DNA of 64,000 nt, taken from Cloeon dipterum (Eukaryota; Arthropoda; Insecta; Ephemeroptera; Baetidae). Made by a program: the position numbers and the translations under genes. The first letter of the stretch is position 1. Every line of letters begins with the position of its first letter. The stretch covers positions 11,532,001 through 11,596,000 of the forward strand of contig NC_088788.1 in assembly GCF_949628265.1 (NCBI RefSeq). The letters are read 5' to 3'. Below, one piece after another: positions 1-64,000 of this stretch. The notes under the pieces were generated by a model. It worked only from the letters and a program-made list of their open reading frames with translations. It did not search any database and was not told the DNA's origin.

Positions 1-754
1 GAACAATTAAGATGCGACTTGTTGGCTTCAGTGTCCGGCGAAAACTAATTTAAATTCAAAATCTCTCTCTGTTGCATTAACGAATTTCTAACAATCTCAT
101 GAATAACAATACCCTAGACTAAAAATGAAAAAGGAGTGGGAGCTCGGCTCCGCAACCACTACAAACTTAATTTTTGTGTTCTACAAAATGGCTTTGAAAA
201 AAATAAAAAATTTCAATATATTATTCATTTTCAAATTTGAGTTTAAATTCCAAAAATTAATTTTTTGACCTTGGCCTTTGACCTACCACCTTGAGATCAA
301 TATAAAAGTTGTTTGCCTCGTTGAGACGAGTTTACGGGTTTTTTAATTTTTAAGGACCACCCTGAGCAATGTTATAAAGTACTCAAAATTCCCAGATTTT
401 GACCTTTGAACGCCCGCAAAACCCGCAAAAATTGGAAATTAGGGGTTTTCTCAACTGTTTTGCGTGGGTCGCGGGTTTGAGGGTTGAACCCGCAAACCCG
501 CACCAAACCCGCGGGTGCGGGTCCAGATTTTGCAAATCCAATATGGCGGATTGCGGGTGCGGGTTGGCGTAGTGCGGGTTGGTGCGGGTGCGGGTTCAAA
601 TTTTGAAAAAGATATGGGTGCGGTTTGGGTGCGGTACGAAATAAGCGGGTTCGGTGCGGGTTTGGGTTGAAAATTTGTACCCGCGCAAAGCACTAATTTG
701 AGTGGCCAACCCTGAAAGTGGCAAGCCTAATCGGAACGATTTAATTTTCCGCAG
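1..754. other. Intron of the ZO-1 homologue, no exon seen
   Basis: AT-rich DNA upstream of the first visible exon. The acceptor ending this intron is the AG at 753-754. It contains the GC-rich degenerate repeat listed separately, and at 121-162 a ~40-bp motif that recurs at 34525-34565. I see no coding exon. Confidence 0.6.
411..690. repeat. Degenerate GGGTGCGGGTT-type tandem repeat
   Basis: About 280 bp built from short units such as GCGGGT, GGTGCGGGTT and their complement ACCCGC, in both orientations, so the left part can pair with the right part. It stands out from the AT-rich flanks. It lies inside an intron, ending about 65 bp before an exon. ORFs on the minus strand here are products of the repeat. 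Confidence 0.7.
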
Positions 755-3716
755 CAAATCGCGAGGCGGTGGAGGTAGCCAGTACTACTACAACGTGCCG
801 GCCGTCAGCAACGGCTCCCGACTGACCAACGGCCACCACCGTGGTGACCCCAGCAGCGGCCTCGACCTGGCCAACCGCGAGCAGCGGGGCAGCGCCTTCG
901 AGCTCTACCGAAAGCCAACTGATCCCAGAACTCCACCGGCATACATCGAGCATGGAATGCGGTATGGAGTAATTTCGGCTTCCCTAGGCACACTCATTTA
1001 ATCTCTTAATAATATTTTTCATTTATTTATACTAGAAACTGTAATAGACTGCATTTTATACATTAAACCTTAGCGGTAGAATTTGTTTTAGTTTTTTTTT
1101 ATTATTTATTTCATTTAGTTCAGTATTTTTTGTGCACTTTTGCTAGTTTTTAAAACAAATGTTACCATCTTCATTTTCATCCACCTTGCATAATATTTCC
1201 ATATGTACGATTTGACAAAATTAACACCTCATAACACACATTCATGTAATTTGTAATAAAAAATTGTGAGCTGAACCAATCAAAATTACCTGGTTGAAAC
1301 AGATCAGTTATTTTTATAGTTACCATTTTCAAATTTCGTAAACGCATCATTGTTTTAGATACAGGGAATAAAGACGTAACTTTCACTTTAGTTTTAAACG
1401 CTCTCAAACTGCCAGCTTTTGCTATGCTGAGTGACGAGATTCAAGGAATTTACAAACCCTGTTTTTCTCGATTTTCAATATTAAATTAAGCCAATTTTCA
1501 TGCTCAATCTCGCGGACAAACACTATTAAACTCACACAAACTAGTCTTAGAAAATGTACTGGCTATGTCTAACTCTGGTTTGTGGCACGCACTGCTCTCT
1601 ATCTTTCTCTCTGCTTCTCTGCTTGGCTTGGCTGCTGCTGGCTGTTTGGCCGCCGTAGGTGTGTTAGTCTGGTGTAACAGTGGCCGCTGGCCGCCCGCTT
1701 GATTGTCTCTCTGTCGTGGTTGTGGCACGCAGCTCGGGTCTGGTGGAGGTGGCCTCGGCCAAGAGCGTCATCGGCGCAGAAGGTGGCACCCTGTCCGACG
1801 CAGGTGTCTCTCTTCACGTGCCGCCCGGTGCTTTGCCCCCAGGCTGTCGAAAGGAGATCTTCTTCAGGGTGTGTCGCTCCGATGACCCCAACATCCTGCC
1901 CCCGCTCGACAAAGGTGAGGCCGCCGCCGTCGCGGATGAAGCGCCAATCCGCCACTCTCTCTCTCACGTTTTGTCCGCCAAAATCAGTTTATTTTTGTAG
2001 AAAGGAAAATTTTTCAACCAGTTTTTCAATAAAAATTTTATGAAGCCTGAAAGTATTATTTTTATCAGAATTTAAAATAACCTTTTTATTCATTTTGTTA
2101 TCTAGGCAGGTTGCCAGGTTTTTCAAGCAGATTTTTTGGTTTTTATCTCAAAATATGCAGCAACAGATAAGGCTACCGTGTTTTTCAAATTTTGGAATGC
2201 GCGAAAATGCACTTCTGTTTTACATGGTGGCAATAGGTCAACAATAAATAAATAAAATACCATTTTTTTCGAATTTTGCTACAAATATTTTGCGTCAAAT
2301 GAAATGGAGAGTCAAGAGCAATATTATACTATCTAGTGTTGGCCAAATTAGCCAGCTAGTTTTATCCGGCAGTGGTTAAAATCGAATTATACCATCAAGC
2401 TTTAGCTGGTTTTTACTGGTCTTTTTTACTGGTGCTTTTTTCCTCAAAATCAAAATTTGACCAATATATTTTGTTGACGGAGCGATAAAATGACCTTTTG
2501 TGTCATTAATTACTTGTTTATATGAACAATAGAGATATTTTTAAGTCCACATCACTATTACTCGACTTAGAATTTTGAAAATCGGGTTCAGAAAATGGTA
2601 AAACAAAATCAGATTTTTGTGAAATCCATTTCAATGCGTAAAATATTTAAAGTCTGAACTCAGGAGAGGCCTGTAAATAGTTTTTTAAATTGTTTAACTA
2701 CGAAATTCAGATAATCTGGAAATGGTTTAACCTGCTTTGATAATACTTTTGAGTTTTACCCATTATTGGGTGAATTAATTTTTCGCCCCTGGAAAAAGAA
2801 ACGAAAAAAGGACCTGATGACTTCAAAGAATTTTAAATCCACGTTTGTTATATTCCGTTGAAATAAAATGAGCATCCTTCTGGGACAAAATGTGATAGAA
2901 TTGATTAAAAATGGAGTTTTAATGTAATTAAAAGAAAATAACTAACTATTTAATTTGTAACTTGTTGCATGTCGTGTGTGTGTTTAACTAACATCATATC
3001 ATCCCTATGATATTCAATTTTTATGTGCACAAAACTATTTAAATAATTCACCTGATTTTAAAAATATAAACCGCAGATAATATTTTCAGCTTGTCTAAGA
3101 CTAGGAAAATTATACACTTCTATGGATAATGACCACTCAAGAATGTTGAATGAATTGGGCTGGAATTAATTTGAATATATAATTAAAAAATTTGAAAAAG
3201 AGATAGCATCTTTCATAATTATTTTCCAATCATGCTAGACATTTCTATGTTTAGTTTTATCTTTCTTGGGGCGTATGGAATGAAAAACAGACTTAATATT
3301 CTTTTTATGATGTAGACGTTATCATTTAAAATTGCTGAAACGCATTAAGAAAGTGTCCTTCAGCAGATTAAAACAGCCTTAAAAAATTGTCGACATTATT
3401 TTGAGTGGTTCTTGTCCTGAAATCCGCAAATAAAACTCATGTTACTCTTGCCACGTGCGCAGGTGAAGAGTTGCTGAGTCCGTTGGTGATGTGCGGTCCG
3501 CTGGGTCTGAAATTTCTGAAGCCGGTGGAGCTGAGTGTGCCTGTGAGTGTGTTGATGCAAGATGGCGAGGATGACGACGAGGAGCCGTGGAACCTTTCCC
3601 TGCGCTCGGGAGAGGTTGACGGCGCCCTGCAGCCGCACTGGTCGCCCAACCTGCAGATGAGCTCCGTGCCGCGGCGCAAGGGCTGCATGATCAGCGTGCT
3701 CGTGGACCATTTCTAG
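755..3716 (+). CDS. pyd: ZO-1 / polychaetoid homologue, C-terminal exons with ZU5 domain (5' partial)
   Basis: Membrane-associated guanylate kinase scaffold of epithelial junctions; only the C-terminus is in the window. Exons are 755-961, 1733-1914 and 3463-3716. Phases match at both junctions (codon CG|C, then G|GT). The first exon is Gly/Ser/Asn-rich linker followed by an ELYRKP motif. The second and third form a ZU5 domain: SGLVEV, a Gly-Gly-x-Leu core, IPPLDK-like ILPPLDK, then LLSPLVMCGP, GLKFLKPVEL, and a C-terminal SVLVDHF followed by TAG. ZO-1 proteins end in almost the same way (SVLIDHF), which makes the identification secure. The PDZ, SH3 and GuK exons must lie upstream of the window. 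The introns at 962-1732 and 1915-3462 hold AT-rich sequence without a feature I can name. An acidic insert DGEDDDEEPW lies between the ZU5 core and the end. Confidence 0.9.
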
Positions 3717-4153
3717 TGCGAATCGCTTAGGTTGTCCGAAATTGTTGCATTTTGCTCTCCCTCCTCGCCCCCCGACGGCCGTCTTCTTACTTTTTTACTC
3801 TTCTGCCATTTAATATAATATTTTTATTGTAAATAGACACACAATATTATAATTACTATGTATGCAATACTTCGTTTCAAATTAATTTAATCGGCCACCG
3901 AGCTTCATGACATTTCACGCGAGATAGAATATTTCTAGTTGCTCAGAAAGTTGTTGTTGCCTCTCAAGTTCAATCGGTGCAATACTTTGTTGCATATCTC
4001 TATTTAATATTATATTTGAGTTCCCGTTTTGGGAGTTAAGCGTCGTGCCCTGCTTGAGGAGCAACATTCTTGTGTATATATACTACGAAATCGAAAAACC
4101 AATCAGGCGAAGATTTTGTTTTTTGAAATCACTGCCGACTGCCGCGTTAGTGC

Positions 4154-4159
4154 AATAAA
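4154..4159 (+). terminator. Poly(A) signal AATAAA of the ZO-1 homologue
   Basis: AATAAA 438 bp after the stop codon; the intervening 3'UTR is AT-rich and has no ORF of note. Another AATAAA-like site follows near 4215, so the exact end is uncertain. Confidence 0.5.
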
Positions 4160-4247
4160 ATGCTAGAAATTTATTTGTGTATGAGAGCGCATTAAAATTA
4201 TAAATAATTGTACAAAATAAAAATCACCAGATTTAAATATATGTTGT

Positions 4248-4253
4248 TTTATT
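4248..4253 (-). terminator. Poly(A) signal AATAAA of the PEAK-like gene
   Basis: AATAAA on the minus strand about 260 bp after the stop codon at 4514. It lies within 100 bp of the plus-strand signal at 4154, so the two convergent genes probably end almost back to back. Confidence 0.45.
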
Positions 4254-4513
4254 ATATATATATATAAGAAATGCTTGGTTTTTAATTTAACAAATAGTTT
4301 CTCGTCTTTTAATTGTAATGTCAACAGTTCTCGTAAAAAGTACATCAAGAGATTTCAAAAAATATATAATACAGATCCATACAATGCTCTTACGAAAATA
4401 CTTCTTATTCCACCTCATGGCACCATTGTCGTTAGTTTAAGAACAGCAGTAGTTAGCAAAAATGCAAAACTCGGACGTGTTTGTTTGTACAGTACAATCA
4501 TTTACACAGAAGA

Positions 4514-7500
4514 TTAGTCAAGTTTGGCAGCCAGCGCGAGCCCGACCGCAGAAGCCTCCACCAGGAAACTGATGAACATCTCTTGAGCAATTGGCATTCG
4601 GCCGGCGCCTCTGTTCTGCGCCAGGCTCTGCAGGGCGGTGGCCCTCTCCAGGTCGAGCCACCGTTGGAGAGACACTTCGCGGTCGACCGGGGCCAGCTCA
4701 GGGCCCCACGCCTTCAGCTCCAGGTAGTTGAGCGAGCGGTCAAAGTCGGATGCGTCGAGCAGCGGCGCCAGGGCCGTGTCTGTCGGCGCCAGCAGCTGGC
4801 ACACGCGGCTCGCCACCGCGGGAAGGGAGCCGTTCGGTGCCACCTCTTTCTCGCACTCGACGCGTGGGCCGATTTCCGCAAGAGTGGCGTCCTAAGAATG
4901 ATTATTTCTGTTTATTTTTACAATCATTGAATATTTCCACAAATACTACCCGAATTTGATTTTTTTCTCTAATAAATTAAAAAAATTCTTAATTATTGAA
5001 CTCTCTGATTTTAGTGTTTTTAATCTGCTTGTCTAAAAGAATACTAATTAAAAAGGCCATTTTGATTTTCATATTTTCAGAGATTAACAAATTTACTAAT
5101 ACCATACTCATGCATTTTCTGGACTAGTTAAACATTGAAATTCAACCTTAAATTGGAACTATTAAAACTACAGATTTTTTTTAATTCAGATATTACTTAA
5201 CTGATTTTCAACATCCAAATCATAAGGTTTGATTAGAAAAATTATAATTAGGAATATAAAAATATATTCTCCTTTCCTCTTTTCTAAAGTTCTTAAATAA
5301 TTCTTAGACACTTTTAAGTAGCGCAAATTAATCCGAATCCCTTTGTTTTTCACTCATTCAGTCAAATACAGAAGATAATAATTACCTTTGGACGCGTGAC
5401 CCTGAACTGGTCCAGATTGGCAGCAGTGGCGCCTTCCTGCTGCATTTTCTTGAGCTCGGTGAGAATCTGCATGACCACCAGAGTCTTCTCGTCAACGTTG
5501 CGGCATTCGCCAGCGTAGCACGGAATGGAAACGGAAGTCACCTCAGCAGGCAGCGGTCTGGAGAGCCAAACGGACAGCAGCTGGGCCAGGGCTCGGTGGT
5601 TCGCACCCACCACGGCGCCATAGTTCTCCTCGAGGGAGCCCAGGATCACTGAGCGACGCCTCTTCAACGTTCTGCCATCCTAGAAAAAAACAGAAATAAT
5701 TTATTTCACTGAATTTAAAACATGATCAGTGAAAAAGTCAAAATTTACAAGCGAATGAGTCGCTGAATTGACGGCAAATCAAAAGCTAGTCGAGTCATAC
5801 ATGGCCTTAGAATAAATTACTCAAATTGGTTTGATGGTGAGATAAACTTACGCCAAATTGAACTGTCTCGTATTCCCCTTCATCTGGGCTGGTGGGGCTG
5901 GACTTTTCGGGCTGCTCCCTTGCGTTTCCACTCCTCTGCGCCTTACTGGCCGCAGCAGAAATCGCTACGCGACACTTGACCGAATCTGCATAGCAACAAG
6001 AGTTAGAGACCGATATTTAATTTGGCAATTGTCCCAGCGCATTACCAAGATTCGCGTAAATCGAGTCTTCCGGTTTGACTGCATTTGGGTCGCTGGCCCT
6101 CTCCCTCATTTGCAGCAACTGCATTGACTGAGGGGGAGGTGGACGGGCTGGTCGGTTGGCTGTGTTTTGCGGAAGTGACATGGTCCTCGGAGGCGGTGGC
6201 GGTCTCGGCCGAGCTAAAATTGAATAGATCACGCATGAATTGGTGAACTTTCATTAGGATAATTTGAAAATTAAGTGCAAGACCACTCTTGTTTCTAATT
6301 TTATTATTTTTTAAACACGAGACAAAATAATTGCTCAGACTTTCTTTTGCTAAAGGTTTCAACGACGTATTGCGCTTTTCAGAAAAAAATGCGGGTTTTT
6401 GCCAACCTTGCTTAAACATTGCATGTTTATTTCATACATCGGTTCCATGGCAATTGAAAACCCAAAAATATGGGAGATTGTCGCAAAATTCTCATTCTTA
6501 GTTAAAATATTGACTACTTCCATTGTCTAATCAAGAAAAAATAATGATGAGATTCTCCAGTAACAGTAACTGTGCAGCTGAGAAGGTCAAACGAAGGTTA
6601 CCAAGGGGCGTGGCTGCGTTGACATCCGTTGGGGTGGTGGGCGTTGTCGGGGTGGTAGGGGAAGTGGGGCTCTGCTCCATCCTGCTGACAACCTCGACCT
6701 GCCGTCCGTCCAGGTTGGACGGGTGGATGATTTCAGGTCGGCAGGGGCTCTCAGGCGACGACGGCGTGGAGGTGACGCTGGCGTTGCTGTCGGGCGAAGT
6801 GGCCCGCTCCTCCTTGCTGCCTTTCCTGAAGATGCGTTTCAGCGAGAAGCGGTTCACGTTCTTTTTGGACGCCTGCAGGACCGACCTGTCGATGCTGGTG
6901 ATGCTGCCGCGCCGCTGCAGCTCGTCGCCATTCTCCTCCGACTTGTCCTCTTTCTTGCTGCCCGGCGGCTTAGGCGCCTGCCGCTTCTTGATCGAGCCAA
7001 GTTTGGGTCTCGGCGAGAAAATGGGCGGCTTGCCGTCGATCGTGTAAGGCAGGCTTTTCGGGGTTTCGTATGATTCAGGGTCGCCCTGGATGGCAGGTGG
7101 CTCTGGAGTTGGAGGGGTTTGCGGGGTTGCAACGACAACTGTCTTTTGGCTTTCCTCCGACCTGACTGGCGTCACCGGGGTTGGAACCGGGATAGCCTGT
7201 TAAACAAAATGGTATTTTAAGTAAGCTTCTTGGATTATTTTGGAAATTCGATGTGGCAGAATTGATAGCAGGGAATGATCAGCACCTTAAATTTACTTTT
7301 TCAGTTGCTAATTCAGCACAAATTCAGTTAACTTTTCATTAAAGAGATATTCTAAGACACTTGGCAAATTATTTTGGAGTTAAACTTAAATTATAAAAAT
7401 AATTTGAATTAAAGACCAACCTGTTCAAGTTATGTAAGAAAGTAAATATATCTGTATTTTAGTTAAATACAACAAATTACTCAGCTAACTATAAGATTAT

Positions 7501-10265
7501 ATTTATGAAATTTATTTAATTTTTTATTCAAATAATACATATTAACTGCATTAGACTACGACTATAGTGCTTTGGAGAACCATTCTCTTTACTATTAGAA
7601 TTTTGCTTAGAAGCATAGCTAAATAAATCACGATAAAATCGCACTTTTAACTATCACGAATAGAATTTAACAAATTTTAACCAATATTATTAAGAACTGA
7701 ATTCTTACCATGGGTGTGGTTGAGTGGCGGCGTCCGCTGCTAGACACATTGGCCAGCACCAGCGACGCGGGTTTGGCAGGCACCTGCGGCCGTCCTAGCA
7801 TGTTGCAATGCAAAAAGGAAGTGCGTGCGTCGGCACTGCCTGGACTGGGCAGATTGGCCGGCCTGGGTGGCGGAGTTCTCATCTGCCGCACCGGCGACGG
7901 AGTTCTCACCCGAGGCACCGGCGGTGGAGTCCTCATCAGAAGCACCGGCAAAGGAGTTATCCCTTGCGGCACCGGTGGCGGAGTTTTCACCTGAGGCACC
8001 GGTGGAGGAGTCCTCATCGGAAGCACCGGAGAAGGAGTTTTCTCCTGCAGCACTGGTGGAGGAGTTTCCACCGGAAGCTCCGGCAAAGGAGTTTTCTTTT
8101 GCAGCACCGGCGAAGAAGTTTCCACCGGAAGCACTGGTGAAGGAGTTTTCTCCTGCAGCACTGGTGGAGGAATTTCCACCGGAAGCACTGGTGAAGGAGT
8201 TTTCTCCTGCAGCACCGGCGGCGGGGTGTTGGGCAGCATCGGCGGCAGGTCCTCCTCCGGCAGGGGAGAACTCGGAGGAGTCGGCGCCTTTCCAGGGTCT
8301 GTTTCCTTGGTGGCAGGTGTCAATTCCACCTCAACCTCCTGTGGCTGCGCTTCTTCTGGAGGATCGGAAACAACCTCCTCAGTCTTAGGCTCCTCGAGCT
8401 GTTCAATTGGCGCTTCCTCGGCCTTCATCACGATTTCACTGGCCGGGGGTGGCTGGCAGTCCGCCACATCGACCTTTGAGTCTTCTCCGTCTGGCTCTCC
8501 TGCCAATTCTCTAGGCTCTGAACAAATAAGAAATTAACTAATAAATGTAATGGAAATTGATCTCAAATTTTACGTTCTCGAACTTCAAAAAATTAGAAAT
8601 TACGTGAGCTTAACAGTTTACTGGCACACGCTAAAATTAATTATGTAGCCTTTCCAGCTTGTGATGCTAAGGCATTAAAAAATCTAGGTCATATGCTATG
8701 CACCATCCCAACAAGTTAAACGTGTGAAAAATTAGTACCTAGCTGTTTGAAAGGGTGTAGGGTGAGCGGCACAATTTCTGGGGCGTCCATGATCGGCCGC
8801 CTGGGCTGGATCACAACCCTGTCGCTGCTGACAGTCCACCTTCGGATTGGGGCGGCGGAGAGCTTCGTCCCATTCTTCCTCCTCCTCTCAAACTCGGGCT
8901 TTTTATTCAGTACATTATTTTTCAACGCGATGCACAAATCAGAGGCGACCTGCGATATTAAAATGTCAGACCTGCAGATAATCTCATCTTGATTAGCTAC
9001 CTTTCCAATGGGAGGCGGTCTCTGGTCCTTTTTGGACGGAAGAAGCGGACTCCGCGGTGGGGAAATCAAATCGACAGAGTCTTTGTGACGCAGAAAGGCT
9101 GGTGGTTTCTTCGCCTCGTCCTCTGAGAGGGTGGAGGCGTCGCTGTCGCTCGGCGTCAAAGAGAGGCCTACTTCTTCTATGGGCTTTGAGGGCACTTCAA
9201 TCTTGACAATGGTCGGTTCTGGCGCAACTTCTTTCTTTTCTTTCAGTGGGCTGATCTCTTTGATCGTCTTGACCAAGGCCGGCGCCGTCAGACGAGAAGA
9301 GGTGTCCTCGTGGCCCAGCGGCGGCCACCGCTCCTTTTTCTCCAACTTTTCAACTGTCGTGCAATTTTCCGGTGGGCGTGAGATTGGAAACGAGGCTGCA
9401 CCAAAAGAGAACCTTTCTTTTGGTGTGGGGGCGCAGATTGCGGTGGGCTTTGAGCCGAATGGAGTCACCGGCACAATAGGTACAGTGCTTTTGTGAACGA
9501 CGCTCTTGCCCAGTTCCAGCTTTTCAGACTTTGGTTTGCCATTGGTTGTGACCGAGTTTGTTATGTTCACGGTGATTTTGTTGCCGTTCGAGATGCCATT
9601 GGTGGCTGACGGCTGTGCCGCGGATGCTTTCAGTAAGTTTAAGTTGTCAGAGTTGAAGTCGGTGTTTTTGCGGGTTAGGTTTTGCAGAGCTTTGTCCTCA
9701 GCGTCGCTCAACTCCGGGACTGAAAAAACGCAGTCAACAGAACATGTTATTGCAAATTTTCTGATACAAAATGTAAATTTTCACAGCATTTTTAATATTG
9801 CAGCCATTTTGGCAAAATTAATAAAAAAAAAATCCGGAAAAATCGAGAGTAGCTCTTTAAGGACGGAAATTTTGGCCTAACTAGTTAAAAAGCTACTCAC
9901 AAGACGAATCGGGCAGGTCACTCTCGGAGGTAGACTCAAAGTTATCCTCGTCATCGGTGGACACGTCGCCGCCGTCGTAACCAATTATCTCAGCTTCCTC
10001 CTTCGGAAAGCAAACACCTGCGGGCTTTGGGGCCTTATTCTCAGGCCGTTTGCCCACGCCTTTGAGGATGCTCTGCAAAAGGGAAATTATTTCACCGAAC
10101 GAGGCTTTCCACTCGAGGGCTCACGTGTTGGGGCACGGCGGTTGGCGGGGGCGCCGGGGGTCGTGGCGGGGGCGCCGCGTGCTCCGTCTTAGGCTTGAAG
10201 CAGTTGGCACACATCTCGCGGCGCCAGGCGTTCTGCGAGAAGCGACCGCACGCCACCGCGGCCAT
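4514..10265 (-). CDS. PEAK1/Pragmin (NKF3)-like scaffold pseudokinase
   Basis: Nine coding exons, in order 10265-10125, 10072-9901, 9719-8739, 8517-7709, 7196-6602, 6213-6046, 5985-5852, 5679-5386, 4891-4514; 3672 nt, 1223 residues, all phases consistent. An in-frame TAG 15 nt upstream fixes the ATG. Residues 1-29 carry C6, C19, C22 in ACGRFSQNAW...CANCFKPK, like the N-terminus of PEAK1. Residues ~432-701 are a Pro-rich tandem repeat. Near 951 is EDSIYANLD and near 993 EYETV, both candidate phospho-tyrosine sites. The last two exons (1001-1223) resemble the PEAK C-lobe and flanking dimerisation helices: WGPEL followed by LQRWLDLERA matches the family pattern of a WGP turn followed by LQxWLDxxR. 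The HRD position reads AANLDQF and I find no glycine loop, VAIK lysine or DFG. By family knowledge it would act as a cytoplasmic Src/Crk/Grb2-type adaptor. Kinase activity is not expected. A 5'UTR exon begins at 10298 after a TTGCAG acceptor, so more 5' exons lie further up. Confidence 0.7.
7860..8260 (-). repeat. Coding tandem repeat in the PEAK-like gene (Pro-rich, ~9-residue unit)
   Basis: Units of about 27 nt in pairs (54 nt) encode variants of TPPPVLQEK and TPSPVLPVE, at least twelve units. The array is fully in frame. Antisense frames are open too because of the repeat. PxxP cores make SH3 binding plausible. Copy number is likely to vary between individuals. Confidence 0.85.
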
Positions 10266-10298
10266 CGTTGCTGCTGTCTAGTGGCTCGGAGGCGCTTG

Positions 10299-13200
10299 CT
10301 GCAACAGAAATAGATCGACAGAGATGAGCTTTTTTCCATCGGAAACGAGTCGAACGAGGGTTTTATTGCCGCGTGAAGAGCCGTTTGAGTGCAGGGAAAT
10401 AAGCACGCCGTCTGACAAACGTAATATGTGCGTATACATCGGAGGAAAGCAGCTAACGGTGCCGGGCAGAGAGAGAAGATAAAAGTGCTCGAGAGCACTT
10501 CGTGATATTGACTGTTTTTTGACGTTTTTATTGCTCGTAGTCAGACACCCTCTTTACTTTTTACTACTTTCATGATTTAACTCTACAAAATGTCATTGAG
10601 GTTTGGGCAATGATTTTGAAATCAAGCTTAGCTTTAAAAAAAGCTACAAATCAAGTTCATAATAGGTTACTTTTTTCTCAGACTAATACTAAAAATTTTG
10701 ATTGATAACTGGATGAATGGAAATAAAAAAGAACTAACGCCAAGGGAAAGGCATTAACACATTTAAAAGAAAAAGAAATACCATTTAAGATCTGGTTTTC
10801 ATCATTTTCCTTGAGCAAAACGGTGCCTTGAACGCCTGTTTTAATTAGTGCGAGTTCAGAGTGACGGGAAGTGACAGGTTCCTCGCAGTTAATCGCTTAC
10901 TAATTTGTGTTCACTTAAAAATGGGATAATTTAATTAGTTCATCATAAAGGAACCCACAAATCATTTTTATAGACGAAACAGTTAAAAGGACCTCTTTCC
11001 TAACAAATTTAATATTAATACTCTCCAACCCCAGCCGAGTCAAATCGCGTATGTTTAAATTTGAAATCGCCCGAAATAGCATCCAATAAGTCCAGATAAA
11101 AATAAACCGCAGGAACATACTACTCTTTCGAAACTACTTTCTGTCCAGGCTTTCCGAGATAATCAGGCCAGCAGGTCAAAGGTGCTAAATACTTATGTAA
11201 ACTAGCTGGTTCGCCCACGATACGAAATTAAAGAGCAGAAACCAAAATGGAATTGACCATTTTACATGGGCGTTCTGTTTGTGTCTTATTGGCTTTGATC
11301 TCATCTTACTTAATGGAGAGCCAGCCGGAATAACAGTAAAAGTTGCGCGAGTGACTCGGCAGCGCCGTATCTGCACTTTGTACTTTGCATTCATCCCGAG
11401 ATGTCAATTGAACTGCACATCAGTCCTGTTCTCACGCCACCGCCGCCACTGTAATTTCGCTAATCCACGCGCAAATCATTCATTTCGGAAATGCAATTAT
11501 CCTCGCATCTGCGTGCTGGTGGGGCGAAACGGGAATTCGGCGGAATCGCAGGCACAGGCTGCCGCGGGCATTCGCTTTTGTGCCAGAATCGCGCCGAAAA
11601 CGACTGCCTTTTGTCTCTCTGATTGTGAGCTGCGTGTGAAAATCATGCCATTGTGCGCAAATTGCGCCGAGTGCTGCGGTTTTTCGCCCCGAGAATAATT
11701 TACGCACACGCCCACACGTGCACTTGTCAAGCGGGCGGACGTCTTTCCAAACTCGAATGAATGGCTCACGCCTAATTAGCTGTATACAATCGATCGATTC
11801 TCTTTGGCCAGAGAGCGTGTATAAGAGTGCTAGCCGCTTTCGCCGTTTCGCACCTCGTGCAAAGTTGCAGCTTTCAGAAATGTTTAAGGGATTAAACTTC
11901 TAAGATTTTACCTCATGACCTCCGCGGTCTGACCCAAAACTTTCATTTGCACCCACGTTTAGTAGGATTTTACAAGCTTATAATAGTAAATAAGCTCATC
12001 GGAAAAAATTACAGAAATTTATTAAAAAAGGTGTGCTTTTATTTTTATTAGATATACATTTTAATCTGATTTTAGTTTTGGAAAAAATTCCACTCATTAC
12101 AATATATCAAATTCATTTATTCCTCTTCATACACAAAAGAATTTTAATGGGTCATTGCACGTTTATTGATCGAGCTCTTTTGTTGGAATGTCTTTGTTGC
12201 AATCCCATACACTATGTTTATCAAAATCTTTATTTCACAATGAAATACATTCAAATGCTTTTTGCGGGCTTGCCCTACACTAATGCGTCACCGCATCACG
12301 GGTTCAAAATAAAGGTGGAGCGTCGCACTGCTGGCGGTTTGATCATCCGCTTGTTGAAATATTTCAATACAGGAGGTACTTTCTTTCAAATTGAGGGTAC
12401 TCATTTCTATCCGAAATAATTTCAGTAATTTAAACATATAGTCCAGTGCACAATTTATTTAATTTAACAGCATATTTTACATCAGTATTAATTTTTGTTA
12501 CCGCGTTTTCAACTCAATTTTATTAGTAAACGTATTTCAACCAAGCTAGTAACTAACACTATCGAAATTTGTTATCTATCACAACCTTCCAACAGTGTCT
12601 CCCTTCTCCTGTTAGAACACAGATTTTTTAGCGAAACCAAACTCACAGAAGATTGATGCAGCAAATCCAGGAAAATCCTCGTTACTAATACGCAGAAACT
12701 AATCTCAGTTAATGTCGAAATTCAGATCTGTTAGCGACGAATTTTTTTGTTAGAAGTTGCTTCAAAGTTAGCAACTTTTTCAAATGGACAGACTTTTTGA
12801 AATCTGATTTTATTCATAGCGAGTTTTCCCAAAAACTATCATACACCGATAAAACGAGAGGAATTGAAATCTGCCAAAATGCTGTAATATTTTTGATAAA
12901 ATTGGCAAAATTTGAATTTTAACTGTATCAAGATCCTCTTAATTATTTCACATTGAAAAACAGATTGTTCAAACTAAAAATTTGATCTACTTCTTATTGC
13001 CTTGTACCAATCCATCACTTAAAGTAATTAAACAATTTTTAAAATCTGCGAGATTGAAGTGGTTGTATGAGACTTGACCGTTCATTTCAAGATATTTGTG
13101 CCATTTCAAAACGTTATTTAAATAAAAGATTTCCGTTCACCACCGTTGGCATCTTAACTGAATTTGCATGCTGAAACAAAAGCCGAGTGCAACTGTTTCG

Positions 13201-16200
13201 TGCTCTCTTCGATGCACTCACCGAGTTTAGGCTCTCGCTTGCCAGAGCGTGCTGCGGAGCGTTTTCAGCTTATTGATTTCAGGCGGCCCTGCTCCTGCTG
13301 CTGTGCACACACACACACACACAACCCAAAGACTGCATTTATTCACGCACGGCTGCCAAGTAACAAAGCCGCATGTGCATCGCTCCTCGATTTGATTTAT
13401 TATTTTTCTGAACCCAATCTACGAGCAAAGAGTGCGAGCTTTCCCGGAATTCGTCCCGCCAGCAGTTATGAATTGAAGAGAAAGAAAGCGTGTGCATGGT
13501 GATGAATTTGTCGGTCCGAAAAACGCATCCATCAACTCTGTCGGTGGTCCCTCACTTTCGTGTCGGCGCAAATCACGACTTGGGACCGTTTACGACACAC
13601 GCAGTTGTGCCATCCCACACCGGAAACCATGCGACACTCGCGTAATTGATTTCTTGCGGGTGAAACGCAGTTGATTGCGACCAAAACAGGAGTTTTCGAG
13701 AGAAATCTGCTTTAGCATGTCGACGAAATCGAGACAAATTTATGCAGTCGGCAGCAGGCCAAAGGCGCAAAAAAGAAATGGAGAGTTCGTCGACCCGTTT
13801 TTGCACATTCGGCGGTGTGCTCTTCCAAAAGAAAGAAAGAAAGAAACTCGTTTTCTGCGCTCAGGTGGAAGAAGAATGAGCTAGAGATGTTTTATTTTCG
13901 CCAGGGCAGCGAGAGAGAGCGCAATCAGCCACAACTTTAATGCCTTTTTAGGCTGCGCGACGCTGGAAACGGTACAGCGAAAAATTGTCGCTCGACGGCG
14001 CGCGCCGAGAGCTGTTAAAACAAACGCGATTCCCAGGAAAGAATGGAATGAAATTACAGCACCGCGACCTCGCTGCTCTGCCTCGAATGCTCGACGAATT
14101 CCGAGACATGCACATTAAATTTGAGAACGGTGCAAGGTGTGAAACACTGCAAATTTGGACGGATTCGCGTCAACACCTCACTTGACATCCTGCCAAGGAT
14201 CACCAAGAGTTTACTACGACTTCTGCTCGGAAATGAAAGTATAACAACTAAAAATCGTTGTACTACTTGGAAAGAAGACACTTATAGAATTTCAATTCAA
14301 CTAAAGAGCAAGCAGTAGCGGTTAGGAATTTTTGATGAACGGATTTATACATTTCTCAAGAATTTTATTGAAGTAATTTTTATATTATCTTGATTTAATT
14401 TCTTCAAGCGGTTCTAAACAATTTCTCACGAAAATCATCTTTTTTAACAAAAAAAAATAATTACGGTTGAGGGAAAGAAGCTTTTAAATAGGTTGATGGG
14501 AAACCAACACACAAAGTCCAATACACCGCACACTCGCACAGACTTTAGTTTATTTTTCACTCAGCCTTGTTATACTAGTTTATGTGTTTGCGCTAATAAT
14601 TATGTATCGCATATCAGTCATTATAGACGCTGAAACATTTCACAAGCGAGTGCTTTTAGGCGCAACGGAATTCATACGTTGAGGTCTCGGTGGAAATTAT
14701 GAGCCGTTGGCGCTTGATGATCTGCGCCGTGAGCACAATTATCATCATTGCTGCCGAGAAAACAAACAGTTTACACGGCAGCTGCATGATGGAAATCTAA
14801 TGGCGACGTGCGGTACATTTTTTTACATGAAAGTGGAAGGCTTCGCAATTAATGCAGCAATCGTTTTGCGGCCAGAAAATGAATTTCATGTAAATTAGGC
14901 GTTGCAGAAATAAAGAAAACAACGCCACCCACAAACCGGCAATTTCCATAATTTCTTCCAGGTGCATTCGAGACTAGAACAAACGCACGCGGTCTTGTAA
15001 TAGCTTCATTTAATAAAAATAAAATCAGACGGAACAAAAGCGCCGCGCAGCTGCTTGAGACTCTTAATTTATTTCTGAGCACAATCGCGGTGCGACGAAT
15101 GAGTTAAAAGGGCGTTCACCGTTCTCAGCACTAGCGACAGCAGCTTTCGTTGTTTTAATTTTTCAAAGAAGTTACTAGTTATGGTAATATGAATCTTGCT
15201 TTACACAAAGTCTCGAATCCAGCACCGCCCATAATGTCGGATTTCCGTCCTTTGTACAAGGTTTACTTCCCAAAATCTTTCGTAACCCTAAAAATTGGTC
15301 AAGCAATTTGTAACAACAAAGGAGTTCCTTTAATCCAATGAAATATTTACTCTGGATCGGCATCACTTCCCCACATAAATAAAAATCGTATCAAAATTTG
15401 TTCCAAAAAGGATTTTATCTGCAATATAGACCAGATCCGGTAGCGCAATATTTTAGATTTTGATTGGGAAAACAACATCTCTTTAAATGGATTGGGAGAA
15501 TTTTTTTAACATTGCAATAAAACTCAAAAAATTAACAAATTTAAAAATGGATAGTTTTGTTTAGCCTCTGTTGTTTTATTTTTTTATTTTATATTTCAAT
15601 ATGCTCACCGTACGTCGAGTATTACTACAGTCAACGTTTTCTCTTTGTAAAAATCAATTATTATCTCCCGTGGCAGCACGACAAAGACAAGAGAAATCTG
15701 TCACCAGTCAAATCAGCAATATTTTTGCACCGGTGACGGCTGGAATAATTTCTGCTCGTTGGGCTGCATTACAGCAATTTTACCGACTCCCACGCGACGG
15801 ATTGCGCCAGTCAGCAGCGACCTGGTAAGTGGAAACCCAGCGCGCGACTTGCTTTTGCCGTTTTAAGCAGGCTCTCGCAATTAGACCGACGCTCTGCATG
15901 CGTCGTGACCTGTGAATTCAAACTCGGCTGTGTGCATGTTTTAGTAGTTGACGAAATTTGCAAACAAGAGAAGTAGCAGAGCTGCGGCCGTTGCGTCCGA
16001 CGCGGACACAAAAGCAGACGCGAAAATGCAGCCGTGGGAGTCGGGGCCTTGAACGAAAACTCGCGACGAGATAAATTCGCGGACAGAGTGGGTGCAGCTG
16101 CTGCCGCCTCGAATAGATCGAAATCCTGCTGTTTTATTGATTTTTTCTGGTCTGCTGCTAGGTTTTTCTAGTTTAATGGATCTTAACTATCAGTTCATTC

Positions 16201-19200
16201 TAACGCCTTGAAAGAGATGTTAAGTGCCTGTGTTACTGCCGAAATATGAAGCTGAATTTCTTAAAACCCGCTTAATGACGTTGTAAATCTGTATTTGGAC
16301 AAAGTTTGATATTGCGTGCTGGGTTAAAAGAATTTTCCACTTTAGGATTGGCTATTATTTTGAAACAAAATTAAATCCAAACAAGCCAGAGGTGAACGTA
16401 CGAAACTTCAGCTTTTCTCTTGAAGGAAAATCTGGGCGACTGTTAACCTCGGCAAGTTCGTTGAATTAAAAGTGAGCTGGCTAGCCGCTCGAAAAAGGCA
16501 AAAGCTGTTGGCGCACGGAGCCCACAGGCCGTGCTTGCACGCTCTTCGCGCGCAATGTATTAAAAATGAGCCAAGAATGCAAAGAGCACTCATGTCATAT
16601 AATCTCGGCGCAGGTATCCAAGCCGCACCTTTTGAGCGTGGGCCAGCAGCTCATCGAAAGTATAAGTGGACACAGACAGCAGGCGAAAATCCCACGATCA
16701 CTTGCTCTGCTCTGGAAACGGCGCAATTTTCCGATTTGGCTCGTTGACAGAGAAAAATGATTCGAACTTCAAAGGCCGCTCGCTGCTGGATAGAACGGGC
16801 GAGATAACATCGTCTGTCTTACGCCTGCTGAAAGGCATGTTTTTGCGCACGATCGGAAAAAGCAAATGCATTCCAATGCCTCGCGCTGTTGGGTGCACAC
16901 AGCATTGTTTCACGATGAAAAATTTATGGCTGAGCAAAAAACAAGATCAAACGATTGATTTGTGTTACTCAAGACGGAATTCTTATGTGGGATAGCATTC
17001 CACCCAACCAAATTGTTTTTATTTATGACTAAAGACATGATAAAAGCAATTAAGTGTCTCACTGTCGGTTAGTTGTTACAATTTTACCCGTTTCTTGAAG
17101 AGTTATTTCCTACGGAGCAAAAAATATTATTTTCTTTTTATAAATTTTCAATTCTTGAGCATGGAATTGGTGAAGAACCGACGGTTTACTCTAAAATGTT
17201 AATAGAAACCCTAGATTGGTTGGAAGAACTCCTCCAATCAACCAGAAAAGCGTTGGAGGCAAACATGTCACGAGCAATAGTTACAATGTAACTTGCCGTA
17301 GGTGATAAATAAATCTGAGGCGTGTGATTCGCCGACAAATCTAGCGAGAGGTGGCAGCGATTGAGCACGGAACAATGAACAAAGCAGAATCCCCGACGAG
17401 TAAAAAGGCAATCAGGTGGGAATGAGCAGGCAACTTTTCCCTTTCCCGTAGCCGAGGGGAAAATACGAAAGGCGCACAAAAAGGAACCACTCTCGGTGCT
17501 GCTCAATCGTGGCCCTTGGCAGCGGGAAAAAATATTAATGAAAGGTCAGACCATCATCAACAACCATCAACACAGTCCCTTCCTTTCTCCTCTCGGCTGT
17601 TTTTCCCTGCTTCGAGAAGGAATGCCAAAGCAAGACGGCCAAGATGCCGCGCTGACCCAAATTTTTCTCTCCGCCGCCACAATCGGCCGTGTGCTGGATG
17701 TGAAACAATTAACATTTTTTCGACTTAATTGGAGATAGCATACATTCAAGACGTTTTGTCGGGTGAGCATAATTATTGTTGTTTAGATTGCATCAAAGTG
17801 ACACATGCTGATGTGAAGAAAACATGGGGAAACTTGGCCAAAATACTGTCTGAACTACATTTTAAAAGGCGCTAATTTATATTAATGTCATCGACTTGCA
17901 TAATGTGCCGTGCAAAAATCAGTAAAAATGGTCACCTAACAGTTTTGTAAATAGAAAAATAGACCAATCAAACCAACCACTTTCTAGTGATGTGACGCAT
18001 TTAGTAATTTATATTGAAACGATTAAAAAATTGGGACGAGCGCATTATCCCCAATTATCACCCAATTAAAATCAAAGCTGACGAAATATGGATATAATAA
18101 ATCGTCGCACAAAATCTTTTCAGAGATTTCTACGTCCCATTAGTCCAATTTCCGAAGTATATATATACTACCAGAGATTGATGCGGATTGACGTGTGCGT
18201 GCTGTGATGAGTGCCGAGCGGCTACCTCAAATTTTATAATAATAACAAACTCTTATAATCAGGTTTTCTCTGCAGCTGGGGCAGGCCAGGCCCACATCAC
18301 GGGTGATTAGAGTAGCCTGCCCTCTTTTTCTACTGAATATAAGCCCCTCTCGCATGTAGGCACTTTTTACGGGAATTTAATGACTAGGTGATAAGTCGTT
18401 CCTGTTTCTTGTTTTCGGGTTAACTAGTGACTTGCAACTACATTTGAAAGAGAAAAATCGCGACACAAAAAAAACTGCCGATTTTCTTTAATTTCCGAAA
18501 AAAAAAATACCATCGCTTGCTTGATAAAATCGGTTGTTTTAAATTAAAATCCACTTCATGAACATGAAAGTCCTCTGCAATTAAATTAATCTAATTAGCA
18601 CATGTGAGCGAGCCAGCTGAGCTTTGAAATTTGTTAATAGCATTTACAGAAATCTCCAGGAGCAAAATGATAATTGAGAGAAAATGAAGAACGCTGCAGG
18701 CGAAATTTGCATACTTGATTGGTCCACTCTCGAGACGAAACAAATAAAAAGTCAGACGCATACACACAACAGAGAGGGAACTCGTTCCTCGCATGACTCG
18801 CTCAATTTTCTGCCTGGGAGTCTCTAGTCGGTTTGCTTTGCTCTTGCTGCTCGGCAGCCAGGGCGGGACAGAAAAAAATAATAATACCAAACCGCCGCAG
18901 AGCAGGAAAGCGGTGGTGAAAAAACCTATAGGAGAGAGAGACGAAGCGAGAGCGAAGGAGAGAGAGATAAACAGAGAGAAGGATCAAGGGCAAGTGTAAC
19001 TAGAAGGCATTTTGAAGGTATTCGGCCTGCCTGTGTTCGTAATATGACGTGAGAGGCTGCTGAAAAGGTGGAGCCAAAAAAGGAGACGCGAATTGGGCTC
19101 ATTATTTAGAGATGATTTGAATGGAACGACCGGCCTCTCGGAGAAATTGCTAAAGCCGATCCAATAATTATGAAGAAACAGCGAGATCACCAAAATTCAA

Positions 19201-22200
19201 ATTTTGCGAGAAAGTTGAAACATTTTTTTTTACTCCGTAAGTTTCCAAAACTATGTCATTCAAGCAGCGTTGTCAGCGGAATGCAGCGAAAGGTGTTTAC
19301 GCTTGGTGTGCAACCGCACGCACAATAGGTGCCCATCATAATTCGCATCCTGTGCGCCGAACTACGAGACAAGTGTGTCTATCGGCCGCTGATGAAAAAA
19401 ACACATCATCCTCTTGCCACTAATGAGATATCTATCCGAGACTTTGATCTTTGGCATGGCGGATCAGCACAAAAGTGTGCCTTGCGTACGTAAATTAGTT
19501 ACCGAGAAGAGGAGCTTTCTATCAAGTTTTTGCCAGCTGCTGCATGGCTGGTCCATAAAACAATCGGACCTGCTACGCCACTTAAAAAGTAGTTTGCTTG
19601 CCGGCTTGATTATTTATTTATTTGTGTGCAACGAGCGCATGCACTCTCGTCGGATTGATTCCATTTGTTCAAGGATCTCATTGTTCTGCTACGCGTGTTC
19701 CACTATTGTCGCGCGGTGGTCTCTCAACGAAGAGCGTGCCTAAACAGAACATTGTTTCTCATCCTTAGAAAGTTGTTTGACAATTTTTCTATTCTTCCCG
19801 CACGTTATGGATTATGATCGACATTACTGATTAGTGCAGGCGAATTAAGATGCCACGCCAGACAATCGGAGAAAGAAGTCGTTTGCGACAGGGGAATTTT
19901 TGAGACAGGACTAAAACTGACGCATTGCCACAAAAATTAAAACTGCTGCTGAGAAAATTCTTAAAACAGGTTGATTTTGAGTTATAAATGTGAGCTGTTT
20001 TGGTTCGCAAATTATGGAGCTTTTCGGAGTTGGGAAACAATTATGGCACACATTAATTTCAACTCAGTTTAAATTATTCACGTTACCAAATATAGCCCAG
20101 ACATTAAAAAAGCCGTTTCGAAAGAACGCCGCTAACGCAATTCATTCTTTCTCTGCGCCGTTTTCGCGGCAGCATCCAAAGGGCACTAACCGTGTCGCGT
20201 GTATATATACTTTCATTATCACGAACGCATTGTGTGTTTTCACACTTGTCTAGAAGGGGCAATAGCACGCAAGTGAAATTCCATTTTTATTTATTCCTTC
20301 CGTCCATTGAGCTGCGATGTGAAAAGCGAGCGAGCGCGGCCATGGGAGCCGTGTAGCATCATCTCGCGCGCGCGGATGCGGGAATGCATGCATGCATGGG
20401 AGTTTGAGAATGGAAAATAATTGCACCGGCGGCGGTGGCGGCGGCTGACTGAGGTTTACGCTCGATCGTTGCTGGCGATGCCGAGTTTCGCTCTTCGGGC
20501 ATTAAATTCAAGGTGACGCCGGCGAGCACGGCATTATCCAGGCAATTATTATTCCCACATAGAAATCAGCGGCGAAACGAGCAATTGCGCCAGCTCCTTT
20601 CGTTTTGTTTTATTTCTCTGCCTGCCTGCTTGCTTGCTTGTTGTCACATTGCGAGGTGTTGGGTGACTTGGAAACCGCGCGACTGACGGAAAAATGACCG
20701 CACACGTCATCTCGGACGCAGATAGCGGCGCTGCTCTCACGGGGTGTTGCGCTAATTTGTCACTTTGTGTGTCGTGCAAAAGCACCGTGTTCAAAGAAAG
20801 CCGTGAGAATTGTTTATCTGTGACTAAGGTCCAACGAGCAAATCATTCCGTGTCATAACATTTGACTTGCGTCTTGCTCTTGGCATAATATGTGGCGAAA
20901 TGGAAAAATATTGATGTTTATCAAGCCTCCAATCACCTTCTGTGCGCTTTGATTTAACTGTTGTTTGAATTCCATTATTTTTGCTAATGTTTGAAAGATT
21001 GCAACTTAATGATTCCAACTTTACCCGCTAAAGAATAAATAGAATACAGATTAGACTAGTAGGATAACTATTTTAATACGTTAGGAAGGGAAATTAATCT
21101 TTAAATGGAAGATAGAATGAGAAACAAATGTTTTTTTGATTTCAATAGTACTGGAAATTTTTCTTATTCCAACTTGAGATTATAATTTAAATATTGCAAT
21201 TTCAAACAGGATCGAACGGCAGGGTTTTCTTGGAATTTCTCCAAAATGATTTGATTAGTCTCATGATAGTTTTATTGGCATACAAATTGGACTGCGGTGA
21301 AAGGTGGATTCCTTAATGAAATGTCCATTCACTTCTATCAACCGAAAGCAAGGAATATAAAACACAAACTTGGCAAGATTTGCAGAAAATAATTTCTCCG
21401 GCGCAGATGTCCTCTAATTGAATAACGCATTATATTACTTGCACTTTTCCTCCCCGCGCAGAACAAAATTACACACCGCGTGCAGTTAACGCTTTTGTCT
21501 GCAATTAACGCCGTTTTGCAAGAAACCGAGAAAGTGTGTCCAAGCTGGGTATAATAATCCTTGATGCGGCAGCACGAACTCGCATGGCGGCGAGCTGAAC
21601 GCACGAGTCGAAAAGCAAAACACAAATGCACCTGACTCACTGCCGCTAACGAGCCGATTTTCGCGACACCAAAATATGTTATGTTTATTATTTCTTCCTT
21701 TGCGGCAGTCTCCTCGTCACAGACGGGAGTCATGTGAGGCGGATTGCAGCTAATTGATGCAATGAATGGCAAATTGCGTCACATAATTCGCGCATTGTGC
21801 CGCTGCTGTCACGCCCCGGTTGCTTCCTTTCATCTTGCTCACTCACTTGAACGATTTCGGTTTCAAAATCGTGTTCTTTTTGCTCATCCCTAATTAATTT
21901 TTTTGGTTGCGTGGGCGAGTGCGAAATATCACATTAAAGACTCTAGCATAATACTGGTTTATTTTTTATCCAGTTCACACTGTCAACGGAGAAATGGTTA
22001 ATGATTCTTATAAATAGAACGGAAAATCTGTGGAAATATACGTGTTTATTGAGCGCAAGCGTAGACTACCATGATTATTAATAAATACTTATTTTTTCGT
22101 GTTCTAATGAATAGCTAAATTATTGTTTAAGTAATTATCACCACGGCAGTTATTTTAAAGAGTGCAAGTTTAGATTATTCACAAGATATTTAACTTTTGT

Positions 22201-25200
22201 TGATAGAAGATAAAATGTGACAGGATGAAAGGCATACGCTCCAATAAAATTGATGGTTAAAAAACCTCAAAATGACCATACCAGTTAAAGGGGTCAAGTC
22301 AGAAGCCCTATAAATATGGGAGATCGTGGGCTGAGGCGCACAGCCTGCAGTCCTTGAGAAATGATTTTAATCTCCTCCATTTAATATCAAATTTCCCGGC
22401 ATAGACGCAGATACATATATTCGTACCCGTTAGACCTAGACCACGAGCATCCACAACGATAAAAAATGTTTCTATCCAAACTATGCGGGCACATTTATTT
22501 ATATTATGTATTTTTTAATTTATACCGCACGACGCGCAAAACAGTTAGACAGTGCTTTCATTCTAATTTCGTTTCTCAGGCGGGTCACTTTGTCACTTGC
22601 TCTAAATGAATCACTTCCGTGGGTGTCGTCCTGCCGATTGGCGATAACCGAAACAAAAAGCAGGGTGTGATAGTGGCTCATGAGTGTCTTCCCCGGCGCA
22701 ACAAGCAAGACAGGTGTCTTTATCGCTTCAGGAAGCTGATAACCCTTCTTACGTGTTGCATGGGAAGTGAGCAAGAGTGCTGTTTCATGCACTTGCACTC
22801 ACGCCCCTCACAGCCGGTTTTTTTTAAACAGTTGTTGCTGTTTTCCTATGACTAACGACTCTCTGGCTGGAAAATTACTTTATTTAGTTTAAATTTTAAA
22901 GAGAGAAGGTTGTCATTTAATGTTTCCTTTTCAAACCTCACTAATAGCTGACCATCCAAAATTAATTTTCCACACAGAGTAAACACATTCTGTTTTTCTT
23001 GAAAAAGTTTAAAGCTTTGTGCGTATTCCTTTCTTTGTCGTATATTGAATTAAAAACCACTTTCTGTACCATTAAAAAAGGGAAAGATTATCAATTTTTG
23101 TAAGCCAAACGTGCAAATAATACAAATTTTAAATTTGTAGTTTCTACAGATTTAATTTCAAATCGGCTATCAGCGGGATTTTTCAACCTGACGCACTGCG
23201 CGGAGGACAACAGCGCTTGAACCATTCCCACTGCGCACGTACTCTGTTTGCCCAGACTGATCTACCCATCTTAGCAATTAAAATTTATTGTTATTGTTCC
23301 CTCCGTATGTCGCCTGGCCTGCACAGTCTCCGCAAAGAAAACACTCAAACAAACTCGACGATAAGAGAATTAAGGCTTGCTGACAGAGCGGGCGCAGGCA
23401 TGACAACAACAACCGACTAACTGGCACGACGATGCGAGCGAGGATGGCCGTTTGCCGTTCTTTCTCCCGAGGGCATTCCAATGACCCCAACGAGCGCGGC
23501 GCGAATAAAACGCCAACAAAATGCACAAAACTTGCGGCTTACCGCTCACGAAGGGTTCGGGGGTCGCTTCAACGCGTCCACGGCGAGTGCCAACTTGTCC
23601 TGAGGACCGGTCGGATCGTGGGACACCACCTGTCGGCCCGCGCCAAGCCCGGCTTACATGCCGCGCCGTGCTTTCGGAATGCGAGATGTGAACAAACACG
23701 GTTGCACGCACGGAGCCAGCGGTTGCCGACGAACAGCGGACCAATGGCATGCCTTCTCAGAGATACAGACAAAGCCGCTCCCCTCCCCTGCTGCACGAAC
23801 CCACTGGCGCTGGCCCATTTACCGCTAAGAGACTTAGGTCGCCATCTACCGCCAACTCTGTCAATTGCAAGCAACGTTAAGAGGAGGAATTATAGCGAGC
23901 GCGATGGGGGCACAAAGGTGGGATTGCTCTGGTGGCGGAGAGTGCAAGAACTGATCACAAAGAGTCAAAAAATATTCTAGTGATGCAAAAATCGCTCTAC
24001 AATTTAAATTTTACCCTCTGTTGGAAGTTACTGGCAATCTCCGCTGCCAAAGTTTTACTTGTTGTTTCCGACAGTTTGAGTTGGTTATTATTAATGAACC
24101 AGTTAATCACATTTTCACCGGTTTCTTTTAGTTTCTATTTTAACCGAGTTAACCTTCCCCGGATATAAATTAGTTCACTTAATTGTAATGTAATATTAGT
24201 TTTATAAATTATTTACTAAATGTATAAGGATATGAAATAGGTAATAATTATTACGTTCGAGGAAAATTTTTATTATTATAATCATATTTTATATATCTCT
24301 ATATTATGTTCAGCAGTATTATCACAAAATGGTTCAAAAAACTATAACTAGAAAATTGGAATAAAAATTAGCGATTTTTTAAAATCGAAATAAAGTAGAT
24401 ATCAACAATTTTGGACCAGAAAAAATATAAAGTTTTTAACTTTTTGAAGGGGATGCAAAATGAAATTCTGGATATACCGATTAGGCCCAACACTCATTTT
24501 AAGAAGAGTGCACGGAGCCACAAGTTCACAATTTAATTACATTCGCTACAGTTAATTCTTTTACAAGGTTTTAAAGCATTTTATTGCTTAAAAACAACGG
24601 ATACATTATCTTTGCCAACCATCGTTAGTTGCAGAGATGACAATTTCGCAACAGTTTCCCTCTAGGTACTTAAAAGCAAGAGAAAATTTTAAGTCTGAAC
24701 CTCTTTTCAGAAAGTTGAAACAAAAGTGAGAGCGTCCATTGGTCCATGAAATCGAATGATTTTATTTCTCTCCTCGTGCAATTACTTAAGTGCAAAAATT
24801 AATTGTAAACTTAAAAATTATAAGTCTTTAAGAGAGGCCTTGTTAGAAGATTTTACAACTAACTTCGCGAATGAATCCAATACATGATGGGAGCAATTAT
24901 TATCGTATTTCAATCTTTGAAGAAAGCAAATTAACAACTGATGTTAAAGGGCCAGATATGTAGACCTAGAGAAAATATTTCTGGTTGTCAAGTGAAAGTG
25001 AAAAAAAAACAAGTACTCTATGAATAATGCTGAGTTTTGACTGCCGATTCCGCTTCAGGTTGAATTGGTGAAATTGAGTTTAAATTCCTAGAGTGCGTAC
25101 GCGACCATTAACACATTAATTCAATTCGAAAAGAGAAGACCAAAGTTTGAGTGACAGTTCAGAAATAACATAGGATAGAGTTGCCAGAATTCAGTTTTTC

Positions 25201-25813
25201 TGTTCATCGACGTACACTGGACACAAAATAGAACTTTTTATCGCAGCCGAAGATCCCCATAAATTTGATCCGTATTTTACCTATAAAACAAACAAACGAG
25301 GAAAACGGTTAGATGATCCGGATGGAGGTTGGTTTCGTGATTAGTGGCGAAAAGAAAGTGAGAAAATAAATACATAAATTCAACTTCAGGTGATAAGATA
25401 ATCACCGAGTCTGAAATCATAATTGTTACTAATACGCCTCAAGGGCTCCTTATTATTGATTTTCGGGGGCGTGCACTAGCACACAAACTGTAAAGAACGA
25501 CCGAAATCAGTGTTCTCGCAATAAGGAGTCCTTTTCGTTTCCGTTTTCATCACCTACGAAAGTGAAGCTTTTGGTCTCTTAAGTTCGCCCTTCGTGTAAT
25601 TCGCTAGTATTCAAAGTCGCAGCAAACGAGAGTGAAATGTGAACTTATTTGTTTGGAAAATCGCCTCCAAACAGAGTCAATTTCACCACAAGCGCCTCTG
25701 CATAGCAAAGAATTGCACTAAACGACTTAATCACTTCCATAGGCTAATAATCAGAGGGAAACATGGACATACACACATAAAAATGGCATCAAAAAGCAAA
25801 AATAAAATTACCA
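10299..25813. other. 15.5 kb without a supported coding gene (5' intron and/or intergenic)
   Basis: AT-rich DNA with islands of higher complexity and GC content, notably about 11250-11850, 13150-14200, 15800-16100, 16450-16950, 20280-20780, 21400-21850 and 23200-23950. Short open frames exist but none has codon or family support. An (AC)n run is at 13303-13322 and a CATG tetramer run at 20384-20399. A GTAAGC-type minus-strand donor at about 23540 in the GC-rich block could end a 5'UTR exon of the PEAK-like gene. The whole stretch fits a long regulatory first intron, but I cannot prove it. Confidence 0.5.
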
Positions 25814-26818
25814 TTATTCAGCATCAGACTCGTCAGATGCTTCTTGGGCAGCGGCAAGAGTGATAGCAGGCAGAACATCCTTCTCCTGGTCATCTTCCAA
25901 TTCTTCATCGCTGGAGCTGCTACCCGTCGAGCTGTTGGAGTCGCTCTCAGAGTCCTCCGACGACGAATACACGGGGGCAGGTGAGTAGCAGTGCTTCTTC
26001 AGACACTCGTTCTCCACCCTCAGCTTGTTGATCTCCGCCTGCAGCCTGCTTATTTCAGCTTGACATTTGCGCGTTTGGGCAGCTTCTAGCCCGGCTCGGT
26101 AATTGGGCTCCAGGAGATATTCCAACGGTTGATTTTTCAGGATCGCGAGTTCACTAGTTAATCTTTCGACGATCTTCTCCAACATTACCACGTTCTCCAT
26201 TAACTTGTTCCTCGGCTGTGATTGAAGATCGCCAGATTTCCCGTCGTCGTAAGCGTCGTTAAAGTCATTCAAGTAGTACTCTTGCTCGTCTGGCGGTGAC
26301 GAGTAATATTCGTCATCAGTGTCGACGCTGATACTCGAGTCTCTCTCTCTGCGTCCCTCCCTCCCCTTTGGATTCGCAGGCATGTCGATATCAATGCTGT
26401 CATTGTGATCTTCAATGAGAAATTGCGTCGTGTTGTTTGGTGCCACAGTCAGTTGCATGCGACGGGATGCAGATTGCATCTCCTGACTGCTGCCAGACTT
26501 CTTGCTCGACCCAGAACCGCTTTTCCTCTTCCTAGCACGACGCCTCCGCTTGCAAACTCCACTTAAGCGCTTTTTTCTGCTCTCTGCTCTGCTTCGTGGT
26601 GAAGTAACCTGGTGTCGTCTAGGACTTTTGGAACAAGCCATCGCTGCGCCTTCCGCCACTTCGGCCAATATTTTGATGCCACTCCCATCGTCAGCCTTCA
26701 CTTGTGGCGAACTAGGTGACGCTGGTGTCGACGGCTGCGTTTCAAAATGGCCGGAGGCGGACATAACGACAGAGCATTTGGACTCTGACTGCGGGGAAAT
26801 AGGCCCACTTACGCTCAT
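25814..26818 (-). CDS. HEXIM: HEXIM homologue, P-TEFb inhibitor
   Basis: Intronless, 334 residues, as human HEXIM1 is intronless. HEXIM proteins bind 7SK RNA and inhibit CDK9/cyclin T in the nucleus. Residues 81-100 are an arginine-rich RNA-binding stretch (RKKRL, KRRRRARKRK). Residues 126-137 read APNNTTQFLIED, the counterpart of the HEXIM PYNT block, with Asn in place of Tyr and the following Phe (133) kept. Next comes an acidic stretch with YY pairs (~165-192), as in HEXIM. Residues ~203-226 and ~247-275 are heptad-like coiled coil for dimerisation and cyclin T binding. The tail is Ser/Asp/Glu-rich. The frame stays open 180 nt upstream of this ATG, to an ATG at 26998, but that would translate through the TATA box at 26975; the ATG at 26818 is therefore the sensible start. 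Confidence 0.88.
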   Translation of the reverse strand: MSVSGPISPQSESKCSVVMSASGHFETQPSTPASPSSPQVKADDGSGIKILAEVAEGAAMACSKSPRRHQVTSPRSRAESRKKRLSGVCKRRRRARKRKSGSGSSKKSGSSQEMQSASRRMQLTVAPNNTTQFLIEDHNDSIDIDMPANPKGREGRRERDSSISVDTDDEYYSSPPDEQEYYLNDFNDAYDDGKSGDLQSQPRNKLMENVVMLEKIVERLTSELAILKNQPLEYLLEPNYRAGLEAAQTRKCQAEISRLQAEINKLRVENECLKKHCYSPAPVYSSSEDSESDSNSSTGSSSSDEELEDDQEKDVLPAITLAAAQEASDESDAE

Positions 26819-26940
26819 TCTGCACGCACAAGTTGCTTTTTCGGCGAGGGTTGAAAAATGTCTTTTGAAATGATAAAGCCAGCTTGAACTTTCCGGACAG
26901 GGGTGTGCACGTACCAGCTGCCTCTTCGTATGAGAACCAT
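26815..26940 (-). promoter_or_regulatory. Upstream ORF whose TGA overlaps the HEXIM ATG
   Basis: An ATG at 26940 opens a 41-codon frame ending in TGA at 26817-26815. The HEXIM start ATG is 26818-26816, so start and stop share ATGA. The peptide begins MVLIRRGSWY. If transcription starts about 25-31 bp below the TATA box (26957-26951), this ATG lies only some 11-17 nt from the cap and may be partly skipped. A role in re-initiation or HEXIM dosage is inference. Confidence 0.5.
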
Positions 26941-26974
26941 TACCAGAGTTCAGTGCCTGAGTGGTGCGTCGCAG

Positions 26975-26982
26975 CTTATATA
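26975..26982 (-). promoter_or_regulatory. TATA box of HEXIM (TATATAAG)
   Basis: TATATAAG on the minus strand, 157 bp upstream of the HEXIM ATG, in a GC-richer block (GGGG before, GCTGCG after). A TCAGGC start-like sequence follows at 26960-26955. This placement argues against the longer ORF as the true protein. Confidence 0.7.
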
Positions 26983-28380
26983 ACCCCGGCGCTGCCATCG
27001 ACCCTGCAAATATTGAAGTTGTAAAATCGATAGTTGTAATCGATGTTTCCTAAAAAGCTTTATTCGAATTTAGCAGGATTTCGTGTTTTATTTCACGTTA
27101 ATTCTCACCAATAATGAGTTTTACCAAATATATTATTTTTATTGTATCGTGATACCCAAAGTCCCTAAAATCCTTGAAGGAAAAAGAGAGCACTGCCATC
27201 TGTTGGCCCTTTCGAGTACTCTGCCAGCTACTAACAAATAATGGCTTCCACCACTGAAACAGTTTTGAACAATTAATTTATTTCAACAGCAATTGGCAAA
27301 AATTAATCGCATGGTTTATACATATTGTAAAAGCACGAGTCCCCAAATTTAAAAAGTGTGTCTGGATGTGACGGATATCTACATGCTCGTTTATAACAGC
27401 CTTAACTGGGCCACGGTCTGGCCACGGTTCCCTGATGTTAACAGAGGTTGTTTTGAGCATGCGTTAAGCAACTACGTCATACATCATCCACAGTAAAAAA
27501 CATCAAAATTTTGCTATTTACAATTTGCGCCTGAATGGTGACAGTTAGCAAACGTGCAAAATTATTAGTTTAAAATTGTTCTAAATATGGAACAATAAAA
27601 GACGGAGTAAAGGCAGAGGGAAAAATCTAATTAACGTCAGTGAGAATTTCGCTAAGTAAGAGTAGAATTCACTTTATTTGCCAACGACTGTCCTCTGTAC
27701 GAAATACAGCAGGCTGGATTTTGGAGCATCAATATATATGAAAGGAAGTGTGTAATTAACTTCTTTCGCACTTTCGGTTTGTGGCGCCGAATATTTTTGA
27801 AGTCTGAAATTCAATATTAAATTTCAAACCGCAAACGACGCGAGGAAAAACTAAATAAAGATACTGCGCCAAACCCGCCATGTATATGCCATTGTAATCA
27901 GATTCAGCACATAGGAACAAAATGCAGCCAATCAAAGCCTCTAGTGTCACTCTTGCGATTGGTGTCCAGCCAAATTTTCGACAAAATCTCTGTTATAGAT
28001 AGATGCTATACAGATTGCATTTTAATTTGTAGCAATTAAAAATTAAATAATTCAAAATTTTAATTAGTGCAAAATATACCAGTTAACAAACAAATTTAAA
28101 ATCGTAGAAAATAGAATCGCGGTCGGCAATTAAACTGATGAAAAATAGTGCACTAGCAAAATAATAAAAAATAAACTTAGAATATCGCCCTAGCCGTAAC
28201 AAAAAAAAAATAACAATGTATACAAGTGAAAGCCTTTAACTCAGCAGGGTTCTTTTGAGCAACCTGCGCCCTGCTAAGAAGTTCTAAGTCCTATTGTTAG
28301 ATTCAGGGAATGGGGGGAGAGGAAATTTTTCATGCACTTCACTAATAGCATTATCAACTGTCAACACCTATGAACTAGAG

Positions 28381-28540
28381 AGGGGACCAGGGACAGGGAT
28401 TACGGGATTCTCGTCCCTGAGGGATTCCCGTCCCTGAGGGATTCCCGTCCCTGAGGGAATCCCTGGACGGGACGAATTTTGTATTTCGTGACAGGGACGG
28501 TACGGGACAGGGACAATCTGCAGCGGGACGAGGGACAGTT
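28381..28540. repeat. GGGAC/GTCCC minisatellite
   Basis: Three near-perfect copies of the 17-mer GGGATTCCCGTCCCTGA at about 28404-28457, flanked by degenerate GGGAC and GTCCC units in both orientations. The units are self-complementary, so the block can fold. Similar in style to the repeat at 411-690 but a different unit. Confidence 0.75.
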
Positions 28541-30092
28541 TTATCGGCAGCAATTTTTGCAGCATTAAAAGCCTTAAGATTCTCAGCAAATAGCTTTTTT
28601 CGCAGGTTTTAATTGAAAATTAAATATACTTAAGATGGATGACCAGAAATAGGAATTTTTAAAAATTAGTTAAAAAGCCACTGATTTCACCAAAAGACAA
28701 CCAATTATAGTAAAATAAACCGCAATTTTCCAAAAATTTTGACACTTTTATTAGCGCGAAATGTGACCTTTTCGGGGTTAAATTCGGGGGAAAAAACTCC
28801 TCCAACTCGGTTTATGCGCCAAGAACCAGTGGTGCATTTTTGCGTAGTGCAAAATTGATGAACCCTCAACCAGTGGCTTTTATTTTGATTTTGTAACGTT
28901 CCTATTTTTGGTTTCCCCTCTCTACTATTAACCATACCATAGAAGGACATTTCTGTCATTATTAGGTCAGCAATGTGAATGCCACAGATAGGTCTCAGTC
29001 TATGGAGAATAATATACTCCTAGGCGAATCGCATAACAAGTTGAAGAAGAAAGGACAATACATGCTCAATAGCTATAGAGTCAAAGAACCAACCTACAGA
29101 TAAATATGGGATAATGTTCTGTCTGTTGACATTAGACGTAACATTTTAAATTATATTTAGAAAAATAAATTTCTGTATAAATTAGTGAATATATACAGCT
29201 CGCTATAATAATTGACTATTAATTGCGTAGTTAAGATACTAACTGAAAAATAATATTGGATTAGTTTTCAATTAAATTTTTCTAATTGAAAACCTGGTGA
29301 AAATGTCAATACATATTAATGGGAAAAACCAAAGGGGTCGTTGATTACAAATCGTTTCATTTTTCAGCAATGAAACTTGTGATAGACAGAAATCGTCTTG
29401 GTATAGCGTTGAAATTGCGCATAGCTCCAACAAACTCAAATATCCTTAATGTTTGAAAATTGCGACCACTCGAGGTTGTTTCCATGTTCAATATTAATTA
29501 AAACCAGGCTTCAATAGAAGTCGTTGTTGTATTGAATAGGTGGGTGATATTAATTGTAAAGAAGTGTATGGAATTTTTTGAGATTTTAGATGTGACATTA
29601 TTGTATTTTTGTATGTATGATTGTAATTGTTAACTCAAGATTAGGACGTGTGTGATGACGTCGAAACTAGTCGAGGAATAAAAACGACGAATCCATTTGA
29701 TAACGCCTGGTTTTAATTATATCGAACCTTGTTGAAAGAAAAGGGCAACAGATAATTCGACAGTGAAAATTTTCTGCACAATTGGCTGTATTCAATATTA
29801 AAAGAATAAATGGTGTTTGTTGAGCAAGGCGAATTTCAACGCTACCTAAACGAAATTAAGTTTTCAAAAATGTAGAGTAAACCCAGAGAATTCAGATTTT
29901 ATCGTTTATTTTTACTCTTCCTAAGTGCAGCCTTTCTTATTCCTGAAAATTGGAAACTGACGTTCGAAAGAAATTTTTTACTCAATAGAATAATTAAAAT
30001 TAACATGCAAACTTAACTATCTCGTCTGAAAATATAAGTAATTAATTTGAAGAGTGGAAGAAATATAGCGTTTGATAGCCTTACAAAGTTAT

Positions 30093-30098
30093 TTTATT
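30093..30098 (-). terminator. Poly(A) signal AATAAA of TAF10
   Basis: AATAAA on the minus strand about 95 bp beyond the TAF10 stop codon. Confidence 0.55.
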
Positions 30099-30190
30099 AT
30101 TCAATCATGGTGCATCCTTAAAAATTACACTTACTTATAGCTGATTGCAACAACATTTGAACAATCTGCACAGTCTTTAAGTTTTGAAGC

Positions 30191-33100
30191 TCAAACGAAG
30201 TATGGAGGTTTCTTCACAGTAATTCCGTACTCATTTAGGGCGGGCGCCAGGTCCTCCATTGTGAGAGTATATTTCTTATCTTTGGAGGTTTTGCTGGACT
30301 TGTTTGGGAGAGCCGAGCTACGTGCCTTGCAGTGCTGCAGGGCGTCATTGCCAATGTCCGAAATGAACTTTTGGGCAGCTAAAGATACCAGGCGAACCCT
30401 GCGGACACAAGATGCAAAATTTTATTTTCCATAATGGCATTTCAGTAGATTTATTTTCTCGTGACTTGATTCAACAAGATGGGAAACAAGTTGGGAAAAA
30501 ATTCCAGGTTGTTTGCTTTACAAAATATAAGCTACGAAAGAACACTCGATGATACCCGAAGTTGCCTTCGGAGGCAGCGATGCGGTGCGGAGAGGCTACT
30601 GCTGCAACTGCTGCCGCTCAACAACAGCAAACTTACTCGAATTTGTACATTTAAGTTGAGTTGTTAAATTTCTTTTGATAAACAGGTCAAATAAAACTTA
30701 AATTTTGAATTCGTGGCAGTGACACATAAGATTTTTTACTTCATGATATTTTTATTTGTATTTCGTTGGCAGTGCTTCATAAATATAAGGAATAATTCGA
30801 TTTCTCCATTTCAGTGAGAATCTGTCAATTCAGCATTTTTTTTCTATCACATATTATAGAAGAGGATGTCGTTTGTGAACTCACATTATTTGCTCACAAG
30901 CAAGCCACCAAACTCGCCCCCCTAGCTTCTGCTCCTGCGCGCGCATATCGTAACATTAATAATGCTGTCTGTGCTGCTATTGAAGCCCCTTTTGTAGCGC
31001 GTTGCCTGTTTTTTTCACACAGGACGTTTTCCTTGCTTTGTGACTGCGTCTTAAATTCTCGTTTTACTGGGCAACTTACCAACCGATGGTAATGCGTTAA
31101 GTTACAAAGTAAGCGTGGACCAAAACACAAAGTGGTTGAAAGGTCGAATTAAGAATAAAAATTTCCAAAAATCATAACTACGCAGAAACCAGCCCCTGCT
31201 CACTCATATGGAGCGTCCGTGAGCAAGCTAAGAAGTTCAGCATCCACTGGCAGGTGGCAGGTCGATAGCTTTTTCAGCCAATTTAAGGCCGTCTTGGAGT
31301 TTGTTGCCTGTTACGCCCACTTGCAGAGGGAGGCGAAGAGGGGCGTGTGTCAGAGTTTTTCATGGGCGTAACAGGCAACAAACTCCAAGATGCCATCTGA
31401 TTGGCTGAAAGAAGCGATCGACCTGCCACCTGCCAGTGGATGCTGAACTTCTTAGCTTGCTCACGGACGCTCCATATATGAGTGAGCAGTGGCAGATACC
31501 TTGACAGCATAAAAAATTCTATCTTTTATTCCCTCTGCTCGTGATAGCCAGCCTTGTCGGAAAATGCGTGACGCAGATGGTTCTTTGTAAAGTATCACCC
31601 AAAAAAAATAACGGTCGTAAATAGTTCGGGCATTGAATAGTTTGTTGTTCGCTTGCAGATGGGTGGAATTTTCCCAGTGGAATTCTTCAGCACTGCAAAG
31701 GGGCAGATAATCAAGACTTATTGTTAGTGTAGGTCGGACCGAGATAAGGTCCAGCATATCAAGACTGTCAAAGAATAAGAGAATGCAGACAAAATGAAAA
31801 TCTGACGCTACTTAACCCTGATATAATACCTCCAAAGGATGATAGAACGACGGGAAAAAAATATTGGAACCCACCATGAATAAATCCGCGCAGAGCTGAA
31901 ATTGAGCCATTCGATAATTTTGAAATTAATAAAATATCTGCGTGCATTTCTTTTTTCAGTAGTTAGGAAAAAAACTCACAGATTTAAGACTTCAAAAAAC
32001 TCGGTTTTTCCATCGTCCCTTGAAAAAATATAATTTAATAACAATGTTAAGTTTGTTCTTCATTGGACTAACCGTTCGCCGGAGTGTACTCATTTAATAT
32101 TATCCACTTAATGATGGAAGATACACTCTAATTTCGGCGGCGAAAGTTGGTTCCGTCAGTCAGTCGGGCGTAACAATGGCCACAGAGACGGAAACAAGCA
32201 GGAATGAAGCGAGTTTCTTTAATATTTACCGTAAAGGCGGTAGGTATAAAAATTTTAAGGTTCGATAAATACTTGTCCAAACGATTGGATTGATTCAAAA
32301 TTTTAAGGTAGTTGACGTCGTTTTGTATTTCTTTTCTACTTAATAGAGAAATTGTCAAGATTCAAGACAGTCATGTGTCATGTCACAAAACGAAGATTAT
32401 CCCGCATATTGATCTAAAATTCTCTAACACCCAAACGAATTAGTGAGCCTTTCAACAAATTTGCAACCAACGAGTAAATAAAAATGAGAATCACGTGAAT
32501 TAAAACTGAACAAACTTGGGAAAACGGATGATGAAAATTCTCCCCTTATAGCAGTCATCACTTTGGAAATCACCAGAAATTTCTTTGCCACTACAAAGAA
32601 GAATTCTCTCCCGTTTAGAGGTTCCTTTCAAACCTCAAACGTAAAATTAGCTTTATTTCAGAGATTTGAATGTGATAAAAATGAGAATGGTTTATATCAT
32701 ACAGACAAAAAATACATTATTTCTAAGCAGTGTTCCGAGTTTTATCCAGCCGGTTTAATCCATAGTGGTTTAAACCACCCTATTTTAGCCGGCTTTATTC
32801 TGGCTTTTTTGAATTTTTTCACAGCTTGTCAAAAATCCACAAGTTAGTTAAAAAATATTTTTTTTGTTGCAGCAAAAAAAAAGCAAAACAACCGGATTAA
32901 GCCGGATAAAACCTCGTTTTAGAACACTTTTCGGAACACTGTTTCTAAGAGAAATTAATGTTAATGACTTTATTTCGATGATTTTGGATTTTTTTGACCC
33001 CGACATGTTTTTAAGTAGCGCTCATGAGCGAAATAAAAGCATTAATTTAAAATATTGAAAATAAAACTACCCTCATGGTTGGCCCGTGTGTGATACAGTC

Positions 33101-35664
33101 AGGTTGATAAAATGGGGGGGGGGGGAACAAGCTTTAAACACGCGATCGAAGCACCAACGCTCTTCCTCCCGTTCACTTGGCTAGTAGGCTATTGCAATTG
33201 CAAGAGACAAGACGTACCTTCTCCTGCACCTCCACTGCCATTTATTACATTGAGTGGTTGTGATCTCATTCATTTCATAAAAAAAATCATTAAATGATTC
33301 TGTCTGTGAGTAGTTTCCCATTTTTATTACATTCAGTGTTCCGAAAAAGCCGGCTTTTTCCAAAACGAGGTGGTTTTATCCGGCTTAATCCGGTTTTTTG
33401 GCTGCAACAAAAAAATATTTTTTAAACTTGTAGATTTTTGACAAGCTGTGAAAAAAATTCAAAAAAGCCAGAATAAAGACGGCTAAAATAGGGTGGTTTA
33501 AACCTTGTTTAAACCACCCTAACCTTGTTTAAACCACCATGGATTAAACCGGCTGGATAAATCTCGGAACACTGCATTTTATTAATTTGTCCTAATGTGA
33601 AACTACATATAATATAGGGTAGAAACACCCTACATTATAATTGATGCTTAATTTTTAATAAAGGTATTGAAATGAATAATCCCGTAAGAATAGGCAGTAT
33701 CTACTGCGCTACCAAAAGACCAGACCTATAATAATGTGCCTTGGTGTCGGATGAAAAAAATCCGAAGAATTTTATTAATACCAATATAATTGATATTAAT
33801 TTTTAAAATCACCATAATATGAGGTTATTTCTTTAATGAAATTGATACTACAAATAAAATGCAACCCCCTAGGTGACAAATTACCTCACATTGCTTTGAC
33901 ACTCCTGAGAATGCCTAAACAATGCGAGCCAACGGGCTGGTTATTTAGAATATTAATTTTTACAAAGTGAAACTTTACTCTAAATAATAATCGTTTTCGT
34001 GAAAAAGGATTATTGTGCAACAATTTTTTACTCTCATCTGTATGCTAAATTTTATTGATTATCTTCAGAATAACTGTTCACTTTTTTAACTTTGGTTCGA
34101 TTGTATTGGCCCGCAGCACCATCAGCTGTTAAGTATGGGGAACTCGCGCTTTCCGCTCACTTCTCGGTCTGATGGAAAGAATCAAAGTGCCCGCCCTATC
34201 CTACCGAGAAGTACGAGTCTTCCATACTGCTGAGGAGTCCTGCGGGGCCAAAACAGCCGCTGAACAGAACTAGAATATGAAATTATTTTACCGTTCAAAA
34301 TGAAGTTTTTTTTTCAAAATTTAGACCATCCCTTTGTTTACTTGATTAGTAGTAATTATGAAAAATGTTAATATCAATAAAGTATTTAATCCCAGCAGAT
34401 TTTTTATTTTAACCCAACGTCCTTAAAGCGAGCCATTTTGACTTTAATATGCAAAGGAAAAAAAAACAAGTAGAGCAAACAACCCTCATCATTTAAAATT
34501 TATGACCATCATTTACTGAACCAAAAAATGAAAACGAACTGGGAGCTCGGCTCCGCAAACACTAAAAGCGTATATAGGAGAAGAAGCAGACAAGAGAAGA
34601 TGGGTTGATGTTTGGTAAAAATATCATTTTCCTATTTTTTTTTATTGGTATATCACAAAACAACAATCCTAAAATGTTTATGGTTACTCACGCTTTCCGA
34701 TCACTCACACCTCTTGCTCTGATGGGAAGAATAAATGTTAATGCCCTATCCTAGCAAGAAGTGTGAGTTGAGCGAAAATTGTGAGTCTTCCATACGTAAA
34801 TCAACGCTCATATAATAGGTTAGTCCCATTATACAATTTTAATTTTATTTAATAATTTATTTTAAGTAAATCTTTACTGCAAACATAATAACATTTCCAC
34901 ATTTTTTTGACAAACAATTTAAACGATTTCATACGAATGTGGACGCTGCCAAGACTAAAATTAATGGAAAGAGCGGACAGATCAATCACAACCTTCAGAA
35001 ATTGGTGCGGGGGAGGGCGGAAGCGTCCCTTGCGCCATTTTCTAGTAGCTCAGTAGGTGACATTAACCGACATTAACCTCTATCGCTAATGTTTACATTT
35101 TTTTTTAAATCGTATTTACATTTTTTTATCCCTGTCTTAGTATCATACTATGACTAGACCAGCACGAATGCTAAACCCGGGTCACAAGAACACCGCGAAC
35201 GGGGTGGCAAGTGGCAAGGGCGCACACATACATACATACATACATACATACACACATACAATGAAGAGCGACAATTTTTTATTTAAAGACTTTTAAAACT
35301 TACATTCGCGGGTCTGAAGCCTCAAACCCGGCCATGGTTAGGTAGTGAGAAGTCACAGCATCGGGAATCTGTAAACATATTCGTGAACTTTATCCACCAC
35401 CCTTGTCGGCCATGATGTATCGAAATTTTTAAAACACGTGAATGTTTATCCATTTCAAGCCGAAAAACTTAATATTATCTATGTATTATTAATATGGGAA
35501 GTAATGAGCATGCAAAGCATTCAAATTACCGTGGGAGTATAGTCCTCCAGCTGCATGAGGAACTCTGCAAGAGGCTGGCCGGCAGTTTTTGATTCTGCTT
35601 GATCACCCCCGGTTGCTCCCGACGTGTTTCCGTCGGTGCATTTCTCTTCAGATTCGAGCTTCAT
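30191..35664 (-). CDS. Taf10: TAF10, histone-fold subunit of TFIID and SAGA
   Basis: Three exons: 35664-35530, 35368-35304 and 30398-30191; 408 nt, 135 residues, phases correct (codon AT|G at the second junction). Exon 1 has a short Ser/Thr/Gly-rich N-terminus, then LAEFLMQLEDYTPT. Exon 2 continues IPDAVTSHYL and GFEASDPR. Exon 3 reads LVSLAAQKFISD, NDALQHCK, DKKYTLTMEDL and ends EYGITVKKPPYFV. These blocks match TAF10 throughout, including the histone-fold helices and the conserved C-terminus. TAF10 is a core subunit of TFIID and SAGA in the nucleus. The N-terminal tail is short compared with vertebrate TAF10. Intron 2 (30399-35303, 4.9 kb) is far larger than intron 1 (161 bp) and is full of inverted-repeat elements listed below. 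The gene is divergent from PERK. Confidence 0.95.
31197..31489. mobile_element. Fold-back element with ~125-bp inverted arms
   Basis: Left arm 31197-31319 and right arm 31363-31489 are almost perfect reverse complements (for example GAGCGTCCGTGAGCAAGC against GCTTGCTCACGGACGCTC), with a 43-bp loop. It encodes nothing. Small differences between arms, such as AATTTAAGGC in one only, show some age. It lies in TAF10 intron 2. Transcribed as part of that intron it would form a long RNA hairpin. Confidence 0.8.
32728..32941 (+). mobile_element. hAT-type MITE with perfect 8-bp target duplication
   Basis: Ends CAGTGTTCCGA and TCGGAACACTG are inverted repeats. The 8 bp before (TTTCTAAG, 32720-32727) are repeated exactly after (32942-32949). 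CAGTG-type ends with 8-bp duplications are typical of the hAT superfamily. 214 bp, rich in AACCGG, TTAAACC and AAAAAA motifs, no ORF. Arbitrarily called plus. Confidence 0.85.
33336..33574 (-). mobile_element. Second copy of the same hAT-type MITE, opposite orientation
   Basis: Same ends (CAGTGTTCCGA, TCGGAACACTG) and interior as the element at 32728, inverted, 395 bp away. 239 bp. An internal 18-bp unit around TTTAAACCACC is duplicated. Flanks (ATTACATT and CATTTTAT) do not form a clear duplication, so one side may have been altered. The two copies can pair with each other. Confidence 0.8.
34106..34252. mobile_element. Short hairpin element, family copy 1
   Basis: Outer arms TTGGCCCGCAG and CTGCGGGGCCAA surround inner arms AGTATGG and CCATACT and a core with CTTTCCGCTCACTTCTCGG and CTATCCTACCGAGAAG. 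Related to the copies at 34679 and 52799. No ORF. Confidence 0.6.
34679..34794. mobile_element. Short hairpin element, family copy 2
   Basis: TATGG...CCATA ends; the body has ACTCACGCTTTCCGATCACT on one side and AAGTGTGAGTTGAGCGAAAA and GTGAGTCTTCC on the other, with CCCTATCCTAGCAAGAAGTG in the middle. Shares order and motifs with the copies at 34106 and 52799. Confidence 0.6.
35223..35260. repeat. (CATA)n microsatellite
   Basis: About 38 bp of CATA/CACA units just downstream of TAF10 exon 2, in intron 2. Confidence 0.85.
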
Positions 35665-36698
35665 GGTAGCGCTTCTTTCTTCTAATCACGCTGGAGGAGC
35701 TAAATTATCGAAAAGCACTAAAATGCACACGAATTCACTTTCTCGAGAGAACTTGACAAATTATATCCCGTACTGTGCTATGTGCATTGCATAAGCGCCA
35801 TAAGCCAACGAGCAAGCAAAAGCAATCACCAAGCGTACGTTTATTACAGCGACAGCGTAAAGCCACTGGCGCTGCTCGGTAAAACCACGAACTAAAGAAG
35901 TGTTAAAAGACTTCAGGACGTAAATATACGCCATTGCTAATACCTAAAAACTATTGCTCTCAAAGAGTAAAAATGGCGTCTAAACGAGCCTATGGGCTTG
36001 GTAATGCAAAGAGCAATATGTGGCAGAAAAGGAAACTAAACTTGTGGGGTTTTTGTACCGCCCACTTTGCAAAGCATTTGCCCGCGATAGCCCATGCTGC
36101 CTTATTTTTGCAGCTCTTGTTTTATCCATCTAATACAATAAAATTCGAGTAATTTAACATTATGAAATTGCTCCTGCCTTGCTGGAATTGAATTTAAGCT
36201 GTGCAATTGTGAGAGTTGCTTAAAAACATTCCCGAAGCTTCCATAGCTTTCTTGAAAAAATAGTGGAGATTGCGTCATTAAAAATGACTTCATTTAAATT
36301 TACGCGCCATAAAGGTAGAAACATTTTCTATTTATTGATGGTCTTGCATTTCTTGGTAAAAATTATTTTCCATCAAACACAGATTTATTCTCTTAGCTTT
36401 CATATAATCTGGCCATATTTCAATCAGTTCACCCAATGCGAATGAATAAAAATCAGAAAACAGCAAGATTATATCATGTCATTTTGATACACGTCATTCG
36501 CGGCACACCCCCTTCAGCCTTCAAAATATATGTTTTGCTCGCCCTACAGTCACGCCACCCAATAAGAGTAGAGGAGACCAGAGGAGACTGAGAAGGAAAC
36601 AGGATTCTCTGTCTATATTATTGTTTTCATTAATTCCATTATTCCGAAGACTTGATTATGCTTAGAACCTCGAGCAAATTTTCCACGAAGTTGTAGTG
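35665..36698. other. Shared upstream region of TAF10 (-) and PERK (+)
   Basis: 1034 bp between the two divergent start codons. Next to TAF10 it holds CTCGAGAGAA and GC-richer sequence up to about 35920. An open frame starting MASKRAYGLG at 35973 has a possible donor after GGGCTTG but no partner exon, so I do not call it a gene. Near PERK at about 36560-36600 there is GAGGAGACC repeated twice. No TATA box that I trust. Confidence 0.5.
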
Positions 36699-39600
36699 AT
36701 GACAGGGTTATTCAACTCATTGTCCAAAAGCTCTCTTCTCTACTCTTTTCTGACGTGTGTTATAACCAGTTGCAACTATGTAGACGAATCGCAACCCGAA
36801 TTCAAAGCACTCACTTTTTGCAAAGATGTGAAGTACAACGATAAAAGGTTTGTAAAATTATTTTATGTCAAGCCCTTGTGAATTGGGAATTTGTGACAGC
36901 AAGACAAGTGTTGATTTTTTATATTAATCAATTGTCCTATTCCTCTAAATTTTATTTTAGAACTATCTATTTAATAATGCGTCTAATTTATTTTCAGATA
37001 TGTACTGATAAGTACTTTAGACGGGACACTTTCTGCTTTAAACGTCGATGATGGAGGAAGCCTGCTGTGGAGTCTACCTACAGGGGACTCGCAAATGTTA
37101 TCTTCAAGTATTCATAGACTTGAGGTATATTATGTTATAACAAATAATTATTTATGCAACATTTCGAGTGCAGCTTCTAACAAAAGCCATACGAACACTC
37201 GTCATGATCAGATTAAATGCTATTTATTATGGTTACGTGTGCTAAATAACTTCCCATATTTATTTCTAGCTCACAAATCGTGGACAGTACATTCGGATGA
37301 TTCCATCCCTGAGTGGCAATTTGTATAAGTTTGACGGGAATTACATCGAACCCGTGCCCATCAGTGCAAACCACCTTTTGCAAAACTCCATTCGCTACTC
37401 TGACGATGTGATCTCCGGCGGCAGAGAGTCAATGACTTACGGAGTCGAGTTGGACACAGGACGTGTCATGTACGAATGCACCATGAAGGGATGCGAGCGC
37501 AATTTCACAGGGAAAGTTAGTGAAGGTGACATCCTGGTTGTTCAGCGGCAGTCGCAAACTATCAGAGCGCTCGAGCCAAGGTCTGGCGAGGAACGCTGGA
37601 ATTTCAGTGTTGCTCAACACGACGTGCGATTGCTCGCTGATCCAAACGCAGACTGTCACACCAGGGAGAGGATCACTGATGATGACCTGATTATCAAGGT
37701 TGTTGTGCCTGATGGCCTTGTTTGTGCCGTGAGCAAGGAGAACCCATCTCAAGTCGTCTGGAGTCACAAGGTGACTCACTTTCCTTCAAAATATTAAGTT
37801 AAAATTTTTGTTTTATTTGTTTCAAATGAAAAATTGCGAAGCCATTCTTTTCAGTTTTTAATTTATCTAGAACTTTCTACTTGAAATATTTTCTTTGAAA
37901 TAATAATGGCTTTCCTCTGGGGGAATTTCTTAGGATGGATAGCGTCCTCCCTGAAATTTTTATCTGCCATTCATCCTGAGTAACTCAAAGCAGATTAGAG
38001 CCAGTATATTAATTTTTAAATTCATAATTAATTTACTTGTTGTGAAGATAAAAATATTAATCCTACTTTGTGTGTCTTGGACACACATTAGACCAAGACT
38101 TTGTTTTTATTTTTAACCCACATTCAACTCCCAATTTAATTTCCAGTTCAAATTTCCTGTCGTCCACGCTTGGCAGTACCAGCAGGGTGAAGTGAAGGCT
38201 GTGGACTTGTTTAGCGGTTATTACCAGTCTACAAGCCACGCCCAATTCATGCCGTGTGCACCTTCCTTATACATCGGAATACACAAAAAACAGGTATACA
38301 TTCAGGAAAGCGTTCAACTTCAGCACAGCGTGGCCGAAGACGTGATACCTCTTATCACAAATGGGAAACCTGCGGTCATACCCTGGATTCCCTTCCCTGC
38401 GTCTTCATCTGCGATCGGCCTCATTGATTCCAATGACAAACCACTGCTGACCGACGAAAAGGAGGGTGACAAGACGACGGCTTTGTCACAGTCTGTGCTG
38501 TACGCATCTGAATATGCAAATGGTGAATTTTTATTCTTTTCAAGGGAAATTCGAATAGAGTTACTAAATGTTTAATTCTTCAGCTGGAATTATTTTTTTG
38601 CACTAATTGCCAATAATAAACAATCATTTTTAGGAAATGGATTTTTTTTGCTGACACCAGAGGACAAGGTCTGCAACAAGAATAGCACGATATCTTTAGA
38701 GGGAAACGCTTCTCAGTATATTGGGGGAGATGAGAAATTCCTCACACCATTTGAGCGCTGGTGGTGAGTAATTATAATATTGAAACTGAAACATAACTAA
38801 ATCATTTAATAATTGTGTGTAATCAGGGTGGAGGTTGTCATTATTTTTGTCTCTCTGGCGTTTCTTGCCCACTTCTTTCACACGCCAAAGAATCAGGCAC
38901 AGCCCCGTCGATTAACTGTGAGTAAATCAAGTATGCTTCAGCAACATTAATTCATTTATTTGTTATAATTTTTCAGAGCTACCTTCCTATTACGTCTGAC
39001 CATCAATTCAATTCGAGCTCCAACTTTGAATTTAGACAAAATTCAAGCAACAGGAACTCTGAGTGCGATAATAAAACTCCAGAGTTCTCATCTCGGTACC
39101 TGGATGATTTTGAACAAATCAGATGTCTAGGAAAGGGAGGCTTTGGAGTTGTTTTCGAAGCTAGGAAGAAAATCGATGATTGCCACTATGCTGTCAAAAG
39201 AATTTTGCTTCCTAACAGGTACAATTGGTTCTAATACTTTTCGAAACAAATTTAAACTTACACATTTTCAGGAAAGAGTCACAAGAAAGAGTGATGAGGG
39301 AAGTGAAAGCTCTTGCAACCCTTGGCCACGAAAATATTGTGCGCTATTATCATTCTTGGATAGAGTGTCCACCTCCTGGCTGGCAAACGGAGCAAGACAA
39401 ATTCTGGCTCAAGTAATTATTCGCATTTTAATTTGAAATACTGCTAAGAAATTATTTATATGCAAAATTGAACCTTTTGTATATGTAGTCAAATTTCCAG
39501 GTCCAAAGGATGAAAAGTCATATTTTTTAAAGCCAAAGCAAAGTAATCTTTTAAATTCAATTTAAAAATATTTTATAATCTTACAAATAATAATTGAGAC

Positions 39601-41422
39601 CGTAGAAGAAAAATTAAAAATAATCGTTAAATTAAAGCTAAGTTTCCAGTTTTATCTTGAAGGAAATTTGTGGAATAACGACAGAAGCAAATTTTTTCAA
39701 GATTTTTGTATCTATATTAAAGTAATGTCAACATTAAAGTTGAGATAGTAATAAATTAAACCAGATGAGCTAGACCAATTTTGCATTAGTTTATTTGAAA
39801 TTATATTGGCTGCATGTATGGCTGTGTTTGAAAGCCACAAAATCTCGGGAAAATTTTTCATTCTCTAAAGATCTATTATTGTTGTTTATTCTCACAGTTT
39901 GTCAATACAATCATGTTATGTCATAGTCAATAAAATTTATTAAAGCGTGTGAGAAAAGGCAACATTCCTGGCAAACAACTTGCAAAAACCCTGTCCAGGA
40001 GGACAGAGCCAGAGTGGGCCAGACTAATTTAACACCACTAGCACTTTAAAATCTTAATATTTATTTTCCTATTTAAAGAACCCAATTTTTATTTTTGTGC
40101 CAGTTTGTGTTACTTATTTCCAACCTGTTTATAGCGATCTTGCATCAAGGGATTCACTGCTCCCGAGCGATTTTGGAATGGAGTACAGCCAGACAAGCAG
40201 CAAGCACCCTTGTAGAAACGTTTGGAATGACTCCGTCTGCTTGAACATGCCAACAGACGATAGCAGCAGTTTGAGAAGACCCAATGGCGCCGAGATGAGC
40301 GACTCTTTTATCCAGTTCAAAGACGACACGCCCCAAAGAAAAGAAATAGTTGAAGATTCTGATGATACAGAATCCTTCGTCAAGTTCAGGCATGATACGC
40401 AAGAGTCTGTTAGCAACAGTCTTGAACTGCAGCCACATGTGCCTTTGAACATTCCCACGAGTGCAACCGAGAGCTGTGAAGAGGAGGACCTCGAAGTTTC
40501 AACTGACTCGGAGCAAATTAAGTTGGCTCCATCGCCCACGTTCCTCTACATCCAAATGCAGCTGTGCAAAAAGGAGAGCCTGCGTGAATGGCTCCAAAAG
40601 AGAAACGCCGGTGACTTCTCTGAGGAGGAGTCAAGCGATTTCTCTTTTGAGAAATCGATGTTTTATTTTCAACAAATCACCTTGGCTGTGGAGTACATTC
40701 ACAACCAGAATCTTATTCACCGAGATCTCAAGGTATCGTGCTATTTTATTTCAGTTGCCTCTGGTTCTAATAAAATCTATTTGACAGCCATCAAACGTTT
40801 TCCTCTCCATTGATGGTCATGTGAAAATAGGAGATTTCGGGTTGGTTACCACGATGGCAGATCCAGATAATGGGAGGACACCAAGCTTGGAGGAAAAGAA
40901 GTTCCAAAGTGCTTTTGCTGACAATGATCGGCACACTGCTAATGTTGGCACTCGCCTCTACATGAGTCCAGAACAGGTGATTTTTATTGTGTCTTCAATG
41001 GGCCTCATTCAATAGAAAAGTGCATGTAAATTAAATTTCCATGCAAACATGTCCCTTTTTGTGTTAGGTAAAAATTATAATTCTTTCTTTTTTAAATTCC
41101 AGATTTTGGGTCTGCCTTATGGACACAAAGTGGATATTTTTTCCTTGGGGCTAATTTTGTATGAAATGTTGGTGCCATTCGGGACCTTGATGGAGCGAGC
41201 ACAGAGTCTGCAGTTGGCCAGAGAGGGTCTCTTCCCAGATAGCTTCTCTACGCAATATAAGAATGAGGTAGGTGCCTCTTTATAATAACTGGAGAGGAGT
41301 TTGTGATGTATTGTGCATTTCAGTCTGAATTGGTCCGGCTCATGTTGTCGCACTCGCCAGATGAAAGACCAACAGCTTCACAAGTTCGCCAAAAGTTGCA
41401 GTCTTCAATCTCCTCTTCTTAA
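36699..41422 (+). CDS. PEK: PERK, ER-resident eIF2alpha kinase
   Basis: Twelve coding exons: 36699-36847, 36998-37124, 37270-37770, 38147-38522, 38634-38763, 38827-38917, 38977-39218, 39272-39412, 40135-40732, 40788-40976, 41103-41267, 41324-41422; 2808 nt, 935 residues, all phases fit. PERK senses unfolded protein in the ER lumen and phosphorylates eIF2alpha. Residues 1-25 are a signal peptide; the lumenal part follows ([30 protein letters not shown] beta-propeller-like blocks). The membrane segment is [17 protein letters not shown] at ~430-446. The kinase has the loop [10 protein letters not shown] (508-517), AVK lysine 532, an acidic Ser-rich insert (~586-720) splitting the N-lobe, HRDLKPSNV (781-789), GDFG (800-803) and [10 protein letters not shown]. 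The catalytic residues are intact. It is shorter than vertebrate PERK, mainly in the N-terminus and insert. The largest intron (39413-40134) is plain AT-rich DNA. Confidence 0.95.
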
Positions 41423-41678
41423 TGGTAGAAATCATTAGTAGAAGTAATCTGCGTTAAAATAAGTGATCCAAATATCAACCCGTTTAAGATGTTTGAAATT
41501 TTAAGGGCCTCTTACTTCTCAAAAGGCATAGTTTTGAGGCTTTTTTTATTTAATCCTAACAAATCCAGCTATTTAATTGAGTATTTGCTCATTAGTGTCG
41601 ACGATCATACATCCCAATTTTTCTCCTTGGACTGATTTAACTAAATCTTTACTTAAACAAGTTGCCTATTGTGTTTTG

Positions 41679-41684
41679 AATAAA
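41679..41684 (+). terminator. Poly(A) signal AATAAA of PERK
   Basis: AATAAA about 260 bp after the PERK stop codon. The minus-strand signal of the next gene is only about 60 bp further on, so the two 3' ends may overlap. Confidence 0.6.
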
Positions 41685-41743
41685 TGTAAAGTGATATAAA
41701 TGTGAACGACTTACGTATGAATTAAACAAACTGAATTGTATGC

Positions 41744-41749
41744 TTTATT
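41744..41749 (-). terminator. Poly(A) signal AATAAA of the CALML4-like gene
   Basis: AATAAA on the minus strand about 77 bp after the stop codon at 41826. Confidence 0.6.
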
Positions 41750-41825
41750 TATAACAAAAATAGGTATTTAATTTAAAAACTTCAATAAAAATAATTTAAG
41801 AAACGTTAAACAGCTTTGGTTAAAA

Positions 41826-42623
41826 TCAGTAGTAGTCAGGCACTGGTGCGCAAGCTATTTTCACAAAGTCTTCGTATCGTACTTGGCCATTGGGTCCAAC
41901 GTTTGCCTCGTGAAAGATGTGGTCAACTAAAATTAAATCAATTAAAGTTTTAGTTTCGGGGAAATTCCTGCTGGATATTCTTTGGAGTAATTTTAACATA
42001 ATTTGAAATAATATTTGCTATTTTACTTTTAAACTCCCTCAATTCTTAATAGTTCTAGAACGCAAGTCTTATGACAGTTTAATACCTTCTTTGACGCTCA
42101 GCTTTTCTCCCCAATTCAACAGAATGTGTCTCAAATCTTTCGCCGAAATGAGCCCTGTCTTTTTAGGGTCGTTCGCTCGAAATGCAGCTAGCACTTCAGT
42201 CGGCAATTTCTCAACTTTGCTGTGAGCATGCATGACATCCAAAAAGTCTGAGAATGCAAGCTGCCCGCCTGTGGGATGATTAAAAAAATTAATTTGGTAA
42301 TTAGGTCAATTAGTTGAGCCAAACCCGACCTTTTTCTTTGAAGTACTTTTTGAGCTCGGCAATGGTAGGGCTCATGCCCAGTGACCGCATCGTCACCGTC
42401 AGTTCGTCTAGGGTTCGAATTTGGCCATTTCGTGCAAACAGGTAAAAGCACTCTCGAAATTCTGAAACAATGAGTAATGCAAACATTCAACTGATAAGAT
42501 TAAACAGAGCCAATTTGTGCGTTTCGCTTACCGTCGATGTCTTGTTCCCGAAAGTAGCGAGCCTGGATTCAAAGCACAAAATATTATTTCAGGACAGTGT
42601 TAGCAAAAAAAAATATTTACCAT
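41826..42623 (-). CDS. CALML4: CALML4-like calmodulin-related light chain
   Basis: Five coding exons: 42623-42621, 42562-42532, 42461-42330, 42268-42086, 41926-41826; 450 nt, 149 residues. The first coding exon is only the ATG, followed directly by GTAAAT; the next exon gives ARYFREQDID, so the protein starts MARYFREQDI as CALML4 starts MAKFLSQDQI. Further agreement includes MRSLGMSPT, WGEKLSVKEVDHIF, EANVGPNGQVRYEDF and a short tail ending PDYY (CALML4 ends in DY). Four EF-hand units are present, but the loops lack most acidic ligands (for example ARNGQIRTLDEL, and NVGPNGQVRYED with Asn first), so calcium binding is probably weak or absent. In vertebrates CALML4 is a light chain of unconventional myosin in microvillar adhesion; the same role here is inference. 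Confidence 0.85.
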
Positions 42624-42733
42624 TTTCTGGCAGAAATTGGGCAAATTACGGACGAGAATTCAGCGAAGCGAATCAAGCCTTTCCAGCTGACTTGGCACCT
42701 GCCGCTACCTGTGTGTGTCTATCTCTCTGCCTT

Positions 42734-42854
42734 TGTTGGGAGCGCTCTCTGGTTGCTAAAGCTGCTATTACCTCTAAAAGCTGATAATGAGGAGACTGCG
42801 TCACAGTAATATCGCAAAAACGTCAGTTAATAATTGTAGTGCGCAGCCAATAAA
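42734..42854. repeat. Direct repeat, copy 1, next to the CALML4-like promoter
   Basis: About 120 bp also found at 43997-44125 in the same orientation. Shared blocks: TCTGGTTGCTAAAGCTG, CTGCGTCACAGTAATATCGC, AAAAACGTCA and AGTGCGCAGCCAATAAAT. Starts about 110 bp upstream of the ATG exon, so it may hold promoter sites; TGCGTCAC is CRE/AP-1-like and GCCAAT is CCAAT-like. Confidence 0.8.
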
Positions 42855-43884
42855 TACCATGGTGACAGTAGGCCTACTCTCTACTCTTTTTTTCATTTTT
42901 TAATTAAATTTCAAAAATTTTGGTTAATTTTACTAACGTGCCAGATGTCTTTGAGACTGGTTTTTACAAATTTCAAAAGATGTTTGTAAAATTAATAACT
43001 CTCTCTTTATATTCCCTTGTATTTTTTTATTTAAAATAATTGGGTGCAACAAATAGACAAATATAGTATTGAAGTTATGCAACCTGAGCTGCATTTGAGG
43101 TTGTACTGCTGCATAAGTTCTAAGTTCCACTCTTTCCTTTATTGAAGTCAAAAGTTAACCCAGGGAGTACAGTTGTCGTTCAGGAGAGATCGCATGTTTT
43201 TTCATCGAGAAGGGGACCGTGAGAAAATATCTTAAGCTTTGTATTCAGGGTTGAATGACAGGGGAGGAAGAAAAAGACAAAGAAAGCAGGCCGTTCCCTT
43301 GCCCGTTCAGCCAGTTCTTGAATAAAGTTTTTTTCTTGCCATCGTGCTTTTTATTTCGACGTTCAAATAATATGTTGTTTAATTCAAATTTGATAGACGT
43401 GAATAATTTAGAAAAACATGAACGTTGAGATTTAGGAATTAATTCGGTGAATTAAACACGACAAGTAAACTCAACTATGCTTACAGCGTTAACTTTATTC
43501 AACAAAATTATTTTTTATTATTTAATATTTTTTTACTGTCGCAACCCTTGAATAAGTTTATTTATATTTTTTTTCAAATAATTCTTTTGAATGGCTTGGC
43601 TCTGGTCACTCTGGTGCGGCGCGCGCTATTGTTTTCGTGCTTATTATGCTTATTATGCAGTGCGATATGCCTCCAGCCTCCAAAAGCGACAAAGAGGCAG
43701 TCAACACAAATTTTGACCATGCATAGGCATGTTATGTACGTGGATGCGCACGGTTATAGGCTAACACTGCGCTCGCTAGCTGCACTCTCCGCAGTTTCCA
43801 GTTTCCTGTGTGTTTGAAGATTACTTGGACGTGTGCTCCCTGTGTTTTACTCCAAAAGATCCAGTGATTTAGCAACCCGAAATA

Positions 43885-44650
43885 ATGGACATCCCACCTT
43901 GTCCATTTGTCCAACTCGCTGTGAAGGTAAGAAAATCAATTCTTTTACAGGGCGGGCGATTGTCATCAAGTTAAAAAGCCTGTTATTCTTTTTGACGTTG
44001 GGAGTGCTGAGCGCTATCTGGTTGCTAAAGCTGATATTACCGCTAAAAAAGCTGACAATGTGGGGCTGCGTCACAGTAATATCGCAAAAACGTCAATCAA
44101 TTATTGGAGTGCGCAGCCAATAAATGTAAACGGTTACAATGAATATAATTATATTTAGTTTGGTTAACGTTCCAAACCTTCGTAATCTCTCAAAGATCTA
44201 AATAAATCCAAATTTTAAATTTCAATTATCCAGTTCATAATAGATAGGTAAAAAACTCTAATTTTGAGAATAAGGAATAAGGGCCATTTTTACTAACAGA
44301 ATATTTAATTTGCTGTAAAGCAATTGATATGTTTATGTTTACTATATAATCATCAAGATGATGAACAACGTTGAAAAGGTTGGAATAAACTTTATATTTT
44401 ACAATCAATTGTTAAAAAGTGATAAATAAAAATAATTCAATCCAAAATAATTTCGATAAAATAGATCCTCGCAGTACAATTAATTATTAAAAATTAAAAG
44501 TTTTTTTGGTTCTTCTCTGCACTACTTGTTTTTTCATAGCCTGCGGTAGTGAAAAAAAATGCCTCTTGTGATGTTGGTATGCAACCCGCTCGTTTCCTCT
44601 GCAAAGTCGGTTGCCCACTCCCTAGATCGCAGGCGTTCAAGCGAGTCTGA
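43885..44650 (+). CDS. Doubtful two-exon small protein gene, 50 residues
   Basis: I do not recognise this protein. An ATG at 43885 opens MDIPPCPFVQLAVK up to a GTAAGA donor (exon 43885-43926). A good acceptor (pyrimidine-rich, TTTTTTCATAG) ends at 44539, and the following exon 44540-44650 continues in phase for 36 codons, with four more cysteines in KKNASCDVGMQ, FLCKVG and GCPLP, then TGA. An AATAAA at 44823 would suit the 3' end. The 43.6-43.8 kb sequence upstream is GC-richer, as a promoter might be. Against it: it is short, unlike any family I know, and the phase match could be chance. The same second exon in another frame starts MPLVML. The second copy of the direct repeat lies in the proposed intron. 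Confidence 0.25.
43997..44125. repeat. Direct repeat, copy 2
   Basis: Sister of the block at 42734-42854, 1.26 kb away, same orientation, about 80 per cent or more alike by eye, with the central 30 bp including GTCACAGTAATATCGCAAAA identical. Confidence 0.8.
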
Positions 44651-44869
44651 TGCAATTCTTGGAGATTTTAACGCATGGAGTTACCAAGAAAACAGACGAG
44701 TTTTTTCTGTTGGAATTTTAGAGCTATTGCTAGTATCCTCTTTAGAGAATTAAAAATTTTCCATATTTTATTCTTTTGCTTATACTCATTCTCAAAACTT
44801 GTAATATTAAGGAAGTTTGGTAAAATAAACAGGAAAGAGTGCGTTTTAAATATTTGAAAGGCAGTAGGA

Positions 44870-44875
44870 TTTATT
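44870..44875 (-). terminator. Poly(A) signal AATAAA of the cuticular protein gene
   Basis: AATAAA on the minus strand 148 bp after the stop codon at 45023. Confidence 0.6.
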
Positions 44876-45022
44876 CGCTTAGATCAGGTAGGCTCAGGCT
44901 CATTAAAAAATTGACAAGTCACACATAATTTGTCTCGTGTCCGACCGATACGCAGAGCCCAGGGCGTCAGAGGGAGGCCGTTGGCCGCTGTGTATCGGTG
45001 TTCGGGCTCGGGTAGGCAAGAT

Positions 45023-46405
45023 TTACAAGTGGTAGAAGGGGAATCCGGCGAAGCCGTGGTATCCGTAGCTGTAGACGAGGGGGGTGGCATCGGCCTTGAC
45101 TTCAGCGCTCTTGGCTTCGACGACGGGCTTGGCCTCCTCGGCGGGGGCGGCGGGGGCAGCAGCGGCCACGGTGGTGAAGGCGAGAGGAGCGTGGTAGGCG
45201 ATGGGGGCGGAGTAGGCGATGGGGGCGGTGTAAGCGACGGGGGCGGCGTAGCCGACGTGGGACAGCACATCGTGTTCCTTCTCGACCAGCTCGATCTTCC
45301 TGGTGGCGGCGGGAACGGCGGCGTCAATGGGCTCGTAGCTCTGGACCTTCACGGTCGACTTGGCGAGCACGGGGGCACCAGCGAGGAGGACGCTACGGCG
45401 GCGGCGGGACACCTCGACGGCGGCGGCGGGCTCCTCGACGGCGGCGGCGGGCACCTCGGGAACCTCGGGAACCTTGTCGGCGGCGGCGGCTTCGGCAGCC
45501 TCCTTGTAGAGGCGGGCGAACTCAGCACGAGCAGCAACAACCTGAACAATTGTATCCAAAAGTGTGAATTTTCCGTCCTCATAAATAAATAAATAAATTG
45601 ACTTATTATTTTTATTAAATCTTTAAAATGAAATTTTACTGGCTGAGAGAGAAATAAAGGAGAAATATTTACTAATTTGCGTAATTTCCCCTAAATATGA
45701 TTTTTTTAGAATAAAATAATTGAATTAAACCTTCGTTCTTCTCTGAGCTTAAATTTTTCATTTTAAATTGATTTTTCGTTGCAGTTTAAATTGCGGGAGA
45801 AATAAACCGAATGAATTCCGATTTCTCACCTCAGCGGTGTCCTGGACGGGTTCAGGGGCGATGAGAGCAGGGACGGCGGGGGCCTCAGGGGCGACGGGGG
45901 CCTCGGGCAGGTTGTTAGCGCCGAGGATGCGGAATCCACCGTGTCCGGCGGTGTACTCGACAACGTTCACCTTGCCGTTGGGGTCGACGTAGCTGTAAGA
46001 GCCGCGCACGTTGCCGAGAGCATCGCGGGCCTCGGCGCGGGTCTGCAGAGCCTCAACGTGTCCAAAGCTGGCCTGTCCCAGGACATCCTGAGCGTGGTAC
46101 TTGCTGTGCGAGAGAGCAATTGGGGCCACGATGGGCGCAGAGACGACGGGGGCCGCGATGGTGCGGGCGGCGAAGCCGTAGGGCCAGCCGATGGGGGCGG
46201 AGTAGAAGTAGTTCTGCGGGGCAGCGACGGCCACGGAGGCGAGGGCGGCGACGATCTGCAAAATTCACCGCAAAATTGGAGATTTCACATTCGAATTTCA
46301 CTGATATTAAAGAATAAGTTAAAATGAAAAAAAATCGAAAATGTTTAAAAGAATTCCAAAGGCATAACGAGACGCGGTGTGCGTTTGCCTTACCAGGAAC
46401 CTCAT
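45023..46405 (-). CDS. Secreted cuticular protein with RR-like chitin-binding block
   Basis: Three exons: 46405-46394 (MRFL only), 46255-45830, 45541-45023; 957 nt, 318 residues. The intron in the signal peptide after four residues is a usual trait of arthropod cuticle genes. Signal peptide MRFLIVAALASVAVAA, then PQNYFYSAPIGW. Residues ~85-121 hold a block like the Rebers-Riddiford motif: GNVRGSYSYVDPNGKVNVVEY, then AGHGGFRILG and NLP. The rest is low-complexity: AP/PV-rich spacers, EVPEVP repeats, RRRRS (a possible processing site), and four repeats of the type APIAYSAP near the C-terminus. The coding region is much more GC-rich than its flanks, with strong third-position bias, as in highly expressed structural genes. 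Expected in the extracellular cuticle. Exact subfamily uncertain. Confidence 0.88.
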
Positions 46406-46454
46406 GTTGTGCTGTGTGCTGTGACAAGTGTGCCTCTGCCAGGCCCGGCGTCGG

Positions 46455-46462
46455 TATTTATA
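46455..46462 (-). promoter_or_regulatory. TATA box of the cuticular protein gene (TATAAATA)
   Basis: TATAAATA on the minus strand 50 bp upstream of the ATG, giving a 5'UTR of about 20-25 nt, typical of cuticle genes. Confidence 0.8.
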
Positions 46463-46600
46463 GGTAGGAGTGCGTCAGGGAGGCTCTCGGGGCAGGTCTG
46501 CAGGACACCAACCGACCTTGGGGCTCGAGCCACGCCGACCCCGCCCTCACTCCCGCAACCATTATCCGCAGCCGCCACTAACGCTCGAGCAGCGTCGCCG

Positions 46601-46601
<1 letters not shown>

Positions 46602-46640
<39 letters not shown>
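46602..46640. repeat. (CA)n microsatellite, 39 bp
   Basis: Uninterrupted CA dinucleotides about 140 bp upstream of the cuticle gene TATA box; length is likely polymorphic. Confidence 0.95.
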
Positions 46641-46643
<3 letters not shown>

Positions 46644-49600
46644 GATACCATACATAATGTGTGCCGGTAAACGCGACGAGACGCTTTTTAGGCGATAAAT
46701 CCGGCGAATCCTGTGCCGAGTGGAATATTTTTTTAAATGGAGCAATCTGTCTTGTGGCGAACGGTGAGCCCAAAAAGCGTCGCCTGGGAATCGGAAATCG
46801 CTCTAAATTGGTTCTATTCAATAATATTTATTGCCTGAGAGTACGTGACAAGCTACATTGGGATTACTTAGCATAAGTGACAAAAAAAATTTCAAAAGTG
46901 AGTTTGTTAATTTAATTAAATTTCAAAATTTAGTCTTGATAAATTTGAGATACTTACCGCATATATTCCAATTTCATTTTAGTTTATTATTTTGCTTGAA
47001 AATGTCTTCCTGTGTAAGTGTCTCCAAAATTTATTTTGAATATAATAAAATTATTCAATCATAAAAAATTTGGGGAAGTTTTGATGAGTGGCAAAAAAGG
47101 AAATATGTAATTTTTCTTCATAAATCTATCTGTACTATTCTAGAACAATAATTTGAAAGGAAAATAAAATACTTTGTTTAATAGCCAGCTCCTAAAATGA
47201 GAAAAAAAAATAATTTGGCCTTTTTGCAATGCCCCAGTTTTATTTCATTCATATTTTTCCCCTAATAGTCTAAGAGAAATAAGTCTTATAGATTTGTCCC
47301 CTTTTTGGAAGTTAATTTGGCAACAGCCCCCTTCGCTTCCCACGAAATTAAATACAAATTACGATTGTTGGTAACTTCATATATGAATAACATAATTCCT
47401 TATTTCATCAAAGGTTGGAGTGGATCAATGGAATAACCACAGTATTCGTGCAATAAAACCATCAGAAATCTTGTTGACATCGCGAACATTTCTGCAGACT
47501 GCACTCTGCTGTTTACTGCGGTTTTACTGATTATGCAGAATATCCAGTTAGATGTGTTGTGCTCAACGCGTTCCGTCTCATATTCCACATCACACACAAG
47601 GTTCACCTGGTAAACTGAACTTGTTCCTGTGCATTATGCAAAATGCGGGGAATGCGATCTTCCTGATCCTCGCCACCTAGCTTATCTTTTTTCATGGCGA
47701 TTGTGCAAAGGATAGAAAATATTTGAGGCAGATGATAGAAGACTCGAACTGACGCTGAAGGTCAAACAAGAAAAAAAGGAGGCAGTTCGTGAGACTATAT
47801 ACGTTTTTTTGCCGAAAACCTTCCCTGACAGCAATCAGCCTTTATTATAAGATTCTTCTCAACGTGTAATTACTCCTGAACAACAAACACGGATAATTTT
47901 GTTGTTATATAGACACTATTAAAAAAGTAAGAGGTTATCATAATTTTCATTGGAAATTTTAGGGGTAAAAAAGACTTTGAAAGGATTTTTCAGAAAAAAT
48001 AAAAGCGTCGTGAGAGTGAACGAAAATTATATTTAATGTTGGTTTTCAAACAATGACGTTAAAACCTTAGCTGGGGGTGAAAATTTTCAATCCCTCGTTG
48101 TTTCAAACTCGTATAATTTTCTTGGCATTATTTTCAATTCAAATTAGAATAAAGAGAGATAATTTTGCCAGCAATCAAATTATTTTTGAAATTAAAAAAA
48201 GAGTATCAGCATGTTAAGTTCACATTTATTTCATCTGTCCGAGACATTTTATTTATTCATCGAAACCAGTTCATTATGGCACTCATCGTCGTCGGCGGCC
48301 GGCATCATTTGTCACTTGTGATACACGCAATTATTCCGTCATTAAGAAAATCGAAAGTGCAACGCCCATGCGTTCGTTACATTACTGCACTACTTTTCCC
48401 GATCGCACTTGGCGAAGACGCTCGCTCGGCGGCACACCGGCTGTCAAACGTCGGCTGAATGATTGGATATCGCGAACGTCGCGGACTAAACGCTATGCAA
48501 ATCAGCGGTAATGCTCACGCGCGTATATTGATATTCTGCACGCTGCATCGACAGCCGATAGGATTACGTAAAAGAAGCCTCTATCAGAGGTTATTCGCGC
48601 GCTGGCTTGGGACTGCGGCGCTCTCGAACAAGGCCTTGGTGCAAGGTCGGCTGGCAATCCATATGAATTTGTTATCCCGCCGCGTATCAATAGTACCCAG
48701 CCCGACCGCACCCTCAGCCAGCGTCACAAAAGCACCAGGAAAAGCTCCAGCGACGACGCATTAAATTTGAATTTCTAATAGACCGTAGCACCTCGCGAAA
48801 TTAACGCAAAAATCAGTTTTTTATTCATAACAAAGCTTTGTCTCGCCGGATTCAATTTTAATTGGGCGTCCGCGGGAGTCTATTTTGGCGTACACGATGA
48901 TTTTGCACATTCAAAGATCGAGGTGTGTTCCTTTTGTAGAAAACGAGCTGGAACGACAAGCCGAAGCAAATTGCTTTTTTCTTTGTGCAAAACAGAAGCG
49001 AGGTGGTTAACTAAAGAGATAAAAATCTTCCTCGGCTGTCACACACCAATGCACACCAATGACTTTGGAGTGCTTACGTAAACTAAAATTTATTTTGAAA
49101 ATTGGTAATTTGAACTTTCTAAACAGTCTTTGATTTTTCAGGATTTTCCTAGCTTCTAACTATGAAGCATCAAAAGAATACTAACTGGCTGTCTGAAAGC
49201 CATTCAAATTAGCTAAAAATTCACACCATTATTTTTCAATAAAATCAGAAAATTAGATATTTTATGTCCATATGAGAATGGGTTTTTTGTTGGAACTTTG
49301 AGCCCAAAAATATTCTTTACCTGTTCAATTAAGGTTAACAATTAAAATTGTTCTTCGGAGAAAACAGATGCACAGTCAATAGTAAAAAATCACAGTTAAA
49401 TTAATATATTTGATTTATTTATAGTCCCATATTTCCAAAACGGGTCCATTATTGCAGCGCTGCTCTCAATTATTTTAATATATGGAGCAGCAATTTTATT
49501 ACTCCTTCCGTTTATTTATGATCCATTTTAGCATAAGACTCGCACACAGAGATCAAGTTCAAGATCAATGCTTTGGGTGTGGCCGTGCCATTTTTTTGTT

Positions 49601-51300
49601 AATGTTACCTAAGGCTTGAGAGTGTGGCGGAGGGAAGAGAGAATTAAAAAATATATTCAACATGTTTATGCAGGATTTCGGTCCACCAGGCGCCGTTCGA
49701 GCGTTTTTAATCTCGACAGATAATATATATTGAGAGAGCGGGAGAAACTTTTCGTTTCGAGCTTCCCGCATGCGATAAACTACAGCATCGCGCATGTGAT
49801 CAATTCGTGCAGCATAATTGTATCGGCACACTGGTTTTTGCATTCGGTTATTTATGGAATCGCAGTGTTTGCTCAGCCGTTAAGAGCTAATTTTCCGTCA
49901 TAAAATCATGATCGTATAAATGTTGCACACCTTTTTCAATATACGGAGCATTGCCAACTAATTCATTCCCCATAGCAAAATCCAGCAAATTACACGTTCA
50001 TTATATATTAAACGTTATTATTGACAGAGGAAATCAGGTTTGGATAATTCACGTCTTATTTTGGCCCATTACTTTGGCGGGCGAGCTGAATTCGTAATAA
50101 AAACTAATGTCGAGCCATTAATTTGGGTCCCCCGCAGATTTTAAGGCGGCGGCGCCAGGCCAAAGTGAGAAGCTCCGTGATAAACTGACCGCGCGGCCCA
50201 ACAGGAATTTCCTGGTCGCGCACTCGCGGAGATGACCGACCGGCAGACCTTGGCCAAGACGCATCGTGCCCATTGATTCGCGCGGCATTTTTGGATTGAC
50301 TCGCTTATTAGCATAATTGTGACACAAATATGGCCACGCCGCACGCATGGAAAGTTAATTACTCGGCGCGGGGACGAGTTGCAGCGAGTTTTTCAATAAC
50401 TGATATGGATAGAAAGATCGCCCACCTTGGTTAGCGAACTCGTTTGCTTGCGAGATAAATATAAATAATGTAAATAACTTTTTATTTTCACTCAATATAG
50501 CGCTGCCAAGTGGAGTTTAAAATCAACCTTGCGAGTGAAATGAATAATAACCATTTTGCTTTCAAATTCAAATCGAAAAAAATATTAATCAGGATGAATC
50601 TTGTTAATTGATTCTACTTAAGTTTCGTGTGAAATTATTCATTGAATCTTCACGCGCTCTGTAATTAAATTCCGGGATAATTGGCGATCAGACAACTCCT
50701 TCTAGAGCTTAAAAATAAATCATGTGCGAACAAGAACAGTCGCCGCTCCCGTCTCGCGAAATAAAGGCCGCCTCTTTATTTATTTTTAACTCGCTTGTCG
50801 TCTGGACGAAAAAAAACGCATTTCCTTATCCGCGCCCGTGGCTGCAGCCCTCGCGCCAGCGTCTTAATTAGCATTTTAAATCTGGCGTGCATGCGAAAGA
50901 AAACAGCACTCATTCGGTAGGTTGGATGCGTGGTCTTTTATTGCACACGGCATGCAGTTAAAATTAATGCAAGGTGTTTCCTTTGAGTAATGCTACTTGC
51001 AACAAGAGTAGGGCGCACTTGTTAACAAACGTGCATTTACTCCGATCGACAGAGACACGGACCGGGACAAAAAATGCCAATAAAAACACACGTGTGCTTT
51101 TGCTAAATATGGAAAGTTATATTGAACTTAATAAAATTAAAAAAAATGTTTAACTTTTTTTAAAGAAGAATATTTATTTGTAATCTTTGGAAGTCCAGCC
51201 AATTCCGAAGAATTAACTGCTGGTGCTTAAAAAAAAGCTGCACAAGGCAGCATAATTTAATACAGTCGTGTACACATTATCATGAAATTATGAAATTTAT
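46641..51300. other. 4.7 kb non-coding DNA upstream of the cuticle gene
   Basis: AT-rich, with more complex islands around 47400-47650, 48240-48760, 49700-49880, 50090-50360 and 50650-51070. Short ORFs occur but have no support. The islands could be enhancers; nothing else seen. Confidence 0.5.
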
Positions 51301-51327
51301 GCAGTATATGGTCAATAAGAGTTCGAT

Positions 51328-51600
51328 TCAATTGTTCATAAGGCACTTTTTGATTTTTCGCTTAACATCACTTTTGTCTCTCAGATTTTTTAACTTACTC
51401 GTTAACATGTTCCACAGTCTCGGCAAAATACATTCAGATGTTCTATTGAAATATTTATTATCTAACATTGGTTCGACAACTGGAGCGGTAAGTAACAATC
51501 GTGTATTATACTGGTGAAATCTCTGATCACCAAAGTCACCATCAAAATATTTAACACGCAATAAATTAAGCTGATAAATCTTGTCAACAGGCAACACGCG
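51328..51600 (-). mobile_element. Remnant of a non-LTR retrotransposon, C-terminal end of the reverse transcriptase ORF
   Basis: Minus-strand frame: RVLPVDKIYQLNLLRVKYF, then FHQYNTR, LPRLWNMLTSKLKNL and DVKRKIKKCLMNN. This order (LxxLY..L..L.V.Y, H.YNTR, G..LWN.LP..(I/L)K, FK..LK..L) is the usual C-terminal tail of Jockey/CR1-type reverse transcriptase ORFs. The frame is broken just upstream (minus direction), so only the tail remains. Confidence 0.65.
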
Positions 51601-51779
51601 CCAAAAATGAAAGAAATTCTCAACGTTTTATGATCCAAAAAATTGCTTTCGTATGGTATAAAAACTTAATAAAACTAAATTTACTCACTATAGCTCAAAC
51701 AATTATAAAAAAAAATTATTCCGAACAAGATATATGTAAAATATCATCATTTGATAAAATCATTGAAAGTTTAATATGA

Positions 51780-52060
51780 TGGAAACGTAAAAAGCTTCTT
51801 CAAAATTCTAGTGTTTTTGTGAGTTTTGACTCCAATAGACATTTTAGCAAGCAACTTTGCCCAAGACGAGAAAAATCTCCTGCACCGAAAATTTTGATTG
51901 AATCCAAATGCGAAAGGAGTGCCCATATATTGACATATAATTTAATTATTAACGAACCTCTATCTGAAATAACTCCCCGCCATCGTCGATGACATTTTCG
52001 CACAGCAGTGGTCCACCTGCTTATTCTATCGAAAAATCTTGAGCAACGTGTCTAATACAA
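51780..52060 (-). pseudogene. RING-WWE array, relic of exon 1 and intron 1 (copy 0)
   Basis: Matches the exon-1 areas of the intact copies: TTTTGTGAGTTTTGACTCCA, CATTTTAGCAAGCAACTTT, AAAATCTCCTGCACCGAAAA, then GCACAGCAGTGG. The start codon survives at 51995 (MSSTMAGSYFR and stop), but the GTGAGT donor is gone. The rest of the gene body is not present below 51780, so this copy is dead. Confidence 0.7.
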
Positions 52061-52439
52061 AAAAATAATATTTTATGCCATAGAAAATATAAGTTTTGGA
52101 ATTCAAGACATTTCAAAATATCCCTAATTTTATGTGAAATGATGAAAATGATATAATATTTTTTACATTTCGATAGGTTTATATTTATCTTCTAAAAAAA
52201 AGCTATAACGCTTTTTCCAAAAAGAGCTCCCACAAAACAACTTAAAAAAAAACTTATCTCCATAAACGCGCCGTGTATTTTCTTCTATAGAGTTTGAAAC
52301 TTCACAAACTAGTAATAATTGTGATATATTTTTTTATATGAACTTCTGCTCAGCGCTTCATTTGTTTACGTATGTAATTCACTTTTAATTCAATTATGGT
52401 AATTCATTGTTAAATTTCCTTATTGAATTTTACCAAAAT

Positions 52440-52760
52440 AACTTAAAAATACCTAACAATCATAATAAGAGATGATAATATGGTTGTTACCGTTGATTCG
52501 CGCACAAAATGTCGTGTCGGACAAGCCAAGCGACGAATACGTTGAAGCAAAGGTAGATGCTACGCTGCAAGTCAGGGGTGAGATTTTCTCACTGCAGCGC
52601 AGTGATATTTTCTCACCCCTGACTTGCAGTGTAAGAAGGGTAGTACCATCAGGTGGCAACCATTTTGTTAAGGTGAAATATCCTTCATCCCCGTTTCTTC
52701 CCGGTACTTTTCAGCCTGATCTGCCCCGACGCGCTAGCAGATTTAATTAAAGGCGCGTCA
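52440..52760 (-). pseudogene. RING-WWE array, promoter-side relic of copy 0
   Basis: Corresponds to the upstream blocks at 58555-58830 and 61900-62230: CACAAAATGTCGTGTCGGAC, GAAGCAAAGGTAGATGCTA, AAGGGTAGTACCATCAGGTG, and TTTCTTCCCGGTA then ATCTGCCCCGA. It is interrupted by a 65-bp perfect hairpin (52565-52629) that the sister blocks lack. Confidence 0.65.
52565..52629. mobile_element. Near-perfect hairpin insertion, 65 bp
   Basis: Arms CTGCAAGTCAGGGGTGAGA and its complement TCTCACCCCTGACTTGCAG, meeting at TTTTCTCACTGC/AGCGCAGTGATATT, so nearly the whole length pairs. Sister copies have GGATGCTATGAAGGGTAG at this point without the hairpin. The insertion is therefore a unit event, most likely a tiny fold-back element. 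Confidence 0.75.
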
Positions 52761-52798
52761 ATCGGCTGAGACCCAAAGTAGGTTTGTATATATGTATA

Positions 52799-52913
52799 TA
52801 TGGCAGACTCACCATTTTCGCCCAACTCACACTTCTCGCTAGGATAGGGATTAACATTGAATCTTCCCATCAGAGCGAGAAGTGTGAGTGAGCGGAAAGT
52901 GTGAGTCCCCCAT
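52799..52913. mobile_element. Short hairpin element, family copy 3
   Basis: TATGGCAGACTCACC at one end and GTGAGTCCCCCATA at the other, with CACACTTCTCGCTAGGATAG and GAGCGAGAAGTGTGAGTG inside. Same family as 34106 and 34679; this copy has the cleanest pairing. Confidence 0.7.
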
Positions 52914-52917
52914 AAAG

Positions 52918-53542
52918 ATATGTAGAGGAACAACAACGCGGTCCTGCTTTTTGTTGGAAGCCAACAATTGTCGGCGGTTTGAATTATTGTATTTTGCATT
53001 ATTGTTTAACAGCAGAAAGATGATTTTAAAATAAGAATTCAGTTTTCGTCCGTCAGCCACACGGTGCTGACGTGATTTGTTTTAATTGTGCAGAACCCGA
53101 TTCAAAGGGGTGAGTCCAACCGTCAGTTAACAAAAGAATTTATCACTTATTATTGTAAAAGAATTTCAGTTCTTGTACTTGATTTAAGTATCCGATCGGA
53201 TTTCCAACTATGTAACTAATACACCAACCAAATTCGTCAATCTGAATTAATCGGTCTTCATCATTTCAACCCTTTCATTCTCCCAAATTGAATCAAGTAC
53301 AAGAACTGAAATTGTTTTACAATAATAAGTGATAAATTCTTTTGTTAACTGATGGTTGGACTCACCCCTTTGAATCGGGTTCTGCACAATTAAACAAATC
53401 ACGTCAGCACCGTGTGGCTGACGGACGAAAAATCATCTTTCTGCGGTTTTACAATAATGCAAAATTACAATAATTCAAACCGCCGACAATTGTTGGCTTT
53501 CCAACTAAAAGCAGGACCGCGTTGTTGTTCCGCTACAGATAT
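52918..53542. mobile_element. Large fold-back element, ~260-bp arms
   Basis: Left arm 52918-53186 and right arm 53288-53542 are reverse complements over nearly their full length (GGAACAACAACGCGGTCCTG against CAGGACCGCGTTGTTGTTCC; GTCAGCCACACGGTGCTGAC against its complement). About 100 bp of spacer contains ATCCGATCGGAT. The left arm has short extra segments (TTTAAAATAAGAATTCAG), so arms have drifted. No ORF. It sits between copy 0 and copy A of the RING-WWE array. Confidence 0.85.
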
Positions 53543-53613
53543 AAGAATATATAAAAAATATTTTCAATAAACCAATTTCAATTTTCCGAGAAAAAAAATC
53601 AGAAATTTATTGT

Positions 53614-54681
53614 TCACTCAGAAGGCACAGTGTATCGGAGGCCAGCCACTCCCAAATGTCTGCTCTTGCTCAAGCCTCTCTTGATATGTTGGGTCTTCTG
53701 CATTCCAAATGTCTGAATGGACTTTACAAAATCCAAAATGTACTCCTGACCGTTTAGAATGCATTCAAATGTTGATTTTCCACTTTGAAACGCGTTCTCT
53801 ATATCAGTCTGCATCCTTGGCGCGTATGCCCACCAGCCAGACCGACTTTTGTAGAACCAAGAGTACTTGCCCATTGGCGCTTCAACGGCTCCAGTGGCGA
53901 ACATTTCTGGATCCGTGATGAAATATGGAGGAATAGGATTCCTGCACAAAGCGCAGGAGGACATTTGTTCATCCTTCATCAGGCCTTTAGCACAGGTGAA
54001 ACAAAATACGTGGCTGCATGGCATTCGGACGGGAAGCTCGGCGGGAAAAAGACAGATAGTACATTCCTCTGCTGGTTAAATATATTTTATATGCACATAG
54101 AGATCAAAGGAGAATGCGCTCTTACCTTTGTCAGTTTTATCGGTTTTAAGTCGTTTAGCCTCTGGTTCCTCGGAATCACGCTCATCATTGGTTATACTTG
54201 TTTCCTCTGCTGGTTACATATATTTTATTTGCACACAAAATAGAGATCAAATGAAAATACTTCTTACCTTTGTCGATTTTATCGGTTTGAAGATAATTCT
54301 GACGAAGTTCAGCCTCTGGTTCGTCTAAATCCCGCTCATCATCGGTTATAATTGTTTCCACATCAGGATCCGATTTTAAATCAACTTCTTCGTCGAGAAA
54401 TAATGCTGGTTCAAGAGAAGCTGGTGGCAGGTTAACAGGACGATAATTATTTATTGTGTATTTGTGATTTTTTATTATTTGTAATTTCAGTGTCTTATTC
54501 TTAACTTTACTACTTCAATCACGAGACTAAATAAATTAGACGAATAGTTGCACTACCAAAATAAGCATTTCCGTCTCTTGAATTGAACCACTCCTCAAGA
54601 GAGAGAACTCTCTCGATATAATCGTCACCATCTTCCTCTCCTATAGGCGCCGGACGTGCGTCTAGTGATTGCGAATCCATA
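53614..54681 (-). pseudogene. RING-WWE array copy A, broken
   Basis: The last exon (54068-53614) is fully open for 150 codons: RING ligands C-x2-C, CSHVFCFTC and CALC, then a WWE domain (SWFYKSRSGWWAY) and GVAGLRYTV. The rest is damaged. (1) The acidic exon ending at 54268 has a 2-bp insertion near 54361 (TTCCACACATC against TTCCAAATC in copy D), which shifts the frame. (2) Its 3' splice site is removed by a deletion of about 260 bp relative to copies B and D, joining at about 54448. (3) Exon 1 is deleted: sequence jumps at about 54890 from GAGCAACTTTG to TTTATATACTTG. (4) Part of the acidic exon and intron is duplicated (54127-54190). Another exon (54681-54557) has its own ATG (MDSQSLDARP). 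An unbroken protein is not possible from this layout; a shorter transcript from the RING exon cannot be excluded. Confidence 0.75.
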
Positions 54682-54739
54682 CTGAAAAAATAATTAACTT
54701 TTAATTATGTATTAAAACTGAAATGCTACCGTGCAGTAT

Positions 54740-55690
54740 GTACATATGTTCAAGAAATATGAATTTGACCCGGATTTGATAAAAATATAAAGAGTTAAAA
54801 ATTAACTATATGATGCAAAACTTAAAGGTTCTTCAAAATTATAGTGTTTTTGTAAATTTTGGCTCAAGATATTGTAGCGGAGCAACTTTGTTTATATACT
54901 TGTTGATTTTTCCCAAAATAATTGAAAAATATCTAACAAACATAAGAGATATCGTCGTGTCGCGTGAGCAAAACATATGTTGTGTCGGACCAGCCACGCA
55001 TACGCGTTGGAAGCAAAGGTGGATGTTATGAAGGGTAGCACCATCAGGTGACAACTACTGAAGGTGAAATAAGGGTAGTGACACCAGGTGGTGAGCAATG
55101 CAAACCTAAAGCTTTTATTCAAAATTAAGGTATTTTTGTGAATTTAGGCTCAAGACATTTTAGCGTGAAACTTTTGCCCACGACTAGAAAAATCACCTGC
55201 AGGCCGTCGTCGGTGTAAGAAATACCAAACGGCCCCGCAGAACACCTGAGGGTAGCAATTGAATAGTCAGAAGTTGGCCCGATAAAATTAATTGTGCACA
55301 AAAGTCACAAAGGTAGAAGCCCAAAGAGAAATCTCACTTACATTTGATCTTTAAAAAAGGAGTTAGAAATCCGATCGCTTAAAAGATCGTAGGTTGGCAA
55401 GTAGCACACCAGCTTGCGTGCTTTGCGTGGTGGTGGTTTTCGGGCCTCTGACTATTAAATCACCGAGAGTGCAACGCATTGCACTCCCCTCATGCGCCTG
55501 CGAGGTATCCCAAATATCGCAATAATTGGGGTTCTGAGCATGCGGAGAATGATGTTTACATCACTTTAAAATCGTCTTTCGACTCACAAATAAAGAAATT
55601 TAAGCAATTTAAGAAAAAGGGAGATTGCAAGAGAGAAAGAAAAATAAAAAATTAAAATAAATCACTCGTCTGTTTGAATTTTTTACGTGT
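54740..55690. other. Copy A upstream region and a unique insertion
   Basis: 54950-55120 matches the promoter-side block of the other copies (GGATGTTATGAAGGGTAGC, AAATAAGGGTAGTGACACC). From about 55130 to 55210 a second exon-1-side fragment occurs (TTAGGCTCAAGACATTTTAGC). From about 55290 to 55690 the sequence has no match in the other units (AACGCATTGCACTCCCCTC). No gene seen. Confidence 0.5.
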
Positions 55691-55703
55691 TGATTTCATC
55701 AAA

Positions 55704-55830
55704 TGCCAATTAATCAATACAACGTTAAATGTCGTTGTGTTCTCGTTAGATCACCGAAGTTAAGCAACTAAATATGCGTGTATAGTAAGTATAGCTGGAT
55801 GGTGTTCAACGCCTGGCTGCCGGCTGCATA
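55704..55830 (+). repeat. 5S rRNA-derived sequence (SINE3-like or 5S pseudogene)
   Basis: Contains TTCTCGTTAGATCACCGAAG followed by TTAAGCAAC, the internal-promoter A-box part of 5S rRNA, preceded by a GCCAA start and followed by degenerate AGTAAGTATAGCTGGATGG, which parallels AGTACTTGGATGG. The rest of the gene has decayed, so it is not a working 5S gene. GC-richer sequence goes on to about 56060 without known similarity and may be the body of a 5S-headed SINE. Confidence 0.65.
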
Positions 55831-56134
55831 CCTCTAGGGAAACTCGACGTTTTTGCTGGTTCGCACCTTTCCAGCGTGCGTGATTTGGCTTCACGGAACG
55901 AATGTCTAGCATTTCAAAAAGTCCTCGGTGCGGAGGCAAGTGGCCCTTCTGTGGGCTGGGTCCCTGTGCGGCCTGGTGCGTCTATGTTATCCGTTCCCGG
56001 TGTTTCAGCATTCATGCTAGTACAGTGCGCGCCCTTTCCAGTCCTCGGACTTGGATGGGAATAAAAAGCGAAAAATATATTCCATATTTAAAGAAATAGT
56101 ACATTTATATTTTAAAAATTTACAATTGAACAAG

Positions 56135-56225
56135 GTACAATGTTCCAAACAATATCAGAAAATTACTGTGCACTAAGAAGGCACACTATATTATCTGAGA
56201 CCATCAGCCACTCCAATGATTGAGG
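56135..56225 (-). pseudogene. RING-WWE array, 3' tail relic
   Basis: AATATCAGAAAATTACTG, AGAAGGCACA and TCTGAGACCATCAGCCACTC match the 3'UTR and last ~20 codons of the WWE exons (GVAGLRYTVPS). It has small indels and stops, and the similarity ends at about 56225. It is another lost gene copy, between copies A and B. Confidence 0.7.
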
Positions 56226-56639
56226 ACGTAAGTTGCCCTTGTATTAATTTGAGGCTCCTCGAACGCGAACCAATGGCCGCTACAAGCTAAAAACGATATT
56301 TCGTTGGTAATAAATATTTACTTTAAAAAAAATTTGAGAAAAATACACCTTGTCTCTGTAATCCTTGATATGGCTCTATTATTTCTCATGAAAGCAATTT
56401 TTACAAACAACGCAGGAACTTCAAGAAGAGTGAATAAGATCATAACAATTTATACTAATTAATTCTTTTATATATATATATATATATGGCATCTGCAAAA
56501 AGCATAATATATTATTTAAGAAACTCAAAATTTAATTCGTTCTTTATTATAAATAAAAACAATTTGGATATTCCTGATATAGTATTTTTTAATAAAACAA
56601 TGTACCATTTTCCTTACAATATCAGAATATTACTGTTCA

Positions 56640-58252
56640 CTACGAAGGCACAGTGTATCTGAGACCAGCCACTCCTAAATGACTGCTCTTGCTCAAACCT
56701 CTCTTGATATGTTGGATCTTCTTCTTATACATCCCGAATGTCTGAATGGATAATATGAAATCAAAAAAGTACTTCTTGCCATTCAGAATGCATTCAAATG
56801 TTGATTGTCCACTTTGAAACACGCTCTCAATATCGGTCTGCATCCTTGGTGCGTATGCCCACCAGCCAGACCGACTTTTGTAGAACCAAGAGTACTTGCC
56901 CATTGGCGCATCAACGGCTCGAGTGGCGAACGTTTCTGGATTCGTGATGAAATTTGGAGGAATAGGTTTCCTGCACAAAGCGCAGGACTTATTTTGTCCC
57001 TTAATCATGCCTCTTGCGCAGGTGAAACAAAATACGTGGCTGCATGGCATTCGGACGGGAAGCTCGGCGAGAAAAAGGCAGATAGCACATTCCTCTGTTG
57101 GTTATAAATATATTTTAGTTGCACACAAAATAGAGATCAAAGGAAAATAATATCTCACCTTTGACGATTTTATCGGTTTTAAAATTATCCTGGCGAAGTC
57201 GTTTAGCCTCTGGTTCGTCTAAATCATGCTCATCGTCGGTTATAATTGCTTCCAAATCGGAATCCAAATTTAAATCAACTTCTTCGTCGAGAAATTCTGG
57301 TTTAACAATTGGAGGAAGGTTAACAGGATGGTTTTCTGTAAAAAGATTTATCTGTATAAGGATGGTGTGAGTGATCTTTTCGCCACTACTGTCCTAATAA
57401 CTAGTTTGCATTAAACGTGTATCGCCAGGTGGCAGTACAAAGGTGTGCGACAAGCAACGCACCCTTAGTGCACCTTCTCCCCCTCGCACGACACAATTTT
57501 CTCTCTCCGGCTAGGATGAGTTTTTGTGCGAGAATTTTCTATAAAAACTTTGATCTCAAATTAATAAGACCCGCATTGCGGGGTAAGTGTCATAATTATT
57601 TATATTGGGATGCAATTTTTTCATTGTTGTAATTATTTATTGCATTTGTGATTTTTAATTATTTGTAATTTCACAGTCTAAGTATTAACTTTACTACTTG
57701 AACCACGAGACTAAATAATTAAGAGGAATAGTTGAACTACCAAAAGACGCATTACTGTCATGGCCGGTCGCCACTTGCCCTAGCATCGTTCCGTCATCAT
57801 CTTCATCATCATCATAAAAATCATCATCTTCATCATCATCAAAAAAATCATCATAATCATCATCATCATCTTCCTCTTCTACAGAATCCGTGTTTAATGC
57901 TCTCATTCGAGATTCAAACTGAAAAAATACTTAACTTAAGCATTTATGTATTAAAAATGAAATGCTACTGTGCAGTATGTACATATGTTCAAGAAATATG
58001 AATTTGACCTGGATTTGATAAAAATTAAGAGTTAAAAATTAACTGATAATTATGATGCAAACTTAAAGCTTCTTCAAAATTATAGTGTTTTTGTAAATTT
58101 AATTGGCTCAAGATATTGTAGCGGAGCAACTTTGGCCCCCGACTAGAAAAATCTCCTGCACCGAAAAATTTAGTCCGAGTGCGAAAAGAGTGCACATGTA
58201 TCATCTTTAGTTTACTCACAAGCGAAAGCATAGTCCTTCGGCGCGATGGCAT
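56640..58252 (-). CDS. RING-WWE E3 ligase-like protein, array copy B (intact)
   Basis: Four exons: 58252-58220 (MPSRRRTMLSL), 57918-57741, 57335-57159, 57094-56640; 843 nt, 280 residues, every junction in phase. Exon 2 is extremely acidic: a GAT-repeat run encodes about 30 Asp/Glu residues with a few Phe and Tyr. Exon 3 has FLDEEVDL and TDDEHDLDEPEAKRLR, the latter with a possible nuclear signal. Exon 4 is a C3HC4 RING (EECAIC, MPCSHVFCFTCARG, SCALCRKPIP) followed by a WWE domain (YSWFYKSRSGWWAYAPR), and ends GVAGLRYTVPS. RNF146/Iduna has the same RING-WWE order and the very similar PCKHVFC, CALCR and GVAGLR blocks; there the WWE binds iso-ADP-ribose and switches on the RING. Compared with RNF146, the basic stretch after the WWE core is reduced (MYKKKIQHIKR). 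Activity is inferred from intact zinc ligands. Confidence 0.8.
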
Positions 58253-58554
58253 TTTCGCACAGTGGTGGTTCACCTGCTACCTTCGACAAGACAAACTTGA
58301 GAAACACGTACCTAAAACGAAACAATTGTAACAAAAAATGCAAAAGCCATTGGCTGGTTTTAATATAGAAAATGTCGGTTCATTGTGATTAGTTACAGGA
58401 AAATTTTTAAATGTGTTCGTCAAATTCACTTAAATCGATTTATGATACTAAACAATCATCTTAATTGTTTATATCCTTATTGATTTTTCCCAAAATAATT
58501 GAAAAATATCTAACAAACATAAAGAGATATATATTTACCGTCGGGTCGCGTGAG

Positions 58555-59457
58555 CACAATAACATATGTTGTGTCGAATCGGCCACGCATACGTTGGAAG
58601 CAAAGGTGGATGTTATGAAGGGTAGCGCCATCAGGTGACAACCACTGAAGGTGAAATAAGGGTAGTGACACCAGGTGGTGAGAAAAGCAACCTTAATAAG
58701 TTTTACCTCTTCTCCCCATTTCTTCCTGTCTTGACATTCTTTGGCTTAATCTGCCCCGATGTCGTAAAAATAGCAACTAACCCCCGCGCCCTTTTGAATG
58801 TTTTGCTGAACTTCAGATCGCTATAATTAATTAAATATGTATGGCTTGTAAATTTAAAGGGTTCGCTGCGCTGGGGCTGTATTAATAATTTGTTAATATA
58901 TGCTGTGGTTTATATTTATTGATGAGAACCCATTTTTAATTTTTCAATTCTTATATCTGGTGGATATATGATGTGGCAAAACCTGAATCTCCTTAATTAA
59001 TTGCTCACGTGATGACTCATACATTACATTATCATTTTGCCAAATATTTTTAGTTCAATCTTGAGCTAGACTACAGAAAACTCAGAAATGATTGTAAGCT
59101 ATACATGTCCATCTTTGAAAGGTTTACCAAAATACGTTATTCCCACATCACACAATTATCGGATTTTTTTTGTGATGAATGCTACTAAGGGAGTTAAAAA
59201 GTGTTTTTTTTCATATTCTTGACGAGATTTACTGCTGGGTGCAGTAGTTGTGCGTTCTTCGTGACAGAAAATTTTCCTTGGAGTTATATGAATGTATGAC
59301 CACTGCATGAAGAAAATGTTTGCAATAAACTAAAAAAATTATTTCGTTTTATATTGTAAATAAAATCTACTTGGATATTAAGTGCAAGTATTTATTTAAC
59401 ATATTTTCACTAAAACAATGTACAATTTTCCTTACAATATCAGAAAATTACTGTTCA
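58555..59457. repeat. Segmental duplication unit between copies C and B
   Basis: About 900 bp nearly identical to 61950-62921, including TTCTGCTGAACTTCAGATCG-like sequence, TTTAAAGGGTTCGCTGCGCT and ACTGCTGGGTGCAGTAGTTG. It covers the presumed promoter of one gene and the 3' flank of the next. Differences are mainly short indels (for example 59085-59300 against 62475-62770), indicating recent duplication. Confidence 0.85.
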
Positions 59458-61287
59458 CTATGAAGGCACAGTGTATCTGAGACCAGCCACTCCTAAATGA
59501 CTGCTCTTGCTCAAGCTTCTCTTGATATGTTGGATCTTCTGCATTCCAAATGTCTGAATGGATTTTCCAAAATCCAAAATGTACTTCTGGCCGTTGAGAA
59601 TGCATTCAAATGTTGATTGTCCACTTTGACACGCGTTCTCTATATCAGTCTGCATCCTTGGCGCGTATGCCCACCAGCCAGATCGACTTTTGTAGAACCA
59701 AGAGTACTTGCCCATTGGCGCTTCAACGGCTCCAGTGGCGAACGTTTCTGGATTCGTGATGAAATTTGGAGGAATTGGTTTCCTGCACAAAGCGCAGGAC
59801 CTTTTTTGTTCCTTCATCAGTCCTTTAGCACAGGTGAAACAAAATTCGTGGCTGCAAGGCATTCGGACGGGAAGCTCGGCGGGCATAAGACAGATGGCGC
59901 ATTCCTCTGCTGGTTAAATATATGTATTTTAGTTTCACACAAAATAGAGATCAAAGGAAAATTATCTCTTACCTTTGTCGACTTTATTGGTGGCAAGATT
60001 ATTTTGCTGAAGTCCTTCTGCCTCCGGTTCATTGACATCACGTTCATCATCGGTTAAAATTTTTTCCATTTCTGGATCCGATGTGATTTCAATTTCCTCG
60101 TCAAGAAATACTTGTTCACCAAGTTGTGGACTTCCACCATAAGCTCTTCTTTCTTCTCGTATACGATTTATCACAACCATAATTTCAGCTTCAGTAAAAG
60201 GAAGGTCACCCCAGCGTTCACCAACCGTATTCCGATACCATCGTAAATATTCTGCTATGTCAGTTTCTTGCACCCACGCAGCCCTTCGGTCAATTAGTCC
60301 TTGTATCTCGTCTCTATCGTCATACCGTGAAATAATCCAGCCACTTGTTCTTATGGGCTGAAAAAAAATGAAAATATATATTAAAATTAAAATGCTATTC
60401 AGCAGTATCTGTTTCGTTCTAAAAATTTGAATTTAACCCCCACATGTGATAAAAAGAGTGACATTTTTATTGATGCAAACTTAAAGCTTCTTCATAATTA
60501 CGTTTTTTTGTTTTTGTGAATTTTGGCCCAAGACATTTTAGCAAGCAACTTTTACCCCACACCACAAGAAAAATAACCTGCACCGAAAAATCACGTTCAT
60601 TGGTTAAAATTTTTTCCAACTCTGGATCCGACAAGATTTCAATTTCCTCGTCGAGAAATACTACTTTAATTTCTTCTCGTACACGATTTATCGCATCTAT
60701 ATAACCCTAAATGCTATTCTACTGACATCTCGACGTCTGCGGTATCTTTCACGAAGTCCATCCGTCCTCATGAATGTTCGCAAACTTCTAGGGACAGTTC
60801 CTCTGGGCTGAAAAAAATGAAAATATGAAACTATAAAATACTATTCTGCAGTATCTGTTTAGTTCTAAAAATTTAACTTTAACCCCCGCATGTGATAAAA
60901 ATATTGAAATTTTCAATGATGAAAACTTAAAGCTTATTCATAATTATGGTTTTCAATTTTGTGAATTTTGGCTTAAGACATTTTAGCGAGCAACTTTTAT
61001 CCCACAACAAGAAAAAATACCCAGCAAGAATTTGGATATCCTCCAGGATATCCGGAGGATATACTTTTGTACAGCTCAATAGGGCGGATATCCTCGGATA
61101 TACAATTTTTTTTGCTGGGTAACCTGCTCCGAAATATGTCGATTGAATCCAGCATGTACGAAAATAGTGCGCGCATGTTAGCATCGACATAGTTATTAAT
61201 TACTATATGGAACCTCTCATCTCTAATTCTTTTTAGGAGTTTAACTTTAGCAAGGTAATCTTCAAAGACACTCACCATTGACGACAT
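59458..61287 (-). CDS. RING-WWE E3 ligase-like protein, array copy C (intact, different N-terminus)
   Basis: Exons: 61287-61276 (MSSM), possibly 60807-60727 (PRGTVPRSLRTFMR...), 60357-59973, 59906-59458. With the optional exon 927 nt, 308 residues; without it 281; both in frame. The long exon is unlike copy B: PIRTSGWIISRYDD, AAWVQETDIAEYLRWYRN, VGERWGDLPFTEAEI, VINRIREERR, then the shared FLDEEIEITSDPEMEKILTD and EPEAE. The last exon has all RING ligands (EECAIC, MPCSHEFCFTCAKG, SCALCRKPIP) and the WWE. Its acceptor is a CAGCAG pair, so one residue may vary. Between exon 1 and the long exon lie a partial duplicate of the long exon (60590-60810) and a TA-flanked MITE. Start chosen by homology with the exon-1 areas of the other copies. 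Confidence 0.75.
60358..61135 (-). repeat. Internal tandem duplication inside copy C
   Basis: Two units share the order: CTGAAAAAAATGAAAATAT, GCAGTATCTGTTT, TTCTAAAAATTT, ACTTAAAGCTT, TTTGTGAATTTTGG, CATTTTAGC. The left unit starts at 60358, the right at 60808. Between them (60590-60720) is a shortened copy of the acidic coding exon (INRVREEIKVVFLDEEIEI), lacking the VGERWGDLPF part and ending in an in-frame stop region. Origin by unequal exchange is likely. Confidence 0.7.
61020..61119. mobile_element. 100-bp MITE with TA target duplication (Tc1/mariner type)
   Basis: Ends CCCAGCAA and TTGCTGGG, flanked by TA on both sides (61018-61019, 61120-61121). The sister segment at about 60578 reads AAAAATAACCTGCACCG without the insert, which gives the exact empty site. 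Inside are repeated GGATATCC words. No ORF. Confidence 0.85.
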
Positions 61288-61949
61288 TTTCACACAGCGG
61301 GGTGATCCTGCTTCTATATATCGACCAGACAATGCTTAGAATACCTCACCTAAAAAAGCATATAATAATTTTTAGAATAATTAATGTATTATGACACTTT
61401 AAAATTAGAGATGGTTGAGTAGCATAATATATAAATGTTATATTATATTTTAACATTATTGGATGGTTTATCCCGTTTAAAAAGTAAAGCTCCTAGCCAG
61501 TAAACGCTCCAAGCAAAACCAATTTAAAATATTTACTCTATACACGCGCTGCGTTTATTCTAGAAAGACGCAGATACAAAATATGTATATAATTGATTTG
61601 AGTATTTTAAGTCACTTAACTATTACCAACTTTTTACCTTCCCAACATAAAACAGCCATAGTAAAAGAGGTGCTCAATCATCACCCAATGCTCTATTTTA
61701 ACAAAAAATGAACAGTCAAGGGAAGCGCGCTGCTGATGGTTTGAATTTTTATGTTCGGTTATTTGGATTAGATGAAGCAAAATTTGTGAATGTTTTCGCT
61801 TGCGTTTCATACGCAATTCGATCACGACGTTGACCATTCATTGTAATTGTTAGTTTCCTTCTTGGTTTTTACCAAAATAACTTAAAATACCTAAGAAACA
61901 TTAGAGATATAGCTACCGACGAGTCGCTGGAGCACAAAACACAACAAAT

Positions 61950-62921
61950 GTTGTGTCGGATCAGCCACGCCACCGCATACGTGAAAAGCAAAGGTGGATG
62001 CTATGAAGGGTAGCGCCATCACGTGGCAACCACTGAAGGTGAAATAAGGGTAGTGACGCCAGGTGGTGAGAAAAGCAACCTTAATAAGTTTTATCTCTTC
62101 TCCCCATTTCTTCCTGTCTTGAAATTCTTTGGCCTAATCTGCCCCGATGTCGTAAAAATAGTAAAAAAAGCAACTAACCCCCGCGCCCTTTTGAATGTTT
62201 TGCTGAACTTCAGATCGCTATAATTAATTAAATATGTATGGCTTGTAAATTTAAAGGGTTCGCTGCGCTGGGGCTGTATTAATAATTTGTTAATATATGC
62301 TGTGGTTTATATTTATTGATGAGAACCCATTTTTAATTTTTCAATTCGTATCGCTGGTGGATACCTGAATCTCCTTAATTAATAACATAAGATTGAGCTC
62401 ACGTGATGACTCATACATTACATTATCATTTTGTCAAATATTTCTTGTTCAATCTTGAGCTAGACTACAGAAAATTCTGAAATTGTAAGCCATCTTTGAA
62501 AGGTTTACCAAAATACGTTATTCCCACATCACACAATTATCGGATTTTTTGTGATGAATGCTACTAAGGGAGTTAAAAAGTGTTTTTTTTTTTCATATTC
62601 TTGACGAGATTTACTGCTGGGTGCAGTAGTTGTGCGTTCTTCGTGACAGAAAATTTTCCTTGGAGTTATGGAATTGCAGGGACTGTGAAAGTGAATTAGA
62701 TCGTAACAATTCATTCATAGGCTTGATTCTTTTTGTTAAAAATAAATTATACATGAATATATGACCACTGCAAGAAGAAAATGTTTATAATAAACTAAAA
62801 AATTATTTCGTTTTATATTGTAAATAAAATCTTTTTGGATATTAAGTGTAAGTATTTATTTAACATATTTTCACTAAAACAATGTTCAATTTTCCTTACA
62901 ATATCAGAATATTAATGTTCA
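61950..62921. repeat. Segmental duplication unit between copies D and C
   Basis: Sister of 58555-59457. It carries an extra segment around 62665-62760 (GACTGTGAAAGTGAATTAG) and lacks a few bases elsewhere. Contains the presumed promoter of copy C and the 3' flank of copy D. Confidence 0.85.
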
Positions 62922-63620
62922 CTACGAAGGCACAGTGTATCTGAGACCAGCCACTCCTAAATGACTGCTCTTGCTCAAGCCTCTCTTGATATGTTGTTTC
63001 TTCCGCTTATGCATTCCGAATTTCTGAATGGATTTTCCAAAATTCAAAATGTACTTCTGGCCGTTGAGAATGCATTCAAATGTTGATTGTCCACTTTGAA
63101 ACGCGTTCTCTATATCAGTCTGCATCCTTGGCGCGTATGCCCACCAGCCAGATCGACTTTTGTAGAACCAAGAGTACTTGCTCATTGGCGCTTCAACGGC
63201 TCCAGTGGCGAACGTTTCTGGATTCGTGATGAAATTTGGAGGAATTGGTTTCCTGCACAAAGCGCATTGCTTTTTTTTCCCCTTAATCAGGCCTTTTGCG
63301 CAGGTGAAACAAAATTCGTGGCTGCATGGCATTCGGACGGGAAGCTCGGCGGGAAAAAGGCAGATAGCACATTCCTCTGTTGGTTATAAATATATTTTAG
63401 TTTCAAACAAAATAGAGATCAAAGGAAAATTATCTCTTACCTTTGTAGACTTTATTGGTGGCAAGATCATCCAGAAGACGAAGTCGTTTAGCCTCTGGTT
63501 CGTCTATATCACGTTCATCATCGGTTAAAATTGTTTCCAAATCAGGATCCAATTTTAAATCGACTTCTTCGTCCAGAAAAACTAGTTTAATAATTGGTGG
63601 AAGGTCAACAGGACCGTTTT
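62922..63620 (-). CDS. RING-WWE E3 ligase-like protein, array copy D (5' end outside the window)
   Basis: Two exons visible: 63620-63441 and 63376-62922, in phase (G|AG). The first encodes ENGPVDLPPIIKLVFLDEEV, then TDDERDIDEPEAKRLRLL; closest to copy B. The second is RING (EECAIC, MPCSHEFCFTCAKG, CALCRKPIP; KGKKKQ in the linker) plus WWE (YSWFYKSRSGWWAYAPR) and GVAGLRYTVPS, then TAG. Earlier exons, expected by analogy with copy B at about 64.0-64.6 kb, are beyond the window. No lesion in what is visible. Confidence 0.75.
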
Positions 63621-64000
63621 CTGTAAAAGGATTTATCTGTAAGGATGGTGTGAGTGATCTCATCATTAGCATTGTGGCGCCTTCTTGCCACTTACTGTCC
63701 TAATAACTAGTTTGCATTAAACGTGTATCGCCAGGTGGCAGTACAAAGGTGTGCGACAAGCAACGCACCCTTAGTGCACCTTCCCCCCTCGCACGACACA
63801 ATTTTCTCTCTCCGGCTAGGATGAGTTTTTGTGCGAGAATTTTCTATAAAAACTTTGATCTCAAATTAATAAGACCCACATTACGGGGTAAGTGTCATAA
63901 TTGTTTATATTGGAATGTAATTTTTTCGTTGTTGTAATTATTTATTGCTTTTGTGATTTTTAATTATTTGTAATTTCACAGTCTAAGTCTTAACTTTACT
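63621..64000 (-). other. Intron of copy D, shared block with copy B
   Basis: 63690-64000 is almost identical to 57390-57700 in copy B (AACGTGTATCGCCAGGTGGC, CTCTCTCCGGCTAGGATGAG). Copy A lacks this block through deletion. No gene of its own. Confidence 0.7.

Follow-up and report, generated by a model that had tools for sequence, protein, structure and literature searches.

The window analysed here, 64,000 nucleotides of contig NC_088788.1 of Cloeon dipterum, contains several neighbouring copies of a gene resembling RNF146, the standard case of a ubiquitin ligase switched by poly-ADP-ribose (PAR), for which tankyrase is a usual writer. The presence of such copies raises the question of what they are: additional readers of PAR, readers of some other form of ADP-ribose, proteins that have ceased to bind the tag, or the remains of decaying duplicates.

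Four RING-WWE genes in tandem

Between positions 53614 and 63376 the minus strand carries four exons (W1–W4), each encoding a RING and a WWE domain. All four exceed the curated Pfam cut-off for WWE (E = 1.6e-12, 1.2e-8, 1.4e-11 and 4.1e-12 for W1 to W4) and the Pfam cut-off for the RING (zf-C3HC4_3). The last exon of W3, the one exon of the four compared by phmmer with solved structures, found as its best match the RING-WWE of human RNF146 (4qpl, E = 1.7e-28). Together with relics detected by blastn (Table 1), these matches bear out the first-pass annotation, which had described four RING-WWE bodies and relics on one strand and had proposed the last exons for a domain check. Direct-repeat families with four copies each recur at spacings of 3029, 2812 and 3470. 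The same annotation had the array leaving the window; this holds for the first two exons of W4 alone (64523-64046): past the window edge, the next RING-WWE match of the genome search is at C3:11.718 Mb, a distance of 122 kb.

Table 1. Exons of the four RING-WWE genes and relics of further copies (window positions; all on the minus strand).
Feature	Positions	Strand	Basis
Relic, 5' part of a copy	51749..52066	-	blastn 71-79% (one 35-base piece 89%) to W2/W3/W4 5' regions
Relic, upstream repeat of a copy	52403..52562	-	blastn 71-73%
W1 last exon, RING + WWE, stop TGA	53614..54068	-	Pfam WWE 1.6e-12 + RING; spliced model 270 aa
W1 mini-exon, repeating part of the acidic penultimate exon in frame	54126..54206	-	GT-AG; frame open if included or skipped
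W1 acidic exon (FLDEE...TDDERD...)	54268..54420	-	gene model; segment common to seven cluster-A copies
W1 upstream exon, start codon ATG at 54680	54557..54681	-	gene model
Relic, 3' tail (WWE exon end + flank)	56129..56222	-	blastn 77-82%
W2 last exon, RING + WWE	56640..57094	-	Pfam; model 280 aa
W2 acidic exon (FLDEE...EPEAKRLR)	57159..57335	-	gene model
W2 exon 2, long Asp-rich run	57741..57918	-	gene model
W2 exon 1 (MPSRRRTMLSL)	58220..58252	-	gene model
W3 last exon, RING + WWE	59458..59906	-	Pfam, phmmer; model 281 aa
W3 exon 2, N-terminal part unlike W1/W2/W4 + acidic segment	59973..60357	-	gene model
Relic, second exon 2 within W3 intron 1	60588..60806	-	blastn; frame broken by stops
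W3 exon 1 (MSSM)	61276..61287	-	gene model; same exon in L011, L012, L010
W4 last exon, RING + WWE	62922..63376	-	Pfam; model 273 aa
W4 acidic exon	63441..63620	-	gene model
W4 (L036) exons 1-2, outside window	64488-64523 and 64046-64196	-	gene model

As in RNF146 (Iduna), a C3HC4 RING is followed directly by the WWE, and the zinc ligands are the same; identity to the human RNF146 chain over the RING-WWE is 36–38% for the seven copies of cluster A (the four window copies and their close relatives elsewhere). Unlike RNF146, the array is multicopy and possesses new acidic N-terminal exons. It is in these that the copies differ: as the first reading of the sequence had it, variable N-termini (25–62% identity among window copies) precede a nearly constant RING-WWE (80–90%). 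For the N-terminal part of W3 (exon 2), Pfam gave no match even with E values of up to 1 allowed. The window also encodes a Chitin_bind_4 cuticle protein.

The proteins differ from human RNF146 at the other end too, since W1–W4 stop six or seven residues past the GVAGL motif that closes the WWE; the canonical RNF146 model of the same genome ends 13 residues past this motif. The C-terminus of human RNF146 bears many tankyrase-binding motifs (PMC9688111). A C-terminal region with such motifs is absent from the four window proteins. W1 alone has an N-terminal sequence, RPAPIGEE, that we take to resemble one.

Coding sequence is conserved

The spliced coding models of all four window genes are intact (270–281 aa), with GT-AG sites and fitting phases, and their frames are open over every modelled exon; the stop-ridden copies named by the first-pass annotation as evidence against its reading are not what the models contain. 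Length differences between the RING-WWE regions amount to whole codons. Pairwise dS among W1–W4 is 0.13–0.24. The dN/dS comparison that had been proposed gave values below 1 (0.07–0.53) over the RING-WWE in all 21 cluster-A pairs. In five of the six pairs tested for constraint Fisher's test gave p < 0.05, the exception being W2–W4 (p = 0.065). All seven cluster-A RING-WWE sequences are stop-free, an outcome with P = 0.0072 under neutral decay (5,000 simulations); one close relative outside the window (L012) has a stop in exon 2. On these sequence comparisons the coding sequence of the array is under constraint, and the predicted domain-bearing proteins are intact.

An expanded family across the genome

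The search for all copies recovered 22 RING-WWE bodies with open frames, spread over five chromosomes and including siblings of the array away from its own chromosome, and it located the separate canonical RNF146 that the first-pass annotation had suggested looking for. This single gene at C2:10.045 Mb, counted apart from the 22, is split by an intron (L026/L033) and retains the PAR-binding residues. A RING-only match (L035, C2:27.89 Mb, E = 7.2e-4) was left out of the count. Among the family, L019 is without a RING, L021 and L023 each consist of one frame (417 and 440 aa), and cluster C, elsewhere in the genome, includes six identical RING-WWE frames, three of which sit in loci 99.8–99.9% identical over 3,423 bases.

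The intron that precedes the RING in the array lies at the position (within one codon) and in the phase of that of canonical RNF146; unlike the canonical gene, the array genes have no intron inside the WWE. Several introns are retained in the array, and on this ground an origin by retroposition was rejected; such an origin may apply to L021 and L023. In a tree of the RING-WWE sequences the older branches have no settled order, and a single, already altered ancestor for all 22 bodies is therefore unsupported. A family of predicted RNF146-type ligases is expanded in this genome. Among the open-access papers listed, no title or abstract opening announced an earlier account of an RNF146 or tankyrase expansion.

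The ADP-ribose pocket is altered

Across the 17 distinct RING-WWE sequences of the genome the eight zinc ligands and R74, the arginine after the last ligand, are invariant. The WWE pocket has fared differently from copy to copy. In human RNF146 numbering, Y107, W114, Y144 and Q153 are kept in all seven cluster-A copies; in the same seven, R163 is replaced by Q and K175, which presumably has a role in PAR binding, by L or I. Both residues are intact in canonical L026. Genome-wide, R163 is present in two of the 17 distinct sequences (the canonical gene and L022) and K175 in the canonical gene only, and Y107, Y144 and Q153 are gone as well from the two distinct sequences of cluster C on C5. W2 and W4 have a lysine-rich loop ahead of the Q163 position. 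AlphaFold2 models of the RING-WWE exon of the four window copies (mean pLDDT 34.6, pTM 0.36) were too poor to use.

In the human protein R163A, Y107A and Y144A each eliminate PAR binding (PMC9367489). Given that all seven close copies are without R163 and K175, the earlier characterisation of the array as "ADP-ribose-guided" is unsupported as worded. The replacements, taken with the effect of R163A, point to E3 paralogues derived from RNF146 whose ADP-ribose pocket has changed, and not simply to more PAR readers; as far as residues can tell, they could equally mean the loss of all ADP-ribose binding. WWE domains differ in their ligands, that of PARP11 preferring terminal ADP-ribose and that of RNF146 iso-ADP-ribose (PMC9404506).

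Tankyrase-type ART genes are also numerous

Besides canonical tankyrase, the genome has catalytic exons of tankyrase-type ARTs at about 26 loci. These share with tankyrase a Cys-His-Cys-Cys motif and in most cases also the presumed catalytic Glu, present in 16 of 17 captured C-terminal exons. Tankyrase was the best relative in the PDB for both of two further ART loci compared (2.7e-22 and 4.7e-29). A Pfam scan of three ART frames found the PARP domain only, in one case (L066) below the cut-off (E = 0.0017). A trio on C4 consists of single frames of 257–262 aa; the one member scanned, L063, lacks the ankyrin and SAM domains of tankyrase. One other full-length PARP catalytic match lies at C1:0.93 Mb (E = 5e-72). 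The ART expansion is the best indirect argument that the array still reads some form of ADP-ribose. The two expansions may be unrelated to each other.

What the array may read

We consider it fairly probable that the array is part of an expanded RNF146-derived RING E3 family whose putative altered WWE reads a different or weaker form of ADP-ribose. The copies would have descended by DNA duplication and would encode active ligases, the diverging, mostly acidic N-terminus setting target or location. The WWE might recognise, for example, mono- or terminal ADP-ribose, or marks set by the tankyrase-type ARTs that are expanded in the same genome; the tag would bring the RING to modified proteins and lead to their ubiquitination. 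Nothing observed speaks for or against the role in genome defence or stress that the first-pass annotation had considered.

The array might instead consist of ordinary PAR readers, extra copies of RNF146 in which iso-ADP-ribose switches the RING and other side chains stand in for R163 and K175. The RING-WWE architecture, the four conserved pocket residues, the lysine-rich loop of W2 and W4, and the presence of canonical tankyrase and the C1 PARP all accord with this, but the uniform replacement of R163 and K175, set against the human R163A result, makes it unlikely. A similarly low probability attaches to the idea that ligand binding has been lost, leaving a structural WWE in RING proteins that are constitutive or dominant-negative and find their targets through the N-terminus: the same two replacements, the more eroded cluster-C pair on C5 and the precedent of the DDHD2 WWE, which does not bind PAR (PMC9404506), speak for it, while the invariance of Y107, W114, Y144 and Q153 across cluster A speaks against.

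That the array is a set of decaying pseudogenes, by chance still young, is very improbable. Relics do exist (51749-52562, 56129-56222 and 60588-60806), as do the interrupted L012 and the RING-less L019, yet the window copies are open throughout, change length by whole codons, and depart from neutrality in both the constraint tests and the simulation. Uncollapsed haplotypes posing as tandem copies are scarcely credible here: the near-identical loci of cluster C are what such an assembly artefact might look like, whereas the window copies have the dS given above, unlike N-terminal exons and a spacing of 2.8–3.5 kb on one contig.

Intact relatives with an altered tag-reading pocket beside an ordinary copy suggest that a signalling route has been multiplied and changed in this lineage. 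A bolder reading of an RNF146-derived family with an altered pocket, possible but on balance doubtful, is that both halves of the tankyrase–RNF146 pathway have been multiplied (about 26 ART loci, of which at least some lack ankyrin repeats, and 22 RING-WWE bodies, almost every one of which has exchanged the same arginine needed for PAR binding) into a new many-to-many code of writing, reading and degradation, based not on the iso-ADP-ribose found inside PAR chains but on another form of ADP-ribose, with the N-terminal exons as address. The genome offers a natural series of WWE variants, one canonical RNF146 and one canonical tankyrase with many paralogues, constrained where tested; what sets the form of ADP-ribose that a WWE reads can thereby be tested directly, the species' own canonical gene serving as control.

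Other ubiquitin ligases also bear a WWE, among them TRIP12, HUWE1 and Deltex; their ligase domains differ from the RING-WWE type of the array, and they are not its nearest relatives. The same genome has WWEs that we take, from their reading frames, to be TRIP12-like (L001) and HUWE1-like (L042). L001, the best WWE match, was considered as canonical RNF146 and ruled out on the TRIP12-like appearance of its frames, the canonical gene being L026/L033. In tardigrades RNF146 is induced by radiation (PMC11233135).

An intact and constrained RING-WWE array

The stretch from 51.7 to 64.0 kb of the window carries four RING-WWE exons of 449-455 bases (W1-W4, numbered by rising coordinate). The RING and WWE domains that the first-pass annotation had read in these last exons are recovered by Pfam in 4/4 copies, with both models above their curated cut-offs (WWE E = 1.2e-8 to 1.6e-12), and the best solved relative of the W3 exon is the human RNF146 RING-WWE (4qpl, E = 1.7e-28). 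Splicing by GT-AG sites and phases gives intact predicted coding models of 270 (W1), 280 (W2), 281 (W3) and 273 (W4) amino acids. Copies and relics lie on one strand, as that annotation had held, but its statement that the array leaves the window applies only to exons 1 and 2 of W4; in the genome search, the contig's next RING-WWE match falls at 11.718 Mb, 122 kb past the window end.

Could the array be decaying? Among the seven close copies on this contig (cluster A: W1-W4 and three more), one contrary case exists: L012 has an in-frame stop in exon 2; translation could still begin at an ATG further along that exon. Against decay stands the comparison between copies that had been proposed at the outset: RING-WWE dN/dS is 0.07-0.53 in all 21 cluster-A pairs (Nei-Gojobori). 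Fisher's exact test gave p < 0.05 in five of six pairs (W2-W4, p = 0.065), these pairs sharing ancestry and not all being independent. Neutral simulations along the cluster-A tree (5,000 runs), which score stops only and ignore indels, left all seven RING-WWE copies stop-free in 0.72% of runs, with a mean of 2.65 of seven; length differences among the window copies in this region are of whole codons only.

Location of features (bare coordinates are window positions; C1-C5 are the five large contigs)
Feature	Location	Strand	Basis or remark
W1 RING-WWE exon	54068-53614	minus	Pfam WWE + RING
W2 RING-WWE exon	57094-56640	minus	Pfam WWE + RING
W3 RING-WWE exon	59906-59458	minus	Pfam WWE + RING
W4 RING-WWE exon	63376-62922	minus	Pfam WWE + RING
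W4 exons 1 and 2	64523-64488 and 64196-64046	minus	spliced model; just past window end
Relic	51749-52066 with 52403-52562	minus
Relic	56129-56222	minus
Relic	60588-60806	minus
W1 upstream exon (holds RPAPIGEE)	54680-54557
W3 and W4 3' flanks, ungapped	58764-59287 and 62161-62669
W3 and W4 3' flanks, gapped	59287-58375 vs 62669-61755
PERK-like (eIF2-alpha kinase) frame	37270-40813	plus	Pfam kinase domain; named by eye
Cuticle protein frame	45758-46264	minus	Chitin_bind_4; points to an arthropod genome
Cluster A	C3: four in window; beyond it, one at 122 kb and two at 227-230 kb		7 bodies
L012 exon 2	L012 / L038:2387-2708		in-frame stop
Cluster B	C2:10.032-10.042 Mb		4 bodies
Cluster C (L024, L025, L027-L032)	C5:2.55-2.68 Mb (2550860-2680762)	both	8 bodies
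Single RING-WWE bodies	C5:29.03, C1:24.85, C4:7.64 Mb		3
L026/L033	C2:10.045 Mb		two exons of one gene
L019			RING-less copy
L034			stop-broken relic
L035			RING-only
Stop-ridden match	C4:7.154 Mb
WWE-match cluster (L039, L040)	C3:33.311-33.325 Mb
WWE match L041	C1:27349006-27349212
WWE match L043	C4:19842831-19843608
Canonical tankyrase	C1:22.94 Mb		three exons
Extra ART loci (L045)	C1:8.318-8.326 Mb
Extra ART loci (L047 and others)	C3:7.52-8.56 Mb
Extra ART loci (L063, L064, L069)	C4:28.744-28.767 Mb
Extra ART loci	singles elsewhere

A genome-wide family and its canonical relative

A search of the 190 Mb genome with the W3 exon scored 34 candidates and returned at least 27 matches at E <= 0.001. 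By our own reading of frames, 22 open RING-WWE bodies are among the matches listed, so that the copies sought beyond the window array do exist; two further queries added no intact body and one stop-ridden match. In a tree, cluster A groups (95/93), as does cluster A with three copies of cluster B (98/97), and older branches are poorly ordered. The divergent cluster C frames fall into two identical sets, of six and two; L028-L030 share 99.8-99.9% identity across 3,423 bases and the other pairs 49-87% over whole loci. Either segmental duplication in the recent past or an assembly left uncollapsed would account for this cluster. Another group of WWE matches, on C3, showed no RING in the frames read, and a frame scan of two further WWE matches (L041, L043) returned no frame.

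The separate RNF146 orthologue that the first-pass annotation had suggested looking for was found: L026/L033, whose RING-WWE shares 47% identity with the human chain, is canonical RNF146 and lies a few kb away from cluster B. Its WWE is interrupted by an intron. Because its pre-RING intron matches that of the array in position (to within one codon) and in phase, the array probably arose by DNA duplication.

Divergent N-termini

The contrast drawn at first reading between variable N-terminal exons and a near-constant RING-WWE is quantified by identities among W1-W4 of 25-62% before the RING and 80-90% over RING-WWE. In W2 and W4 a short Arg-rich first exon precedes an Asp-rich exon 2; W1 has a different upstream exon and an in-frame duplicated mini-exon; the N-terminal exon of W3 is unlike all of these and matched no Pfam family. 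Common to the four is an acidic segment, FLDEE...TDDE[RH]D...EPEA, under weaker constraint than RING-WWE (pN/pS 0.09-0.84, 21 pairs). KRLR directly follows it in W2 and W4, and KRLK occurs in the W1 mini-exon; by eye this resembles a nuclear-localisation signal. W1 alone of the four carries RPAPIGEE, which to us resembles a tankyrase-binding motif and may be chance. The flanks 3' of W3 and W4 contain ungapped stretches 94-100% identical; as a hint of gene conversion this is weak, because the longer gapped match reaches only 85%.

Altered WWE pockets

Seventeen distinct RING-WWE sequences of the genome were aligned with human RNF146, whose residue numbering was checked against residues named in PMC9367489. 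All 17 retain the eight zinc ligands together with the arginine that follows the final one. The canonical gene has K61, Y107, W114, Y144, Q153, R163 and K175, with W65 replaced by Q; K61, W65 and K175 are taken to have functional roles. R163 is retained in only two of the 17 (the canonical gene and L022) and K175 in the canonical gene alone. Cluster A keeps Y107, W114, Y144 and Q153 in 7/7, with R163 replaced by Q in 7/7 and K175 by L (five) or I (two). Elsewhere Y144 is also lost in three of four cluster B copies, Y107, Y144 and Q153 in both distinct cluster C sequences, W114 and Y144 in L021 and L023, and Y144 and Q153 in L022.

These residues bear on the initial proposal that the array proteins are PAR-guided ligases. 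Y107 and Y144, kept throughout cluster A, speak for guidance by PAR, but the replacement of both R163 and K175 in every copy speaks against it: in PMC9367489, Y107A, Y144A or R163A each eliminates PAR binding by human RNF146. The array WWE might instead be a scaffold. WWE domains of other preference are known: PMC9404506 describes the PARP11 WWE as preferring terminal ADP-ribose and that of DDHD2 as a non-binder of PAR.

Multiplied tankyrase-type ART loci

According to PMC12407064, PAR activates RNF146, leading to ubiquitylation of tankyrase and its partners. A genome search with the PARP catalytic domain gave at least 24 exon matches (34 candidates scored); tankyrase was the best PDB relative of both loci compared, one from the C1 and one from the C3 cluster. 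With a human tankyrase-2 fragment there were at least 36 matches (46 candidates scored). Three of them belong to a single canonical tankyrase, as exons with 72-83% identity; the remaining 33 reduce to about 26 loci after seven first-exon matches are joined to neighbours. We fetched 23 of these 26 with flanks, which with three canonical stretches makes 26 (L048-L073). Pattern searches of these, counting only pattern-fitting exons, caught 17 distinct C-terminal ART exons, 16 with Glu at the position we take to be catalytic and one with Val; they also caught 21 distinct exons that carry an HG[ST] motif, including one from the canonical gene. PARP was the only domain that Pfam found in three ART frames scanned, in one below cut-off, and some loci contain stops.

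As judged from sequence, then, this genome holds intact, constrained RNF146-type RING-WWE genes with changed pockets and new N-termini, and has also multiplied tankyrase-type ART loci. Over the rivals of PAR guidance, a scaffold role and decay, we favor a reading in which the RING would be active, the N-terminus would pick place or partner, and the WWE would read an altered form of ADP-ribose, recruiting the ligase to ADP-ribosylated targets. The analysis turned up no evidence on the roles in defence or stress that the first-pass annotation had raised. In listings and abstract openings of part of the open-access literature matches, no announcement of an RNF146 or tankyrase expansion was found; co-expansion with tankyrase-type ARTs would add novelty if a functional link were shown. 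Within C1:24787592-24848794, some 60 kb separate one ART locus, L050 (C1:24.79 Mb), and the single-frame RING-WWE gene L023, a proximity that may be chance given so many loci.
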